This document shows positions 1 through 64,000 of a stretch of DNA of 64,000 bases, piece after piece. Position numbers and translations under genes: made by a program. Within the stretch, counting starts at the first letter, position 1, and each line of letters begins with the position of its first letter. The notes below the pieces were generated by a model. That model was not told the DNA's origin, did not search any database, and saw only the letters and a list, made by a program, of their open reading frames with translations. The DNA is taken from positions 1-64,000 of the forward strand of contig PVWD01000003.1 of assembly GCA_003003615.1 (NCBI GenBank). Reading direction: 5' to 3'. Origin of the DNA: a filamentous cyanobacterium CCP2 (GTDB lineage Bacteria; Cyanobacteriota; Cyanobacteriia; Elainellales; Elainellaceae).

Positions 1-413
1 ATACTGTTTTTCCCTCCACTCACCAAAGAGCATCTTCGCTCGTTCTTTTAGATGCGGCACTCATTGTGTCAGGTTTGCTGATCTATGTTCAACCGAGTTG
101 GGCAAATCCAAATCATTCCATCACAGCAGAAGTATCGCTGCATGAAGGGCAAGAAAGCCGATCGGCTCATGATCTAGAAACCCGTGAACCAAGTCTTGAG
201 AATGATGCGGTCGCTGGTTTAGAGGAACCTTTGGCGGTTGATTGTGCCACTTACAGCCAATATCTGTCTCGTGAAGATTGTCCAACGGGTGGGACAGAAC
301 TGATTTTGCCAGAAAATCCTCTACGCTTTAATTTCGATCGTCCTAATGCTGCTTGCGATCGTCCAAATCACCTGGATGCATCCATCTTGAGTGTTTGTTT
401 ACCGCTTGAATAG
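1..413 (+). CDS. Small secreted protein, 5' end outside window
   Basis: The frame is open from base 3, so the gene probably starts upstream of the window; a GTG at 66 would give only 115 aa and would cut into the hydrophobic stretch. The visible N-terminus reads as the end of a signal peptide (LIVSGLLIYVQPSWA followed by NP, an AxA-like cleavage context). The roughly 100 residues after it are acidic and contain four cysteines, two of them in an NAAC and a DCAT context. I recognise no domain. It lies 190 bp upstream of the S8 protease on the same strand. Function unknown; export is inferred only from the leader. Confidence 0.45.
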   Translation, partial: TVFPSTHQRASSLVLLDAALIVSGLLIYVQPSWANPNHSITAEVSLHEGQESRSAHDLETREPSLENDAVAGLEEPLAVDCATYSQYLSREDCPTGGTELILPENPLRFNFDRPNAACDRPNHLDASILSVCLPLE

Positions 414-603
414 ATCGAAATAAGGGGGATAGGGGAACCATCACAGGTTAGCGAAGCAACTGTAAGGTTCTAAAACACGCCCTAGCTCTCTTAAAACCGG
501 GAAAAGAAGATTTGATTGGTTGAATTACTTTTTGCACGCTGCATCGTTTGATTGCCAGCCTGATTGCTCTACCTAATTTTATTTCTTATTGAGGAGAAGA
601 TCC

Positions 604-2385
604 ATGTTTGACACGATCTTGAAACCTGAATTCAGTACAGTTGGAATCAATCAAGTTCAAAATGGAAACAACGGTTTAATTCCCCGTTCTGTTGCCGATC
701 GCTCAGCAGATTTATCTCTTAATTTATTTACTTCTAAGCGTGAAACAAGTTTGCCCCGGCTGGGCATAAACTCGATTTCGCTACGGCGTAAACTATATAG
801 AAAATCGGCTCCATTTGCTTCATCTGGCTTGGGAGAGAACAGAGCAAATTTTTATCCAGAAACTCGATCGAAATTTGTAGAGGATGATAACCTGCTCATT
901 CAACAAAAACATCATCTGCTAGATCAAAATAAGCAGTTTTTCCCTCGCCTGAGAAATCCACTCAACGGATTCAAACCATCAAACGTTGATCCCTTGACTG
1001 GGCTACCAACCGCCAACCCACGAGCAGTCAACACCCAAACTACTGATCGCCTACTAAACCCTGAAAACCGAGCAAATTCAGCAGTTCTACACGTTAAGGG
1101 CACCCTGAGAGCCGATCGGTTCATCCATCACTCTAACTATCAATACACACTGTTCTCCGGCAAAGGAAATGTTGATTTTGGTTCTGGTTATCGCGATTTT
1201 GTTGATTTGTCCAACATTCATTCGAGAAGTGTTCGTTTTAACTTGGCAAACCACCAAGGGGGCGGAGTTGTGTTTAATCCGGGTAATGGTTCCCGTGTAT
1301 TTGATGCTTTAACCTTGAGTAATGGTCGGCATATTTTATTTGAAGGAATGGACAGTATTCGGTTTTCGGATGGGATTGTGAATCTAACTGTTATTCCAAA
1401 TGATCCGCTTTTTGCTCGACAGTCAAGTTTACATAGTATGGGGATTCATAATGCCTGGCGTTTTACAACTGGCTCAAACCGTGTCCTAATTGGTGTTCAA
1501 GATTCAGGATTAGGGACAAATCAAAACGGATTTATTCATCCAGAGCTTCGCAATACAACGGTTTATTCTAATAATTACCGAGATGAGTTTGGTTTACCAG
1601 AATCTCACGGAACTGGCGTTCAAGGCATTATTGCAGCACGAAGTAATAATGGTGTGGGTTTAAGCGGAATTAACTGGAATTCTAATGTATTTCATATTGA
1701 TGTGCTGGATGGTAATTTTGGCGATCAAACATTAGAGCAAGCGACTCAAAATATGATTACTGCGGCAGCACAGAACGGGCAACGGCTTGTCATTAATATG
1801 AGTTTGGGAACCAGAACCTTTAATCAGATTCCTGCCGTTCATGCAAATTTCGTGAATGTGGTTCGGAATAATCCGAATACATTATTTGTGATTGCAGCCG
1901 GAAACAGTGGACATCAGGGACAGTCAGGCTTAGCATCTCCCGCCACTCTGGCACAGCACTTTAATAATGTGATTGCGGTTGGAGCTTCATGGGGAACCCA
2001 CGATCGCGATGGTTTTACAAGAACGCCAGGGCAGCGCATTCAATACAACTGGTGGGGATCGCAGTATGGGCCCGGTCTTACCCTTATGGCTCCTTCGGAA
2101 GTTTACAGCACAAAGACAACCCGAAACCGCTTTGGACAAGTGGAATTTGGCTATTACTTAACGGGCGATCGATTTAATGGGACTTCTGCGGCAGCTCCGA
2201 ATGTGGCGGGTGTTGCATCCTTGGCGTGGAGTGTGAATCCTCGACTGAGTGCGGCTCAAATTAAAGGCATCTTATCGAGAACGGCTGATGATTTGGGAAC
2301 GCCTGGATATGATCACTTCTATGGGCATGGTTTTGTCAATGCGGATGCGGCTGTCCGTCAGGCAATGGCCTATGCTCGTGCATGA
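604..2385 (+). CDS. Subtilisin-like serine protease (peptidase S8 family)
   Basis: This is a 593-aa protein starting at ATG 604, which has GAGGAG at 591-596; an in-frame TTG at 589 overlaps that site and is unlikely. The catalytic triad is recognisable: Asp300 in QDSGLG, His335 in ESHGTGVQG and Ser528 in NGTSAAAPNVAG, in the order and spacing of subtilases. The first ~280 residues hold no classical signal peptide. They include an NLTVIP-ending beta-rich segment (about residues 180-270) of the kind that precedes S8 domains in cyanobacterial proteins. The C-terminus ends shortly after the protease fold, so there is no P-domain. It probably cleaves proteins outside the cell or at the surface, but the export route is not visible. 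It converges with the adhesin gene. Confidence 0.93.
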   Translation: MFDTILKPEFSTVGINQVQNGNNGLIPRSVADRSADLSLNLFTSKRETSLPRLGINSISLRRKLYRKSAPFASSGLGENRANFYPETRSKFVEDDNLLIQQKHHLLDQNKQFFPRLRNPLNGFKPSNVDPLTGLPTANPRAVNTQTTDRLLNPENRANSAVLHVKGTLRADRFIHHSNYQYTLFSGKGNVDFGSGYRDFVDLSNIHSRSVRFNLANHQGGGVVFNPGNGSRVFDALTLSNGRHILFEGMDSIRFSDGIVNLTVIPNDPLFARQSSLHSMGIHNAWRFTTGSNRVLIGVQDSGLGTNQNGFIHPELRNTTVYSNNYRDEFGLPESHGTGVQGIIAARSNNGVGLSGINWNSNVFHIDVLDGNFGDQTLEQATQNMITAAAQNGQRLVINMSLGTRTFNQIPAVHANFVNVVRNNPNTLFVIAAGNSGHQGQSGLASPATLAQHFNNVIAVGASWGTHDRDGFTRTPGQRIQYNWWGSQYGPGLTLMAPSEVYSTKTTRNRFGQVEFGYYLTGDRFNGTSAAAPNVAGVASLAWSVNPRLSAAQIKGILSRTADDLGTPGYDHFYGHGFVNADAAVRQAMAYARA

Positions 2386-2419
2386 TTTCTGATTGGCAAA
2401 CTGGGTAAGCAAGATGCCC

Positions 2420-2438
2420 ACTCCACAAGAATTGGAGT
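2420..2438. terminator. Possible weak bidirectional terminator
   Basis: A perfect 6-bp inverted repeat (ACTCCA at 2420-2425, TGGAGT at 2433-2438, 7-base loop) lies in the 96 bp between the convergent protease and adhesin genes. There is no T-tract, so the assignment rests mainly on position. Confidence 0.2.
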
Positions 2439-2481
2439 CAACTCATCCAACCAAGTTATAGATGAACAGATCTGGTATTCT

Positions 2482-5400
2482 TCAATCGCATTCTTGACTT
2501 AATACGATTCGCCCGTCTCCTAACTGATACATTCCCTGTGGCTCCACGATCGGATCACCAATTTGCCAGGAGGTTTCGCTACTGTCTGGAATCGATCGTA
2601 CTTCTCCAGTGGTATAGGATGTCGATCTATTTTCACCTGGACGTTCTGGCAAACCTCCTCTACCAGTGACAATAAACGTCCCTCCTGCCTCCTGGCTTCG
2701 TACTACACAGCTTGCAGCAATTAATCCTTCCGTGTCAATCGCAGTTTCCGGTAAGTCTGCTAAACTATCCCGCACAAAGCTGGTATCCGGTGTGGAAATT
2801 GTACCTGAGCTAAAATCACCCCTAGCATTCACATCAACGCGATCGTTTCCGTCCAACGTGTCTGGATCAGCATCAGCAGAATCTAATTGGAATCCTTCTC
2901 CAAAGAAAACTGGAGTCTCTAGCGTAATATCTCCACCAATCTGTCCAGCCGCCGCAATAATGTCGCTATCTCCAAACGCCAGAATGGAATCGGCATTGAG
3001 AAAGATGCTCCCCCCTTGTTGTCCGGCGGTAGCGATGATGTCGCTGTTATCAAAGGTGCGAATGGAATTGGCGCGAAAGTTTATATTGCCGCCATCCACT
3101 GCGCTGTCGGTGGTAATGTTGGTGTTTCCTAATAGGCGAATATCGCTAGCTACAAGGCGAATATCACCGCCAGAAGCATTCTCCGCCGAGGTGGTGACAT
3201 CACTATTGCTTGCAGAAAAGGTATTTCCAGCAGTGAGCTGAATATTTCCTGCTTCGGCATTTTCTCCTTGACTGCGGGTGGAAATGGTCGAACGATCGCG
3301 CAGTGTTACATTTCCTTCTGCATCAATGCGGATGTTTCCTGCTTCGGCATTTTCTCCCTGGCTCTCGGTCGAAATCCTAGCCCGGTTGTCGAGGCGGACA
3401 TCTCCCCTCGCTTGGATGGTGACACCACCTGCGGCCCCGCCTCCCTGACTTTGGGCAGAAATTCTGGCGCGATCGGTTAGCTGTAAATTTGTTGTGTCCA
3501 GCGTGATACTGCCGCCTCTGCCGATGGAGTTGGAGAGTGTGTTGGCAAACAATCCACTACCAGACCCATCGATCGCCACTGAATCCTGCACATTCAGGGT
3601 AATGCTACCTGCCTGTTGATTACTGGCGGTTGAGGGGGTGATAAGTCCACCCCCCGTTAAAGCGACTTGATTAGCATCAACGCTGATCTCCCCTGCCTGT
3701 CCTTGCCCGGTGGTGCTGGCAGTAATGCGCGATCGGTTTCCGTCAATGCTGAGCTGACTCGAATTTAACGAAATATTGCCTCCCCGTCCGATCGCATTTG
3801 CGCCGCCGACTTCGGTAGAAATTTCACTTCCCGATAGAAGCGATATTTGGTTTGCACCTTCAATAAAGATATTTCCGGCTCGACCTATGCCAAATGTGGC
3901 GGCAGAAATTTGCGATCGGTTGTTTAAGTTAAGTGATCCAGTACGGAGGGTGATGTCTCCACCTTGTCCGATCGCATTTGGGTTGACCGACGTGGAAATG
4001 GTGGCGCGATCGAGGTTGATGGTGTTGGCACGAATAGAAATGTTTCCTGCTGAAGCTTGCCCAAAGGTACTTGCTGATATTTGTCCAGTATCAGAGATTT
4101 GTAGATTTCCCGTTTGAATGTCAATATTTCCGCCTTGACCTGCATCTCCTAGAATAAAGGGAATCGTTGTAGCAACAATTCCAGTTGGTATCCCCTCTAC
4201 AGGTGACCGGCCACTGATGTCGATCGAATCTGTAGCGCGAATGCGAATCTCCCCAGCATCTACTTGTCCAAAAGTTCCTGCAAAAATTTGTCCACCATCC
4301 TGTAAGCGCAAGCGTCGTGTAGTAATTTGAATGTTTGCAGGTTGACCAGTTGTAAAGGGTCCAGAAGACGCATTAATCAGAGTCGTATTCGTGCTATTTC
4401 CCCTCACATCAATAGAATCTGTTGCATTAATCTGAATGCTACCTGCTGTTCCGGTTCCAAAATTTTGAGCTAAAACACCCGCTCCATCTCGTAATCTTAA
4501 GCGTCCTGTATTGATGGTCAAATTGCCTGTGTTTCCAGTCGCATCTAGTTCTGCCGCAACTGAAATAGCTGAAGGACTATTTCCACTCAAGGTTCTACCG
4601 ATCAATTCAACTGAATCAGAGGCATTGACAACCACACTACCTGCATTGCCAGTACTATTCGATCTGGCAGAGGATGTGACAAAACCTCCATCACGAGCAA
4701 TCAGTTGTCCTGTAAAGATAGTGACGTTACCAGCATCTCCAGAGGCATCGCGTTCAACTCCGGCATTAATGCTACTAGAGAAAGTCTGATTGGGAGATCC
4801 TCCAGCCACTTCAATCCAGTCAGAAGCATTGATAAAAATATCTCCTCCGTCACCACTTCCACTTGTTTCTGCCGAAATTGTCCCTCCATCACGGATGCTG
4901 AGTCTTCTAGTTGTCAATCGAAGATTTCCAGCATTACCTGTGCTGCGAGTTTGGGCATATAAACCACTGGCATCTGAAACATCACCCTCTTGTGTGATTG
5001 GAGATGCTCCAACAATTTCGACAGACTCTGTCGCATCAACAGTCAGATTACCACTGCTACCTGTACTACCTTCCAGTGCATCAACTAATACGAAGGAACC
5101 ATCCTGTATGATCAAACGATTCGTATTGATCGAGATGTTTCCCGCGTCTCCATCGGTCGTTGTAGTTGAAAGCACTCCTCCTGCGTTCCGCAACCAAGTC
5201 TGCCCTGCATTGATGTCAATATCCCCTGCTTCTCCGCTTCCCAGCGTCCGAGCATTGAGTCGAGCACTATCAGTGATGATTAAAGTACCTTGAATATTAG
5301 CTGTGATGCCTCCCGCATTTCCTTGCCCGACATTCAAACTATCTTGACTGCGATTAACTGAAGTTGATACTTCCGCTCGGTCAGATAACGTGAGCGAGTT

Positions 5401-7500
5401 TGCATTAATAGTAATATTTCCGCCATCACCGCGCCCTACAGAGGTAACTTCACTGAGAATGATTGTGTTACGACCATTTAATATGACACCACCTGTTGCG
5501 TTCACAAAAATATCTCCTGCATTACCTTGTCCGGCTGTGAAAGTATTTACCTGCGCGCTGTTAGACATCGAGAGTGAACCAACATTAATATCGATCGTCC
5601 CGGAGGCTCCTGTAGCTCCTGCATCTAAGGTGCTTCTAACTTGAGCGAAATCAGTAATTGTTAGTGTTCCGGCTGAAATATTAATATTTCCGGCTTGCCC
5701 AGAAGCCTCTGCATCAATTGCGCTGAAAATTCCGCCCGGAGCAAGTAATCGTCCTCCCCTATCTCTATCTGAAATAGTGACATCGCCACGAACACGCACT
5801 GTAATATCTCCTGCATTTCCCTGACCCGCAGGAAAATCAGCAAAGGCTGAGCGAACTATCGTCTGAAGTTGTGAGCGATCGGAGATAGACAATGAACCTG
5901 CTTCAACTTCAATAGTGCCCCCATCTCCAACTCCGCCAAAATTAACTGCACTGAAGATTCCGGAGCCTTGGGTCAGTGTGACCGAATCTCTTGCCCTAAT
6001 GTGAACGCTTCCAGCATTACCTCTACCAAAGGTGCTGGCACTGATTTGAGAACCCGTAAGAAACAGAGACCCAGTTTCGATCGTGATGTTTCCTCCAACC
6101 CCCCTTCCACCAGGTTCTATACGATTGAAGATGGCATTAGTGAATCTGGGGTTATCCGGGTCTGCGGATCCAGTGAGTCTGACGAAATCCGTTGCTCGAA
6201 TGATGATATCTCCCGCTGTCCCTTGCCCTAAAATCCCACTCAGGATTTGAGAATCTCCACTCAGTATTAGCGATCGAGCATTGATTGATATGCCACCGCT
6301 ATTGCCCACTGCATCTCGCTCACCCGAATTCAAGACAAAACTGCCTGAGTCGATCCGTACATCACCTTCAGTTTGGATAGTAAGGAGTCCTGCATTACCC
6401 TCACCAAAAGTGCTTGCATCTAACTGGCTTCCGTTAAGGGATAGTGAATCTGAACGGATATCGATGTTTCCGCCATGACCACTACCTCCAGATCCAACGT
6501 TGTTTGAGATACTACTAACAGCACTCAACGTTACTTGTCCAGTTGCATCTAGCAAAACGTTTCCTGCCTGACCCTGTAAAGAACCTTGACCTGGCAAAAT
6601 CCCAGCACGCAGCAAACTTGCATCATCTAGCGCAATTGATTGGGCAATTACAGCAATATCTCCACCGCTTTCAAATGTTCTGGTATCCAGTCTTGCTGAA
6701 TCAGTGAAAGTGACATCGCCACGTCTAATTTCTGTTGGAAAAACAAGACTACCATCTGCACTCAATCCGATCGCTCCTATGCCGTTGACAGCACCAATAT
6801 CAATCCGTCCCCCAAATGCATTCAGCCTACCTCCCTCAATGCTAATATCACCTCCCAATAGAGTTAGATTCTCTCCTGGCGGCACAAACAGACCATTAAT
6901 GCCCAGAGTAGGAAAGATTGGAGTATTGGACTGTACCGTGATATTTCCCGTTGATACCTGGTTAAAAAAGAATGCAGAGGGATTCACCGTCAATAACTGC
7001 GAAGGCACATCGGGATCGATCGCACTAAACACCCCCTGATTGCCAAATCCGATCGCATCTGCGGTGGTTGCCACAAAAGAACCTTGTACATCTAATCGAG
7101 CATTTGGGCCAAACACAATGCCGTTTGGATTCATCAAAAATAGATTGGCATCACCACCAAATACCCCCAACGTACCGAGAATGACCGATGGATTATTTCC
7201 CGTTATGCGACTGAGAATATTTTCAATCCCGACTGGATTGAGAAAATATACACTTCCACCATTGTCTACGCCGAATTCCTGGAAGCTGTGAAACAGATTG
7301 GCTCCGCGTGTGGCTCCACCGAGAATCCCAAAATTTCCTTCACCGCCAACCACTTGCGATCGCTCCGCACCCAGCGAATCATCCGGCACAGGTTGCGCCA
7401 CTGCCGACCAGGAAAAACTCGCTTCCCACATCCCAACTCCAGCCAGCGTCACCACACCAAGCAATCCCAGGGGATATAACCAATCGCGCCACCACTGCAT
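2482..7500 (-). CDS. Filamentous haemagglutinin-type TpsA exoprotein
   Basis: This is a 1672-aa protein starting at ATG 7500 with GAGG eight bases upstream. A basic, hydrophobic leader (about residues 1-36, ending SWSAVAQP) is followed by the TPS secretion domain (about residues 45-200). That domain has the hallmark motifs NPVGIENIL, GTLGVFGGDANLF and NPNGIVFGP of the haemagglutination-activity family. The rest is a long series of degenerate Gly/Asn/Ile-rich repeats (recurring GNAGNI, LTDxA and GGxITI units), predicted to fold as a right-handed beta-helix. A short C-terminal segment contains two cysteines (AASCVV and SQECD). TpsA proteins cross the outer membrane through a TpsB (FhaC/ShlB) pore; no tpsB is in the window. 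The next genes (CHAT, DUF928, CHASE2) are frequent companions of TpsA in cyanobacteria. Likely a surface adhesin. Confidence 0.93.
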   Translation of the reverse strand: MQWWRDWLYPLGLLGVVTLAGVGMWEASFSWSAVAQPVPDDSLGAERSQVVGGEGNFGILGGATRGANLFHSFQEFGVDNGGSVYFLNPVGIENILSRITGNNPSVILGTLGVFGGDANLFLMNPNGIVFGPNARLDVQGSFVATTADAIGFGNQGVFSAIDPDVPSQLLTVNPSAFFFNQVSTGNITVQSNTPIFPTLGINGLFVPPGENLTLLGGDISIEGGRLNAFGGRIDIGAVNGIGAIGLSADGSLVFPTEIRRGDVTFTDSARLDTRTFESGGDIAVIAQSIALDDASLLRAGILPGQGSLQGQAGNVLLDATGQVTLSAVSSISNNVGSGGSGHGGNIDIRSDSLSLNGSQLDASTFGEGNAGLLTIQTEGDVRIDSGSFVLNSGERDAVGNSGGISINARSLILSGDSQILSGILGQGTAGDIIIRATDFVRLTGSADPDNPRFTNAIFNRIEPGGRGVGGNITIETGSLFLTGSQISASTFGRGNAGSVHIRARDSVTLTQGSGIFSAVNFGGVGDGGTIEVEAGSLSISDRSQLQTIVRSAFADFPAGQGNAGDITVRVRGDVTISDRDRGGRLLAPGGIFSAIDAEASGQAGNINISAGTLTITDFAQVRSTLDAGATGASGTIDINVGSLSMSNSAQVNTFTAGQGNAGDIFVNATGGVILNGRNTIILSEVTSVGRGDGGNITINANSLTLSDRAEVSTSVNRSQDSLNVGQGNAGGITANIQGTLIITDSARLNARTLGSGEAGDIDINAGQTWLRNAGGVLSTTTTDGDAGNISINTNRLIIQDGSFVLVDALEGSTGSSGNLTVDATESVEIVGASPITQEGDVSDASGLYAQTRSTGNAGNLRLTTRRLSIRDGGTISAETSGSGDGGDIFINASDWIEVAGGSPNQTFSSSINAGVERDASGDAGNVTIFTGQLIARDGGFVTSSARSNSTGNAGSVVVNASDSVELIGRTLSGNSPSAISVAAELDATGNTGNLTINTGRLRLRDGAGVLAQNFGTGTAGSIQINATDSIDVRGNSTNTTLINASSGPFTTGQPANIQITTRRLRLQDGGQIFAGTFGQVDAGEIRIRATDSIDISGRSPVEGIPTGIVATTIPFILGDAGQGGNIDIQTGNLQISDTGQISASTFGQASAGNISIRANTINLDRATISTSVNPNAIGQGGDITLRTGSLNLNNRSQISAATFGIGRAGNIFIEGANQISLLSGSEISTEVGGANAIGRGGNISLNSSQLSIDGNRSRITASTTGQGQAGEISVDANQVALTGGGLITPSTASNQQAGSITLNVQDSVAIDGSGSGLFANTLSNSIGRGGSITLDTTNLQLTDRARISAQSQGGGAAGGVTIQARGDVRLDNRARISTESQGENAEAGNIRIDAEGNVTLRDRSTISTRSQGENAEAGNIQLTAGNTFSASNSDVTTSAENASGGDIRLVASDIRLLGNTNITTDSAVDGGNINFRANSIRTFDNSDIIATAGQQGGSIFLNADSILAFGDSDIIAAAGQIGGDITLETPVFFGEGFQLDSADADPDTLDGNDRVDVNARGDFSSGTISTPDTSFVRDSLADLPETAIDTEGLIAASCVVRSQEAGGTFIVTGRGGLPERPGENRSTSYTTGEVRSIPDSSETSWQIGDPIVEPQGMYQLGDGRIVLSQECD

Positions 7501-8051
7501 AGAAGGTGCCTCAATTTAGCATAGGGTTATGGAAAATCATCGCTTAATTTATTGGAGATGAACAGAGTAAATTCTTTAAGTTTTGTAGTTTTAGGCAAGT
7601 CCAGTTGCGTTTTTCGGTCAGGCGATCGGCACATAGACTGAATGCCAAAGTTTCAATACAGCCCTACTCTGAATACAGAGTTGAAAAGCCTGAACCCCAA
7701 CTTCAAACGGAGCAAAGCATGATTTTTGTTCAAGTTGAACACAACTATCAGCTATTGATTGTATTTGGCATTTGTTTAACCGCATCCCCACCTAGCAACC
7801 TGCTTAACCAAAATAGCCCACCCAAACCGCAAGAATTCCTCATCCAAACGTTATTCATAAAAACTTAAAGTAAAAAAGGGTTGAAGCATCGTTAGAATCT
7901 TAAGTAGCTTTTGATGGGGCGTGAGGAGGTGATATGGATAGTCGGTAAGCCAGTACAGGTAATGTGTATGAATTTTTATTATTTTTAATTGAATTAATCA
8001 TCATATTCATCATCGTTCATTCATTCATTACAGGATGATTGGAGTCAGCTT
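7501..8051. other. Divergent intergenic region, 551 bp
   Basis: This gap separates the divergent adhesin (-) and CHAT (+) genes, so both promoters should lie here. I see an AT-rich stretch at about 7965-8035 with ATTCATTC-type repetition and GGAG at 8041-8044 serving the CHAT start. An 87-codon frame at 7605-7868 shows no family features and I do not call it a gene. Confidence 0.5.
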
Positions 8052-10820
8052 GTGTTCAGCCGATTTCGCACCCTAAGATTGGCTCATTTGCATCGTCGAT
8101 CGCTGCATTTTTTGGTTTTACTTTGCCTCAGCTTGTTGATTTGCCTTTGGTTTGGACAGCGTTCTGTCATCGCAACATTGCCCAATTCCTACCAGGCGAA
8201 TGCTTCAGCAGGTTTGCAATCTAATGTAGAAGGTTTGAATGCTGCACAGCTTGTACAACGCGGCGTAGAGCATTACCAACAAGGAACCTTTTCTGAGGCG
8301 ATCGAAGTTTGGATGCAAGCTTTGGAACGATATCAGGCAGAGGGCGATCTTGGCAATGCGGCAATTGTTTTAGAGAACCTTGCCAGGGCGTATCAAGCTT
8401 TGGGGCAAACCGAATCAGAAATTTATTATTGGGAACAAACCATTCAGCTTTACCGCCAGATGAATAACCCCCTGCAAGTGGGACGGATTGCCACTGAATG
8501 GGCCCAGGCTTATACCCGAAACGGACAATATCAACGGGCGATCGATTTGCTGTGTGGTGCTTCGGGTCACAGTTCTTTAGGGGGGCAATGCGAACCGGAA
8601 AGTGCTTTCGGTGTGGCGCAGGCTGTTGCCGATCGGTTAGGGGAGGCGGCGGCATTAGGCAGTTTGGGGGATGTATATCGGTTGCAGGGGGAATATCTAC
8701 TGGCGATCGATCTAACGGAACGCAGCTTGGTAATCGCTCAAGAACTCGGACATTTACCCTATCAAATCTCTGCTTTGCATCACCTGGGGCAAACCTATTT
8801 GACCCTGGCGCAGATTGATTACAGACGGGCCCGGTTTGCTGAGGAAAGTGAGCAGCAACGACAGGCTAGCCTTTCATTTCAAGCTGCCCAAGATTATGAC
8901 AGGTCCGCTCTAGAATATTTGCAGCAAAGTGAACAACTCGCGCAGACGGTAGGGGATTCCTCAAGCCAGCTTAGTGCCCTCCTCAGTGCTGTTCCTCCTT
9001 CCTACCGCACGGGGGCAATTCGCGATGCAGAAACTCAGTTACAATCTGCCCGATCGCTTTGGGACGGGCTGCCAAATTCTCAAGAAAAGGTGGATGCAGC
9101 CATTACACTTGCACGTCTGTTGCAATCCAGTCGGGATTCCAGGGTGGGATTCGCTTTTTCCCAACCTCAATGCCCAACGGCGACATCTGATCAAGCAAAA
9201 TTCTTTCTGGAACAGACCGTTTCGATCGCCCAAAGCATTAAAAATTTACGAGCAGAATCTTTTGCTTTGGGTGAACTAGGACACTGGTATGAATGCACTA
9301 GGGAATACGAACGGGCTTTACAACTGACCCATCAGGCTCAGCTAATTGCCGACCAATCCTTACAGATGCGCGACGGGCTTTATTTATGGCAGTGGCAGGC
9401 GGGACGCATTTTAAAGGCGAAAGAACAAACACAGGATGCGATTCAAGCATATGATCAGGCGATCGCCACCTTAACGGCTCTCAGTGAAGAAATTCTCATT
9501 GCCAATCAGGAAGTCCGGTTTGATTTTCGAGATACGATCGAACCCCTTTACCGAGAGGCGGTTGATTTACGGCTGAACCAAGAGCAACCCTCTGTTTTAA
9601 TTCCATCAACGAACAGTGACGCGAACATTAATCGGGTACTCACCACCATTGATTCTCTTAAACTGGCTGAATTGCAAAATTACTTTGGGAATGACTGTGT
9701 TCTGGTTGCCTTGAGCAATGAAGGAATACAGCTTGCACAGTCTGATCCAACGGCTGCGGTTTTTAGCATTATCATCCTAAACGATCGCACGGCTGTAATT
9801 GTCAGCATCCAAGATGAGAATCAACAAATTCAACAGCGGTTTGAATGGATTCAAGATGACCAAGAGAATGATATACCGAAAGAGAGAATTATTGATACGA
9901 TTAACAATTATCGAAAAGGTTTAGACCGGACGCGGGATGCTGTCTCAGCTACGTTAGGAGGCTATGATCCCACGTTGGCAATACAGCTTTATGATTGGCT
10001 GATTCGTCCTTTTGAGAATCTTTTAGACGATCGCAATGTTCAAACGCTAGTCTTTGTGCAAGATGGTATTTTTCGCAGTGTGCCCATGAGCGCGCTCTAT
10101 GACGGCAACCAATTCTTAGTTGAACAGTACGCCATTACAACAACCCCCAGCTTAAACCTGACCAGCTTTGAGCCACTGAATCGACGGCAAATTCGGGCCC
10201 TCGCCCTCGGACTCACGGAGCAAGCCACCGTAGACGATCGGGTTTTTCCCCAGTTGAATTATGTTGATTCGGAACTGCAAGCTGTGACAAGTATCCTACC
10301 CAATAGTGTGGAGTTGCTGAATCAAAACTTTACTCGCGATCGGTTGCGCCAAGCTTTAGAAGCAAATACTTATCCTGTGATTCACATTGCGACGCACGGG
10401 CAATTCAGTTTTGAAGCAGAGGACGCATTTCTTGTATCTGGTTTTGATCCAGATCAAAATACCCAAAAGATCACCATTAATGACTTAGATGATCTAATTC
10501 GCAGCACCAGCTTACAGAATCCAGTGGAGTTGTTGGTATTGAGTGCTTGCCAAACCGCTACAGGAGACGATCGGGCGGCTCTGGGGCTGGCTGGAATCGC
10601 GGCTCAGGCAGGGGCAAGAAGCGTGTTAGCCTCGTTGTGGGCAGTCAACGATCAGGCAACCGCACAACTCATCACACGATTCTATGAAGGCTTATTTGGA
10701 GAGCAACTATCACGGGCAAAAGCCCTGCAAGCGGCCCAAATTGAACTGATTCGCTCACCCGGCAGAACAGCACATCCCGCCTTTTGGTCAGCATTTATTT
10801 TGATTGGGAATTGGTTATGA
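8052..10820 (+). CDS. TPR-repeat CHAT-domain (caspase-like) protease
   Basis: This is a 922-aa protein with a GTG start at 8052 preceded by GGAG. A hydrophobic segment near residues 17-40 suggests an exported or membrane-anchored protein. Residues ~60-480 form a run of TPR helices (for example GNAAIVLENLARAYQALGQ and AIDLTERSL). The C-terminal ~330 residues are a CHAT domain with the catalytic dyad intact: His782 in HIATHGQF and Cys833 in LSACQTATGD. It also has the typical following GLAGIAAQAGARSVLASLW. CHAT is a clan CD peptidase fold related to caspases and separase; the TPR part normally binds partners. It neighbours the TpsA adhesin and DUF928 gene, a recurrent cyanobacterial arrangement, so a role in processing or controlling the surface protein is plausible but unproven. 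Confidence 0.92.
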   Translation: MFSRFRTLRLAHLHRRSLHFLVLLCLSLLICLWFGQRSVIATLPNSYQANASAGLQSNVEGLNAAQLVQRGVEHYQQGTFSEAIEVWMQALERYQAEGDLGNAAIVLENLARAYQALGQTESEIYYWEQTIQLYRQMNNPLQVGRIATEWAQAYTRNGQYQRAIDLLCGASGHSSLGGQCEPESAFGVAQAVADRLGEAAALGSLGDVYRLQGEYLLAIDLTERSLVIAQELGHLPYQISALHHLGQTYLTLAQIDYRRARFAEESEQQRQASLSFQAAQDYDRSALEYLQQSEQLAQTVGDSSSQLSALLSAVPPSYRTGAIRDAETQLQSARSLWDGLPNSQEKVDAAITLARLLQSSRDSRVGFAFSQPQCPTATSDQAKFFLEQTVSIAQSIKNLRAESFALGELGHWYECTREYERALQLTHQAQLIADQSLQMRDGLYLWQWQAGRILKAKEQTQDAIQAYDQAIATLTALSEEILIANQEVRFDFRDTIEPLYREAVDLRLNQEQPSVLIPSTNSDANINRVLTTIDSLKLAELQNYFGNDCVLVALSNEGIQLAQSDPTAAVFSIIILNDRTAVIVSIQDENQQIQQRFEWIQDDQENDIPKERIIDTINNYRKGLDRTRDAVSATLGGYDPTLAIQLYDWLIRPFENLLDDRNVQTLVFVQDGIFRSVPMSALYDGNQFLVEQYAITTTPSLNLTSFEPLNRRQIRALALGLTEQATVDDRVFPQLNYVDSELQAVTSILPNSVELLNQNFTRDRLRQALEANTYPVIHIATHGQFSFEAEDAFLVSGFDPDQNTQKITINDLDDLIRSTSLQNPVELLVLSACQTATGDDRAALGLAGIAAQAGARSVLASLWAVNDQATAQLITRFYEGLFGEQLSRAKALQAAQIELIRSPGRTAHPAFWSAFILIGNWL

Positions 10821-10861
10821 GTCAGTGTAGTGCCCCTGTCTAATCGCCCCCACACCTCTCA

Positions 10862-11586
10862 CTACTCATTTGCCACAACATCCCTCAGTTGTTCACTTTG
10901 CTGTAAGACTTCAATGCTTCTCGTTTCCAACTCCGCTTTTTGACTCCCTTCAGCCGATTCAGCTTGTTCCGCCCATTCCTGTCCGGCTGTTTGCTCTATC
11001 TCGGCTAAGTCCATGAGTAAGTCAAGCTGAGGTAACGCACTACCTAGCAGGTCGTACCAGCGATCGGCTTCATCCACTGTCGGGTTAACCACGCGAATTT
11101 CGGTTCCGGCAATCACATCGGTGGCTTGCTGATCAGGATTACACAGCAATGCAACTTGCCAATAATAAGTTTGCTCAGGGGATAGCTCAATCGGTAAGGG
11201 ATAGGACATGATGCCAGAGGTGCTTTCTAGGGTTGCTGTATGAATGGGTGGCACCTGTAAGGTTTGATTGGCAGCATAGGCGTAGACGCGAAGTTCGACC
11301 TCGACTGGTTCTGAGTCGGGAATGTACCAGGATAAGGTGGGACGGGTGTTACTGGTTTGGCCAACATGGCTGTAGGGAGCCAATAGCGTGAAGGCGGTTT
11401 CTGCGGTTCCAGAACAGCTTCCGGTACGGGTTCCGGCGATCGTCCGAGCATTGGGGGTGGGCCGACCCGGCGAGAGGTATAGCGTCTTTGGGCGAGGGTG
11501 ACATTTGCAAAGGTGACAGTAATGAAAATAAGAGTGACTATCGAGGTTCGGAGTACTTGAGGGAAGCAATGCAGCCGGTAGCTCAT
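10862..11586 (-). pseudogene. DUF928 family protein, frameshifted
   Basis: The gene begins at ATG 11586 with AGGAG upstream and encodes a signal peptide (SIVTLIFITVTFANVTLA) in one frame. The conserved DUF928 body is in another frame. It starts after the C5 run on the minus strand (G5 at 11453-11457) and includes GTRTGSC, LLAPYSHVGQT, PTLSWYIPD and the C-terminal WYDLLGSALPQL motif. One extra base in that run restores a single ~241-aa protein reading RRVGPPPNARTIAGTRTGSC across the join. So the gene is a recent frameshift mutant, a phase-variable gene or an assembly error. DUF928 proteins are exported cyanobacterial proteins of unknown function that commonly accompany CHAT, TpsA and CHASE2 genes, as here. 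Confidence 0.75.
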
Positions 11587-11614
11587 AAAAATCTCCTAGC
11601 AGTTTCAGGATTTG

Positions 11615-11655
11615 ATCAACTTAATCTTCATAACATAATCAATTTAATCTTCATA
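11615..11655. promoter_or_regulatory. Two 18-bp direct repeats upstream of the DUF928 gene
   Basis: ATCAACTTAATCTTCATA (11615-11632) and ATCAATTTAATCTTCATA (11638-11655) differ at one base and are spaced 23 bp apart, about two helical turns. They lie 29-69 bp upstream of the DUF928 start, where a transcription factor would bind. The regulator encoded at 13665-14312 is an obvious candidate, but nothing in the sequence proves it. Confidence 0.45.
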
Positions 11656-11752
11656 CAGAGGATAGGTTTTTATGCCAAATTCAAACAGAATCTTTGCAAA
11701 AAGCCGTACGATGTGTATGATTTTGTCAACTTTTAGACAGAAAAAATAGCTA

Positions 11753-13651
11753 CTAAAACCAGGGTTTTGCGATCGGATAGGTGAGTTCACAAATTGTTCC
11801 TTTCTTTGAATTGGGGATTCGTTGAAAGGTTCCGTTCAATTGCTTTGCTAGCATCATCGCCTGTTGAGTTCCTCGTCCGGCGGATAAGCGAGAATCAATG
11901 GCAATGCCTGAGCCGTTGTCTGCCACGCGGATCAAAATTTTTCCAGCTTGCGGTTTACAAGTCACTTCTAGACGGGTCATTTCTTTGGCATATTTTCCAG
12001 CATTACAGAGTGCTTCTTCCAAAAAGCGACAGAGCCTACGCTTTTGCTCAATGCTAAGAATGCGAACATCGATCGGCTGAAAGGATACCACCTTCACTTT
12101 CAGGGGTTCAAAATGCTGAAAAGGGCGATTCAATGTGGCTCGGTAGACCTCGTGGAGCAGTTCATGGGTGGGGCGTTGCAAGTCGAATGAGTGTCCGTTG
12201 CAGACGTAAAAATGTTGATTTGGGAGCAGCGTTTCCTGCTGAATGGAGTCGTACACCATTCGTAATTCATGGTTCAGTTTTTGGAGTTCATTATAGAGCT
12301 GATCACGCGAGTAAGACTCCTCCGGACAATGCCGCATGATTCCAGCAAGCGTTTGTAACGGCCCATTGTGAATCGCGTCAAAGGTGTGCTCAATTACAGA
12401 TTGACGATCGTAAATTTTTGCTTTGAGGTCTTGCTGATGGCGGTAGAAAAGAGCAGCAGTCAGCCCTGCACTATTCAAAATCAGGACGCTTAGAGCCGGA
12501 ACAAGCGGCAGCCACCATCCTCCCATGAGTGCCACAACACAAAGGATAAACAAAACAGTACTAGCAATGCCCAGCGCGAAAAGGGTTTTGAAGGGTGATG
12601 CTAAAACTCGGCTTAGAACAATTCCAAGCAACCCCCAACCGATAATCCATACATAATCCCAAGTATTAGCCCACGTTCTCAACAAAGGCCGATCGTCTAA
12701 TACTGCGCTGATGATTTGACTCGCTACATGGGCATGGCTCTCTACACCATAAATTAATCCAGAACTATCATTATCTACCGCTGAAGAACGCACTAAGTCT
12801 CCGGCACTCACCGCCCTTGAACCAATCAAAACAACACGATCGCGAATCCATTCTTCTGGTACATTTCCATTCAAAATATCAGTCATTGATACCCGATGAA
12901 AGGGTTCCTCGCCGCTGCGATAGTGAATTAAAGTTTGATAGTTATTTGCATCGGCATTGACATAGCCGCCAGAATTAGGCAGCACATAAGGGATTTCTAC
13001 ATCCCCAAACCGCATTGCCACCGGATCATAAATACCATTTTCTAGATCAATTCCCTCTTCAGCCAAGTAACGTTCAGTCAGTAACAAAGCCAGAGAAAAT
13101 CTCTGCTCTCCTGTTTCAGTAAACGTTTCCAACAAACTTCGTCGTAAGGCTGTATCTGCATCCAAAACAACATCTGCAAACCCGATCTGCTCCGGTGCTA
13201 ATCCCGCAGGAGGGGCGATCGTATTGTTACTCAGATCTGGTAGCACCTTTTCAATTCCAATAATATTTTCGGCTTGAAAGGCTTGATTTAATCTATCTTG
13301 TCCAGGTTCTACAGGTAAATCTCGGATTAAATCTAGCCCAATCACTCTGGGTTCATCGGTTTGTAATGTTTCGATTAGTTCAGCCAACGTTCCATCTGAA
13401 ATGGGATACGTGCCAACTGCCTGAATATCTGCTTCATCGATTCCAACAATTAAAATTCGTTCATCGGTTGATTCTGGTGAACGCGATCGAAGGAGGAAAT
13501 CAAGCATCCACCACTCGGAAGGCTGTAAGGCCCCTACCAATCGCAGTAGTATTACTAAACCAATCACAAATAATCCTGGCAATGCACCAATCCGCCAGAT
13601 TGCAACCTCATCCCGAATTCGTTCCCAATACTTGTGACTCATCTTACCCAT
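11753..13651 (-). CDS. CHASE2-domain sensor histidine kinase (NarL-partner type)
   Basis: This is a 632-aa membrane kinase. After a transmembrane helix (about residues 21-41), a periplasmic CHASE2 domain runs to about residue 315, with motifs ILIVGIDEADIQ, VIGLDLIRD and RDRVVLIGSRA. Three transmembrane helices follow (about 328-400). The dimerisation helix carries His428 in AIHNGPLQTL, where most HisKA_3 kinases have HD. The ATPase domain has an N-box (FLEEALCNAGKYA) and a G-box (VADNGSGI). It should phosphorylate the response regulator encoded 13 bp upstream in the same operon. CHASE2 senses unknown extracellular cues. ATG 13651 lies inside a heptamer repeat and lacks a clear ribosome-binding site; ATG 13642 is equally possible. 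Confidence 0.88.
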   Translation of the reverse strand: MGKMSHKYWERIRDEVAIWRIGALPGLFVIGLVILLRLVGALQPSEWWMLDFLLRSRSPESTDERILIVGIDEADIQAVGTYPISDGTLAELIETLQTDEPRVIGLDLIRDLPVEPGQDRLNQAFQAENIIGIEKVLPDLSNNTIAPPAGLAPEQIGFADVVLDADTALRRSLLETFTETGEQRFSLALLLTERYLAEEGIDLENGIYDPVAMRFGDVEIPYVLPNSGGYVNADANNYQTLIHYRSGEEPFHRVSMTDILNGNVPEEWIRDRVVLIGSRAVSAGDLVRSSAVDNDSSGLIYGVESHAHVASQIISAVLDDRPLLRTWANTWDYVWIIGWGLLGIVLSRVLASPFKTLFALGIASTVLFILCVVALMGGWWLPLVPALSVLILNSAGLTAALFYRHQQDLKAKIYDRQSVIEHTFDAIHNGPLQTLAGIMRHCPEESYSRDQLYNELQKLNHELRMVYDSIQQETLLPNQHFYVCNGHSFDLQRPTHELLHEVYRATLNRPFQHFEPLKVKVVSFQPIDVRILSIEQKRRLCRFLEEALCNAGKYAKEMTRLEVTCKPQAGKILIRVADNGSGIAIDSRLSAGRGTQQAMMLAKQLNGTFQRIPNSKKGTICELTYPIAKPWF

Positions 13652-13664
13652 TACCCATTACCCA
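13644..13664. repeat. Three tandem TTACCCA heptamers
   Basis: Three perfect copies of TTACCCA (TGGGTAA on the minus strand) occupy the junction between the response-regulator stop and the kinase start. They even supply one of the candidate kinase start codons. Short tandem heptamer repeats are known from cyanobacterial genomes. Confidence 0.8.
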
Positions 13665-14312
13665 TCAATCAATCAACCCCTCTTCCCGTGCCCGGATTCC
13701 CACCTGAGTTCGCAGATTTTGATTGTCCTCTGGATAAACACTCAGCGCGTCTTGCACTTTTGTCCAATAGTTCCGCACGGTGCGATCGGAAATGTTCATT
13801 TCTTTGGCAATGGCTTTATCCTGTAGCCCTTCCTGATAGGCAAGCCGCAATAATTCCAGCCATTCTGGTTTCACCTCCAGCCCCAGTTTCATTTCCTTCG
13901 GGAGGTAGGTTCCACCATTTAAAGCCATATCCAGCTTAGTGAGCATTTCATCTCGACGCAATTTCTTGTCGGCAATGGTAAAGCCTCCTTCGTGGTCATC
14001 AATCATGGGTTTGAGCCGCACCAGAGGTTTGGGATTCATGCTTTGCACGACAATATTAAGAGTGGGGTAATGCTGCATTAGGAATTTGAGTAACTCAATT
14101 CCGGTTTCAAAGCGGGCCGTTGCTCCTTCAGATTCAGGAATTGACAAATCGACAACGACTAAATCGGGCTGCAATTGTTCGATTAATGTCTGTCCTGTTT
14201 GCCGTGTTTGGGCAATTTGAATGGTTGCATTGGGATAGTGATCTTTTAATAGGTTAACGGTTCCATCTAAAACGAGTTCGTGATCGTCGATCACCACAAT
14301 TGTGCAGTTCAT
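13665..14312 (-). CDS. NarL/FixJ-type response regulator
   Basis: This is 215 aa from ATG 14312; a TTG four codons earlier is less likely. The receiver domain has the acidic pair in VVIDDHELVL and phospho-acceptor Asp55 in LVVVDLSIPES. The C-terminal LuxR-type helix-turn-helix (about residues 150-205) contains LRLAYQEGLQDKAIAKEMNI and SDRTVRNYWTKVQ. It is the predicted partner of the CHASE2 kinase downstream (13-bp gap) and probably also of the degenerate kinase upstream, all three on one strand. The receiver is slightly unusual in carrying an insert after the phospho-Asp (ATARFETGIE). Targets are unknown; the direct repeats in front of the DUF928 gene are a candidate site. Confidence 0.9.
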   Translation of the reverse strand: MNCTIVVIDDHELVLDGTVNLLKDHYPNATIQIAQTRQTGQTLIEQLQPDLVVVDLSIPESEGATARFETGIELLKFLMQHYPTLNIVVQSMNPKPLVRLKPMIDDHEGGFTIADKKLRRDEMLTKLDMALNGGTYLPKEMKLGLEVKPEWLELLRLAYQEGLQDKAIAKEMNISDRTVRNYWTKVQDALSVYPEDNQNLRTQVGIRAREEGLID

Positions 14313-14337
14313 GGTTATCACCAACAGGATGTATGTT

Positions 14338-15405
14338 TTAATCTAACCCTACTGTAAGGGATGGAGCCGATCGCAGCCTCCAATGGCAATACCACGTTAC
14401 AGTTAGCTCACGACGACGGTGAAACAAGTGTCCACGGGCTAACCCACGCATGACTCGGCGCAAGTAGCGCAACTCCTTTGTGTGGAGAATGCTAGAAATC
14501 ATCACCGCATTGGGGTAGGTGACTTTAACCAACAGTTCACCGAATGGTTTGGGGCACTCTACACTGTTGGTTTTATTTTGAGCTAATAAGCGAACGCAAC
14601 ACGGCAACTTTACCGGGCTGATTGGCATCACAATTTGCAACAGTTCATTTAGCACCATCAAGATAATTTGATTTTGTGCTGTGGCTTCCTGCTCCCAGGT
14701 TGTTGGCAGTTCTATCTCTAAATCAGCAGCGTGAAGGCGTTGCCAATTCTGTAAATGAGATTGAATGGCTAAAGGCAAACTGTCTGCAATATAAGGTGGA
14801 GAAAGTTCATCACTAATTTGCTCTAACTGATGATGAATCTTTTCGATCGCCCATAGTTTTGCCTGGTCGGTTTGGTTTGGATCAGTTGCGCTCGTTTGCC
14901 CTGGTTCTAAGGCTGCTTCCAAGTCTCGACGCAAAACAAATAGCTCCTGCATCACCCCATTATGAATGCGTTCGGATTGCACTTCTAAATGTGCTGTTCG
15001 TTGCTCGAACCACCACCGCATCGATCGCTGTAGTTCGAGGTAGGAAACCATAGACCAGAGCAATAGCATCATACAGATTAAGATAATCACGGGCTGAATG
15101 GCTACACACTGCGATCGAGTGTGGGGTACAGGAATGCTTTCTATAAAAAAGACCACTTCTACAATACGGTAGACACTCAAAACATTGCATCCGCGCTTTC
15201 TGCACCCTGAATGGCACAATTCTGCAAGCGAACTTGCCGAAAACTGCAACCCTGCAAAATTAGAAAACCATAATTCTTGGTGACTAAAGTGTTCGAGGTA
15301 GACGGTGGCTCGAGTACAAACTGATGCTAATCCACTCCAATATGTTGCCCAAGCACCTTCTTGTTCCTTCTTATTGGATTTAATGCTGGAGGCGATCGGG
15401 GTCAT
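14338..15405 (-). CDS. Degenerate membrane histidine-kinase-like protein
   Basis: This is a 355-aa protein starting at ATG 15405 behind AGGAGA. One clear transmembrane helix lies near residues 106-122 (VIILICMMLLLWSMVSYL), just before the dimerisation helix. The segment ERIHNGVMQELFVLRRDLEAAL matches a HisKA_3 dimerisation helix with His148 in the same HNG context as the neighbouring CHASE2 kinase. The following part resembles an ATPase domain only in the N-box region (VLNELLQIVMP). No DxGxG G-box is visible, so ATP binding is doubtful. It is the first gene of a three-gene set with the regulator and the CHASE2 kinase. It may act as a phosphotransfer, phosphatase or dimerisation partner instead of an autokinase; this is inference. 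Confidence 0.65.
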   Translation of the reverse strand: MTPIASSIKSNKKEQEGAWATYWSGLASVCTRATVYLEHFSHQELWFSNFAGLQFSASSLAELCHSGCRKRGCNVLSVYRIVEVVFFIESIPVPHTRSQCVAIQPVIILICMMLLLWSMVSYLELQRSMRWWFEQRTAHLEVQSERIHNGVMQELFVLRRDLEAALEPGQTSATDPNQTDQAKLWAIEKIHHQLEQISDELSPPYIADSLPLAIQSHLQNWQRLHAADLEIELPTTWEQEATAQNQIILMVLNELLQIVMPISPVKLPCCVRLLAQNKTNSVECPKPFGELLVKVTYPNAVMISSILHTKELRYLRRVMRGLARGHLFHRRRELTVTWYCHWRLRSAPSLTVGLD

Positions 15406-15491
15406 GGTAATTTCTCCTGATGAGGGGAGTGGGGAGGAATTTTAGGTAGGGGTAATTTGCAGATCACCCCTACAATTTTTAGTTAATCAAC

Positions 15492-17573
15492 TTAATCAAT
15501 CATTTGATCATAGGCGGATTCCAAACCTTGCCATTCTGAATAAACTTGGTTTTCTAGATCCTTCAAGCGTCGGATTTCTGTCTCGCGCTGATACTCACCC
15601 TTTTCCTTTTGCTCTAACAACTTATCCAGTTCAGCTTGGCGCGATTCAATATCCTCATCCATCCGCTGAGAAACTTCGATATCAAAAGAATTCAGCAGAT
15701 TTTTGACTTCTTCATGAACCGTTTCTGCCTTCTGACGCGCTACATCAGATAGGTGCCTCTTCATTTCAGTTCTGACAGATTTAACAAACTTGCGACGGAC
15801 AAATTCCATTTGGGTTGTTCCAGACAATGCCATCAAAAGTCCTGCACCAACCGGAGTCAGCACAATTTCAAATACACCCAGTAGGATAATATTGGCTCCA
15901 ATCACTACACCCAGGTTCACCAGCACACCCTTCCAGTTAAAAGCACCCATACCAGCCCCAGCCGCACCTGCAATATCTCCCATAAAGAAGGCTGCTGCAC
16001 CAGTAGCGAATCTCGCCCAACCTGGATATCGCTCCTCAAGGCTTGTATTGTGAGCAATGGTAATTTGTCCACCAGAAAGTTTGTCATTGATCGTATCTGT
16101 GATGTCTCCATAAGCAGTACCGTATTGGCTGGCACTGAGAGCAATTTTGGAAAAGGCATCTTTGATGTCGCGTTCAGCCCCTTTACTCCACTCTGCCATG
16201 CGATCGTTCAGATATTTCTGGAAGCGTTCTTTCATTTCCTGCTCAAATTCTCTACGCTTACCCTGCCGTAAGAAGTTGAGGAAGTTCAGATCAGGCATGT
16301 AGGGTTTGAAATCAACCACAAAGGTTTCATCCAAACTAGAAATAAAGTTGTAGACTGACTCAGCCAGCATATTTGCTCGCTCGTCCCTCATTTTGATAAT
16401 TTCTTGCCTGAAGTTGCTCTGAATTTCTCGGAGTTGCCGAAACTCTGGTTCAACCGACTTAATGCGCTGCCGCAGTTCGTTCACATCTTGATCCAGTAAT
16501 GGGATTCGCACATGAACAGTTTCATGAACTCGATGATAAGTTTGTCGCATCAGAGTGCGTGCCTGACGAAATTCAGAAATGGCCCGTTCGCGGGTCAAAA
16601 ACCATTCCAGTGAGCCAATAAACTCAGTTAATCCCGTTCCTTCGAGAGATTCTCCTTTGAGGCGGCGGCGCAGCGCATTCAAGGCAGAAGTTTCAAATAC
16701 CCGATCGTCATACAAATCCGTCCCTTCTACTTGGCAATATTCTTGCAGATTCGCTCGAAATACTTGTCGCTGACTGGTTTCAATTTGCTGTACCTCGATC
16801 GCATCATCTGGATCAAAAGCAGACTTTTGTAGCTCATCCCAGCGGTTAACTAGAAAGAAAATCGTCAGTCCTCGATCTTTCAGATAGTTTTCTAAATAGC
16901 GACGTTCCTCCATTGTGCAGGGTTTTGTTGCATTCAGGATAAATAGAATCGCATGGCAGTTGTTAATGTACCCAAGGGTGAGCTGATTGCGATCGTCGGT
17001 GTCGTTTAATCCAGGACTATCGACAATCTCGACTCCATTGTGGAGTAATTCCAAAGGATACTCCACAACGGCATAATTTACGTCTGGAAAGGCAGCTTCT
17101 CCCGTTGCCTCCAGCCGTTTTGCTTCATTTGGATCGATCGTGTAGTATTTGCTGAATTCCTCAAAACTCAGAATTTCAGTTGAGTCATCTTTGAAATAGA
17201 CCGTGACTTTCTCCTCAAATCCGTAGCGAATAATTGTGAGAATTGCAGTGCAAGGATTAACTGCTCTAGGCAGCAGATCTTTACCAAGCAACACATTCAG
17301 TAGTGTGCTCTTGCCATGCTTCATATCCCCCAGCACCATCAAACGGAATCGTCCTTGAGCCAGATTCTCACTCACAAACGTTAAGTCCTGAATTTCTTGA
17401 TGCAGATTCAATGTTCCTGATGCCTGTTCGCCTTCTTCCTCAGCCGCTTGCAAAATAGCTGCCGCGCGATCGAGATATCCAGCAAATTCTTGACGTTTCT
17501 CGGCAATATTGTGTAGGTTTGCAATCAAATTATCAACATCAGTTTTGTATTGTCCATTGACGCTCATGTTCAT
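15492..17573 (-). CDS. Bacterial dynamin-like GTPase (BDLP family)
   Basis: This 693-aa protein starts at ATG 17573 with GGAGA upstream. The GTPase domain shows G1 LGDMKHGKSTLL (Lys88), G3 VDSPGLNDTDDR and G4 VNRWDEL. Long helical segments follow (neck and trunk). A hydrophobic paddle region, about residues 500-590, includes FATGAAAFFMGDIAGAAGAG and VIGANIILLGVFEIVL, and the C-terminal helix is charged. Length and motif order match the membrane-remodelling BDLP described from Nostoc punctiforme, as far as I recall that sequence. It is expected to bind and tubulate lipid membrane in a GTP-dependent way. It stands alone, without the tandem partner dynamins often have, next to a lipase gene. Confidence 0.92.
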   Translation of the reverse strand: MNMSVNGQYKTDVDNLIANLHNIAEKRQEFAGYLDRAAAILQAAEEEGEQASGTLNLHQEIQDLTFVSENLAQGRFRLMVLGDMKHGKSTLLNVLLGKDLLPRAVNPCTAILTIIRYGFEEKVTVYFKDDSTEILSFEEFSKYYTIDPNEAKRLEATGEAAFPDVNYAVVEYPLELLHNGVEIVDSPGLNDTDDRNQLTLGYINNCHAILFILNATKPCTMEERRYLENYLKDRGLTIFFLVNRWDELQKSAFDPDDAIEVQQIETSQRQVFRANLQEYCQVEGTDLYDDRVFETSALNALRRRLKGESLEGTGLTEFIGSLEWFLTRERAISEFRQARTLMRQTYHRVHETVHVRIPLLDQDVNELRQRIKSVEPEFRQLREIQSNFRQEIIKMRDERANMLAESVYNFISSLDETFVVDFKPYMPDLNFLNFLRQGKRREFEQEMKERFQKYLNDRMAEWSKGAERDIKDAFSKIALSASQYGTAYGDITDTINDKLSGGQITIAHNTSLEERYPGWARFATGAAAFFMGDIAGAAGAGMGAFNWKGVLVNLGVVIGANIILLGVFEIVLTPVGAGLLMALSGTTQMEFVRRKFVKSVRTEMKRHLSDVARQKAETVHEEVKNLLNSFDIEVSQRMDEDIESRQAELDKLLEQKEKGEYQRETEIRRLKDLENQVYSEWQGLESAYDQMID

Positions 17574-17634
17574 GGTTTTTCTCCGTGTATTTTTAGGTTG
17601 AACTTTGACTACTCCGATTCGGAAGATAATTCCC

Positions 17635-18636
17635 TCAAGCAGAGAGACCCGCAGGAACCACGCCGTAGTTGAGTAGTTCGATGTAGTAAATCAGTTGATG
17701 CATTCGGTTTGCTGTCTGGCTCACAACGGTTGTGATATCAGATGAAGATTGCATTTGCGGAAGCGTGTTTAGTGCCGTCGCAAGATGCTGCTTCCTCCAG
17801 CGATCGTGTTTTATCCAAGAAATTTCATAGTTTTCATGAATTAGAATCCCTGTACCCGAATGCTGATAGGAAGGCAATGACAAGGCAAAGGGCAACAAGC
17901 CATTGGAAGAGGACAAAATCTGAAACAGATCAGGAATCAAATCATTCACGGTGCGAATCCGAAAGAAATGAGTTCCTAAATCGAGAGGTTGGCACGAAAT
18001 CGGCGGTGCCCCGTAAGTATAGGCTGCATGGATTTTTCGTTCTGGATGTTCTTGTTGCAGTCGGTGGGTCAGCAAAGCGGCAACCGCTCCACCTAAACTG
18101 TGTCCTGCAATCAAGATGGGCTTAGCCACATTTTGTGGTTTCATCACAAATCGGATGACCGGTCGCCATAACCCTTCGGCTAATTGCCCCACACCTGAAT
18201 GAATTTCATTTGCATTGGCAGAAACTAAAAAATTCAACAACCAATCATTCAAATTATGAGAACCGCGTAGCGCAATAATTACATGATGAGGCGTGGATAA
18301 GAAGATGCCGTGAGCAGTCGATCGAGGATAAGTATCCACCCAATCATTAACATAAAGATAACCATCTAACTGACCTCCTTCGGTCAAGGGAATCAACTGG
18401 AGACGTTTACGCACCGCCAAAATGTCTTCATTCGCTGCGATATAGGCAAGGCGGCAAAGGCAGGCTAGTTGCAGTGCTTGTGGGCGATCAAACCTTGGCA
18501 AAACAGATTCAGGGTTTGAAGAATTAGCGGGCAAGAAGCCATTGAAGAGATGATGGGTTCGCCTAGTGTACGTGCGGCAGGCTTGCCAAACCTTGTGCCG
18601 CATCGGATGTTTGTTCCAATCCTGCGATGAACTCAT
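17635..18636 (-). CDS. Class 3 lipase-like alpha/beta hydrolase
   Basis: This is 333 aa from ATG 18636, preceded by a strong AGGAGG. The nucleophile elbow ILIAGHSLGGAVAALL identifies the lipase class 3 family (fungal triglyceride lipase type). RTVNDLIPDLF supplies the probable catalytic Asp, and a His in the HENYEI/WIKHDRW region may complete the triad. VIIALRGSHNLNDWL matches the conserved strand before the elbow. No signal peptide is evident. The likely reaction is hydrolysis of acyl-glycerols or membrane lipids. It lies 61 bp upstream of the dynamin gene on the same strand, so co-transcription and a joint role at membranes are possible. Confidence 0.85.
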   Translation of the reverse strand: MSSSQDWNKHPMRHKVWQACRTYTRRTHHLFNGFLPANSSNPESVLPRFDRPQALQLACLCRLAYIAANEDILAVRKRLQLIPLTEGGQLDGYLYVNDWVDTYPRSTAHGIFLSTPHHVIIALRGSHNLNDWLLNFLVSANANEIHSGVGQLAEGLWRPVIRFVMKPQNVAKPILIAGHSLGGAVAALLTHRLQQEHPERKIHAAYTYGAPPISCQPLDLGTHFFRIRTVNDLIPDLFQILSSSNGLLPFALSLPSYQHSGTGILIHENYEISWIKHDRWRKQHLATALNTLPQMQSSSDITTVVSQTANRMHQLIYYIELLNYGVVPAGLSA

Positions 18637-18685
18637 AGGTTCCTCCTACTTCCTAGCGGTAACGCCAAGACTTTACAGCCCGTCC

Positions 18686-18745
18686 TTCTGTATTCTGTTG
18701 TTCGATATTCTGCTGTTCTGCATTCTGCTGCCCTGTATTCTGCTA
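18686..18745. repeat. Four imperfect 15-bp tandem repeats
   Basis: Units at 18686-18700, 18701-18715, 18716-18730 and 18731-18745 follow the consensus TTCTGTATTCTGCTG with one to four differences. They fill the space between the M48 protease and lipase genes and end on the protease stop codon. Confidence 0.8.
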
Positions 18746-19615
18746 CTTTACACCGGGTAGTAACCAGGGCTTTGTAGCCGATCGCCAATCTTGCTGGTTC
18801 AGAATCTTGTCATATTCGCCGCCTTCTACCCATTTGAACAATTCAGCAGTCCGCATAACTGTCCAGGGGTGCGATCGGTTCATAGTGCTAAGTACTTTTA
18901 CAACTTTGTCTAGCGCATCATAGTCATAGGATTCAAACTCTTTTGCCTGTTTAATAAACTCGTTCACTAATGCAGCACTGTAGTATTTATGCGGTAGCCC
19001 CGCCATTTTTACCATTGCATTTGCTGCAACGTTTGGATCTTGACAAGCCAACAAACCAGCGCGATCGGCTGTGAATTCTGACATCCGTTGCCAATTTTGT
19101 AAGGCAAGTTGCAAACCAGATGTCAATAGCCCTCCGATTCCCAGCGTGAAATTACCAAGATAGTGAACTAAAGCAGGAAGATAAGTTGCTGTTTGATAAT
19201 ACAAAACATGCTTGCTTTTAATATGTCCAAGTTCATGGGCAATGACAAACAGCAGCTCATCTGGAGAGAGCAAATCAATACAACCCGAATTCAAAACAAT
19301 AATCGGTTTTTCCACGCCAGCCGTGAATCCATTAATGTTGTAATTCCATTGCAGATACAAATCTGGTTGATGACAAATACCCAGAATATTGCAAGCTTCT
19401 CGCAATGCATTGTGTAGCTCTGGAAAGTTTGTTTGACTGACCTTTAAGCTACTCCCTGTATATTGAACTCGTAGAAGCCGTTCAAACCCGATTTCATTCA
19501 GCTTACGAGTCAGCCCAGTAAAACCTGGAACTTGTTCCAAGGCATCACGTGCTGATTTATCCCAAGGATGTTCATAGGATTCAATTTGTAGAAAAGGTAT
19601 CTTATTTCTGTTCAT
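18743..19615 (-). CDS. M48 family zinc metalloprotease
   Basis: This is 290 aa from ATG 19615 with GGAG upstream. The zinc site is FVIAHELGHIKSKH (HExxH), and the third ligand is the Glu in SEFTADRAGLLA, the typical M48 ExxxD arrangement. A hydrophobic loop between them (TATYLPALVHYLGNFTLGIGGLLTSG) probably associates with the membrane. Unlike HtpX there is no strong N-terminal transmembrane helix, and the protein resembles the cyanobacterial cytoplasmic-side M48 proteins. It is expected to degrade misfolded or specific membrane-associated proteins. It is followed by the lipase and dynamin genes on the same strand. Confidence 0.9.
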   Translation of the reverse strand: MNRNKIPFLQIESYEHPWDKSARDALEQVPGFTGLTRKLNEIGFERLLRVQYTGSSLKVSQTNFPELHNALREACNILGICHQPDLYLQWNYNINGFTAGVEKPIIVLNSGCIDLLSPDELLFVIAHELGHIKSKHVLYYQTATYLPALVHYLGNFTLGIGGLLTSGLQLALQNWQRMSEFTADRAGLLACQDPNVAANAMVKMAGLPHKYYSAALVNEFIKQAKEFESYDYDALDKVVKVLSTMNRSHPWTVMRTAELFKWVEGGEYDKILNQQDWRSATKPWLLPGVK

Positions 19616-19704
19616 GGTTTACTCCAATCTCTGATTAACTTCCATAGCTGAAAGATATTGAATTTCGCTCAACATTTCGTTCCCCGTTTCTGTAAGGACT
19701 GTCT

Positions 19705-19758
19705 CAGTTTTTGGAATTGCTGTTTGCAGAAAACAGATATTGGAATTGCAGAAAACTG
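19705..19758. repeat. Nested direct and inverted repeats in the 19.6-19.9 kb gap
   Basis: TTGGAATTGC occurs at 19711-19720 and 19740-19749, and TGCAGAAAAC at 19725-19734 and 19747-19756. CAGTTTT (19705-19711) can pair with AAAACTG (19752-19758), and CTGTTT (19720-19725) with AAACAG (19731-19736). The surrounding 309-bp gap (19616-19924) should hold the promoters of the divergent M48 and small membrane protein genes; these repeats are candidate regulator sites. I see nothing else there. Confidence 0.35.
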
Positions 19759-19924
19759 AACCTCCAAAGAGGTTGTAGCTTGATTTACCATTCGGTCAAA
19801 ATCTCCTGACTACAAACAGCAACATCTACTGCATTTAATGGCAAACAAGCCGTCACAAAGAACTAATGCATCCAGAGGTTATCTTTTCTAATGTAAGGGT
19901 GTCATTCATTCAGAAACCCTAACC

Positions 19925-20143
19925 ATGCAAAATCAATTTTTCAGTTTGCTGCAATCGATTTTTCAAAAGGGTCTTCCCTTTGCCCTTAGCTTTGTAGATG
20001 ATGCTCTGCTGCTTGCAGCCACCAGAATGGGGCTTCACCTTCCCTGGCTACAGTGGGCTAGCACTGTATTGCTCATTGCGACTGTGCTGTACTGGACAGT
20101 GCGGCTTTTGCGTTTTCTGTACTTCAAATCTCTTCATGTATAG
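19925..20143 (+). CDS. Small membrane protein, unknown function
   Basis: This is 72 aa from ATG 19925. The ribosome-binding site is weak. A predicted transmembrane helix (about residues 44-66, ASTVLLIATVLYWTVRLLRFLYF) is followed by a short basic tail. An amphipathic first half contains FVDDALLLAATRMGLHLPW. I recognise no family. It is divergent from the M48 gene and precedes another tiny frame and the desaturase gene. Support is only the open frame and its protein-like composition. Confidence 0.4.
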   Translation: MQNQFFSLLQSIFQKGLPFALSFVDDALLLAATRMGLHLPWLQWASTVLLIATVLYWTVRLLRFLYFKSLHV

Positions 20144-20319
20144 GTTTTTGCAACACGCTACGCAATTTTTCCCAAAATTTAAATTGCACAATTCTGCAAC
20201 TTCCTCCTACTGAAAAATGCAGCTAAGTTGGCATAAAGCATTAACGATTTATCAAACGGCTCAACTTAATCTATAGACATTAGTTGATTCCTTTTTGAAT
20301 AATTTCTGGAGTACCAACC

Positions 20320-20499
20320 ATGACCCTCTTCAATTCCGCTATTAATGTCCGTTTGGCTTGCCTCCAATCCGATCTTGAAAGCCTGCTTACTCAGGTACTT
20401 GAGCAGCTTGATGCCAATCTTGAGGTTGAAAAAAAGGAAGCGATTCTACAAGATTTTGAACACTCAAAATGTTTGTTAAGGAGATTTGAAATTCTCTAA
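20320..20499 (+). CDS. Small coiled-coil-like protein (59 aa)
   Basis: ATG 20320 follows GGAG at good spacing (20308-20311) and opens a 59-codon frame ending at TAA 20499. The product begins MTLFNSAINVRLACLQ and continues as an acidic, probably helical stretch (LESLLTQVLEQLDANLEVEKK). It lies 41 bp upstream of the desaturase gene on the same strand. No family is recognised; it could be a leader peptide gene or a small regulator of the cluster. Confidence 0.4.
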   Translation: MTLFNSAINVRLACLQSDLESLLTQVLEQLDANLEVEKKEAILQDFEHSKCLLRRFEIL

Positions 20500-20540
20500 A
20501 TTACGTCAAACAACTTGTCCTTTTTTCCTGGATTTTATCA

Positions 20541-22130
20541 ATGAAAAACAGCACTGATATCAAATTTGAAGAAATTGAGCTTCAAGATAACATTCTACTG
20601 CCGACGAAAGGAACTAGACGAATGTTGCAAATCGATCGCACAAACTCTGATCCTGGTCAAACTCTTATTTCTGAAATTAGAGAACCCAAAAAAGTTCCCG
20701 TCATGGGTTCACCTGAACGAATCAGCAATCTTATGCCCAATGTTTGGGTGTATGGCGGTGAAGCCTATGACTTAACTGACTTTATTAAGAAACACCCTGG
20801 TGGTGAATTCTTCATTGGTCGGATGAAGAATCGCGATATTACTGTTCTGGTTAATGTGTTGCATCGTAACCCAGAAAAAGTGAAGCAGCGACTGAAAAAA
20901 TATGCTTTGGGGCGCAAAGCAACCCCTGAAGATCTACACCCGAAATACAATGCTCCTCCCTTCTTGTTTAAGGATGATTTTGACGGTCGAGTCGATACAC
21001 CTCACTTTGATTTTGAACAAAAAGATCAGTTGCTAAACCGTATTCGCGATCGCCTCAAAGTACCTGAAATGAAAGCCAAAATTGCCCGCATGGACTTTTT
21101 GTTTGATTTGACAACGGCGGTTTTGTTAGTCCTCTACATTGCCATACAGGGATTGCGGTTAGGAACCCCTGAGTGGATGCCAATCTATCCCTTTGCAGGG
21201 TTAATGGCAATGTTTCGGATTTCTCTTTCTGGAACAGGACATTACCTGAACCATCGGGCAATGGTCGGTTTCAACAAATTTGCTTCCCATATTTTTGATA
21301 TCAACTATGTGCCGATGGCGTTTGTTGTGGTTGATGGACACACCCTGATGCACCATCCTTACACCCAGACTGATGTGGACGTGAAGCAAAACGTGTTCAC
21401 CGCCATGATGGAGCTGCCCCGCTACTATCGTATTCCCCTCCACACATTGCACAAAATGGGACACGTTTTAACTGGAATGTTTGTGCGTACCTTTGAGATT
21501 TGTACCTATGCCATTCAGTTTGGTGTCGGAAACTTCTATGGCGATTGGCAACGAGGATTACCTCACTATTTGGGCATGATTGCCATGCGATTACTGCTCT
21601 TTGGAGAGTGCATTTTATTTACCCTCAAAGGTGATTTTTGGGCTTGGTTTGCTCAGTTTGTAGTAACGCTCTGGATCAGCACATTTATGATTGTAGCGAG
21701 CCACGACTTTGAAGATGATGCAATCCAGGAAGTGGATATAGAAGCAGAAAACGATTGGGCAGTCTTTAAAATTAAAACCGCCTATGATTTGACGATGGTG
21801 GGGAACAAGTATATTGACTGTTTCTTATCAGCAGGGCTGAGTCCACATCGAGTACACCATGTACTGCCTTATCAAAGAAGCGGATTCGCCAATATTGTGA
21901 GCGAAGACATTGTGCGGGAAGAGGCTGCAAAATTTAACTTGCCCTGGCATCCACCTAAAAACTTCTTTCTGGAGCGTTTGCCAATGATGATTCGGCATTA
22001 TCTTTTAAGTCCTTCTCGTCAGGCAAAGGAACAAAACCTCAATTTTTGGAAGGAACATTTGAATCCATTGGCACTCAAAACATCATTCGTTTACATCTAC
22101 AAAGGATTTATTGGTATCGGTTCAATTTAG
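20541..22130 (+). CDS. Cytochrome b5-fused fatty acid desaturase
   Basis: This is a 529-aa protein. Residues ~65-135 form a cytochrome b5-like haem domain (WVYGGEAYDLTDFIKKHPGGE). Four or so transmembrane helices and three histidine boxes follow: HYLNH (HxxxH), HTLMHH (HxxxHH) and HRVHH (HxxHH), the di-iron ligands of membrane desaturases/hydroxylases. The third box begins with His, not Gln, so it is not a typical front-end (delta-5/6) desaturase. The b5 domain would deliver electrons for O2-dependent desaturation or hydroxylation of an acyl chain. It is followed directly by a type III PKS and an ABC exporter, which suggests that it modifies the fatty acyl starter or the product of that pathway. 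Confidence 0.9.
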   Translation: MKNSTDIKFEEIELQDNILLPTKGTRRMLQIDRTNSDPGQTLISEIREPKKVPVMGSPERISNLMPNVWVYGGEAYDLTDFIKKHPGGEFFIGRMKNRDITVLVNVLHRNPEKVKQRLKKYALGRKATPEDLHPKYNAPPFLFKDDFDGRVDTPHFDFEQKDQLLNRIRDRLKVPEMKAKIARMDFLFDLTTAVLLVLYIAIQGLRLGTPEWMPIYPFAGLMAMFRISLSGTGHYLNHRAMVGFNKFASHIFDINYVPMAFVVVDGHTLMHHPYTQTDVDVKQNVFTAMMELPRYYRIPLHTLHKMGHVLTGMFVRTFEICTYAIQFGVGNFYGDWQRGLPHYLGMIAMRLLLFGECILFTLKGDFWAWFAQFVVTLWISTFMIVASHDFEDDAIQEVDIEAENDWAVFKIKTAYDLTMVGNKYIDCFLSAGLSPHRVHHVLPYQRSGFANIVSEDIVREEAAKFNLPWHPPKNFFLERLPMMIRHYLLSPSRQAKEQNLNFWKEHLNPLALKTSFVYIYKGFIGIGSI

Positions 22131-22232
22131 CTTGTGAATTATCGAAATTTTCAGTTCGTTTGCTTGTCGTCTGTTCATCCTCTATTCAAGTTTTACTGTG
22201 TCGATTTTATTCCTTATAACGGAGATTTCATC

Positions 22233-23426
22233 ATGCTTGCAAACGCATTTCAAACTACTTCTCAGCTTTCTAACTCCCAGCATTCCAATCGCCCTCAGTC
22301 CAGTTATTTTCCTCATCCGTCGATCGCCCACCCTCACTCCGTCATGCCAACGATCGAACGGTTAGCAACGGGGACACCTGAATATATCATTCCTCAACAA
22401 CAAGCGGCTCAGATAATTGCTAACCTGCCTCACCTGGAGCAAAGTCGCGATCGCATCGAAAAACTCTATAACAACACCCGCATCCATACGCGACATTTAG
22501 CTGTAGACCTTCGCTCTGAGGCAACGATCGATCGCAGTCATCGCTCTGGCACCATTCAATCCCGCATGGATCACTTCAAGGCGGAGGCAGTTCCTTTAGC
22601 GGAGCGGGTGGTTCAGCAAGCACTGGTTGGTGTTTCCATTGAAACGATCGGCTTGGTTGTGTTTGTCACCAGTACCGGATTCATTGCTCCTGGCGTGGAT
22701 GCGGAACTGATCGAACGACTGGGATTACGCCGTAATATTGGGCGGTTAACGGTGAATTTTATGGGATGTGCCGCCGCCATGAACGGACTGCGGGCTGCCT
22801 GCGACCATGTAAAAGCCTATCCTCACCAAAAAGCGTTGTTGGTCTGTCTGGAACTAAGTTCAGTGAATGCCGTTTTTGATGATGATCTCAACGATGTCAT
22901 TATCCACAGCATTTTTGGGGATGGCTGTGCGGCTGCGATAATTGGCTCCCAGGAAGTGGCAGAAGCCAGAGCCAGAGGGCAAATTATTATTCGCGATCAC
23001 CTCAGCTATTTGATTGAAGGAACGCAAGATGGCATTACCTTGGGCATTCGCGACAATGGTATTACCTGTCGGCTGTCGCGGCAGTTGCCCGACTACATTG
23101 AAGCCGGAGTCGGTGCGGTGATAGGGAATTTTTTAGCAGAACGCCAGATGACAAAAGCGGATATTGACCTGTGGGCGGTGCATCCCGGTGGAACTCGCAT
23201 TATTCAAAAGTCCCAAAGTGCCCTGGCTCTGACGGATGAGCAGGTGGCGTGTAGCTGGTCAGTTTTGCGAGACTACGGCAATATGCTGAGCGTATCTATT
23301 TTGTTTGTGCTGGAGCGGATGTTGCAGCAGCACCAAACCGTTCCAAGTAGCCAAACCGCTACCGGACTTGCATTTTCCTTTTCTCCTGGGGTTGGGGTAG
23401 AAGGAATGCTGTTCGAGGTGGCTTGA
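22233..23426 (+). CDS. Type III polyketide synthase (chalcone/alkylresorcinol synthase-like)
   Basis: This is 397 aa from ATG 22233, which has CGGAGA upstream; an in-frame start at 22134 would add 33 residues without a good ribosome-binding site. The catalytic triad is present: Cys179 in VNFMGCAAAMNG, His317 in WAVHPGGTRI and Asn350 in RDYGNMLS. The CoA-tunnel motif FVTSTGFIAPGVD and the C-terminal loop SFSPGVGVEG fit the family. Such enzymes condense an acyl-CoA starter with malonyl-CoA and cyclise the chain, giving pyrones, resorcinols or phloroglucinols. With a desaturase before it and an exporter after it, a long-chain alkyl-phenolic or alkyl-pyrone product is the simplest guess. Confidence 0.93.
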   Translation: MLANAFQTTSQLSNSQHSNRPQSSYFPHPSIAHPHSVMPTIERLATGTPEYIIPQQQAAQIIANLPHLEQSRDRIEKLYNNTRIHTRHLAVDLRSEATIDRSHRSGTIQSRMDHFKAEAVPLAERVVQQALVGVSIETIGLVVFVTSTGFIAPGVDAELIERLGLRRNIGRLTVNFMGCAAAMNGLRAACDHVKAYPHQKALLVCLELSSVNAVFDDDLNDVIIHSIFGDGCAAAIIGSQEVAEARARGQIIIRDHLSYLIEGTQDGITLGIRDNGITCRLSRQLPDYIEAGVGAVIGNFLAERQMTKADIDLWAVHPGGTRIIQKSQSALALTDEQVACSWSVLRDYGNMLSVSILFVLERMLQQHQTVPSSQTATGLAFSFSPGVGVEGMLFEVA

Positions 23427-23447
23427 GGGAACCACAAGATTTGTTTC

Positions 23448-25187
23448 ATGCGATCGATGCAAATTAATGCAATTCAATTCAATTCAACACATTTAATCAA
23501 CGTACACCTGCAAGAGAAAAGGCAAAATGCGATGAAGTATCTGACCTTAATGTTGAAAGCTTCCTGGATGGCGATCGCCGCTGCAACGCTACTTGGGCTT
23601 TTGAGTGGGGGACTGAGTGCAAGGCTGATTGCAATGGTGAACCAGGTCATTCAGCAGCCTAGCCATTCGATCGGGTTTATTCCGTTTTTTGTGTTGATCT
23701 GCTTGACCCTGGCGATCGGAGTTGCCTCGCAATTTATTTTGATTGGGCTTTCCCAGGATGCGATTTACCAACTGCGGTTAAGCCTGAGCCGAAACATTCT
23801 GCACTCTCCACTACAACATTTAGAACGGTTAGGAAATCATCGTTTGCTTGCCTCTTTAACCGACGATGTGCGAGTGCTTTCCCATACGGTGTCTGTTGTG
23901 CCAAATCTTTGCGTGGATATCGCAACCATTGGCGGCTGTTTAATTTATCTGGCTTGGCTTTCCAGTCACCTGCTGGCATTGTTGGTGTTGGTGATGCTGG
24001 TGGTCATTTGGGGCATTCAAGCTACGATGCGAAAAGCTCAGGGATTGTTTGTCATCGCCCGCGAAGAAGAAGATCGCCTGTTTCATCACTTTCAATCCAT
24101 TACTGCTGGCACGAAAGAACTTAAACTAAACCGCGATCGTCAAAATGATTTCTTCACCCAGCACCTTGCCCATACTGCTCACACCATGCGGCAAAAAAAT
24201 AAGCACGCTATGAAAATATTTGCAGTGGCAGATGGACTGGGACAGTTTTCCCTATTTACCATCCTGGGCATCACTTTATTCATCGCACCCAAATTGCTCA
24301 ATACGCCAATGCCGTTGCTGTCTACCTACGCCCTCACCATCACCTACCTGACCATGCCTTTCCAAAATCTGCTGCACCGCCTGCCCGATCTGCTACGAGG
24401 CAAAGTGGCACTACAAAAAATTGACCATATGCAGCTCACCTTGACTCACCATCAGGAAATTACAGCAAATTCCCCCCGCAACTCTGTGCAAGCTTGCCAT
24501 GTGGAGCTACGACAAGTCACCTATCATTATCAGCCAGAAGGAGAAGAACACGGCTTTACACTTGGTCCCATCAGCCTATCTCTGGAACCCGGACAAATCA
24601 CCTACCTGATTGGCGGCAATGGCAGCGGCAAATCGACCCTGGCGAAGCTGATCACCGGACTGTATACTCCCCAAGCTGGGCAAATCTTACTCTCTAGAAC
24701 GCCTATTACCGAACAGAACCAGGACTGGTATCGACAACATGTTTCTGCGATTTTTTCCGACTTCTATCTGTTCGATCGCTGCCTGGGATTGCATCATCCT
24801 GACCTCGATCGCACCATAAACAAATACCTACGCCAACTTCAACTGAGTCACAAAGTGCAAGTGCGAGATGGCGTGCTTTCCACCACTCGTCTCTCTCAGG
24901 GACAGCGCAAACGCTTAGCATTGCTGACCACTTATCTGGAAGATCGTCCCATTTATGTATTCGATGAGTGGGCAGCAGACCAGGAACCCGCCTTTCGAGA
25001 ACTGTTCTACACCGATCTTCTAGGGCGATTGAAGCAACAGGGCAAAACAGTTGTAGTGATTACTCATGACGATCGCTACTTTTACCTCGCAGATCAGCTG
25101 ATAAAGCTAGAGTATGGCAAAGCAAGTGTCGTCGAGCATGAATTGACTGCCGAAAATCAACCGATCGCACCGAAACAAAGGGGATGA
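23448..25187 (+). CDS. ABC transporter, fused permease/ATPase (SyrD/PvdE-like exporter)
   Basis: The frame gives 579 aa from 23448; the family-like start is ATG 23532 (MKYLTLMLKASW), since the first 28 residues show no conservation features. Six transmembrane helices occupy about residues 45-330. The nucleotide-binding domain has Walker A LIGGNGSGKSTLAKL, signature LSQGQRKRLALL and Walker B YVFDEWAADQEP. The DEWAADQ motif is characteristic of the cyclic-peptide/siderophore exporter family typified by SyrD and PvdE. It starts 21 bp after the type III PKS gene and should export the product of this cluster. Such half-transporters work as homodimers. Confidence 0.9.
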   Translation: MRSMQINAIQFNSTHLINVHLQEKRQNAMKYLTLMLKASWMAIAAATLLGLLSGGLSARLIAMVNQVIQQPSHSIGFIPFFVLICLTLAIGVASQFILIGLSQDAIYQLRLSLSRNILHSPLQHLERLGNHRLLASLTDDVRVLSHTVSVVPNLCVDIATIGGCLIYLAWLSSHLLALLVLVMLVVIWGIQATMRKAQGLFVIAREEEDRLFHHFQSITAGTKELKLNRDRQNDFFTQHLAHTAHTMRQKNKHAMKIFAVADGLGQFSLFTILGITLFIAPKLLNTPMPLLSTYALTITYLTMPFQNLLHRLPDLLRGKVALQKIDHMQLTLTHHQEITANSPRNSVQACHVELRQVTYHYQPEGEEHGFTLGPISLSLEPGQITYLIGGNGSGKSTLAKLITGLYTPQAGQILLSRTPITEQNQDWYRQHVSAIFSDFYLFDRCLGLHHPDLDRTINKYLRQLQLSHKVQVRDGVLSTTRLSQGQRKRLALLTTYLEDRPIYVFDEWAADQEPAFRELFYTDLLGRLKQQGKTVVVITHDDRYFYLADQLIKLEYGKASVVEHELTAENQPIAPKQRG

Positions 25188-25441
25188 TAGATGAGTTGGG
25201 AGCATCTAAGGCATCGGTCATGAACACATATTTCGTCCACGAAAAATATCTCATAAATTAACCGCGATCGCATTTGTTTCTGTCTCCTCAATCCGTCGCA
25301 TAGATATAGCCACAGCAGCTATGGGAAACAGATTTGAACTCATCCAAATAAGTAAAAGACTACTCGCAAATACACGTATTCTCATGTTTATCATAAAAGT
25401 AGTTGAGTAAGCGTCGCCAAAATGGTCTTAATGCCGATACA

Positions 25442-25849
25442 CTATGGAGTCATTGTACATACTCGGCTTGCAACATTAGGATTACTGTGCCAGTTCTCAA
25501 TCCAGTTCGCGGGTGAAGCAATTCGATCGGAATAAGACACCTCGTTTGCATCGCATCTGACGCTCAACACTTTGAACTCAAAAATTCCATTGCACACTGT
25601 GCCATCCATCGGACTACCAGTATGTAATACACTCAAAAAACGTTCACTTCCATTCACTCTTAAAGTTTCAGGATTTGCATAGTAGCTACAGTTACCTCTT
25701 CCTCCCGGTTGAAGCAGTAAATGATATCGAGCTGTAACTAAATTGTGGGTTTCCGTATCGGGTAGTGCTGCACAACTCGGTAAAGCTGACAGGGTGCATA
25801 CGGTAATACTCAACAGAGCGGACAGCGTTTTTGAACAGTTGAAAGTCAT
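25442..25849 (-). CDS. Small secreted protein, unknown function
   Basis: This is 135 aa from ATG 25849 with a weak AAGG upstream. The N-terminus is a signal peptide (LLSITVCTLSALPSCAA); the PSC could be a poor lipobox, so lipoprotein status is uncertain. The mature part has cysteines in GNCSYY, TVCNGIF, SVRCDAN and RVCTMTP, consistent with two disulfides in the periplasm or outside the cell. No family is recognised. It is the last of three small minus-strand genes after the ABC exporter; the 254-bp gap on its downstream side (25188-25441) shows nothing clear. Confidence 0.6.
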   Translation of the reverse strand: MTFNCSKTLSALLSITVCTLSALPSCAALPDTETHNLVTARYHLLLQPGGRGNCSYYANPETLRVNGSERFLSVLHTGSPMDGTVCNGIFEFKVLSVRCDANEVSYSDRIASPANWIENWHSNPNVASRVCTMTP

Positions 25850-25876
25850 TGTTTTGCCTTAATATATCTTTGTGAT

Positions 25877-26098
25877 TCAAGCACTGAAAATTGTCAACGA
25901 GGTGGAAATTGTTGCACCTGCACAACGGTAGATGGAGCCGTTATCTGTCCATACAAATGTACGAAACTCAGTTCTGACATCTAGAGCCTCCACTAGGGAA
26001 GCTTCCCAAAAAAAATCTGAAACGGATTCTCTCGCCCAAACTGCATTGGTATTAGCCAAGAAAAGAATAGAAAAACTCAAAATCGATAACACTTTCAT
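25877..26098 (-). CDS. Very small secreted protein, unknown function
   Basis: ATG 26098 has AGGTGA upstream and opens a 73-aa frame; a longer version starting at 26149 lacks support. The first ~24 residues (MKVLSILSFSILFLANTNAVWA) form a clear signal peptide with an AxA-like end. The remaining ~50 residues contain EFRTFVWTDNGSIYRC. It is 27 bp upstream of the 135-aa secreted protein gene and may be co-transcribed. Function unknown; it could be the remnant of a longer protein. Confidence 0.5.
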   Translation of the reverse strand: MKVLSILSFSILFLANTNAVWARESVSDFFWEASLVEALDVRTEFRTFVWTDNGSIYRCAGATISTSLTIFSA

Positions 26099-26158
26099 AG
26101 CGCAATCACCTGATGAAGACTTGCAGATCAAAAGCAGGACAAGCGGCAAATTTCTCCT

Positions 26159-26758
26159 CTACGTTGCTCCCCAGATTTCATTGCCAAATAAATTGATCTG
26201 CTGTCTTGCTTTTCCTGCACCCGTCTTCAGGTTGATTCTAATTTCTTGCCCTCTCGCCGTGTAACCCAACAATCGCTTACCCTTAAACGTTAATCCGAAT
26301 ACATCTCTAAACCCAATGTTGCCAATTATGTCTGCCCGTCCTTTTGGCGTAATTGCAAGCAATCGATCGGAACCAAAACTTGAATTAGAAGTTGCAAGAA
26401 AACGACCGTTCTTAGAATCGTATGTAATATCTCCACTGCTCAGGAAGTTCGGAATAGAGGCAACCCGTTTAGCTCGACCTGTTTTGATATTAATCCGATA
26501 AAAGCCAGTCCCACCCGTTCCATAGAGTTTTCCTTTTGGTCCAAACGTCAACCCATTCATGTCGCCAACTCCAAGATTGCCGACAAAAGTAGCATTTCCA
26601 GAACTACGATTGATCCGATACAGCGAACCAAATGTAATCCCCAATAATTGACCTTTTCTTGCGGCAATATCAGTGAAGCTAGGCCCTACACCCAACGTTC
26701 TGAAGTTTCGCCCCACCAACCGCCCCACTTCACCCGAATTGGTTGAAAGAATTGTCAT
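26159..26758 (-). CDS. Beta-propeller-like repeat protein
   Basis: This is 199 aa from ATG 26758 with GAGGT six bases upstream. Four or more repeats share the pattern LYRIN-x-GxA-x-xxGxIG (for example GSLYRINRSSGNATFVGNLG and GTGFYRINIKTGRAKRVASI), typical of small beta-propeller blades. There is no signal peptide. It is the first of a three-gene minus-strand group with two secreted proteins. I recognise no specific family or enzyme motif; a binding or scaffold role is only a guess. Confidence 0.6.
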   Translation of the reverse strand: MTILSTNSGEVGRLVGRNFRTLGVGPSFTDIAARKGQLLGITFGSLYRINRSSGNATFVGNLGVGDMNGLTFGPKGKLYGTGGTGFYRINIKTGRAKRVASIPNFLSSGDITYDSKNGRFLATSNSSFGSDRLLAITPKGRADIIGNIGFRDVFGLTFKGKRLLGYTARGQEIRINLKTGAGKARQQINLFGNEIWGAT

Positions 26759-26823
26759 GATAGACCTCGAATCAGTTTGAAACTGAAACCAGCCTAATCA
26801 CCGTTGGAAGAATCTTCTTCCAG

Positions 26824-28011
26824 TTATTCCTGGCTCATTCCTCGTTTTGCTCGTTTGGCATAGACTTTCACCGTTTCATACGGCATCTGCAAATCTTCTG
26901 CGATCGTCTTTAAGGATTCTCCAAATTCGCGTCGGGCTTGAATCGTCGCCAAGGTTTCTGCAATCTGACTGGCCCGATCGCCCCCTGTGCGATACCGTTG
27001 GGCAATAAACAATTCTGTTAACTCCGCAATGCGATCGAGCAGAATCGTTTGTAGCGCAGGAGGAGATTGCAATTCAGATAATGTCCATCCCAAACGGGTT
27101 TGCCCCAAACCAAAGGTTGTTTTATGTCCTGTGCCGCAATAGGGAGCCAGATGCACCAGCGCAAACAATAATTGCTCATACTCATCATCTCGCGGTGCCT
27201 TCGCTGACAGTTCCAGTTCGATCGCCCCTGTAAACGCCGTTACTGTACCCTTTTTCCCGGACAACACCCGCGTTGATTCCAGCCGATGCCGCACAATCAC
27301 GATCGATTCATCCACCCATTCCAAAAACTCATCTGGCTCAAACTCAATCCCTGAAAAAACATTCCAGCGGCGCAAGTAACTATGAAATACATTGAATGGC
27401 ATCGGCAATGGTAAATGTAATCCCCGACGGCGAAAGCTCGTAGGTGACGTGAAGCTGAGTGCGACTCGAAAGCGATCGGGATACTCTGCCTGCCAAAGTT
27501 GTTCATAGGTCATTGGCGGGTGGGTCGTGGTAATTTGACGCACCTGCAACGGGGCATTCCGCAATGCAACCACTTGGGGCGGCTGTTGTAACCATTTTGC
27601 CAACCATTGTGCAATCGGCTTTGATAAAGCGGTGATCGTCCATTGATAAGATTGCCCCGCCTTCAGTTGAAACATCCTGCCGTTGGTTTCTAAGGCTCCT
27701 TCCAGTCCAGAAATGGTAAATGCTTTCTCCGTTTGCCCATCATGCAGTTGAGCAGACAAATCTGGATCGGACTGCCGCACCTGATCGAGAAACCAAGCAT
27801 GAAGCCCGATCGTGTATTGAGCATAGAGGGCACAGGTTTGTAATGGCTCTAACTCCATCGTGACACCAACGAGTTCAGTCTCCGCTGCCCAAGCTGAAGA
27901 GGAACTGAACTGCTGCCGTTTGCGAGGAGATTTGGACGATTGAGCCATGTTGAAGCAGGAGGTTTTGCAATACTGACCGGAGTCCAACAATTCTAGAGCA
28001 TCAACGGTCAT
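26824..28011 (-). CDS. cas6: Cas6-family CRISPR RNA endonuclease, orphan, with C-terminal HTH
   Basis: This is 395 aa from ATG 28011; ATG 27947 is an alternative, and neither has a good ribosome-binding site. It has the duplicated RAMP fold of Cas6: an N-terminal GLHAWFLDQV segment, a central GLHLPLPMPFNVFHSYLRRW, the SGKKGTVTAFTGAIELEL strand, and the glycine-rich loop GTGHKTTFGLGQTRLG. Cas6 cuts pre-crRNA within repeats. Residues ~330-395 add an unusual extension that looks like a helix-turn-helix (SLKTIAEDLQMPYETVKVY). No other cas gene and no CRISPR array is visible. It sits 46 bp behind the large helicase at the end of the conjugation block, so it may process crRNAs in trans or serve the element itself. 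Confidence 0.85.
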   Translation of the reverse strand: MTVDALELLDSGQYCKTSCFNMAQSSKSPRKRQQFSSSSAWAAETELVGVTMELEPLQTCALYAQYTIGLHAWFLDQVRQSDPDLSAQLHDGQTEKAFTISGLEGALETNGRMFQLKAGQSYQWTITALSKPIAQWLAKWLQQPPQVVALRNAPLQVRQITTTHPPMTYEQLWQAEYPDRFRVALSFTSPTSFRRRGLHLPLPMPFNVFHSYLRRWNVFSGIEFEPDEFLEWVDESIVIVRHRLESTRVLSGKKGTVTAFTGAIELELSAKAPRDDEYEQLLFALVHLAPYCGTGHKTTFGLGQTRLGWTLSELQSPPALQTILLDRIAELTELFIAQRYRTGGDRASQIAETLATIQARREFGESLKTIAEDLQMPYETVKVYAKRAKRGMSQE

Positions 28012-28057
28012 TGCGCTGATTTTACCCCGAATCTATGTGGTGAGTCGTGGTCGGGTT

Positions 28058-31000
28058 TTATTCTCCGAGTTCAATGCTCCGTCTATGTTTATCTTGAACA
28101 GGTTGCCGATCGGGCTGTGCTGAGGTGAATGATAATTTGGCGAATCTTTGCTGTTGAGAAAAGTTTTGAAAATCTTGCTGCATGGCAAATCTAGCTGCAT
28201 TCGATAAAAGTTCACCTTGAATCACCTCCCTGGCAACTTCCGTAATTCGTTTCAAATATCTTTCAGTCTTTTCCAAACTCTGTGCTATCACGTACCATCT
28301 CCAAAGGATAGACAGAGTTCGATTTTTCTCTAGTCGAGTTGCCTGTTTTGGGTTTTTATCATAAATTAGCCGATCGTTCCAATCCTTGCCGTAAGCAGGA
28401 GTAACGCGCTTGATCCCTGGCAGAGCTTGAACAACTTGCCATGCCATCAGCTCACCGGCTTGATCCGCATCAAATGCAGCGATAACTTGCCCATCTTGTT
28501 CCAAAATTTGCCTTAATGCTTCAATCGGAATGGTTCCTGCTCCATCCGTAGACAAATAGATTGTCACGTCCTCTATTGCTTGCCGATGCTTCCGATCCAG
28601 AACCGCTAAAGAGAGGGCATCGATCGGAGATTCAGTCAGCAGCACTCGTCTGACTTCTCCCTTGCCTGTGCCAATCCAGAACCACCCCTCCTCACGTGAT
28701 GAACCTGGAACAAGACCATGAAACGAATTGTTTTCTCCCCAAGTTCCCCGTAAGCTGGCTCCGGTTGGCTCTTCTCGATACCAATGAGCACCTGTGTTGT
28801 GAGTGGCGTAGCGGACAAAAACTGCATTCTGCATGTCATCGGCGTAAATTAGACCTCGTTCATGGAGGCGATCGACCAGAGCCGCAGGCAATTTCCGAGT
28901 TTCAACCAAATAATTCCGCACCGCTGCCCAGCGCCGTTCATTGGCAACTGGCATCTCTAATGAACGAGGTTCGTTATCCTCAATCTGAGGTTGCTGTCGA
29001 TGTATATCTGAGTGAGGTGTTATGGATTGCCCAGATAGCCACTGTACCGCTTCCTTGAACTCTACCCCCTGAACATGCATCACGAGGTCGATCGCCCCTC
29101 CCCCTCCCTTATCTGCTATCCAATCCATAAACTTACTACCGCTGATACTGATAATGTGTTCAGCGTTTTTCCACTTGTGATGATCATGTTGATCTTGATC
29201 CAATCCTAAACTCATCGCAACCACTTCCAAATCAAACTCTCGAACTTGATCTGCCAGTTCTTTGAGATTGGATTGTTGAACGGGTTGAAGAGATTGAGAA
29301 ACAGCGGCAGTAGCGAAACTAAGCGTTTCCGAGGGTGAAATAGATACGACCGGAGGTGCTTCTAATGGCTCCTCTAAAGTATCCCAAGAGGGATCATATC
29401 CTTTTGTATCTACCTCATAGTCTGACGCAGCAGTAAACGAATTGAGATCAAACAAACTCAATTCTTCAACTTCAGTAGGCACTTCTTCAGTCTGCGTTGC
29501 TAAATCTTCTTGAGTTGAGGCAGATACACCGAGTGGAATTTGCTCTTGATGTTCTACTTGTTGAAGCTGAGACTGTTGTTGTGAATGAACAGTAATCAAG
29601 TTTTGTTCTTCTACAGTGACAACGGTTAACTCCTGGGTTAACTGTTGAAGATATCGATCGATCGCACGAACTGGAAACCCTGCCAATGGTAATCTTCCAA
29701 CATCTGGATCACCAGAATCTATGCTTGTTCGTACCAGTTCTAACTGATCAGCAATCACCAGAGCATCTTCTGAGTAGGTTTCATAGAATTCACCTGCTTT
29801 GATCAACACCAGAGCATCTGGATAGTTATCTTTTATTTCCAAGTAGTCTTGAAGTTTGAGGTGAAGGGGATTCAGAGTATGTTCATTTCTTGATTCATCC
29901 GGAGCATGGTTTTGCTCACTGAGAGGTTGAGTGGATATCTGAGTTTCATGTTGCGCTTTTCTTGCTGCTTCTGCAAACCCTTGTTCAAGAATATTACGGG
30001 CAAACATTTGAGCAAAGGGACGATCGGCTGCTCGATGTTCTCCGCCTCGAAACGGATCTTGAATTGCTGTTTCCCTAAACTGAAGCTGACCATCCGGTTG
30101 AATCTTGAAAATCATTTCAGAGTCAATAAAGACATCTCCGTTTTGCTCCAGATAATGGGTTAAATACAGTTCGTGATTATGTCGCTCTACAACGAGAGGA
30201 ATGTATGGATCGTTCTCGATACGTAAGTAAAAATCTTCTTCTGCCGTGATCAGTTCTCGTAATCCAGATTCCTCTAAAAATTTAGCAATACGTCTTTCCA
30301 GATTTCCCCTCTGCTCTTTGGAGGAAACAATTCTAAGTTTACCGTTTAGCGATTGTTGCGTTGCTTCAACACCACTGATGTCCTGACTCAAACGGGTAGA
30401 TGTATTCTGATTCATCTGGTTTGGTTCATGAGCATTCGGGATATTATCATTCTGCTGCTCAGACGTAATAGACTCGGTCGTTTCTAGTTCCGGTAACTTT
30501 ATGCCTAGATAATCACGAGCGATGTCTTTGTGGTCAAAAGCAGCTAATGTGTATCCTCGTTGTTTCATGAGGACATTGAGGGTCTGCTCTAGTCGATCGG
30601 CAGGAACAACGGCTTCCATGCGATCGCTCACCGAATGAAAATCGGAACCCACTGCCGCGAGCAGTTGCTCATCTAGGTAGTATCGACCGCCTGATTCTTT
30701 TGCCTTGGGTGTTTGTAGCACAAAGCCATCACCGTTCAGTTGAGCTTTGAGCAGCAGCAATTCATCCAGGGTTTTCACGGCTCCCCGGCGATCGGTTAAC
30801 TCGGTGAGAAATGCTTTAACCTGTTGGGGTTCAGCAAATGCAACGGGTTCTTGTGCCAAACTTTCCTGAATGTCAAACCCCTTCGGCATCATTAACCCTT
30901 GCTGCACCTGCCCTTGATGATCGGTGTAGTTGATTAACTTTCCCTTGGGATACTTCTCAAACGCCTTAATCAGATTGCCCGTAAAAATTTGTCGAGTCAC

Positions 31001-33979
31001 TCGTCCCGCGTCTTGCCGTTGGTCAAACAACGAGTAAATGTCGTTGCCAAACCAATCCCGTTCTTGAGCTTCCACAACGGCTGAACCCTCTCGCCCGGTA
31101 TTGACCTTCGATAGCGGCAGGATGAGTTGCTTGGCTGAGTCAGCCACCAGAATTCGTATCCGCCATCCATTGGGTGCTACAGGATTGCCTGAACGCGCCT
31201 TCGGGTCAATGCCGATGACAACACCATAGAAAATATTGGCACTCGTAGGCGTGACAACTCGCACAGGGGTTCCGGTAGCAAACTCCTGTATGGCTCTCCT
31301 GACTTGAGCGACTTGCTTGTCTAGTTTTTCATTGAATTTGGCAGTCAGTCCTTCATCGTGTTTACGAGCCGCGACTTCTGCTCGATAGTGGTTGGCGGCT
31401 ATTTCCAGGGTTGCGATCGTCTCAGTGGTTTTCTCTTGCGCGATCGCTTCCATTTCATCCCGATGATGGTTGTCCAACTGTTTGACAGGTTCCAGTCCCA
31501 GTTGCTCTCGCAAGGCATTAACAACCTGAAGTTGAGTCAGCGGCTTGGCAGAATTTTTGACATCAACAATTTCTAGATGAACTGCTCCAGCAAACTCGCT
31601 TTGGATGTTGCTGCTATCTGGAATTACCTCCATGCGAGCCACGGTTCGGGCATTCAGGTCAAGCTGATCGGCTTCCAAGATACTTTCGCCCATTGCCCGC
31701 TGTTGCTCCACTAAGTCCCGATACTCGGACTCAATCAGGCTGTAGACCGCTTCTTGCTCGACGATCGGCAGTAATGGAATCCGTCCCGTCACCTTCTTGA
31801 TCAGGGCAATCTCTGACGCATCATTCTCTGCTTTTGCCAGTGGAAAATCGAGCTTCGCATCAAGTTCCAAGTCATCGTTGAGCAACTCAGTCACCACTTG
31901 CTCGCCATAGGGATTCATGAAATCCACCACATTTTGGATGGAAATTCCGCTTTCCCTGGCTGCTGTTGTATTGGCGTTCAGCCCTGCCATCTTCTGACAG
32001 AGAATCGCACCGGGTCGCTTCTCCGCAGGCAGATCGCTCATCAGCAAGGTGTAGCTGGGTAATGCGACTTGTCCAGTGCGGTGAACCCGTCCCAGCATCT
32101 GCATGAATACATTGATGTCCCGTTCCGCCTGAGCCACAATCATATCTCGAGGACGCTGGTCAGCAAAGCGTTCAGAAGCGTGAAGCGAAATTCCCGTTGA
32201 ACCAGAGCAGTTAAGGATGATCACATCCGCATCACCGCTGTTAAACTCAGCAACGGCATTAATTCTGGCGCGTGAGGTGCGATCGGACTCTGGGCGCACT
32301 CGGTAGGTCGTAGAACCATTCGGAGCGTAATCAAGTGCTGCACTCCGTCCAGTTACCTCACAAACCTTGTACCCTTGCTGCTCTAACTGTTGGGTGATGT
32401 AATCAATGGGGCTAATGGGAATTGCACTAAAATCTGCTGCTCGAATGCATTCCAACGCTTCTTCATAGGCAGCAATACCATTCTCGCCCAGTTCTGCATC
32501 CGTTAATCGTTGACGGGTCACTTGCCCTCGATAGTTTTTGATCAAAACATCACGCGAACGTTCCAAGTATCGTTCGAGTAAATTAGAAAACGAGATATCC
32601 ATGAGACTGCCACTTTGAATCTCATTGGCTTCTGCATAAGCTTGAATAAAACTACCCATTGTATTCGCCACTGCAATCACAGGTTTTTGTTCCCGTTGCA
32701 AAGATTGAATCGCTTCCTGTGCCGTTGCTTCTGCTTTCTGAGCCAGAAGTCCTTGCTCAATGCAGTTGTGCATCAACGAGGTGAATAACGTACTTTTTGC
32801 GCCCACCTCTCCGATCGCCCCATCCATCCCAAATGCCTTTGCCTCGGCTTTGAGTTGTTTACTCAGTTCCTTGATTGCCTGTTGCTTTGCCCGGTCAAAA
32901 TCCTTGATGGCTCGTAGTGCGGCTGAGAATTGATCCGCGACTTCGCGATCGACTGGTACAACTTTCGCTTCAAAGCGGATGCCCTCATACGATCGTACCC
33001 GCCTCAGCATCTGCCCAGAAGCAACAAACTTACTGGCGACAATTTGCTGAAGTGGCACTCCCCCTTTATCCAAGATGTTCTCTAACGCCGCCATACTGCT
33101 GACAGCAAACTGTAAATCCGTGCGCCGGGCGTATAAGTCCATCACATCTGGACGCTTGGCATAGGTGGCAGAACTGTAGAACACTCCGGCTGATAGGTCT
33201 ACCAGTTCTCGTACAAATTCAGCGCGATCCGGTGCGCCACCCATGCGCCACCCACTTTGACTCCCTCCGGCTTCATGGGCTTCATCGAGAATCAAGATGG
33301 CGTTGGGGGCGATCGCCCTCAAGAAGTTGCGTCGGAGCGGTTCTTTTTGTCCGACTGTTTGAAGTTGGCTGTAGGTGGTAAACACAGCATTGTAGAAGAT
33401 GCCTAAGTTTTGGGAAACCATCATCTCTCGCATCAGCTGCTCTTGCTGAGTCGCATTGCCTGTCCTCAATTCCTGCCCATTCGACAGTGGAATGATCGCT
33501 TTGGTATCGGTAATGAAGGGCTGAAAGGTGTACATGCCAATATCGACGACATCACGCATCATATCGGCATATAGAGTCTTGTTCTGCGTCACAAACACGG
33601 CAGCTTTACCCTGCTGCTGGGCATAGCGCAAAATGCTGGCACAAATTCTTCCTTTGCCTACACCCGTCTGATCGCCAACAATGAATCCTTTACCCCGCTC
33701 AATGTTGCTGATGGCTAAGGCAGCAGCATCGACCTGTTCTGCACTGAAGTGACGATGCAATTCCTCTACAGAGGCATAACCTAAACGTGAGGTGAGATAG
33801 GTATCAATATCACCGTGTTCCTGCTCGAGCCGATCCAAGGCAGACTGAGCCGCGCTTGCCATGTTGTAAGGAATAAGGGTGCCCGTTGAGGTTCCCTTAC
33901 TTTTCGGTTGATAGGTCACTTGCTTGGGTTGAACCTCAATCTCCGATGGCTCATTGAAGGTTGTTTCAGTTGTTGCCAT
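28058..33979 (-). CDS. Giant SNO-type helicase / MutS-I-like / TOPRIM polyvalent protein
   Basis: From ATG 33979, preceded by GGGAG directly after the stop of the nested gene, this is 1973 aa. Residues ~60-650 form an SF2 helicase of the strawberry-notch type: Walker A GDQTGVGKGR (Lys109), DEAH box at Asp232, and motif VI QMLGRVHRTGQ. Residues ~1370-1450 resemble the MutS N-terminal domain (FYETYSEDALVIADQL and LPLAGFPVRAIDRYL). Near residue ~1600 is a degenerate CHC2-like segment, followed by a TOPRIM domain with TESPIDALSL and FDADQAGE (Asp1837, Asp1839), as in plasmid primases. Such multi-domain proteins of conjugative elements are thought to enter recipients and prepare or protect the incoming DNA. 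The same frame continues upstream without a stop into the methylase. Confidence 0.85.
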   Translation of the reverse strand: MATTETTFNEPSEIEVQPKQVTYQPKSKGTSTGTLIPYNMASAAQSALDRLEQEHGDIDTYLTSRLGYASVEELHRHFSAEQVDAAALAISNIERGKGFIVGDQTGVGKGRICASILRYAQQQGKAAVFVTQNKTLYADMMRDVVDIGMYTFQPFITDTKAIIPLSNGQELRTGNATQQEQLMREMMVSQNLGIFYNAVFTTYSQLQTVGQKEPLRRNFLRAIAPNAILILDEAHEAGGSQSGWRMGGAPDRAEFVRELVDLSAGVFYSSATYAKRPDVMDLYARRTDLQFAVSSMAALENILDKGGVPLQQIVASKFVASGQMLRRVRSYEGIRFEAKVVPVDREVADQFSAALRAIKDFDRAKQQAIKELSKQLKAEAKAFGMDGAIGEVGAKSTLFTSLMHNCIEQGLLAQKAEATAQEAIQSLQREQKPVIAVANTMGSFIQAYAEANEIQSGSLMDISFSNLLERYLERSRDVLIKNYRGQVTRQRLTDAELGENGIAAYEEALECIRAADFSAIPISPIDYITQQLEQQGYKVCEVTGRSAALDYAPNGSTTYRVRPESDRTSRARINAVAEFNSGDADVIILNCSGSTGISLHASERFADQRPRDMIVAQAERDINVFMQMLGRVHRTGQVALPSYTLLMSDLPAEKRPGAILCQKMAGLNANTTAARESGISIQNVVDFMNPYGEQVVTELLNDDLELDAKLDFPLAKAENDASEIALIKKVTGRIPLLPIVEQEAVYSLIESEYRDLVEQQRAMGESILEADQLDLNARTVARMEVIPDSSNIQSEFAGAVHLEIVDVKNSAKPLTQLQVVNALREQLGLEPVKQLDNHHRDEMEAIAQEKTTETIATLEIAANHYRAEVAARKHDEGLTAKFNEKLDKQVAQVRRAIQEFATGTPVRVVTPTSANIFYGVVIGIDPKARSGNPVAPNGWRIRILVADSAKQLILPLSKVNTGREGSAVVEAQERDWFGNDIYSLFDQRQDAGRVTRQIFTGNLIKAFEKYPKGKLINYTDHQGQVQQGLMMPKGFDIQESLAQEPVAFAEPQQVKAFLTELTDRRGAVKTLDELLLLKAQLNGDGFVLQTPKAKESGGRYYLDEQLLAAVGSDFHSVSDRMEAVVPADRLEQTLNVLMKQRGYTLAAFDHKDIARDYLGIKLPELETTESITSEQQNDNIPNAHEPNQMNQNTSTRLSQDISGVEATQQSLNGKLRIVSSKEQRGNLERRIAKFLEESGLRELITAEEDFYLRIENDPYIPLVVERHNHELYLTHYLEQNGDVFIDSEMIFKIQPDGQLQFRETAIQDPFRGGEHRAADRPFAQMFARNILEQGFAEAARKAQHETQISTQPLSEQNHAPDESRNEHTLNPLHLKLQDYLEIKDNYPDALVLIKAGEFYETYSEDALVIADQLELVRTSIDSGDPDVGRLPLAGFPVRAIDRYLQQLTQELTVVTVEEQNLITVHSQQQSQLQQVEHQEQIPLGVSASTQEDLATQTEEVPTEVEELSLFDLNSFTAASDYEVDTKGYDPSWDTLEEPLEAPPVVSISPSETLSFATAAVSQSLQPVQQSNLKELADQVREFDLEVVAMSLGLDQDQHDHHKWKNAEHIISISGSKFMDWIADKGGGGAIDLVMHVQGVEFKEAVQWLSGQSITPHSDIHRQQPQIEDNEPRSLEMPVANERRWAAVRNYLVETRKLPAALVDRLHERGLIYADDMQNAVFVRYATHNTGAHWYREEPTGASLRGTWGENNSFHGLVPGSSREEGWFWIGTGKGEVRRVLLTESPIDALSLAVLDRKHRQAIEDVTIYLSTDGAGTIPIEALRQILEQDGQVIAAFDADQAGELMAWQVVQALPGIKRVTPAYGKDWNDRLIYDKNPKQATRLEKNRTLSILWRWYVIAQSLEKTERYLKRITEVAREVIQGELLSNAARFAMQQDFQNFSQQQRFAKLSFTSAQPDRQPVQDKHRRSIELGE

Positions 33980-35488
33980 TCCACTAAACTCCCTTATGCG
34001 TAAGCGATCAGGTCGTTGAGCCACTCCTCCAGGTGAACCGCCTGATGCAACTCCAGAAAGTCCTGAAACTCTGGATGGTTCTCGGTCATCACGATTGCTG
34101 GAAAGCTCACGCCTAGTCGTCCAATGGTCTGAGTGAAAATCTCGTTGTCGAGGATGAATGTTGTTGCCCAGTCCTGCCGCCATCGCCCCAGAGCGTCTTG
34201 CTCGGTTTCGCTCTCGTCCTGATCGATAACTGGATGTTCCTGATAAGAATGCAGTGCTTCCAGCTTGGAGGTCAGCAGTCTCTGGGTGTCCAACTGGCTG
34301 CTGGGAATCTCCACTATCCAACGCTGAATCATCCATCTCACTCGTTGCTGCATCAGCGTTTTGTAGGTTGTTTCGTCCAAGCTTTCGATCGGGAGTGGCA
34401 CTTTGACCACGAATAGGGAGGGCATCACCGGAGGTGTCCAAATCCTGGGGTAGTCCTCGTACCGAGTCATGACTGAAATCGTGTCTTGAGTTTGATAGAA
34501 AGGAGTTATGAATGGGTTCATTGGGAAGTTGCTCCTTTAGTTCTACAAATGAACGATAAATTTTGGGAACCTCAACTGCCGGAAGCATTCGTTGAGACTG
34601 ACCCCGACCAGCGATAACAATGACATCAATCGGAAAACCTGCTCCTTGCTTGCGGTAGAGATTGCCCCAGATGGAGAAATGCTGTGTCACGTTGTAGTGC
34701 TGGTAGAGCAAATAGAAAAACGCTCTACTTTCTCTGGTGTTGTAGCGATCGGATCGTCGTTCTTCGTCGCTGCCTAACTTGCCCCCCAGAATCAATACGG
34801 CTTGACCATCATCTTTCATAACCTCCAACGCATTGAGGGCAATCACGTGATCGATTTGAGTTGTCCAGGTGTCATACAATGGAAATCGTTTGGTGAGCTG
34901 ATTCTCATCCAGAACTGAACTGAAGGGTGGATTACAGATAACGCAGTCAACCGGTTCTTGAGGACGATACGTCGTGGCATCATGTTGAGTCAGTTGGTAA
35001 TACCCTCGTGTTGTAAGTTCTGCAACGCGATCGCCATTAATTTCATTGGCAACCACTTTGGCGGGATTAGCTGCAATCAACAATGCACCATTTCCTGCGG
35101 TCGGTTCATAGACTGTTGTTTCTGAATGGATGCATGCCAGCATTGTGGCAAGATAGGCAATTGGAATCGGCGTGCTGTATGCCTGCTGAAGCACAGAGGT
35201 AGACGATCGGACACCTAGATTGGGTTGCTGCTCCAGCAAATGAACTAATTGGTCATAGGCTTGGTGAGTCGTTGCAGACTGCTCAACCAGTCGGTGAGCC
35301 GCTCGCACAATGGCTGCTTCCATTGCTTCATCCACCAACTTGGTCAGCGGACTGCCAGAAGGAATTGCTTGGTTCAATACCTTTTCGGCTTCAGCACGAG
35401 CATCCGTAATTCGGGCATAACTTTTTCCTGCAATGAGGTGTTCGAGAAACAACTGCTTGAGTCGTTCTTGGTCATAGTTTGTATTCAC
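28058..35488 (-). CDS. N6-adenine DNA methylase module, open in frame with the helicase
   Basis: GTG 35488 with GAGG six bases upstream is the best start; TTG 35500 overlaps that site. The first ~322 residues form an adenine methyltransferase: SAM motif VYEPTAGNGALL and catalytic NPPF at about 186-189. No stop follows. The frame runs on through the 175-codon nested gene, where it encodes a Ser/Arg/Gly/Asp-rich, shadow-like stretch, and then straight into the helicase, giving a possible 2476-aa fusion. Either a real fusion exists with a disordered linker and an embedded gene, or the methylase ends only formally because its stop was lost. DNA methylation by an element usually protects it from host restriction. 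Confidence 0.7.
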   Translation of the reverse strand: MNTNYDQERLKQLFLEHLIAGKSYARITDARAEAEKVLNQAIPSGSPLTKLVDEAMEAAIVRAAHRLVEQSATTHQAYDQLVHLLEQQPNLGVRSSTSVLQQAYSTPIPIAYLATMLACIHSETTVYEPTAGNGALLIAANPAKVVANEINGDRVAELTTRGYYQLTQHDATTYRPQEPVDCVICNPPFSSVLDENQLTKRFPLYDTWTTQIDHVIALNALEVMKDDGQAVLILGGKLGSDEERRSDRYNTRESRAFFYLLYQHYNVTQHFSIWGNLYRKQGAGFPIDVIVIAGRGQSQRMLPAVEVPKIYRSFVELKEQLPNEPIHNSFLSNSRHDFSHDSVRGLPQDLDTSGDALPIRGQSATPDRKLGRNNLQNADAATSEMDDSALDSGDSQQPVGHPETADLQAGSTAFLSGTSSYRSGRERNRARRSGAMAAGLGNNIHPRQRDFHSDHWTTRRELSSNRDDREPSRVSGLSGVASGGSPGGVAQRPDRLRIREFSGMATTETTFNEPSEIEVQPKQVTYQPKSKGTSTGTLIPYNMASAAQSALDRLEQEHGDIDTYLTSRLGYASVEELHRHFSAEQVDAAALAISNIERGKGFIVGDQTGVGKGRICASILRYAQQQGKAAVFVTQNKTLYADMMRDVVDIGMYTFQPFITDTKAIIPLSNGQELRTGNATQQEQLMREMMVSQNLGIFYNAVFTTYSQLQTVGQKEPLRRNFLRAIAPNAILILDEAHEAGGSQSGWRMGGAPDRAEFVRELVDLSAGVFYSSATYAKRPDVMDLYARRTDLQFAVSSMAALENILDKGGVPLQQIVASKFVASGQMLRRVRSYEGIRFEAKVVPVDREVADQFSAALRAIKDFDRAKQQAIKELSKQLKAEAKAFGMDGAIGEVGAKSTLFTSLMHNCIEQGLLAQKAEATAQEAIQSLQREQKPVIAVANTMGSFIQAYAEANEIQSGSLMDISFSNLLERYLERSRDVLIKNYRGQVTRQRLTDAELGENGIAAYEEALECIRAADFSAIPISPIDYITQQLEQQGYKVCEVTGRSAALDYAPNGSTTYRVRPESDRTSRARINAVAEFNSGDADVIILNCSGSTGISLHASERFADQRPRDMIVAQAERDINVFMQMLGRVHRTGQVALPSYTLLMSDLPAEKRPGAILCQKMAGLNANTTAARESGISIQNVVDFMNPYGEQVVTELLNDDLELDAKLDFPLAKAENDASEIALIKKVTGRIPLLPIVEQEAVYSLIESEYRDLVEQQRAMGESILEADQLDLNARTVARMEVIPDSSNIQSEFAGAVHLEIVDVKNSAKPLTQLQVVNALREQLGLEPVKQLDNHHRDEMEAIAQEKTTETIATLEIAANHYRAEVAARKHDEGLTAKFNEKLDKQVAQVRRAIQEFATGTPVRVVTPTSANIFYGVVIGIDPKARSGNPVAPNGWRIRILVADSAKQLILPLSKVNTGREGSAVVEAQERDWFGNDIYSLFDQRQDAGRVTRQIFTGNLIKAFEKYPKGKLINYTDHQGQVQQGLMMPKGFDIQESLAQEPVAFAEPQQVKAFLTELTDRRGAVKTLDELLLLKAQLNGDGFVLQTPKAKESGGRYYLDEQLLAAVGSDFHSVSDRMEAVVPADRLEQTLNVLMKQRGYTLAAFDHKDIARDYLGIKLPELETTESITSEQQNDNIPNAHEPNQMNQNTSTRLSQDISGVEATQQSLNGKLRIVSSKEQRGNLERRIAKFLEESGLRELITAEEDFYLRIENDPYIPLVVERHNHELYLTHYLEQNGDVFIDSEMIFKIQPDGQLQFRETAIQDPFRGGEHRAADRPFAQMFARNILEQGFAEAARKAQHETQISTQPLSEQNHAPDESRNEHTLNPLHLKLQDYLEIKDNYPDALVLIKAGEFYETYSEDALVIADQLELVRTSIDSGDPDVGRLPLAGFPVRAIDRYLQQLTQELTVVTVEEQNLITVHSQQQSQLQQVEHQEQIPLGVSASTQEDLATQTEEVPTEVEELSLFDLNSFTAASDYEVDTKGYDPSWDTLEEPLEAPPVVSISPSETLSFATAAVSQSLQPVQQSNLKELADQVREFDLEVVAMSLGLDQDQHDHHKWKNAEHIISISGSKFMDWIADKGGGGAIDLVMHVQGVEFKEAVQWLSGQSITPHSDIHRQQPQIEDNEPRSLEMPVANERRWAAVRNYLVETRKLPAALVDRLHERGLIYADDMQNAVFVRYATHNTGAHWYREEPTGASLRGTWGENNSFHGLVPGSSREEGWFWIGTGKGEVRRVLLTESPIDALSLAVLDRKHRQAIEDVTIYLSTDGAGTIPIEALRQILEQDGQVIAAFDADQAGELMAWQVVQALPGIKRVTPAYGKDWNDRLIYDKNPKQATRLEKNRTLSILWRWYVIAQSLEKTERYLKRITEVAREVIQGELLSNAARFAMQQDFQNFSQQQRFAKLSFTSAQPDRQPVQDKHRRSIELGE
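33994..34521 (-). CDS. 175-aa protein nested in another frame between methylase and helicase
   Basis: ATG 34521 has a textbook AAGGAG eight bases upstream, and TAA at 33994-33996 is followed by GGGAG and the helicase ATG 33979. The product has a normal globular composition (for example VVKVPLPIESLDETTY, RWRQDWATTFILDN and WLNDLIAYA), while the overlapping frame is low in hydrophobics. I recognise no domain. Its spacing to both neighbours is what one expects of a true operon gene. It probably works with the methylase or helicase, for instance as a partner in transfer, but that is inference. Confidence 0.75.
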   Translation of the reverse strand: MNPFITPFYQTQDTISVMTRYEDYPRIWTPPVMPSLFVVKVPLPIESLDETTYKTLMQQRVRWMIQRWIVEIPSSQLDTQRLLTSKLEALHSYQEHPVIDQDESETEQDALGRWRQDWATTFILDNEIFTQTIGRLGVSFPAIVMTENHPEFQDFLELHQAVHLEEWLNDLIAYA

Positions 35489-35540
35489 AATGAACCTCAA
35501 ATCGATGATTTAAGGTGTTTACATACTGAAGCTCATAGAT

Positions 35541-35930
35541 CTATTTCAGTTTCGTTTGCAATTCAGCAATCTTGCGATCAACATAGGTCGTGCTTAATTC
35601 GTCTTCTTGCTGTCGCTGTTTAATTTTCTGATACTTCTCAATCGCTTCTGCAGGACGACTAAGCGCGGTTAGAACTTTCGCTTGATTTAGGTAGATGTTG
35701 TGATAAATGCCCAAGCGATCGCGAGGACGCAGTTGTTCTGCCTGGTTGAAGTCAGCTAACGCCTTTTCATACTCACCCTGTTCAGCATATAATTCACCAC
35801 GATACACAAAGTCTTTTGCAGTTGCAGGTGAGTCGAGATCTTCGGGCTTGAGTTCGGGTTGGGTGAGTCCGATGAAGAAAATAATGACTAGGAGTAACCC
35901 GTAACTCCGCAGGATAAGAAAAAAACGCAT
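35541..35930 (-). CDS. Membrane-anchored TPR protein
   Basis: This is 129 aa from ATG 35930, which has a strong GAGGAGG five bases upstream; a longer frame from 36062 overlaps the previous gene and lacks a site. An N-terminal hydrophobic helix (residues ~10-25, YGLLLVIIFFIGL) is followed by about two TPR units (RGELYAEQGEYEKALADFNQ and LTALSRPAEAIEKY). It is the gene before the methylase in the conjugation block. TPRs mediate protein-protein contacts, so an accessory role at the transfer machinery is plausible. Confidence 0.8.
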   Translation of the reverse strand: MRFFLILRSYGLLLVIIFFIGLTQPELKPEDLDSPATAKDFVYRGELYAEQGEYEKALADFNQAEQLRPRDRLGIYHNIYLNQAKVLTALSRPAEAIEKYQKIKQRQQEDELSTTYVDRKIAELQTKLK

Positions 35931-35940
35931 GATCGCCTCC

Positions 35941-37818
35941 TCACTCCAATTCCAATCCAGACGCTTTCTGGCGAGAACGACCTTTTGTTTCTGCTTGGGG
36001 TCGCGGTGAAGCTTGTTGTTCCAATGGTTGCATCTTTGCTGCCAATCGGTCAAAGTGAGCAAAATCTCTTGCGCCTAATTTAGACAAAACTTTACCCTCC
36101 TTGCGCTGAAACACAACACCGCGTCCTTCTTGCTTGTCCGTGATCCGAAGGAATCCGGCTTCACCAATCTCTAGTTTGAATTTCCCTCCTTCTTTATCCC
36201 AAACATTCGCTTGAACTTTCGACTGGAGGAAATGAGTGACGATTTGTTCTACTCGATTTGTCTTGGCATTGTAAGTCGCTTCCACATCCAGATCACCTTG
36301 GGGTGTAAGGGCTCGGTTTTGCTGCATCCCTTGCAATTGTTTGCTCTGGAAGCTGCCTAAGCGCTCGCTCACCGATAGCACCCGAATGGTGTGACGAGAG
36401 ACTCCAGGAATGGGAGACTTGAAAGCTTGAAACCGCATTAGCTCGCCTTTGTCGTCTTTGAGGGTGTAAAGATTCTGCCCTCTAAAATTGACGGTGAACT
36501 CTCCAACTTGGTAAGACCGCTCGCCTGTGCGTTCATATCCTCGATTGAATAAGTCAAGTGCGGCACGGGCCACTTGTTGATGTCGCCAGTTTTCCAGGCG
36601 AGAGGCTAACCATCCCAAACCCTGGCGTACTCCCTGCTGTGTTCCCTGAATCTGTTGTTTCCAGTCTTTAGCAGTCGTTTGCAGCAATTGTTGAGTAGCT
36701 CCGTCCGGCAGTTTTGCGGTTTCTCGCTCCAGGACGGCGATCGCAGGTAGCGTATGACCATTCTGATTTGCCTCTGCCACGTCTACCGTCAGTGAGCCAG
36801 TGTCCTGACCGGGTGATGTACTCTGAATTTGAGTTTTCCTGGCTTCGACCGCATCAACCACATCCGCCGTGTAGGTGAGACTATCCTGGTTCAGTGGAAC
36901 GGTGTTTGTCCAGATTCCGTTGCGTTTGTTTTGTTGAGCATCTAAAATGTCATACTGAATCATGTCCCCATTCAGCACGCCTGCTTCTACCAGAGGACGT
37001 TTTCCATTCTGTTGATCGGTTGGAGCGACAGTCGATCGGGGTTGCAAATCCCGAAAAGTTTCCCAGTCCTGTTGAGTCACGGTATTGACAGTGACCTTGC
37101 CATTACTTGTCACTAAGATCGGTTCATCGTCCCGCTTAATCGTGATGTCGTTCTCCTCTCGCTTGATTTGATATCCTCTGACGGACACTGCATCATAGAT
37201 GGGATGTTCCTCTCTTAGGGGATTGAGCAAGTAATCAGCCGTTTGTGCCACAGTAGTTGCCTGCTCTACAGGAACAATGGGCGGATCAACTTTGGGTGAT
37301 TCTTGCGGAGCTTCGACTTGAGTTGTTGCTTGTGTAGGTTCTGGAGATGGTTTTGGAGATAGTTCTAGAGATGATTTTAGTGGTGCTTGAGATTGCTCCT
37401 CCGTTTTCGTTGGTGTTGCCTGTTGCTCAAGTTGGAACTGAATCGCGTTGACAGAAACCGCTCCATCTCGCTCTTCCCGAAACAAAATGGTGCCGCCATC
37501 TCGAACCTCGATCGCGGGAATCTTGCCTCGGTACTTGGCTAGATCCACTCCTTCGCTAACCGGACGTTGAATTGCGTCGAAAATCGTTCGCATTGTGTTG
37601 GCATCGAGTTCGTTGCGAAATTGACCATTAGCCATCTGTCCATACACCAACCGTCGTCCCATTTGGATGCGGATGGTTTCTGCGGGTTCAGGAGTCGAAG
37701 TCTGCGGTTGATTGAGAAAGGCGACTGCGCCTCGTGTCGCTTGGATAATGGCAGACAGTAATTGAGCTTCGTCTTCTTGAATCGCTTGGGCATCTGCGGG
37801 GTTGATTGTTAACGACAT
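35941..37818 (-). CDS. Conserved-type conjugation block protein, unknown function
   Basis: This is 625 aa from ATG 37818 with AGGAGG upstream. I recognise no enzymatic motif. The first ~130 residues and residues ~200-270 look like small alpha/beta modules (for example RIQMGRRLVYGQMANGQ and YQIKREENDITIKRDDEP), separated by a Pro/Gln/Glu-rich linker (~130-190). The C-terminal half contains WLASRLENWRHQQVARAALDL and repeated strands around basic residues. It ends basic (GRSRQKASG). A DNA-binding or relaxosome-associated role is possible but unsupported; it could be the place of a diverged relaxase, though no histidine triad or catalytic Tyr motif is evident. Confidence 0.7.
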   Translation of the reverse strand: MSLTINPADAQAIQEDEAQLLSAIIQATRGAVAFLNQPQTSTPEPAETIRIQMGRRLVYGQMANGQFRNELDANTMRTIFDAIQRPVSEGVDLAKYRGKIPAIEVRDGGTILFREERDGAVSVNAIQFQLEQQATPTKTEEQSQAPLKSSLELSPKPSPEPTQATTQVEAPQESPKVDPPIVPVEQATTVAQTADYLLNPLREEHPIYDAVSVRGYQIKREENDITIKRDDEPILVTSNGKVTVNTVTQQDWETFRDLQPRSTVAPTDQQNGKRPLVEAGVLNGDMIQYDILDAQQNKRNGIWTNTVPLNQDSLTYTADVVDAVEARKTQIQSTSPGQDTGSLTVDVAEANQNGHTLPAIAVLERETAKLPDGATQQLLQTTAKDWKQQIQGTQQGVRQGLGWLASRLENWRHQQVARAALDLFNRGYERTGERSYQVGEFTVNFRGQNLYTLKDDKGELMRFQAFKSPIPGVSRHTIRVLSVSERLGSFQSKQLQGMQQNRALTPQGDLDVEATYNAKTNRVEQIVTHFLQSKVQANVWDKEGGKFKLEIGEAGFLRITDKQEGRGVVFQRKEGKVLSKLGARDFAHFDRLAAKMQPLEQQASPRPQAETKGRSRQKASGLELE

Positions 37819-37830
37819 TTTTACTTCCTC

Positions 37831-38202
37831 CTAGTGCAAGAATCCTTGAGCAGCCAGGGCGATCGCCATTCCTGCTATGCGGTTGATCACATACTCTTCA
37901 CCCACTTGGAATACAGCAATTTCATCATCAAAGCGATACTCAATAAATAACGGTTGATATTCTGGATGACAATCCCGTATATACGAGATCACTCCGTTCT
38001 CCGCACGGATATAAGGCACATCATCGAATAGCACTTCTACAATGGTAGGAATGTAACCCGGAGGCAAAGGAGGTAAAAGCCGGACTCGTTCCAGATCTGC
38101 CAATATCTCTGGCTCCCTGGAAAGAATTACGGCTGCATGAAGGGACAGTCCCCACTCGAATGGGTTTGGAAGTGTTGGCTCTTGGATTGATATGGTGTTC
38201 AT
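37831..38202 (-). CDS. Small protein coupled to virD4, unknown function
   Basis: This is 123 aa from ATG 38202, which overlaps the virD4 stop as ATGA, with AGGAGG upstream, so it should be translationally coupled. It is acidic, has no signal peptide, and its C-terminus is hydrophobic (YVINRIAGMAIALAAQGFL). Motifs such as FIEYRFDDEIAVFQVGEEYV give no family assignment. Its position suggests a partner of the coupling protein. Confidence 0.65.
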   Translation of the reverse strand: MNTISIQEPTLPNPFEWGLSLHAAVILSREPEILADLERVRLLPPLPPGYIPTIVEVLFDDVPYIRAENGVISYIRDCHPEYQPLFIEYRFDDEIAVFQVGEEYVINRIAGMAIALAAQGFLH

Positions 38203-39947
38203 AGATAGTCCTCCTGAAGTCGAAACATTTCATCGTACTCATCCTCAGTGATGTCAGCATTAATATCCTGAACTTGTCCAGAACTAGAGTTAGACTCATC
38301 AACAGGTAGTGGAAATAGCCGCTCTGCCATTTCTCGACGGATTTCGTTTTCTTGATCTAAATCAACGATGGTGTGTCGTTCTGCCATTCTTTGGGTAAGG
38401 CGATCGCGTACTTTGCTTTGCCATAGTTCAGCACTGCGGTTTTGAATCTGTACGTCTTTTTGAGCAATCTTGACTCTGAGCCGCAAGGGAATGGAGGATT
38501 CATGTCCGCCTTTGTAAGCTGGATTGATGAACACGCACTCGCCTTGATCTAGCTTCAGAATTTGGTCTGGTGTGAGCAGCGGCATCTTTTGGTATTGTTC
38601 CGAGTAACTGCTGCCGCCGTGCCTGCCATGACTGCGGGAACGGGTGTATAGCTTAACCTCCTTTTCACCGAGGTAGCCAGAAAACTCATTGGCAGTTTCT
38701 CGGTCTTTGGGATTGAAGAAGACCTTCGTACCACAGGCGGCAAATAAGACTCTCGATAACTCTCGCCCATACATATGTTGCAACTGAGCAAAGTTTTGAT
38801 AACCTAACAATGCGACAAATCCGTAAGACCGAAACTCATTAATCCACTTTGGCAATTCTGGCAGATAGAGTGTTGGTAACTCATCGAGAGCAACAATCAA
38901 TGGGACTTTGCGAGGTCGAACAAAGTTGCGGGTCACAATGAGGTGCAGCACAGCTGCCAGGAGCGGACTAACGGTATCCCGCTTCTGAATGTCCACCTGC
39001 AAAAACAAGAGTTGCTTGCCGATGAGGTCCAGGGGAATCGTGGTTTTGCCGCAGAAGCTAGAAACGAGTTGTTTGCCAATAAAGGTTTTGAAGGTGCGTT
39101 GAGCGGTGGCAATAATTCCTGCAATTTGCTTTTCTGCGCCTTCGGAAGCTAATAATTGGCTGAAGCTCTCCATTGTCCAAGATGGAATTCTTCCCTGCGC
39201 TCCAGTAGCACGAATGCGAGATGGAAGGTCAGTCAGGTTCAGAATCTTGCTTGCCATCAATAAATCTGGATAGGGCGTTAGCTTTGCCAGTAACATCACG
39301 GCCTCGACTAGGTTGGTGCCTGCACTGGTGAAGAAATCGTTATCCCGGTACGCTCCCTCACGCTGTGTGTTTTTTTGCAGCACTTGAGCCAGTTGAGCTG
39401 CCATCAGCGAGTCTGTCTCATCAGCGAGAAAATCAAGCGGATTGCAGACTCCGGTATAGGGCTGTCCGGGTGCAAAAACCGCCACTTCGTAACCCTGAGC
39501 AGCTGCCCAAGCCGCATGAGCTTCAAGCTGGCTGCCTTTGAAGTCGTAGACGAGGATGGGGAAACCTTGGACGATCGCCGAGCGAATGGCGGGGTCAATA
39601 ATGCTAAAAGTTTTGCCGGAATCGGGGGCTCCAGTCACAGTTACGCTCTGCTGAGCATGAGGAATATGCACGTTTCCCGCTTTGAGTGCGACTTTATGAG
39701 GCTGGCGTTGTTTCCGTTGCTGACGAGCGATCGCTGCGGCTTTCCATTGCTCTGAGCGCCCTCCAAATCGTCCAGTCGTCATCTTGCCTTTCTTGGGACT
39801 AAATAGCGTTGCACCGACCATGAGCAGAAGCATTCCCAGCAATACGACTCCCATGCCCGAATCCATCATGGATCGAACTATCGTTTGAATTGGCTCAGTC
39901 ACGTTCTGAACCATTCCAGTTTCAGACACTTGACTATTACTACTCAT
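38199..39947 (-). CDS. virD4: Type IV coupling protein (VirD4/TraG/TraD family)
   Basis: This is 582 aa from ATG 39947, overlapping the upstream gene by 8 bases. An N-terminal membrane segment (~31-50, GMGVVLLGMLLLMVGATLF) precedes the ATPase. Walker A is VTVTGAPDSGKTFS (about 103-115), followed by LVYDFKGSQ. Walker B is PLIVALDELPTLY, followed by FVALLGYQNFAQL. C-terminal motifs KVFFNPKDRETANEFSGYLG match the TraG/TraD core. Coupling proteins bring the relaxase-DNA complex to the secretion channel and energise transfer. Together with VirB4 it marks the block as conjugation machinery, not a protein-only type IV secretion system. Confidence 0.92.
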   Translation of the reverse strand: MSSNSQVSETGMVQNVTEPIQTIVRSMMDSGMGVVLLGMLLLMVGATLFSPKKGKMTTGRFGGRSEQWKAAAIARQQRKQRQPHKVALKAGNVHIPHAQQSVTVTGAPDSGKTFSIIDPAIRSAIVQGFPILVYDFKGSQLEAHAAWAAAQGYEVAVFAPGQPYTGVCNPLDFLADETDSLMAAQLAQVLQKNTQREGAYRDNDFFTSAGTNLVEAVMLLAKLTPYPDLLMASKILNLTDLPSRIRATGAQGRIPSWTMESFSQLLASEGAEKQIAGIIATAQRTFKTFIGKQLVSSFCGKTTIPLDLIGKQLLFLQVDIQKRDTVSPLLAAVLHLIVTRNFVRPRKVPLIVALDELPTLYLPELPKWINEFRSYGFVALLGYQNFAQLQHMYGRELSRVLFAACGTKVFFNPKDRETANEFSGYLGEKEVKLYTRSRSHGRHGGSSYSEQYQKMPLLTPDQILKLDQGECVFINPAYKGGHESSIPLRLRVKIAQKDVQIQNRSAELWQSKVRDRLTQRMAERHTIVDLDQENEIRREMAERLFPLPVDESNSSSGQVQDINADITEDEYDEMFRLQEDYL

Positions 39948-40524
39948 AGGTTTGAGGAGTTAACAACGTCTTTGTGATTTCGTACTCTTGACCGTTAAAC
40001 GACCAGTGCAACTGTTCAATGCGATCGCCCTGCATTTGATTAATTTTCAGCACTGGAAGCTCATTTCGTAGTTCGTCGGGGGATTTAAACAGCGACACCT
40101 CTGGTGGTAAATTGACGTTCAGGTATGTAGTCCAAACTTCTCGAAATCTTTCTCCACTTGCTGGGATGTAGCCAAAGAAAGCACATCCAAATGCACCACA
40201 AAGCGGATTCGCGTGAGGATATTCAGCTAGATTAGTAATCCGAGAATCAATCAGATAAAGCGGTTGGCTCTGCCCAGGTAGTTGAAGGGTCAGAATCTTC
40301 ATCCGTCCTGTATCGACGGGCAACTCTGGGTTGAGGTGATCTGTTACCACCTGTGCCATGAGCCCATCTGGGGCATTTTGGGCAACTTTATGCCAGTGCT
40401 CAGCATCGGCTGAAGCCCGATCTCCCACTACCCCAATGAATGACAAGGTAAATAAGAGGGGGACGAGTCCGATCGCGGCGATCGCCAATAGTTTTAGCTT
40501 TTGTCTGGAGATAGAGAAGTTCAT
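39940..40524 (-). CDS. Membrane-anchored conjugation-associated protein
   Basis: This is 194 aa from ATG 40524. A single N-terminal transmembrane helix (~12-33, LLAIAAIGLVPLLFTLSFIGVV) is followed by a periplasmic-type domain with two cysteines close together (NPLCGAFGCAFFGYIP). No family is recognised. It lies directly upstream of virD4 with an 8-base overlap, and so probably serves the coupling protein or channel at the inner membrane. Confidence 0.7.
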   Translation of the reverse strand: MNFSISRQKLKLLAIAAIGLVPLLFTLSFIGVVGDRASADAEHWHKVAQNAPDGLMAQVVTDHLNPELPVDTGRMKILTLQLPGQSQPLYLIDSRITNLAEYPHANPLCGAFGCAFFGYIPASGERFREVWTTYLNVNLPPEVSLFKSPDELRNELPVLKINQMQGDRIEQLHWSFNGQEYEITKTLLTPQTYE

Positions 40525-40533
40525 AGCCCTAGT

Positions 40534-41190
40534 TCATTGAGAATGACGAGAACGAGGTTCAGGAAGGCGTTCAAAATTGGGAGCGGTATTGGGTCTCCGG
40601 ATTTCGTAAGACCCTTCTGGAATTTCGACTCCAAGTTGTTGTAACGCCCACACGTTCTCAGGAGCCAGATAAATAAGTTCTCCTCCCGGTTGTTGCATCA
40701 TGTACTCGGTAAACCCTTGCTGAAAAGCTTGTAGTCCACCTGCTTCTTCAATGCGTCGCTGATAGCGCTGGAGGGCAAGTTGTTGGGCAAGTTCCAGGGG
40801 AATGTAAGCACTCAATGATTCCGTGTCTTGCTGTCCCTTGATCAGCAAGCAACCTGCTTCATCCGTTTGGGCTAGCAACTCCCAGTAGCGATCGTTCTCA
40901 AAGATACCGAGTAAATAGAAGGTTTCTTGTTCCTGTTGCACTTGACCTAGCTGTTCTACTCGATCGGCGAAACGGGGTAGGCAAGGGTAGAGCGTTTCCG
41001 GAATCGTTGACTCCACTTCAGCCTGAGCCTGAGCAAGAGTTGCGTCTGCGCTCAGTTGCTGGATTGGAGCCTTAGAGCTTGAGGTAATGTTTGAATTCTG
41101 AGCTAAGGTACCCTGGGTTTTTGGATTCGATAGCAGGACAATGCCCAATATTGTGCTTAGGATAAGGTGTTGAATGGTGTTCAGGTTCAT
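40534..41190 (-). CDS. Secreted conjugation-associated protein, unknown function
   Basis: This is 218 aa from ATG 41190. The leader (HLILSTILGIVLLSNPKTQGTLAQ) is a plausible signal peptide. The mature part contains LYPCLPRFADRVEQL, a GCLLIKGQQ strand and an Arg/Pro-rich C-terminus. Two single cysteines are present. It lies 9 bases from the next gene and 15 bases after the wall hydrolase, clearly within the transfer operon. A periplasmic accessory role is inferred from position only. Confidence 0.65.
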   Translation of the reverse strand: MNLNTIQHLILSTILGIVLLSNPKTQGTLAQNSNITSSSKAPIQQLSADATLAQAQAEVESTIPETLYPCLPRFADRVEQLGQVQQEQETFYLLGIFENDRYWELLAQTDEAGCLLIKGQQDTESLSAYIPLELAQQLALQRYQRRIEEAGGLQAFQQGFTEYMMQQPGGELIYLAPENVWALQQLGVEIPEGSYEIRRPNTAPNFERLPEPRSRHSQ

Positions 41191-41205
41191 GGCGATCGCT
41201 TCTCC

Positions 41206-43467
41206 TCAAAAGTTGATATATTGACGCGGATCAACAGGTTCACCGTTTTCTCGTACCTCAAAGTGCAAATGCGGTCCGGTGCTGCCCCCGCTACTCCCCA
41301 CGCTTCCCAGAACATCCCCTGGTGCAACCTGTTGTCCTTCTTGAACATTCATATTGTTTAGGTGGGCATACCACGTTTCACGCCCATTGCCGTGGTCGAT
41401 GATGACCAATTGCCCATAGCCGGAGGTCATCGAGCCACTGATATCGGCAAACACGACCGTTCCGCCATCTGCGGCTTGCACGGGAGTTCCACTCGCGGCA
41501 CCGAGGTCAATTCCGGTGTGGAATCGTTCATCACCGTAAATCGGGTGAATCCGCCAGCCATATTCACTGGTGACAGGAGCACCAGCAACTGGGGTAGTGA
41601 GTTCCCCCGTTGCTCTACCACAGGAGGAATTCCCTTTCGTTTGCACTGCTCCTTCATACTGGGATCTCAGCTCTTCCCCATAGGTTTTGAGCGTCAGCCG
41701 CCCATGAATGTCAGACGTACTCCCATCAATCGGCGCACCCGCCCCGCCAAAGTGAATTTGTCCTACTCGTTCAATCAATCGTCCGCCTGAAAACCCTTCT
41801 CCGATTGCCTGATTGATGTTGCGGGTTTGATCTCCTTTGAATAAATTGTCCTGATCGGATTGGGAGAAAAACCGTTCCACTTCCGCTTCACTGACAGTCG
41901 CTCCAGAATCCACTCTTGCTAGAAACGCTGCGCCTCCGTCCCTCTGGCTAATCATCTGCCGCACATCCGATCGATAGCTCATGTATTGGTAGCGTCCCAG
42001 CCCCCGACCACAATTGCCATCGCCATCGCAGACAAAGCTACCCACCGAACTGTAGTTGCCCTCGATACTGGAGAAGGCGGCTGCCAGTGCCTCAAAATCC
42101 ACACCACCCGGTCCTTCACCACAAAGGGAACCATTGCCGAAGAATCTGCCATCTCCACCCGTTAGAGCGGTTTCTGGAATACCCCATTCTCTGGCTTTCT
42201 CCAGCACTCCAGTTGGAATGGGAGCAGGACTTGATGCGCCTCCCAGTGCGTCTAACAATCCCACAAAAATCGGTTCCTTTTCGCGGTGGCTGAGGAACGG
42301 TACAGGGCCAAGAAAATAGGGAGTGCATCCGAGATCCGGAATACCCCGGTAACAAATGCGAAAGAATAAGGCAGTGGTAATTGTCCCCGTAGACTCGTCC
42401 GTATCCCAGACCACGACTTTAAAGGCATTGCCAAACGGATGTCGCCCCGTGGGTTCTCTCCCTCCATTCACCGCTTTCAACACGCCAAAGCCTCCTTCCA
42501 CTTCCTGGTATTTACCCGAAATCCACTGCTTGCCGTAGAGCGGACCTGCTAGCTCGGCATAGCCACAATTGGTTTGACAGGCGGCACTAAAGCCCACTTG
42601 CTGGCTGCCAGAGATCGTGTTGTGGCGATCGGTTTCTGCGGCACCATAAACGACATCAACAATGCCAATTAGTCCAAACACTTCCACCGGATTCGGCATC
42701 TGATCAAAGGGAATATTAGCCAATCCAGGCACACCTGCGATCGTGCTATTGCCCCAACCATTGAGATTTTGGAGTGGGACGTTGGAGAGGTCAGGAATAT
42801 CGGTGAGGGCAAATTCATTCAGATTCTCCAACTCACCCAGGCTTAATTGTCCCAGCTCAGGATTAGCACTTAAAACTTCTGCAATTGTAGAATTGGTGCC
42901 AACCGCGTTCGGGTTCCAACCAGGTGTGCCAGGGAATTGGTCACGCAGGAGCGCGGCGATCGGAGCCACCTCTGCCACCCTGTAATTTCCTAACCCTGGA
43001 ATGGCTGTCACTAAATCATCGATCGTTTGCCACGCTGCCATCTCCATCGCCCCCAATCCAATTTGAGAGAGGTCAAGATTCGTCATTTGCGCCAGGGTAG
43101 ATAGGTTGAACAATTGCAGATAGAGGCTGGTCTGGAAGTCTCCCAGCTTCAAGTACGTGTCAGCCGTATCGCCTGCTTGCCAGGTGCGGGAGAGGTCATA
43201 CCCTAATAATTGATTGACTCCTGATGGAGCGACAAAGGAACCAGCAGTGAGAATGGGTGGTAGAGAGCTAAAGGTAATTTGTGACCAATCGGGAACACGG
43301 GCGTATTGTCCCTCGAATTCCACAGTCGTGATCGGGAGGTCAGGTTCTAAAGCAATATCGCGGGCGATCGCACCTTCCCACGACACAAACACCACGAGGC
43401 AGGACATCATCAGTCCCACCAGGAAGAAGAACAGCAATGCTATGGCTCGATCGATTCTGCCTCCCAT
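41206..43467 (-). CDS. M23 peptidoglycan hydrolase of the transfer apparatus
   Basis: This is 753 aa from the ATG at 43467. An N-terminal membrane helix (~9-30) is followed by a Leu/Asn-rich region with loosely repeated GLxNI-type motifs (~85-260). A cysteine-containing middle part includes IEGNYSSVGSFVCDGDGNCG, reminiscent of lysozyme-like transglycosylases with a catalytic Glu. The C-terminus is an M23 metallopeptidase with zinc motifs FHTGIDLG (HxxxD) and HLHFEV (HxH). It probably opens the cell wall locally so that the channel can be built, the role VirB1 plays in other systems. A two-enzyme (glycosidase plus endopeptidase) design is likely but the first activity is uncertain. Confidence 0.88.
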   Translation of the reverse strand: MGGRIDRAIALLFFFLVGLMMSCLVVFVSWEGAIARDIALEPDLPITTVEFEGQYARVPDWSQITFSSLPPILTAGSFVAPSGVNQLLGYDLSRTWQAGDTADTYLKLGDFQTSLYLQLFNLSTLAQMTNLDLSQIGLGAMEMAAWQTIDDLVTAIPGLGNYRVAEVAPIAALLRDQFPGTPGWNPNAVGTNSTIAEVLSANPELGQLSLGELENLNEFALTDIPDLSNVPLQNLNGWGNSTIAGVPGLANIPFDQMPNPVEVFGLIGIVDVVYGAAETDRHNTISGSQQVGFSAACQTNCGYAELAGPLYGKQWISGKYQEVEGGFGVLKAVNGGREPTGRHPFGNAFKVVVWDTDESTGTITTALFFRICYRGIPDLGCTPYFLGPVPFLSHREKEPIFVGLLDALGGASSPAPIPTGVLEKAREWGIPETALTGGDGRFFGNGSLCGEGPGGVDFEALAAAFSSIEGNYSSVGSFVCDGDGNCGRGLGRYQYMSYRSDVRQMISQRDGGAAFLARVDSGATVSEAEVERFFSQSDQDNLFKGDQTRNINQAIGEGFSGGRLIERVGQIHFGGAGAPIDGSTSDIHGRLTLKTYGEELRSQYEGAVQTKGNSSCGRATGELTTPVAGAPVTSEYGWRIHPIYGDERFHTGIDLGAASGTPVQAADGGTVVFADISGSMTSGYGQLVIIDHGNGRETWYAHLNNMNVQEGQQVAPGDVLGSVGSSGGSTGPHLHFEVRENGEPVDPRQYINF

Positions 43468-43480
43468 TGCTCTGTCCTCC

Positions 43481-44197
43481 TCACAGCGTCACGCTTGGAG
43501 ATACGGATTGCCCCAGTTCAACCAATCGAACAATGAGTGCCTGAGAGACTCCGGCTTGTGCGGCTGCCACCTCCACATGCACCCCTTGACGCACCGCAGC
43601 AATGAGATTCTGCAATCGTTCCCACAACGGATCAGCTTCAGCAATCAGGTTGCGGGATTGTGCCACTCCCAACCCCTGCTCAATCAGTTGTGCTCCGCTA
43701 ATTCCCTCAACTTGGGCAGCTACGGATTGAGGCTGAACACCAGCACTGAGGGAGTCAGGCTGAATGTCCAGCGAGTAGTAACTGGGGTTGCCAGATTCCG
43801 GAAACGCGAGACGGAATAGATACAATCCCCCATCGGTTAACACCGTGAGTAACGTGGTTTCAGTGGTGGGTAAATTGGGGAACTCCAGGGGATTAATGCG
43901 GCGCAGATGAATCACTTGAGCCGCGCATTCATTCTCCGTCTCAGACACACTGCAACTCGCATCATCAAAACTCAAGGTCACTTTGGAGAGATCATCCAGC
44001 CAGGCTCGTCGAATCGTTTCGCCCGTAGATCGAAAATTGAGTGTTGTCCCATGTCCTGGATAGAGGTCAACGGTGACAATTTGGCGATCGCCGCGTGCCT
44101 GGCTGACTGGAACTGTGCGAACTGCTTGGGCCAAAGCAGGAAACGCAAATAAAAAAAAGCATAAAGAACTCCATACGACGGTCAAAAGTCGTTTCAT
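43481..44197 (-). CDS. VirB9/TraK-like channel component (probable)
   Basis: This is 238 aa from ATG 44197 with GAGGAT upstream. A signal peptide (SLCFFLFAFPALAQA) precedes a beta-rich domain with VRTVPVSQARGDRQIVTVDL, GHGTTLNF and TLLTVLTDGGLYLFRLAF. That order recalls the N-terminal domain of VirB9/TraK. The C-terminal ~80 residues are helical. It lies next to the VirB10-like gene, as virB9/traK genes do. It would sit in the periplasm or outer membrane as part of the core ring. The similarity is from fold-level pattern, so the assignment is probable, not certain. Confidence 0.6.
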   Translation of the reverse strand: MKRLLTVVWSSLCFFLFAFPALAQAVRTVPVSQARGDRQIVTVDLYPGHGTTLNFRSTGETIRRAWLDDLSKVTLSFDDASCSVSETENECAAQVIHLRRINPLEFPNLPTTETTLLTVLTDGGLYLFRLAFPESGNPSYYSLDIQPDSLSAGVQPQSVAAQVEGISGAQLIEQGLGVAQSRNLIAEADPLWERLQNLIAAVRQGVHVEVAAAQAGVSQALIVRLVELGQSVSPSVTL

Positions 44198-44237
44198 GGA
44201 TTGATCCTCAACTTGTTCAGATTAATGAGATTGAGTG

Positions 44238-45890
44238 TTACATCGGCATAAATAGCGATTGATTCACAAAAATTTCTACAGGTGTTCCTGCTTCCACGAA
44301 TCGAGCATTGGGTATTTCTTCTAAACGTTCCACTGCCCGTTGATTTCGTTCTTGAATCGTGTCGAGAATCGCGTCTGTTCCACCTTCGATTAATCCGGCT
44401 AAAATGTTTGGTTCTGGATTATCTTCGGTAATCACAGTGCTGGAACCTCTGGTTTGCACACGAGTGTCCGATCGCGTGTACAGTTCTGCGGCTCGACCGA
44501 TCGCGCCCAAGAGAAACTGCCCGGTATCCATTGCGGCAATCTCATCCCCTCGGTCTTCATAATGCTCAGCTATCAGCGGTTCACCCGCTTCACCTCGAAC
44601 TTGAATCACGTCTGTTGGCAAAATCAGTTCTTGTTGATGTCCATTGACATCCCAGGTGGCAGTTGTAGCGGAAAGATGCACCTGTCCGGTTTCGGATACA
44701 TTGTCTACCTGAACCAGCAATTGGGTTCCAGCCGGAAATGCAATGGCTCCATGGCTATCCGTTAAAGGCTCTGAGAGAATCACGGCAAACTGATCTTGAT
44801 TGTCTGATTCATCCACCACGATCGGAGTCAGCAAAATGCCAGGGCTGCTAGTTCCGGCGATGAGCGATTGAGGTGTAGAGTCACCTTCAAGGATGGCAGC
44901 TTCTGCATCCTCCAGGATAGTTGGAGACGATTGGGAAACCTGCTCTCTCTCTTGAGTTCCTAAAAATTCTGGAGTTGGTTCTAACGGATTTTGAGAGACT
45001 TCATCTGGAAAGAGTTGTTCAATATCCGGGTTATTATCTGACAGATCTTCCCGCTCTTTGGTTTGCTGAGAGCGATCGGACGAGGATAGTTGCACTGCGG
45101 AGGTTGGAGCAATGCGAGCGATCGGCACTGATGAAGTAGAACTCACCAGAGTTGATAATTCTGTTACAGATTGACTTGCTTCCTGACGAGAGGAGAACTC
45201 CACGGTGGTTGCCTCCTCTGGTCGAATCGAGCCGTAGCTGCCTAACTGAGCCAACTGCTGCCACTGCTGCATCGGATCAACCGAACGTGTTGGCACGGCA
45301 GTCCTTGTGACAGGTCTTGAAACAGGTGACGGTGTCGTCTGAGTTCGAGGTGAGGGGGAACTGTAAACAACTTGCCGAGGGGGAGGTTCAGAGCGTACAG
45401 GCGTTGGAGCTACTTCAGGCTCAGCAGGTGGCTTCTCCTGCGGCTCCACCTCTGGCGGTTCCGTTTGACTGTTGGCTTGGCGTAGTCGTTGCTCCAGTTC
45501 GACCTGATCATCGAGGGCCTGACCCGCCTTGAGTTTGGCATTCTCCTCTTGCAGCCGTGCTACTTCATCGGTTGGGGTGGTTTGCGATTCTGTCATCGCC
45601 GTATCCTGAACGGGAGCGTCTGCCTGCTGATATCGGTCACCTCCGCCGAGAACAAACCAACAAACAATCCCAAACACGGGAAATAGGATTGTTCCAACCA
45701 GCGCAAACTTGGGTAAGGGCTGAGTCCAGCGAGGGCGAGGCGATCGCGCTTTCTCGATCGAAAACTCGCTCTCCGTGATGAGCGGTTGCATCGAGGGAGC
45801 CTGAGTCAGTCGTCTGAGATCTTCAGTCGTGGTTTGCCCATTGTCCTGAGCGAAGTTGTCATTCGCAGGGGTACGTCGATTGTCTTCCAT
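44238..45890 (-). CDS. VirB10/TraB/TrbI-family channel protein
   Basis: This is 550 aa from ATG 45890 with AAGGAA upstream. Layout is typical: a short cytoplasmic N-terminus, one transmembrane helix (~62-83), a coiled coil (EVARLQEENAKLK), a Pro/Thr-rich spacer crossing the periplasm, and a C-terminal beta-barrel-like domain. The C-terminal domain has FAVILSEPLTDSHG, AFPAGTQLLVQVD and the TGQFLLGAIGRAAELY helix region. VirB10 proteins span both membranes and gate the conjugation channel. Neighbours are the VirB9-like and VirB8-like genes. Confidence 0.82.
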   Translation of the reverse strand: MEDNRRTPANDNFAQDNGQTTTEDLRRLTQAPSMQPLITESEFSIEKARSPRPRWTQPLPKFALVGTILFPVFGIVCWFVLGGGDRYQQADAPVQDTAMTESQTTPTDEVARLQEENAKLKAGQALDDQVELEQRLRQANSQTEPPEVEPQEKPPAEPEVAPTPVRSEPPPRQVVYSSPSPRTQTTPSPVSRPVTRTAVPTRSVDPMQQWQQLAQLGSYGSIRPEEATTVEFSSRQEASQSVTELSTLVSSTSSVPIARIAPTSAVQLSSSDRSQQTKEREDLSDNNPDIEQLFPDEVSQNPLEPTPEFLGTQEREQVSQSSPTILEDAEAAILEGDSTPQSLIAGTSSPGILLTPIVVDESDNQDQFAVILSEPLTDSHGAIAFPAGTQLLVQVDNVSETGQVHLSATTATWDVNGHQQELILPTDVIQVRGEAGEPLIAEHYEDRGDEIAAMDTGQFLLGAIGRAAELYTRSDTRVQTRGSSTVITEDNPEPNILAGLIEGGTDAILDTIQERNQRAVERLEEIPNARFVEAGTPVEIFVNQSLFMPM

Positions 45891-45893
45891 AGG

Positions 45894-46640
45894 TCAATTC
45901 CTTTTTCCTTCCTCAAACGGTCGGATTTCTTCAATTTGCAACCCGCTTTCCAGCATTTGGTAGACCACCCGCTGGTACTCTGTGGCATTTTGAGTGAGAG
46001 GGGTCTGAGGTGGATCGATCGCTTTGACATAAAAGGTGCGATTAAACGGAATGGAGTAACCGGATGGATTGGTGGCATCAAAGATGATGCGGGTTGTTAC
46101 CATATCCACTTTCCAGCGACCATTGCCTGCTAGTTGAGGCGGAGAGACAGTCTGAGGCACGAGAACTCCAGCGGTTTGTCCCTCAAATACTCCCGCAGGG
46201 ATGACTTCTGCTGCCAGTTCATGCAAGAAGGTATCGCGAAAGTCTGGAGCCAGGAGGAATGAGGCTTCCCAGGCACTGGTCGGAACGCGCTTACGCCCTT
46301 CCACTTGAACCCCTGGATCGATCGCAGTCTGTTGCTTTCCATGTAGATTGCCCCAGGAGAAGGTCATCACTGCCCAGTCCGAAACTGTTTTACGAATCAC
46401 CTCTGGCTCTCGATGGGAATAGTCCTCTGCCCGTACCGTGTAAGCTCGACCATTCACCTGCTGTACCAAGGTGGGTGGTGGTTGATTGGCAAGTTTAGAA
46501 ACCGAAAGCGCCAGCCAGATGAAAGCAATGGTGAGGAAGACGAGTCCGATAGACAATCCCAGAAATGCCAGGGGTAGAATGTCGCTGGAATCGAGCTTCA
46601 AGCGTTGGGATTTGCGTTTGAGATCGGAAATTCTTTGCAT
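45894..46640 (-). CDS. VirB8/TraE-like inner-membrane protein (probable)
   Basis: This is 248 aa from ATG 46640, 4 bases from the VirB10-like gene. It has a basic cytoplasmic N-terminus, a single transmembrane helix (~21-47, PLAFLGLSIGLVFLTIAFIWLALSV) and a periplasmic domain. That domain reads NGRAYTVRAEDYSHREPEVI, DWAVMTFSWGN and VTTRIIFDATNPSGYSIPFNR. Topology, size and position between VirB6- and VirB10-like genes fit VirB8/TraE/TrbF. Assignment rests on topology and order more than on strict motifs. Confidence 0.6.
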   Translation of the reverse strand: MQRISDLKRKSQRLKLDSSDILPLAFLGLSIGLVFLTIAFIWLALSVSKLANQPPPTLVQQVNGRAYTVRAEDYSHREPEVIRKTVSDWAVMTFSWGNLHGKQQTAIDPGVQVEGRKRVPTSAWEASFLLAPDFRDTFLHELAAEVIPAGVFEGQTAGVLVPQTVSPPQLAGNGRWKVDMVTTRIIFDATNPSGYSIPFNRTFYVKAIDPPQTPLTQNATEYQRVVYQMLESGLQIEEIRPFEEGKRN

Positions 46641-46643
46641 AAT

Positions 46644-47774
46644 TTATTTGGGAATAGGAATAAAGGATGTACCAACAGTAATGATGCGAGTGATGCCCCC
46701 ACTAACTCCTCGAAAGACTGCCATGCCTGCACCGCCAGCTAATGCCAATGCCAGAATCGGAGCCAGAACACTGATCAGTAGAAGAAAACTGAAATCGCCT
46801 TGGTCTTGAGCATCCGCAGCAACGACGACGGTTGCCGCTAATCCCACGATGACGTTGTAGGAAAACTTGGCCATGCCCAGGCTGAAAAAGCCAATCAACC
46901 AAGCCCAGATGGGACGTGCCTGCATCGGGATGACCGAGCCTGCCACGGCGATCGGACCCAACAATCCAGTGATCAGCATGGAGAGTTCCAAGAGATTCGC
47001 GAACGCCCACTGCCAGCCTTTCAGTAATTGTTCTGCTAGGGCTTGACTACCCGTTTGTAGAAAGTAAGCAGCTAAGATATCGGTGCCAGGATTGGAAACA
47101 AAACTGCGAGAGGGATTGTCTTCATATTGCTGTTGAATCTGCTCGGTGATTTCTGTGATTCTTGCCCACTGTCGTTCCACTCCAGCCGTCCACCAGCCCT
47201 TGGCTCTAAATTCTGCTTCGAGTCTGTCTCTGGCTCGTTCTCCAGCATCCACAAAACAGTCAATTTGAGCCTGTCCTTCTTTCGCCTCACACTCAGCATA
47301 TTCCTGCTGGATCTCGCTTTTCGCTTGCTGGGAGAGGATGACATCGTTGAGAGCTTCCAGCATCGACACTTCACCAATCTGCACATCCAGGACAATCTGT
47401 GTTTGGGCGTTGATCAGGTTACGAATGCCCAGTGTGGTAGCCCCTAGCAGGGCACCATTGTTGAACAACAGCACCATCACAGCAAACACCCAGAGGACTT
47501 CTTGTAGAGCAGGTAAAATGCCGCGATCGATCGCATTTTTCACCCAAATCACCGCAAAGAAGATGAATGCTCCTGCCACAATGACCGCTGCAAATTCAGT
47601 GATACCCAAGTACAATCCATTCGTGCCATCAAAAATATCTGTCCATCGCTCATCCCAGGCATCCTGCACCGCTTCCAGTTTCTCGGTGCTGTCTTGAATA
47701 ATCCCGATGCCGCCCCCAACCTGGGCAAGAGGTAAAGGAAACAAGGGCAGCAGATGATACAACTTTATGAGCAT
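46644..47774 (-). CDS. VirB6/TrbL-like polytopic membrane protein
   Basis: This is 376 aa from ATG 47774. At least five hydrophobic helices are visible (about 59-77, 92-115, 255-285, 290-315 and 328-350), with an internal soluble coiled region (~150-230) containing two close cysteines (ECEAKEGQAQIDCF). The pattern matches VirB6/TrbL, which forms the inner-membrane passage for substrate. It lies between the VirB5-like and VirB8-like genes with gaps of 2-3 bases. Confidence 0.72.
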   Translation of the reverse strand: MLIKLYHLLPLFPLPLAQVGGGIGIIQDSTEKLEAVQDAWDERWTDIFDGTNGLYLGITEFAAVIVAGAFIFFAVIWVKNAIDRGILPALQEVLWVFAVMVLLFNNGALLGATTLGIRNLINAQTQIVLDVQIGEVSMLEALNDVILSQQAKSEIQQEYAECEAKEGQAQIDCFVDAGERARDRLEAEFRAKGWWTAGVERQWARITEITEQIQQQYEDNPSRSFVSNPGTDILAAYFLQTGSQALAEQLLKGWQWAFANLLELSMLITGLLGPIAVAGSVIPMQARPIWAWLIGFFSLGMAKFSYNVIVGLAATVVVAADAQDQGDFSFLLLISVLAPILALALAGGAGMAVFRGVSGGITRIITVGTSFIPIPK

Positions 47775-47776
47775 GG

Positions 47777-48589
47777 CTAGCTCCCCGCCTCATCAGAGGT
47801 AACATCATCCGTTCCGAATAGTCCAGGAATGTAAATCGGAGCTTGAGAGGCGCGTGTGGTCAACGCTCTACGCTCCACCCGTTCACGTCGATTCGCTTCA
47901 TCGATTCCTTCACTGGTGTTGGCTGAAAGCTGAGCAATGATACTGTCCAGGCGTTGTAATTCTAGAAGTGCTAGACGGTTATCTGCTGTTAGCTCAGCCG
48001 TGTTGGTAAGGATACCCGCTAACACAGAATTCATCTGCGTCTGATTCTTCATCACATCCTGTGTTACGGTTAGAGACTGTGCTGATTCTGCCAATTGTTG
48101 TGTGGTTTCTAATCCTTGCTGATTCGTCTCCAGAATGGAAGTAACTCGTTCACCTTCCTCTTGCACTTGCGTTTCCCCTTCTTCTCCCAACATCGGTGCA
48201 GCGATCGATCGCCCCAGTTCCTGGTCGTAGAGATTTGCCACATCCCGTTGGCGCACAACCGGGTTGATTGTCAGCACCCCTGAACCAGGAACCTCATCGG
48301 CAGTACGGACTTCATGGGGATTCGGTGGGTCTGACCCTGCGGCAGAGACGAGATCACCCCATTCTCCTCCCAGTGCGACATCCATGATGATGTCCATGAT
48401 TTCATCAGTTCTGCCAATTCGTCCCAAGATGCGCTCTAGTGGATTACCGCCTTGAGGATTGAGCACGAGATCATACCAACTATCTCCAATGCCTCCGGGC
48501 ATGAACGCAGCGGTGGCAATACTTGCACCGATAACTGGAAACGCCAGACTTGTTCCAGTAACAATAATCAGAGCCGTTCGCTTCTTCAT
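47777..48589 (-). CDS. VirB5/TrbJ-like secreted coiled-coil protein (probable)
   Basis: ATG 48589 is the best start because GAGG lies eight bases upstream, inside the end of virB4; a GTG at 48598 would overlap that site. The product (270 aa) has a signal peptide (MKKRTALIIVTG followed by a hydrophobic stretch and ATAAF). A periplasmic helical domain includes TSILETNQQGLETTQQLAES and DNRLALLELQRLDSIIAQL. This matches the style of VirB5/TrbJ minor pilus-tip proteins. Its place directly after virB4 is also as in other systems. No diagnostic motif, so probable. Confidence 0.6.
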   Translation of the reverse strand: MKKRTALIIVTGTSLAFPVIGASIATAAFMPGGIGDSWYDLVLNPQGGNPLERILGRIGRTDEIMDIIMDVALGGEWGDLVSAAGSDPPNPHEVRTADEVPGSGVLTINPVVRQRDVANLYDQELGRSIAAPMLGEEGETQVQEEGERVTSILETNQQGLETTQQLAESAQSLTVTQDVMKNQTQMNSVLAGILTNTAELTADNRLALLELQRLDSIIAQLSANTSEGIDEANRRERVERRALTTRASQAPIYIPGLFGTDDVTSDEAGS

Positions 48590-48594
48590 CACAT

Positions 48595-51402
48595 TCACCT
48601 CATTTGTGTAATAGAATGGCGACTGTTTGCTGAATCGAGTTGAGATTGAGGATGAATCACTTCAACCGTGGATGGATGACCTTCTGGGGCGATCGTGTCC
48701 ATTGAGCGACCGGATTGCATGGCATGAACATACGCATCTGCAAACGCTTTGTATCCTGCAAACTTGTTGGCATATTGAGCGAGTACACGATGTCTAGCCC
48801 GTTGTTCTTTCTGGTTATTCGCCACCGCTGCTAGTAACTCTGGGGAGGGATGGTGCCGACATTGGACGAGTCTGGCATCGGCATCGACAAGCCAGTGCGA
48901 ACACAACTGAGATGGATTGGTGCGGAAGGATTCATCGGTATTGGGCAGCAGCACGGCAGGATCGTAGCCAAAGAAGCGTTCGTAGGATGCCAGGGCATTC
49001 GGTTGAATCGCGCCAATCAAACGAGTATTGAGGTTCTGAAGGATTTGCGATCCGGCGATCGAGTTGGCGATCGTGTCGGGATCTTGCCCAATAATCAACG
49101 GACGAATGCCAGCCTTTGCACCATTGGCGCACACCTGACCAATGATTTGAGCAATGCCGTTGTACTTGAACAGAATGGGACTTTCATCGATCGCCAGTAG
49201 AGAATCCGTAACCTCCAACGCTTTGCGGAACGCCATTGATTGTGCCGAGAGCGCTAGGACTGCGGCTTCAATGTTGTCTCCCACATTCCGCAGCGCGAAC
49301 ACGCTTAGTCGCGCATCGGTGCGAATGGTGGAGGGTTGAGAAATGGCTTTGCCCACTCGACTAGTGAGCCATCCCTGTAACTCCAGCAGGATGGTGGCAA
49401 CTGCTTCACGAGCTAATTCTGAATCCACGCCCAGATCCAGTTCCCTGACCGTTTCCACAAAATCAACCAGCGTCGGCATCTGTCTCCAGTCCGCACTGCC
49501 AAAACCTTGTTCAAATGCCGCGTGATACCGATTCTGAATTTGCGAATCCGCAAAGAAAACGGCAAGTGCTTGCCAGAGAATCGTGTAGACTCGCTTTCCC
49601 AGTTGTCCCTCAGTTTGAGTGCCCATCACCATTGTGTTGAGCGCCTTGACCAGGAACTCCTTGTAATCTTCCAGGCGTTCTTCCTGCTGTTGGGGGGGTA
49701 AATGACGCAAGTTTGGGATCTGAAACAGGTTATTGCGCTCTGAGCCAATGTCGAAATACGCACCTTGATCTCCGAAGAACTTCACCAAATCGGTGTAGGT
49801 GGTCGTGCCATCGGGTTTGGGGTAATCCAGGGAAATCACATTCATGCCGTGCGCGATCGCCCATATAAAAATATCCGATGCCAAAACAGATTTACCGCTA
49901 CGGGTCTCCCCAAAAATAAGAATGCCTCGGTGCTTGCCTGTAAAGTCGATCAGTAGCGGCATATTACCTTGCCGAGTGATTAGCTCCAGTCCTTTGGAAT
50001 CAACTGCTCTGGTACAAGCCAACGGCATCAAGCCTGGAGCTTCATTGGTCAGATACATTTGCTTACGGTCGTCCCCTAATAGCCATCCCTCCACGATCGG
50101 GAGTGACTTGAGCCACAATGACCATGCCACTTCCGTTTCCCGAATAAACTCGCCTTGAGGAAACACATGAGTGATTTTTTGACAGGATTCATTCAAGCTT
50201 TCTGGGTCATCCCGATGTACCAGTGCCAGAACGCTGATCCAAATTGGCATGGCTCCCTCAAAAATTCTCTCTTGGGCTTCAATGCCGCGCTTAGCTCGTA
50301 CTTGTGAAGCCACATCGACATTCTTAAACTCGGTAGCGCGATGCGTCGCGGTGATGTTCTGTCGAGTCAGTCGTTGCAGCGTAATGCGGGTCATCATCCG
50401 ATCGGCAGCGGCTAACTCACAAACTACCTCACAATCCGGAACATCTGAAAGCGCTTGCCAGAGATAATAGAGTTGATGTTCGGGTGAGACAAAACCTGTT
50501 GGTTTGGATTCTAGAGCTAAAGTGCCCACAAACTTGCCTCGCACTCGTACCCATTGGCGATCAGCTTTGGGATGAGAAGGATGCCCATGTTCCCCTCGAA
50601 CCAACACGGAAACGGCATGAAGCTCCTCTCGGATCTCTTCTTCCAGAGAAAGATTGCCCTTATCATCTTGCAAGACCAGGCATTGAGGCAGGGGAGGCGG
50701 TTGCAACGTGTTAAATTGTTGCCATAAGTAACCCCACAGATCATCAGCGGTCATAGGGGATGCTTGCAGTCCCATACGGGAATTAATCAAGTTCTCCCAA
50801 TGCAGATAGCCGTAACTGAATGCGCGTTCTAGCATTTGCTGATAGTGTTCATATTCCTTACGCTCCTTCATTCCTTTGAGCGTGTCATACTGTTCAATCA
50901 TCCAGGCAAGCAACTTCTCCAGTCGATCGGAACTCATTCCTTTACCAGGTTCGATCGCGTAGGTGGCAAAGAGATAGAGTTGTTTCGTTTGTCGTTCGCT
51001 TTGTTGAGTTAATAATCGCGTCGAACGCTGTTGCGCCAGTAGTAAAAACTGTGTTTCCAAACTGTCAGTTGCATTGATTAGCTGTTCTAATTCTTGCTGG
51101 CGTTGCCCATCATTCGCAAACGAACGCAGATGGATGCGGAGCCGATCGCCTGGACGAAAGCCTTTCAGTCCAGCTTCAATTCGCTCCAGGGTTGCTTCAG
51201 CTTGTTCTCTGGAGAGCATTGTATGAATGCCTGGTGCTTGGAAGCCAAACACAAAGCTAAATTGTTGTCCCCGCTTGAGCAGATAAGCGCCGACATTTCG
51301 CCCTCGCAGGGCTAGTTTACAAATACACTCCAATTGCGTTTCGTCTTCAAACGGCTTGAAGTGATAGCGTTGATTTCTAGTGCGTGGTTTAGTTGTCATC
51401 AT
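48595..51402 (-). CDS. virB4: VirB4/TraC-family conjugation ATPase
   Basis: This is 935 aa from ATG 51402, whose start overlaps the upstream VirB3-like gene by 14 bases. The N-terminal ~430 residues are the VirB4 CagE-type region. The C-terminal ATPase has Walker A GILIFGETRSGKSVLA (Lys504), then VISLDYPKPDG, and Walker B SLLAIDESPILF with PLIIGQDPDTIANS downstream. VirB4 is the universal motor for pilus assembly and transfer. No VirB11 partner is seen, as in F-like systems and the cyanobacterial MPF type C. Confidence 0.93.
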   Translation of the reverse strand: MMTTKPRTRNQRYHFKPFEDETQLECICKLALRGRNVGAYLLKRGQQFSFVFGFQAPGIHTMLSREQAEATLERIEAGLKGFRPGDRLRIHLRSFANDGQRQQELEQLINATDSLETQFLLLAQQRSTRLLTQQSERQTKQLYLFATYAIEPGKGMSSDRLEKLLAWMIEQYDTLKGMKERKEYEHYQQMLERAFSYGYLHWENLINSRMGLQASPMTADDLWGYLWQQFNTLQPPPLPQCLVLQDDKGNLSLEEEIREELHAVSVLVRGEHGHPSHPKADRQWVRVRGKFVGTLALESKPTGFVSPEHQLYYLWQALSDVPDCEVVCELAAADRMMTRITLQRLTRQNITATHRATEFKNVDVASQVRAKRGIEAQERIFEGAMPIWISVLALVHRDDPESLNESCQKITHVFPQGEFIRETEVAWSLWLKSLPIVEGWLLGDDRKQMYLTNEAPGLMPLACTRAVDSKGLELITRQGNMPLLIDFTGKHRGILIFGETRSGKSVLASDIFIWAIAHGMNVISLDYPKPDGTTTYTDLVKFFGDQGAYFDIGSERNNLFQIPNLRHLPPQQQEERLEDYKEFLVKALNTMVMGTQTEGQLGKRVYTILWQALAVFFADSQIQNRYHAAFEQGFGSADWRQMPTLVDFVETVRELDLGVDSELAREAVATILLELQGWLTSRVGKAISQPSTIRTDARLSVFALRNVGDNIEAAVLALSAQSMAFRKALEVTDSLLAIDESPILFKYNGIAQIIGQVCANGAKAGIRPLIIGQDPDTIANSIAGSQILQNLNTRLIGAIQPNALASYERFFGYDPAVLLPNTDESFRTNPSQLCSHWLVDADARLVQCRHHPSPELLAAVANNQKEQRARHRVLAQYANKFAGYKAFADAYVHAMQSGRSMDTIAPEGHPSTVEVIHPQSQLDSANSRHSITQMR

Positions 51403-51700
51403 GGTTCAAACAGCAGCTATAGCGAACGTGTCCTCGTTTCCAATCTGGAACGGTCACAAACTTGTTCGTGAACTTCCAGGTTTTCTCCCCCACCACAATC
51501 CACCAACTACTGATACCCCAGGCACTCACGACCATGAACACAGCAAAACCCAGATGGAAGAGAACTTGAGTCAGGAAATAGGCAAGAATCAGGATGATGC
51601 CGGATGGAGCCAGGAGGTTGGCAGGAATGGGTCCCAGAGTGGGCTGTTGTCCCAGGCTTTGATTTACTATCCGAAAGGGTTGCTCATGTCGTTGGGTCAT
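51389..51700 (-). CDS. VirB3/TraL-like small membrane protein
   Basis: This is 103 aa from ATG 51700. Two adjacent hydrophobic segments (ANLLAPSGIILILAYFLTQV and FHLGFAVFMVVSAWGIS) are followed by a basic soluble tail, the usual VirB3/TraL layout. It overlaps the virB4 start by 14 bases, and virB3 genes are almost always directly upstream of, or fused to, virB4. Inner-membrane partner of VirB4. Confidence 0.75.
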   Translation of the reverse strand: MTQRHEQPFRIVNQSLGQQPTLGPIPANLLAPSGIILILAYFLTQVLFHLGFAVFMVVSAWGISSWWIVVGEKTWKFTNKFVTVPDWKRGHVRYSCCLNHDDN

Positions 51701-51736
51701 GATGACTAACTCCTGAGAAAGAGTGGCAGCTTAAGT

Positions 51737-52333
51737 TCAGCCATCTGCTCCCCCACCTGCCCCTCCGCCTGCGCCATCTCCAAAGAACAAGGCACTCAAT
51801 CCTTCCACCAATACGACCGCCGCTACAATGATGAAGGCATTTTGAGCCAGGGGTTGCCATTGTTCTCCCCGTTGAGCTTGGTAAATAGCGAAAAAGACAA
51901 AACCCACAGCAGACACCCAAATGACGACACGGATCAACCCAAAGAGAAACGTAATAATTTCGCTATCCAGGTATTCACCGAAGATCGTGTCTACCTCGTC
52001 TTCAGCGGTATCAAAGATTTGAGCGATAGCAGGATTGGCGTTAGTGGTAATGGCGAGGAAAAGGAATGTGCCCAGCAAAAGCCCCAGCGTTCTATACCCA
52101 CCCATGCGCTGAAACCAGGGATGAGAAGTGAGCATTATCATCAATTGATTGAAAGCGATCGGGAAGCGTAGGAAAAGACAGCCGACACTAACAACGAAAT
52201 ACAGCGTGACTGGAAACTGAAGCACCAGAAGTAACCCACACAGACTGAACGATGTGAAAACTGGAAGTGAAAAAGATGAAAAACGATGAATACCCCTCTC
52301 AAGCGAGTTGAGAGAAATTCGAGTGTTGTTCAT
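51737..52333 (-). CDS. VirB2/TrbC-like pilin precursor (probable)
   Basis: The start is uncertain: ATG 52333 has AGGA ten bases upstream and gives 198 aa, while 52141 and 52105 are shorter options. The C-terminal ~115 residues look like a pilin precursor. A hydrophobic leader (LLLGTFLFLAITTNANPAIA) ends in a cleavage-like site, two helices follow (FGLIRVVIWVSAVGFVFFAIY and AFIIVAAVVLVEGLSALFF), and the end is a Gly-rich tail (GGGAGGGADG). Between the helices lies the short charged loop QAQRGEQWQPL. As the first gene of the transfer block it matches the position of virB2. The N-terminal extension with further hydrophobic segments is unusual. Confidence 0.6.
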   Translation of the reverse strand: MNNTRISLNSLERGIHRFSSFSLPVFTSFSLCGLLLVLQFPVTLYFVVSVGCLFLRFPIAFNQLMIMLTSHPWFQRMGGYRTLGLLLGTFLFLAITTNANPAIAQIFDTAEDEVDTIFGEYLDSEIITFLFGLIRVVIWVSAVGFVFFAIYQAQRGEQWQPLAQNAFIIVAAVVLVEGLSALFFGDGAGGGAGGGADG

Positions 52334-52380
52334 GTTGAGTAATCCTGGAATGAGAATTGACAGAAATAATGAAAGGCAAC

Positions 52381-52405
52381 ATTGACCTAAACAAATCAGG
52401 TCAAT
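52381..52405. promoter_or_regulatory. 8-bp perfect inverted repeat upstream of the transfer block
   Basis: ATTGACCT (52381-52388) and AGGTCAAT (52398-52405) flank a 9-base AT-rich spacer. The site lies ~50 bp upstream of the first transfer gene. Spacing and symmetry fit a repressor operator for the conjugation operon; a hairpin in the leader is the alternative. Confidence 0.5.
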
Positions 52406-52408
52406 CAA

Positions 52409-53134
52409 TTACTAGCCTTTGTCGTAATCGCTCTCCTCACATCAAGTGCGAACGCAATCGAGCAAACTTTAGTTAAAATCTCAAAGCAACGGCTTGAATG
52501 TCTTCTTGCAGTGGTCATCAGAAGCGTAGAGACCAACCCAAGCCAACATCGATCAAATTTTTCATCGCTGCTAGCTTTTCAGGTGCGTAACAGAAATAGA
52601 AATAGAAGCGGTAGATTGTGCCCTGAGCAGCGATCGGTCAAATGAGGATGGAACTGAGAAATCCTAGAATCAACGAGACGAGATTGATAGACCTTCAAGA
52701 AGTAGAGCCAAGAATCAAGTCCCACAAAATGTCATAAAGTTGTACTTGAAGTAATAGTCTAACAACTTGTAAGAACACGCAAGCGTTTTTATATTTGTTT
52801 AAGAAATGGATGTACTTTCTTGAAGCTGTTCCAATTCATTTCATAACTTACACCAATGGAAATCTCCCTGTACCTGGTCTCACCTCATTTCGAGTGGATG
52901 GATGACAACCTACTCTATCTTGGAGGTGGCACGTGTTATTTTGAAGCTTCCTTGTAGAAGGTGCTTGCTGAGAAGTTCTATCAGTAGGACAATTTTATGT
53001 TGAAGTCAATGTGAAGTAAACCTGGTTCCTGAATCAGGCACTATAGCATTTCCATAAAATCCTTGTCTCTTTATTTACAGACCCAGCCACGAGAATTAGG
53101 ATGACATCAGTTGTTTTGATGGAAGTTCGGCTAG
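52409..53134. other. 726-bp divergent gap: candidate control region or oriT
   Basis: This is the only long gap beside the conjugation block. It separates the minus-strand transfer genes from the plus-strand RHH gene. I see a perfect palindrome CCTGAATCAGG (53028-53038), 97 bp before the RHH start, and several AT-rich stretches (52780-52850). I see no gene. Relaxosome accessory RHH proteins often bind the adjacent oriT, so this is where a nic site would be sought; none can be identified by eye. Confidence 0.4.
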
Positions 53135-53578
53135 ATGTCAAGTCCTAAGAAGACCGATAAGGAGTTACCTCCTCATCCCAAGTCAGGGCAAGATGAGCAT
53201 TCTGAAGGTGCTTGTCGTCCTACTTTCTACATGAGTACGGATCTATTGGCAGCGATTGAAGCACAATCGACAGTGGAGGATAAAAAACGATCGCCCTTTG
53301 TGGCTGAGGTGTTAGAGCTTCTGCTGGCTTCTCCGATGGGTGAGCAATTGCGGGAGAACGCTCAGAAACATCGCCGTAGCTTGGTGCATGAATTAGAGAG
53401 CAATCTGGTGTTGTTCAATGAGCATATTCCAACGGCTCGGATTGTCGAGTTAGCAGAAGCAAGCCAAAGACATCCCGATCAGATGCTAGTTCGGCTGATC
53501 TTGCTGGGACTGAGAGTCTATGAACGGGCGATCGCTCGCATGGAAGCAGACATTGAGGGCAGCAACGAACTGTCTTAA
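53135..53578 (+). CDS. Ribbon-helix-helix-type DNA-binding protein (probable)
   Basis: This is 147 aa from ATG 53135 with GGAAG nine bases upstream. After a charged N-terminus, RPTFYMSTDLLAAIEAQ followed by KKRSPFVAEVLELLLAS has the beta-strand/helix/turn/helix pattern of RHH regulators (MetJ/Arc type). The C-terminal ~80 residues are helical (LVRLILLGLRVYERAIARM). It is divergent from the transfer block across 0.7 kb. A role as transfer-operon repressor or relaxosome accessory protein (TraY/MobC-like in position) is the natural inference; no segregation partner (ParA) is present. Confidence 0.65.
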   Translation: MSSPKKTDKELPPHPKSGQDEHSEGACRPTFYMSTDLLAAIEAQSTVEDKKRSPFVAEVLELLLASPMGEQLRENAQKHRRSLVHELESNLVLFNEHIPTARIVELAEASQRHPDQMLVRLILLGLRVYERAIARMEADIEGSNELS

Positions 53579-53876
53579 TACTGGAGCTTAATCTTTTTCA
53601 GCAAATATTCCGGATAGTTAAGAATCTTAATGTATCAATAGACAAATGAAAATTACTGATACTCAAGGTCTCATTTATCTGTGAACTCCTGACTGAGGTA
53701 ATTTAGCTCCGTTGCAGAGCGGATTGCCTGATGTTCGTAATTTAAGACAAGTACAGTTTAACAATATCGCTGTGTTTAGCAATTGATACAGCTTGTGGCT
53801 TGAGAATTCTACTTTTCAAGCGGCTCGTTGGGAATTCTGTTTTGTTTGTCTTCGACCGTTCGGATCTTAAACCACG

Positions 53877-54362
53877 ATGGGTCGATATTTGACTAGGCGT
53901 TATGTTGCAGTCGATTGGGATGAGGCGGTCAGGTTAGCGGGTCTCGACCAAACGCCGATCGCGGAGATTCGTTACACTGCTGACGCGGAACTGATTCATC
54001 GCACCGAATGGTGGGCATGGTGGTCGGATGAGTTGTTGACAATAGCGATCGGGCTACCAGAATCCCTTAACCCTCAAGGGCTTTCTACCGATGCAGTGGA
54101 ATTGATGAGTGATGTTTGGGGTAGCGATTCTCCTCAACCTCAATGTGGGTGGCGAACATTGGCAAAAATTCAGAGCATTCTCTATCGTGAACCACTATCC
54201 GTGACTACAGATTTAAGAAATTCTCAGTTTGCAACCTGTGAATGTCTCATAGTTGAATTTTTTGATGGTAATCAGAGGAGTTTGTATCGTTTGTGGGCTG
54301 GGTATAACGAAGGATATTGGTGTGAGATTAGCTGGGAACCCCCAGACGGATGGGGGATGTAA
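53877..54362 (+). CDS. Hypothetical 161-aa protein
   Basis: ATG 53877 opens a 161-codon frame rich in tryptophan (RTEWWAWWSDELL and YWCEISWEPPDGWGM). No signal peptide, membrane segment or known motif is seen. Base composition and codon use look like neighbouring genes. It lies 298 bp after the RHH gene, a gap with nothing recognisable, and 127 bp before the MoxR-type ATPase on the same strand. Function unknown. Confidence 0.55.
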   Translation: MGRYLTRRYVAVDWDEAVRLAGLDQTPIAEIRYTADAELIHRTEWWAWWSDELLTIAIGLPESLNPQGLSTDAVELMSDVWGSDSPQPQCGWRTLAKIQSILYREPLSVTTDLRNSQFATCECLIVEFFDGNQRSLYRLWAGYNEGYWCEISWEPPDGWGM

Positions 54363-54489
54363 ATCTCACAGTCTCCTCCCACTGATCAATCGTGGTCGAT
54401 TCTTTGTGTGCAGCAGCAGTTTATTTTCAAAACTATCTGCCTAAAGACAACTACGGTTGTTATAAACGTAGTAAGGATAACCTGGTTGA

Positions 54490-55503
54490 ATGACAAGGGT
54501 TCTGAAACCTGATCCTTACAATCCTTATCTTTCAGATATGCCTGTGAATGATACCTCTACAATCCCAATTTTGCCTTACAGCCAAATTGTAAGCCAGGAG
54601 CAAATTAAACTGGCGTTGGAAATTGCCTATGTCGCCCCTCAAAGGTTGGGCGGTGTTCTGATCAGCGGGCAGCGAGGGACAGGCAAATCTACAGCAGTAA
54701 GAGCATTTGCCCGAATGGTCTATGGTCAGTTACCCGTGACACTACCCATTAACGCTACAGAAGATCGGGTAGTGGGTGGTTGGAAGATTGATGCTTTGAT
54801 GCGAAGTGAACCAGACTGGCAAGATGGCTTGTTGGTGGAAGCCAATGGGAGGTTGCTCTATGTTGATGAGGTAAACCTGCTGGACGACCACATCGTTAAT
54901 ATCATCCTGGATGTCACTTCGACGGGTGTGCTGGTAGTTCAGCGAGAGGGGCAGAATAAGCAGCCTGAGAGAGTTGCGTTCACACTGGTTGGAACCATGA
55001 ACCCGGAGGAGGGAGGGTTGCGTCCTCAGTTACTCGATCGCTTTGGGTTGATGGTGAGTGTGGCTGCTGAAACTGATGTGGAAAAACGGCTGGCAATTCT
55101 TCAAAATGTGCTGGCGTTTGACCAGGCAGTATCTGCTTTAGAGCAAACCGGAGCGTCTGACTGGCTCGATCGAGCAAGGCAGCAAGACCAGGAGAACTTA
55201 GAGAAATTACAGCAGGCGAAGGAGAGATTTAACTCCGTTGAAGTTCCTCCAGAAATACTGGGACTGTGCATCAAGCTGTCTGGCGAATTTCAGGCGGAAG
55301 GAAACCGGGGGGATTACATACTGGCGATGGCAGCGAAGGCATGTGCTGCCCTAGAAGGCGCATCGCAGGTCACTCGCAGTCATCTTAAAATGGTGGCGCC
55401 TCTGGCACTTCAGCATCGTCGTCCGCAAATGGCGCAAAGTAGCCAGGAAGTTTGGAATGACCAGGATAGGGAAACTCTAGATCAATTGTTAGGCAGTGAG
55501 TAA
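54490..55503 (+). CDS. MoxR/ChlI-like AAA+ ATPase
   Basis: This is 337 aa from ATG 54490; AAGGA lies 13 bases upstream, so ATG 54538 is an alternative. Walker A is ISGQRGTGKSTAV (Lys66) and Walker B LLYVDEVNLLDDH (Asp126-Glu127). The following LVGTMNPEEGGLRPQLLDRFGL and a helix-2-insert-like pattern identify the magnesium-chelatase/MoxR clade of AAA+ ATPases. True ChlI belongs with ChlH in chlorophyll synthesis, but here the partners are a vWA protein, a phosphorylase-CHAT protein and a NACHT NTPase. This therefore looks like the MoxR component of a conflict or chaperone-like system. It overlaps the vWA gene by 8 bases, implying coupled translation. Confidence 0.88.
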   Translation: MTRVLKPDPYNPYLSDMPVNDTSTIPILPYSQIVSQEQIKLALEIAYVAPQRLGGVLISGQRGTGKSTAVRAFARMVYGQLPVTLPINATEDRVVGGWKIDALMRSEPDWQDGLLVEANGRLLYVDEVNLLDDHIVNIILDVTSTGVLVVQREGQNKQPERVAFTLVGTMNPEEGGLRPQLLDRFGLMVSVAAETDVEKRLAILQNVLAFDQAVSALEQTGASDWLDRARQQDQENLEKLQQAKERFNSVEVPPEILGLCIKLSGEFQAEGNRGDYILAMAAKACAALEGASQVTRSHLKMVAPLALQHRRPQMAQSSQEVWNDQDRETLDQLLGSE

Positions 55504-57466
55504 GGCAACCGCAGACTTAAGCAATCCCCTAATCCGAGGGTTGGCTTGTGCAGCCCTCCATCCTGGTCTGCGGAGTATCTTGGTATTTGACGCGGGGATC
55601 GCCACTCTACAGTTTGCCGCCCAAAATCTAACCTGGATGCTGAAGCAGGTGACGGGTTGCAAGGTTGTGCCAGTGCAGCTAGGAGTGGTTGAGACGGAAG
55701 AAGACCTTTGGGGTGGACTGGCATTGCAACAGAGAGATGCCAAAGGTTCTTTTGAGTGGCAACAGGGACTACTGGCAGGTGGACGGGAGCAGGAGCTGAG
55801 GTTGGTTATTCTTCCAGACCTGACTCGTTTGAGTTTACCAACAGCAAGAGCCTGTGTTGCGTTGATGGGAAGTGAGGTTGCTTATCTGGAGCGGCATGGG
55901 CATCGGGATAGCTGGCAGCCAAAGCTTTGCTGGTTAGCTGGCTGTTCACGATCAGACGTTGGATTAGTGTCGCCTCATTTGCTGGATCGGTTTGCCCTCC
56001 GCTTAGCGGGTCAAGATTTGGTAACAAGCGATCGCGCAGAAGCAATCCAGAAATGGTTGGAGGAATCGGATAAGCAGGACTGTGAGGAAGATGCACTGCT
56101 ACCGGAGTGGGTGGACACATTACAGCAGGCGGGGTTGTTCCATCCTGAGGTCACGCTGGAAGCCCAGAAGCGAGTCCTGAATTATATTTCTTCAACAGAT
56201 GGCTACAGTGCCCGGCGAGAACTGGCACTCCTGCGGTTGGCTCAGGCAAATGCTCAGCTCTCCGAAGCAGATCAGGTGACAGCACAACAGGTAGATCAGG
56301 CAGCCAAGATGATTGGTCTGACACTGATAAAGCCAAATCTGGATGTAGACCCCAGAAAACCTGAACAGCCGAGCCAACCAGAATTAACCCCTGATCCAGA
56401 CTCCTCTATTAGAAAAACTGGAGCTGAAGACCAGGTTTTAATAAAAGAACGGGCACCTGCTCCGGTTCAAGAGCCTGTCTATGCTTCTGATACGACAGAA
56501 ATCCTGCCGTCGCAGCCGATTCAGATGGATAGTGCGATCGCCAATCCCTATCCTGAAGACACCACACCTGTTCAGCGAGAGGCAGCTTCACTGCGATTGC
56601 CAATTCGACGGTTCAAAAATGCGGTGTCAGGACGGGGAGCAATTGTTGGAGTTGAGCCAGCAACGACTCCACAAGATCTAGCTATTGTCAGTACCCTTCT
56701 GGAAGCAGCAAAATATCAGCAGATTCGGCAAACAGCATTGTTGGAGCGGCACGGCTCTGCAAGAGGTTTGGTTGAGTCTGGAAGTGAAGCCAATCTGAAT
56801 GGGGAGCAATTCTCCTGGGAAGCCGTTTCGCGATCGCTCATTCTGCAACCAACCGATTTGCGGCGATATCGCCGGGCAGTAGTACCAGAGCAAATGCTGA
56901 TGCTGGTCATGGATTACACCTGTCTGCGAGAGTGCCAATGGCAGGCAGCACTATTACCCTATTTGCAGTGGGCGTATGTCGAACGCGCCAGTCTTTGCCT
57001 GATTCAGGTCGGTGCAGCAAGTGCAACCCAGGAACTTCAGGCAGAGAAGATTGTCGCGCAGAACGTTCTGGTGCCCAGGATTAGCAATGGGCTGGAGGTC
57101 GGTGGAGGACAGGCAACACCACTGGCGCATGGGCTGGATCTGGCATTGCAGACGTTGCGCCATGCTCTGCAACACGGGCGTAGTGCGGTACGGCAAGCGG
57201 TATTGGTTGTAGTTAGCGATGGGCGGGGGAATGTGCCGCTAAAGGCAAGTCAGATGAATCAGAAGCCCGAGAAGCCCGTGAATCGTCAGGGAATTGAGGA
57301 TGCATTGCAGGTAGCACAGCAGATTGCTGACCTGAAGCAAGTTGAGGCGGTGGTACTGAATCCGCAACCAAAGTACTATGCAGACCTGCCTGTAAAATTA
57401 GCGCAGGCATTAGGGGCAAAGATTGCGGCAATTCCATCACTCAGGGACTGGGAGGTGGATGAGTAA
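55496..57466 (+). CDS. ChlD-like protein with C-terminal vWA domain
   Basis: This is 656 aa from GTG 55496, overlapping the ATPase gene. The first ~270 residues resemble a degenerate AAA+ module like that of ChlD: RLVILPDLTRLSLPTARACVALM and LVSPHLLDRFALRLAG are present but there is no Walker A. A Pro/Gln/Glu-rich linker (~280-370) follows. The C-terminal vWA domain (~460-640) has a changed first MIDAS motif (MDYTCL instead of DxSxS), but it keeps GGGQATPLAHGLDLA and VVVSDGRGN. It is expected to form a complex with the MoxR ATPase and recruit a client through the vWA domain. Metal binding may be weakened. Confidence 0.85.
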   Translation: MSKATADLSNPLIRGLACAALHPGLRSILVFDAGIATLQFAAQNLTWMLKQVTGCKVVPVQLGVVETEEDLWGGLALQQRDAKGSFEWQQGLLAGGREQELRLVILPDLTRLSLPTARACVALMGSEVAYLERHGHRDSWQPKLCWLAGCSRSDVGLVSPHLLDRFALRLAGQDLVTSDRAEAIQKWLEESDKQDCEEDALLPEWVDTLQQAGLFHPEVTLEAQKRVLNYISSTDGYSARRELALLRLAQANAQLSEADQVTAQQVDQAAKMIGLTLIKPNLDVDPRKPEQPSQPELTPDPDSSIRKTGAEDQVLIKERAPAPVQEPVYASDTTEILPSQPIQMDSAIANPYPEDTTPVQREAASLRLPIRRFKNAVSGRGAIVGVEPATTPQDLAIVSTLLEAAKYQQIRQTALLERHGSARGLVESGSEANLNGEQFSWEAVSRSLILQPTDLRRYRRAVVPEQMLMLVMDYTCLRECQWQAALLPYLQWAYVERASLCLIQVGAASATQELQAEKIVAQNVLVPRISNGLEVGGGQATPLAHGLDLALQTLRHALQHGRSAVRQAVLVVVSDGRGNVPLKASQMNQKPEKPVNRQGIEDALQVAQQIADLKQVEAVVLNPQPKYYADLPVKLAQALGAKIAAIPSLRDWEVDE

Positions 57467-59442
57467 TGTCTGGGAGTCTCCGCCAGTCGATCGCACAAAG
57501 TGGCAGCGTCCGCCAAGCGGGTACGTCGCCTGCTGCGATCGCACAGGCAGAAGTTCCTAAACCACCTGTGTCTGCACCCTATGAAGGAATTGAAGGCGGA
57601 ACGGCAACTGATTGGGCAGTGATTTTGACGGCTTTGGGCGTGGAGCATAAAGCCGTTGAAGCCCACCTTGAACCCATCGGACAAGCCACTCGCTTATCAG
57701 AAGAGATTCACCTAAATGGCACGATTTACACACAGGGGCAATTCAAAACTCATAACTGCACCTGGAATGTGGCGATCGCCCAGATTGACATGGGTAATGC
57801 CAGCGCAGGCATAGAAGCTGTTCGTGCGATGATGCAGTTTAATCCTAGAGTGATTTTGTTTGTAGGAGTTGCAGGAGGCATCAAAGACGTAAAGGTTGGT
57901 GACGTAGTAGCGGCATCCATCGTTTATGGCTACGAGTGTGGCAAGGTTATGGACGATCGCACGCTCCCTCGACCAAAGCTAGGGGAAGCGGACTATGACC
58001 TCAAGCAACGGGCACAGGCAGAAGCCCGCAAGAATGACTGGCGTGAACAGATTCGTTCAGATTTGTCCTCTGATGTTGCTCCCTCTGTCTATGTCAAACC
58101 GATCGCAGCGGGAGAAAAGGTGATTGCGTCGCGTAAGGCTGAGGTTTATGAGTACTTGCGAGAGTATTACGATGATGCGATCGCTGTTGAAATGGAAGGA
58201 TTTGGCTTCCTGAAAGCAACCCAGCAGGTTAAAAACGTTTCAGCAATGGTCATTCGAGGGATCTCGGATCTGCTAGATGGCAAGAATGATGACTCAATAG
58301 AACCGGAACAGGTGCGGCAGGAGAGAGCAGCCCATCACGCCAGTGCTTTTGCATTTACGTTGCTAGCAAAGCTGGATGGCGAGGGTGTAATTGAGCGCTC
58401 AGAGATGTATCAAACCACAGCGCAGGTCGCTTTTGACAGCACTTTGCCAGAAGGCATGATTAGCCTGAACGTCCAAGCACTGTTGGAGGAGAATCAGTAT
58501 TACATCCATGCCCATCATGGCAAACGGGCGTTTACCAACCGGGGACAATTTGACCGATCGCTCATGGACTTGCATCAGCAGATAGAAGGCAATCTGACTG
58601 CAAATAATTTGGTGAGTGCTATTGATGACTGCAATGCTAGGGTTAAAAATTCGGTTGATTGCCTTGCAGGCCAATTTCTGACATGGCTCCGCCAACAGCA
58701 AAATGACTCGTCGGCTCAGGTTCCATGTTTGATGATTGATGAACACACTGAATTTGAAATCCCCTGGGAGTTGCTGGAGTCAGGGGCAAAACCTGTGGGA
58801 GTTGCATTTCAAACCGTGCGGCAGCGGCAGATGGAGCCAGAGGCAGCCCCCCTGAATGCTTGCTGTGGAGGTGGGGTTCTGGTGTATGCCCATGCAAAGT
58901 ATGGCGGATGGCAGCGGTATCAGCGGCAGCAGTTTACGGTGTTTCAAGAGTTTTTGAGCCAGATGCAAAAACCAGCGACGGAGTTTGGGCTGGTGTTTAT
59001 TGATGGGTATAGTGTTGAGGAGCCGTTGAAGAGTAGCCCAACTGCGTATATTAAACGCTCAAAGCTGTTTAGGAGTGGCACCAGTATTGTGTTTATCAGC
59101 GGACAGCTTCATCTGGATGCTTCGATCGGTTTAACCCATCGAACGCTGTTAACCAATTTTTTGGAGCATGGAGCAAAGGGCATTGTGGGCACATTGAGAC
59201 GGATCGATCGCGTAAGGGCAAAAGAGGTTGTGGAGCTATTTTCGGAAGAACATCGGCAACATCCTGACAGGACGATTCCTGAAATTTTGCGACGACTACG
59301 CGGACGGGTGTGGGAAGCGTTGGAGGATGAGGTGAGTGAAAATACCTGTGCCTCTTATCTGGCAACCTTCTTGCACGTTTACTATGGCAATCCGATGACC
59401 CGGTTGCAACTGACTTCTGCGGAGGGTGAATCTAATGACTGA
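57466..59442 (+). CDS. Nucleoside phosphorylase-like / CHAT-like fusion protein
   Basis: This is 658 aa; its ATG overlaps the vWA stop as TAATG. Residues ~45-310 form a PNP/MTA-SAH-nucleosidase-like domain: TDWAVILTALGVEHKAV, FVGVAGGIKDVKVGDVV, VEMEGFGFL and the catalytic-type VIRGISDLLDG. Residues ~420-650 follow the CHAT layout, starting FEIPWELLESG and ending FLEHGAKGIVGTLRRID. The HG and SAC positions read FIDGYS and FISGQLH, so the His-Cys dyad is missing. The N-terminal domain may sense or cleave a nucleotide-type signal, with the CHAT part as a dead protease or binding module. It is the probable sensor/effector component between the MoxR-vWA pair and the NACHT NTPase. Confidence 0.85.
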   Translation: MSGSLRQSIAQSGSVRQAGTSPAAIAQAEVPKPPVSAPYEGIEGGTATDWAVILTALGVEHKAVEAHLEPIGQATRLSEEIHLNGTIYTQGQFKTHNCTWNVAIAQIDMGNASAGIEAVRAMMQFNPRVILFVGVAGGIKDVKVGDVVAASIVYGYECGKVMDDRTLPRPKLGEADYDLKQRAQAEARKNDWREQIRSDLSSDVAPSVYVKPIAAGEKVIASRKAEVYEYLREYYDDAIAVEMEGFGFLKATQQVKNVSAMVIRGISDLLDGKNDDSIEPEQVRQERAAHHASAFAFTLLAKLDGEGVIERSEMYQTTAQVAFDSTLPEGMISLNVQALLEENQYYIHAHHGKRAFTNRGQFDRSLMDLHQQIEGNLTANNLVSAIDDCNARVKNSVDCLAGQFLTWLRQQQNDSSAQVPCLMIDEHTEFEIPWELLESGAKPVGVAFQTVRQRQMEPEAAPLNACCGGGVLVYAHAKYGGWQRYQRQQFTVFQEFLSQMQKPATEFGLVFIDGYSVEEPLKSSPTAYIKRSKLFRSGTSIVFISGQLHLDASIGLTHRTLLTNFLEHGAKGIVGTLRRIDRVRAKEVVELFSEEHRQHPDRTIPEILRRLRGRVWEALEDEVSENTCASYLATFLHVYYGNPMTRLQLTSAEGESND

Positions 59443-61876
59443 CTTATCAAGGGCGATCGCGATTAAGCCCATCATCAAATACCCTCGTGAGGCGCAGGTT
59501 GGAAAAACCTATTTAATGACAATCGACCTCCAACCAGAAAAGGAATTTGAGTGGCAGTACGAAGAAGAAGAGTACCCAATCTACTGCACGGTGGATAGTA
59601 ATTTGTTCAACAGTCAACCCGTTGGAGAACCTGTTGTTGTTTTGCATCGCTTTGGCGGAAGTTACGGAGAATCAAAATTCTTGTTGACGACACTTTCAAA
59701 GCAAGCAGAAGGAAGAATTGAGATCTCGTTAGTCAACAAATGGGGAATTCCAATCAAAACACTTAAGCTAGAAGGAATACAGCTTATTCCGAGTACTAAA
59801 TTAGAGCAGTTAGATACTAACAAGGAAGTATCAATCCCAAAATCCGATACGTTTCAAACCGATATTCAACGAAGTGCCAATCCATTAACTGTAGGAATCA
59901 GGAATCTCTATAACTCCCTTCGAAGACAACTAAAGACGTTTGAAAATCAGTATCTAGCTTGTCAAGCAGCAGATATTCAGGCTTTGCGTACAGAAGGAAT
60001 TTCTTCGCAAACTGGAATTTTTACTCCTCTACTTGATGAGGTTTTCATTCCTTTACAACTTGCATCTTCAACCGGACAAAGCTTTAACTCATCAGCGAGA
60101 CAAACGCTGCCAGATGAAAGCTTTAGTATTTGGGATTGTATAGCCAATGCCTCTAGAGAACCAGTTTTTCGGAAAATGTCTATTTTGGCATGGGGAGGCT
60201 ATGGAAAAACCACCTTGCTAAAGCATATAGCTTATGTCTACAGTACTCGACGATATCAACAATATAAAGTACAAAAGCATATCCCAGTACTAATGTCATT
60301 ACGGAAGTATCAGAATCTTCTAGCACAGGATCAAGCACCTGATTTAATAGAATTAATCGTTAACTACCACGTACCAAGCCTTCCTGGAGGTGCAGATTTA
60401 CAAGTAGCATCTGAGTGGGTAGAGAGAATTCTTCAAAAGGGAAATGCAATTATTTTAATGGATGGATTTGATGAGGTAGTAGCAGCCCAACGTTCGGCAA
60501 TTGCAAATTGGATTAATCAGCAAATGCTTCGGTATAACAAGTCAATATTTATTCTTGCCTCTCGACCCAAAGCCTATCATGAGCAAGTGACTTCAGATCG
60601 CCTACAAATCGATATGCAACTTTGGGTGAAAGACTTTGGTGCTGAACAACGTAAAGCTTACGTCGAGAATTGGTACTTAACTCAAGAACGATACGCCCAC
60701 GGCGGACGTAACACCTCTGACGTGCAGCATAGGGCTGCACAATCTGCATCTGATCTATTAACTCAAATCGAGGCTCGGCAGGAGCTAAGTGATTTAGCAA
60801 AGAATCCGCTGTTACTAAATATGCTTGTGTACCTTCATCAACATTATCCTGGTGCAGAGCTTCCAAAACATCGAGCGGAGCTGTATCGAGAAATATGTCA
60901 ATTGCAGTTGAAAGACCGCCCCGCCACTCGTAAGCTAAACTCTTCATTAACTGAAAGCGAAGCTCAAACAATCCTGCAAATGCTAGCACTGGAGATGATG
61001 AGAAAGCGACAGGAGCAGATTGATCAGTCTGCTCTACTGAAACAGTTAACTACTTATTTAGAGAATCAGGGAGTCAGGATTCCAGCACAGGACTTTTTAG
61101 AATCAGTGGTGCAAATTAGTGAACTCCTAGTGGAGCGGGAGATAAATGAATACAGTTTCGCCCATTTTAGTTTTCAGGAGTATCTTGCTGCAACTCAGAT
61201 CGTCCAAGCGAAGCAGGAGAATTTACTGTATGAGTACTTTAGTGATGATTGGTGGAAACAAACATTATTACTATATGCCACACAAGTAAACCCTAATAAC
61301 CTTGTTCGAGAAGCTATGAATCGAGGAGCTACTGATCTTGCTTATGCCTGTTTACAACAAACTACTAGACAAATTGAGCCTGCTTTGAAAGCAGAAATCG
61401 AAGTTCTTGTAAAGACCGTACAAACTTTACGCTACCAAGACTTAGAAGGCTATCTGAAAAATGGACAATGGAAGCTTGCAGATACAGAAACTTATAGTCT
61501 AATGATCACCACTTTAGGTAAGGAAGAGGGTCGGTTGTTTAGCCCTGAAGAACTAATTAATTTTCCATGTGAAGAACTACGAGCAATTGATCAATTGTGG
61601 ATAAAGTATAGCCAAGGAAAGTTTGGCTTTAGTACGCAAAAGCAAATTTATGTGGAATGTGGTGCGATATTGGATGGGAGATATCCAGGCAATCAGATTT
61701 GGAGGCGATTCGGCGATCGTGTTGGCTGGAGAATAAATGACGAATGGATTACATTGGATGAAACTTCTTATGAGTTTTCTGCTCCACTAGGACATCTTCC
61801 ACGAAGATGTTTCATGCTCAATAACGCCGGATTAGAGTGCTACCTTTATAGCCGTGTACATACTTGCACTTCATAA
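59435..61876 (+). CDS. NACHT-type STAND NTPase
   Basis: This is 813 aa from ATG 59435, chosen because GGAGG lies ~10 bases upstream; it overlaps the previous gene as ATGACTGA. Residues ~1-115 form a beta-rich domain (IKPIIKYPREAQVGKTYLM, VVVLHRFGGSYGESKFLL) that I know only as a recurrent cyanobacterial N-terminal module. The NACHT domain has Walker A AWGGYGKTTLLKHI (Lys258) and Walker B AIILMDGFDEV (Asp343), then FILASRPKAYH. Helical NACHT-associated segments follow, and the C-terminal ~100 residues may be a sensor. NACHT proteins oligomerise on signal recognition and trigger defence or cell death. The gene is visibly more AT-rich than the three before it. Confidence 0.9.
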   Translation: MTDLSRAIAIKPIIKYPREAQVGKTYLMTIDLQPEKEFEWQYEEEEYPIYCTVDSNLFNSQPVGEPVVVLHRFGGSYGESKFLLTTLSKQAEGRIEISLVNKWGIPIKTLKLEGIQLIPSTKLEQLDTNKEVSIPKSDTFQTDIQRSANPLTVGIRNLYNSLRRQLKTFENQYLACQAADIQALRTEGISSQTGIFTPLLDEVFIPLQLASSTGQSFNSSARQTLPDESFSIWDCIANASREPVFRKMSILAWGGYGKTTLLKHIAYVYSTRRYQQYKVQKHIPVLMSLRKYQNLLAQDQAPDLIELIVNYHVPSLPGGADLQVASEWVERILQKGNAIILMDGFDEVVAAQRSAIANWINQQMLRYNKSIFILASRPKAYHEQVTSDRLQIDMQLWVKDFGAEQRKAYVENWYLTQERYAHGGRNTSDVQHRAAQSASDLLTQIEARQELSDLAKNPLLLNMLVYLHQHYPGAELPKHRAELYREICQLQLKDRPATRKLNSSLTESEAQTILQMLALEMMRKRQEQIDQSALLKQLTTYLENQGVRIPAQDFLESVVQISELLVEREINEYSFAHFSFQEYLAATQIVQAKQENLLYEYFSDDWWKQTLLLYATQVNPNNLVREAMNRGATDLAYACLQQTTRQIEPALKAEIEVLVKTVQTLRYQDLEGYLKNGQWKLADTETYSLMITTLGKEEGRLFSPEELINFPCEELRAIDQLWIKYSQGKFGFSTQKQIYVECGAILDGRYPGNQIWRRFGDRVGWRINDEWITLDETSYEFSAPLGHLPRRCFMLNNAGLECYLYSRVHTCTS

Positions 61877-61896
61877 GCAAAAATCGGACAACACCA

Positions 61897-62124
61897 GTGC
61901 CAAAACCCAAAACTTTTGAGGAACAATACCCAACCATCCACCGTTTTGTTGAAGAAATTGGCTCGATCGAAATTGGACAACATGAGATGATTTCATCTTT
62001 TGTTCGAGCCTACGATTTTGGCGGAACTGTTTATGAGGGCAAAGACAGCTATCCCAGCTTAGAAGCAGCACTCCAGGATCTGGAGGCGGGGATTAAAGCA
62101 TACCTGGATGAACACGGCATTTAG
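61897..62124 (+). CDS. Small acidic protein downstream of the NACHT gene
   Basis: GTG 61897 gives 75 aa; an ATG at 61864 inside the NACHT gene would give 86 aa. Neither has a strong ribosome-binding site. The sequence (FEEQYPTIHRFVEEIGSIEIG, SLEAALQDLEAGIKAYLDEHG) recalls short proteins common in cyanobacteria whose function I do not know. It follows the NACHT gene by 20 bases and could be a fifth member of the operon. Confidence 0.6.
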   Translation: MPKPKTFEEQYPTIHRFVEEIGSIEIGQHEMISSFVRAYDFGGTVYEGKDSYPSLEAALQDLEAGIKAYLDEHGI

Positions 62125-62125
62125 T

Positions 62126-62149
62126 GCCGAAAGTGCCCTTATATTCGGC
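62126..62149. terminator. Candidate terminator hairpin after the NACHT operon
   Basis: GCCGAA (62126-62131) and TTCGGC (62144-62149) form a GC-rich 6-bp stem directly after the stop of the small ORF. The region lies between convergent genes. A second inverted repeat, GATTCAG (62155-62161) with CTGAATC (62195-62201), abuts the end of the CcbP-like gene. There is no long T-tract. Confidence 0.35.
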
Positions 62150-62201
62150 TTGTAGATTCAGGCAAAATGTTGACGATAGTGAGGCGATCGAGCACTGAAT
62201 C

Positions 62202-62573
62202 CTACCCAAACTCATAGCCCTGATTCACCCAGTAATGCCAGTCAGCGATCGCCTGCTGAGTTTTTTCATCTGCCTCGATCGCCTCTAGTTGAATCAACGG
62301 CACTGCCAGCGTATCACCCTCCCATGCAATCTCCACAAACATTTCCCGATCGCACTCATTCTCCGGAGCCATGTCCACGACTTCAACTGTTGCACCTTCC
62401 TTCAAAGGAGAAATGCGTCGCTTACTGATGCAGACTGCAGTGAAGGGAAATTGCATCGTATCCTGCAAGTAGTAGTACCAGCCCATTGCCTGCTCTTCTG
62501 CACCATAGGCATCCACTACGATTTCCATCGTAATGCGTTCTTCCCACTCCTCATCCGGTTTCCCTTTCGGCAT
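62202..62573 (-). CDS. ccbP: CcbP-like calcium-binding protein
   Basis: This is 123 aa from ATG 62573. It is strongly acidic, and motifs ITMEIVVDAYGAEEQAMGWY, YYLQDTMQFPF, DMAPENECDREMFV and ADWHYWVNQGYEF match my memory of the CcbP calcium-binding family of cyanobacteria. A CcbP protein of Anabaena/Nostoc controls free calcium during heterocyst development. Here it is convergent with the NACHT operon and has no obvious link to it. It could equally be a plasmid paralogue with another role. Confidence 0.75.
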   Translation of the reverse strand: MPKGKPDEEWEERITMEIVVDAYGAEEQAMGWYYYLQDTMQFPFTAVCISKRRISPLKEGATVEVVDMAPENECDREMFVEIAWEGDTLAVPLIQLEAIEADEKTQQAIADWHYWVNQGYEFG

Positions 62574-62623
62574 CGCCGCCCTCCCTTGTGGAATTGCCGA
62601 TCTCGATCAAACTTGATCAAACA

Positions 62624-63175
62624 TTAACGTCCCTTTGCCAGATCGGCATAGATAAATGTTTCAACTCCCAATGCTATCAGCAACAGCAGTTCCATCCAGG
62701 AGAGAATCGTAACTCCGATCGGCGGGTTGGGAACCAGAAACCAGAACGCCCCCAGAGCAATCAACCCTGAAATGACAAAAGTAATTTCATCAACAATCAA
62801 CTGCTGAATTTTGCGGCGCTTGCGGTGTTTGTCGTCCCGGTGGGCAATTTCCCAGCCAAACAGGGTTTCTAGATCGGTGTAGCCTGTATGTTCCTGCAAT
62901 TTGTCTACCAGCTTGTAGCGGATGTACCTGCCGATCGCCGAAATCTTTTCATCGTTTACTACATAAGTCCAACCCAAAATCAGACAGACCCAGGGAATGA
63001 CGAGCAACGCATAGTAATGGGCGGGGTTGGAAACGGCGAAAGAGATAATTGTTCCAAACAAAACAAGCGTGACGTAAAGCAGGTTATCCCGGAAGCCAAT
63101 CCGTTGCGTTTGCTCCGATTTCAGCTTGTCATATTCGGCAAGGAGGATTTCCAGAATTTGGTCTTTGTCGCTCAT
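62624..63175 (-). CDS. Four-helix integral membrane protein, unknown function
   Basis: This is 183 aa from ATG 63175. It begins with a charged cytoplasmic helix (SDKDQILEILLAEYDKLKSEQ). Two close transmembrane helices follow (~30-50 and 54-72), then a basic soluble loop (AHRDDKHRKRRKI), and a second helix pair (~127-146 and 154-176). The pattern of a small multi-helix membrane protein beside conflict genes is reminiscent of pore-forming effectors, but no specific family motif is recognised. It ends 50 bp upstream of the CcbP-like gene on the same strand. Confidence 0.65.
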   Translation of the reverse strand: MSDKDQILEILLAEYDKLKSEQTQRIGFRDNLLYVTLVLFGTIISFAVSNPAHYYALLVIPWVCLILGWTYVVNDEKISAIGRYIRYKLVDKLQEHTGYTDLETLFGWEIAHRDDKHRKRRKIQQLIVDEITFVISGLIALGAFWFLVPNPPIGVTILSWMELLLLIALGVETFIYADLAKGR

Positions 63176-63669
63176 GGCTGATACTTTCTCAAACCCTGTA
63201 TCTATTGTGGCGGATGGGTCGTCAGCCTCTCAAAAAGCCAAAGAAAATCTCTAGACTCTGAGCAAACTTACATTTCCCACTTTAGGGTATGTAATTCTTA
63301 CGGTCACAAGTAAATGAATACTGTAGCAACACAGTAATAATACGGTTGTATTTGCCGAGCAATAATGTCTTTGAACCTTGCCTCTCCAATACTAATGACG
63401 TTATACTTTTTAGTAATCAACGTAGGTAGGAGCTTGCCTTTTCAGGTTTTTACTGGTGGATGCTGGATTTAAGGGGCTTTGCTATGGTTTTATCGCACAA
63501 GAGGCTAAATGGTACCAGTGGGTTGATTGTGCTTTTTTAACAAAATAATTTTGATTAGAACTAGAGTCTTCAATTCATATTGCTTTTGAAATGATTTTGA
63601 TGTGCTTGCAAGCATCTACAGGTTGTAGATCGACTAATTTAATTTGTCAGAGCCAAAAGGGTATTTCCA
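63176..63669. other. Intergenic region, 494 bp
   Basis: This AT-rich gap lies between the divergent membrane protein and helicase genes. It contains a perfect inverted repeat TACTGT (63319-63324) / ACAGTA (63331-63336) with a 6-base spacer, a plausible operator. AAGGG lies nine bases before GTG 63670. No gene is seen. Confidence 0.4.
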
Positions 63670-64000
63670 GTGGGTTCAGTATCTCCAGAAATTCAGCAAA
63701 AGGTTCAAAAATGGAAAGATAAACTTGCTGGACTAAGGCGAGATAACCCATTACTGAAGTTCAGTGAGGGTAAGGGTAAAAATATCAAGCTGCTCCTGCC
63801 CACTTCGCAAGTGTTGCAAGTTTTAGTTAATGATGTATCCAGCTTTTCCTTCGGTAGCATTAAAACTGAACCGCCAGACCCTCAGAACGTATCTATCCTA
63901 AAAAAGCTTCGCAAGGCTGCCACTGAAATTCAGCGTGAGAAGGGAGTTAACAGCTTGTTTGTTGCACTCGGCACCCTTGCTTGGAATCTGAAAGGTGAAC
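63670..64000 (+). CDS. DUF4011-type helicase, N-terminal part, runs off window
   Basis: The frame opens at GTG 63670, behind AAGGG, and is uninterrupted to the end of the window (about 110 aa seen). VQKWKDKLAGLRRDNPLLKF and LFVALGTLAWNLKGE match the start of the DUF4011 domain, which is found at the N-terminus of large superfamily I helicases with a C-terminal nuclease or DUF3320. Several of these belong to phage-defence loci. Only the N-terminus is visible, so the helicase part is assumed. Confidence 0.65.
   Translation, partial: MGSVSPEIQQKVQKWKDKLAGLRRDNPLLKFSEGKGKNIKLLLPTSQVLQVLVNDVSSFSFGSIKTEPPDPQNVSILKKLRKAATEIQREKGVNSLFVALGTLAWNLKGE

Follow-up and report, generated by a model that had tools for sequence, protein, structure and literature searches.

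A conserved gene very likely nested out of frame in the linker of polyvalent methylase-helicase proteins of plasmids and phages

The DNA linking the methylase and helicase parts of a polyvalent DarB-like protein very likely carries a true, anciently conserved out-of-frame overlapping gene encoding a separate small protein. The locus was found in a window of 64,000 nucleotides (the whole stretch of DNA that was analysed) from an 87.9 kb contig of the filamentous cyanobacterium CCP2. One gene family occurs out of frame in about 120 different loci of plasmids and phages that have diverged deeply, and a copy outside the methylase-helicase dyad provides an internal control. The DNA evidence for two coding frames is strong, and we regard this part as very well supported; that both proteins are produced in cells is likely, as an inference made without expression data. 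Long out-of-frame overlapping genes have seldom been established in bacteria and dsDNA phages, and most of them are young or local.

In the window, the long frame comprises 2480 codons with zero stops, while its start is uncertain (TTG at 35500). The Pfam domain N6_Mtase lies upstream of the nested gene, followed downstream of it by AAA_34, Helicase_C_4, DUF6908, MutS_I, DUF3991, and Toprim (Table 1). Counted against the long frame, the nested one is shifted by +1 (the offset of 979 nt leaves a remainder of 1), and the AAGGAG motif is located 10 nt upstream of its ATG. After the nested TAA (33994-33996) come GGGAG and then, in the long frame, an ATG at 33979, with 14 bases between stop and ATG. 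The hydrophobic fraction is 0.21 for the long-frame linker versus 0.41 for the nested product. A first-pass annotation, made from the sequence alone, had claimed a gene nested out of frame in an uninterrupted long frame, AAGGAG before the nested ATG, GGGAG before the helicase ATG, and a shadow-like composition of the long frame in the overlap. All of these claims held, and only its distance of 15 bases between the nested stop and the helicase ATG was off by one. Genes for a type IV (T4SS) coupling protein, TrbI, and an M23 peptidase are located nearby, and the region is therefore considered a conjugation locus of a cyanobacterial element.

Table 1. Coordinates of the long frame, the nested gene, and associated signals in the window
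Feature	Positions	Strand	Basis
Long frame: N6-adenine methylase, linker, Strawberry-notch helicase, DUF6908, MutS_I, and DUF3991/Toprim (polyvalent methylase-helicase protein)	28058..35500	-	ORF and Pfam
Methylase part of the long frame	34511..35500	-	Pfam; TAGNGAL and NPPF motifs
Nested gene, +1 frame, 175 codons plus TAA, ATG start	33994..34521	-	ORF; new family; predicted compact alpha-rich fold
AAGGAG, Shine-Dalgarno-like, of the nested gene, inside the methylase 3' end	34532..34537	-	sequence
Long-frame linker over the overlap: open, few hydrophobic residues, sequence dictated by the nested gene	33996..34522	-	composition, shuffling, substitutions
GGGAG ahead of the possible internal helicase start	33989..33993	-	sequence
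Possible internal helicase ATG, long frame	33977..33979	-	sequence

At this locus, the nested frame stays open in 0.85% of synonymous shuffles of the long frame, and the long frame stays open in 0.15% of shuffles of the nested frame. Since openness is rare in both directions, the overlap in the window is not due to chance.

A tblastn search with the 175-aa product detected four cyanobacterial plasmids with 28-36% identity, each match lying under a CDS annotated as helicase, and further relatives were obtained from whole-genome searches. Homologues at 24-66% identity keep both frames. All 18 intact cyanobacterial loci with a fused frame have an open methylase-helicase frame together with an ORF of 146-233 aa in the +1 frame at the same place, ranging from Gloeobacter and Chroococcidiopsis to Leptolyngbya and Picosynechococcus. 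Plasmid pAQ6 of Picosynechococcus sp. PCC 7002 has the gene (L032, 2692-3195), and Leptolyngbya sp. NIES-3755 is another host. Gene callers retain just the longer of two frames, which is why the nested gene escaped notice; among the named records checked, it is annotated only in the Gloeobacter plasmid. There, on Gloeobacter morelensis pGMOR1 (L031, 2947-3396), it is listed as a hypothetical protein (WP_230844304.1), and the listed helicase starts inside the long frame. A broken dyad was found in Hydrococcus rivularis NIES-593 scaffold 7 (L060, 4765-5132), where a deletion has eliminated the bulk of the nested gene and left methylase and helicase out of frame with each other; a C-terminal remnant of the nested gene is still readable. 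A +1 ORF of a Thalassospira plasmid (L033) is in the right place but was not significant as a family member (E 0.087), and its openness is expected by chance. Weak matches in the genomes G337, G082, G059, G232, and G141 were taken as chance.

For the survey of phages, IMG/VR was scanned with methylase and helicase alignments, which yielded 157 loci, 118 of them non-redundant. A fused dyad with a linker of ≥150 nt was required, and an ATG-started ORF of ≥80 aa beginning near the methylase end was searched for. The dyad was fused with such a linker in 110 of the 118 loci, and a +1 ORF was present in 106 of these 110, while the same rule gave no +2 ORF (0/110). With a profile of the cyanobacterial proteins, 40 of the 106 phage nested proteins were recovered at E<1e-3; the controls gave 0 hits to reversed sequences, 0 to long-frame linkers, and 1 to shuffled sequences. 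An iterated profile search placed 120 of 128 nested ORFs in one family but none of 253 control ORFs from elsewhere in the same loci. Direct alignment of the cyanobacterial and Bacteroides-phage profiles with hhalign was not significant, so that the relation between these two groups rests on intermediates connected by the iterated profiles. The phage loci used for building the family had been pre-filtered for a stop-free long frame. A scan of all ORFs without this filter detected 150 dyad-embedded members, and in none of them was the long frame interrupted by a stop; the copy outside the dyad was the sole exception. No nested member was detected in P1 DarB or in 10 dyads of proteobacterial plasmids.

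Selection on both frames was analyzed by synonymous shuffling and by substitution patterns. For each cyanobacterial locus, shuffling of nested codons predicts 2-6 long-frame stops, of which 0 are observed, and shuffling in the other direction gives an expectation of about 3-8 nested-frame stops. Across 128 loci, synonymous shuffling puts the expected number of long-frame stops at about 310. In pairwise comparisons, the methylase and helicase flanks change fastest at the third position of long-frame codons. In the overlap, the fastest is instead long-frame position 1 (nested position 3), and long-frame position 3 (nested position 2) turns slow. This switch was found in almost all plasmid pairs and also in the Bacteroides-phage group; two very close pairs (L005/L032 and L049/L050) had too few counts, with position 2 marginally highest. 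In 29 of 29 disjoint phage pairs, overlap position 1 changes at least as often as position 3, and more often by an unrounded test, with the opposite pattern in the flanks. The pooled phage rates at long-frame positions 1/2/3 were 0.33/0.22/0.19 in the overlap, 0.15/0.11/0.47 in the methylase, and 0.18/0.12/0.48 in the helicase. Nested synonymous sites change roughly as often as third positions in the flanks; thus, the long-frame linker seems to be constrained mainly to stay open. Apart from stop avoidance, no sign of amino-acid constraint was seen in the linker, from which we infer that a tether as such is a weak requirement. The criterion for overlapping genes, purifying selection on both frames, is thereby met, for the nested frame by the codon-phase switch and for the long frame by stop avoidance.

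The copy outside the dyad is an intact 159-aa homologue on a chromosome-like contig without methylase-helicase nearby (G395:C61; L064, 6324-6947, minus strand). Its shadow frame contains 6 stops and there is no overlapping long frame. Therefore, the nested protein is maintained here on its own, and its sequence does not by itself explain why the long frame is open at the other loci.

The first-pass annotation had offered two readings: either the methylase has lost its stop, or the fusion is real and the overlapping gene genuine. The second reading is supported by the evidence. The first one failed as a recent accident in this plasmid, which is ruled out because the open frame is common to all intact relatives; far back, the arrangement may still have arisen from an ancestral three-gene operon that lost a stop. 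As for the suggested check of homologues, no embedded one has a methylase stop close to where the nested gene begins (long frame stop-free in 150/150), and the codon-position substitution rates, suggested as another check, follow the nested codon phase in the overlap. Conservation of the long frame without that of the nested frame would have refuted the overlapping gene, and the opposite was found, with nested amino-acid identity exceeding long-frame identity in every pair compared.

Translation signals were counted on representatives at 70% identity. A Shine-Dalgarno-like 4-mer at the right distance precedes 45 of 73 nested starts versus 40 of 569 (7%) control non-frame ATGs in the methylase region, and methionine is the commonest first residue of the nested family (84% of rows). 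For the helicase, a long-frame ATG was searched from -6 to +66 of the nested stop, without counting GTG or TTG starts. Such an ATG was found in all 11 cyanobacterial representatives, often with a Shine-Dalgarno motif, and in 10 of 62 non-cyanobacterial loci versus 411 of 730 (56%) control windows. Because most phage helicases have no nearby ATG, their synthesis probably requires ribosomes to read through the linker. Translation of the fused frame in phages is accordingly likely, with the reservation that it is inferred without expression data and that GTG and TTG starts were not counted. For cyanobacteria, an additional, separate short helicase product is possible.

For the nested protein of the window, AlphaFold2 predicted a model with a mean pLDDT of 85 and a pTM of 0.81 (14 sequences), and for that of a Bacteroides phage one with a pLDDT of 90 and a pTM of 0.85 (7 sequences). 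The order of elements is similar in both predicted models, as compared without superposition: a strand, a short helix, two to three long helices, a short strand, and two C-terminal helices. The most conserved residues are W28, P30, V39, R60, P141, and L164. No match was found in PDB or BFVD, nor in Pfam, NCBIfam, or PHROG; phrog_9962 as the family of the nested protein was rejected as too weak (E 0.003 over 33 residues). Nested products are mostly acidic (69/73, median net charge -10), but the idea of a DNA mimic is weakened by the copy outside the dyad, which has a charge of only -2. The acidity of the nested proteins may therefore be partly a by-product of the overlap.

In a tree of 93 methylase plus helicase sequences rooted at the midpoint, nine dyads without nested gene, from proteobacterial plasmids or related, group apart, and the other 84 hold all 73 with a nested ORF. 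The nested state requires 6 changes on this tree versus 18.4 with shuffled labels; a single gain followed by about five losses could account for the pattern, provided that the midpoint root is correct. In a loss clade comprising Persicobacter and relatives, 5 of 7 members also have split methylase and helicase genes, and in the remaining two the linker measures only about 40 codons. This suggests that the long linker owes its presence to the nested gene. The nested gene is not indispensable, as judged from this clade and from its undetected state in the proteobacterial-plasmid dyads and P1 DarB. As a separate observation, a phage locus without nested gene (L105, IMGVR_UViG_3300006467_001858) carries a cytosine-methyltransferase-like ORF (PPCQSHS) between separated methylase and helicase genes.

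In the reading that we prefer, methylase and helicase would form one polypeptide, the dyad of polyvalent DarB-like proteins, and the linker DNA would double as a +1-frame gene for a distinct small folded protein. Ribosomes starting at the methylase would pass through the linker into the helicase, while others would start at the Shine-Dalgarno motif and ATG buried in the methylase 3' end and produce the nested protein. Selection would preserve the amino acids of the nested protein and would require of the long frame essentially no more than freedom from stops, so that the linker would be an open, probably disordered tether. By inference, the nested protein may be co-expressed with the dyad and act in the same step of DNA entry and anti-restriction. 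That it assists or regulates the DarB-like anti-restriction dyad is a guess from the constant association, which we consider slightly more apt to be wrong than right. A bolder reading falls just short of even odds: the nested gene would be the ancestral third component of a large dyad clade in plasmids and phages of several phyla, representing a new family that binds or controls the dyad at DNA entry, and the linker would exist largely to house a locked-in gene whose separate loss or transfer is impossible.

Of the alternatives, an operon survives best, although we consider it unlikely. Here, methylase, small gene, and helicase would each use their own start, and loss of the methylase stop would have led to read-through without a role. 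In favor of this, the nested gene and the helicase of cyanobacteria each have an ATG with a Shine-Dalgarno-like motif, the coordinates of the nested gene look like a normal operon, and separate methylase and helicase genes occur in a Persicobacter plasmid and some phage relatives. Against it, the embedded members contain no long-frame stop where hundreds would be expected, every one of these members has methylase and helicase in one frame, few non-cyanobacterial helicases have a nearby ATG, and the split relatives lack the nested gene. A methylase-nested fusion made by +1 ribosomal frameshifting without internal start is very unlikely, with the caveat that no systematic search for slippery sites was done. 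It would fit the +1 position of the nested frame, which is open well upstream of the ATG in L005, L031, and L058, but it is opposed by the Shine-Dalgarno enrichment at nested starts, by the prevalence of methionine as first residue, and by a +1 stop just 1-6 codons ahead of the ATG in several loci. Slightly less probable still is a selfish out-of-frame insertion homing into dyad genes like ShiLan, with which the locus shares an open host frame, a low-complexity host translation, and a folded product out of frame (PMC11855218). No match to HNH or other nuclease families was found in Pfam, NCBIfam, or PHROG, the position is identical in all loci, and presence clusters deeply on the dyad tree instead of being patchy among close relatives. 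A non-coding shadow ORF, open by chance or composition, is all but excluded: long GC-rich frames often have open shadows, and openness is not significant singly in some high-GC phage loci, but the codon-phase switch in every disjoint phage pair and the plasmid groups, one family across phyla, the Shine-Dalgarno enrichment, the confident fold prediction, the copy outside the dyad, and the lack of a +2 counterpart all speak against it.

The preferred reading, an overlapping gene within a dyad, can be compared with known systems. The methylase-helicase dyad of DarB-like polyvalent proteins has been proposed to protect incoming DNA, with few polyvalent proteins noted in cyanobacteria (Iyer et al. 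2017, PMC5512222). As in that account, an N6-adenine methylase is fused to a SWI2/SNF2-type (Strawberry-notch-like) helicase with MutS-I and Toprim, on conjugative plasmids and in phages. The defining features are met, namely a methylase with NPP(Y/F) (PF02384; NPPF invariant in the alignment), a C-terminal helicase in the same open frame (PF13872, PF13871), and more polyvalent domains (PF01624, Toprim) in the mobile-element context given by the conjugation genes. In contrast, a term search of that paper found no mention of an overlapping gene, and no description of the nested gene was found in the literature searched, whose scope excluded subscription journals and preprints. The nearest precedent in layout is the ShiLan domain, a hidden out-of-frame HNH endonuclease in a phage methylase (PMC11855218). 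In both, a protein that is folded, by prediction in the case of the nested gene, is encoded out of frame in a methylase gene whose own frame remains open and yields a low-complexity stretch at this point, a loop in the case of ShiLan. However, ShiLan is a sporadic homing HNH element with a GTG start, whereas the nested gene occupies the same site over deep divergence, mostly has an ATG with a Shine-Dalgarno motif, and shows no HNH signature. The embedded spanin genes Rz/Rz1 of lambda (PMC5295617, PMC6139136) are generally known as a small same-strand out-of-frame embedded gene with both products functional. Neither the nested product nor its host gene is related to those of Rz/Rz1, the host is a DNA-modifying fusion, and the range of phages and plasmids is wide; also, the 175-aa product has no cysteine, so that the conserved Cys of an Rz1-like lipoprotein signal is missing.

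If the nested product acts with the DarB-like dyad, an unknown part would be added to a widespread anti-restriction machine. Whatever its function, the loci provide a clean dataset for the co-evolution of two frames, and the disordered linkers of large phage proteins are worth checking for hidden genes.

Some further features of the window were recorded. Directly downstream of the polyvalent protein gene, the conjugation locus contains a gene for a Cas6-type CRISPR endoribonuclease (26824-28011, minus strand; PF10040, PF19308). Two more ORFs on the minus strand, 35541-36062 and 35941-37818, overlap by about 120 bases; possibly, the upstream TTG start of the smaller ORF is just misplaced. At 2482-7500 (minus strand), a 1672-aa exoprotein of the filamentous-haemagglutinin type with a TPS secretion domain (PF05860) is encoded.
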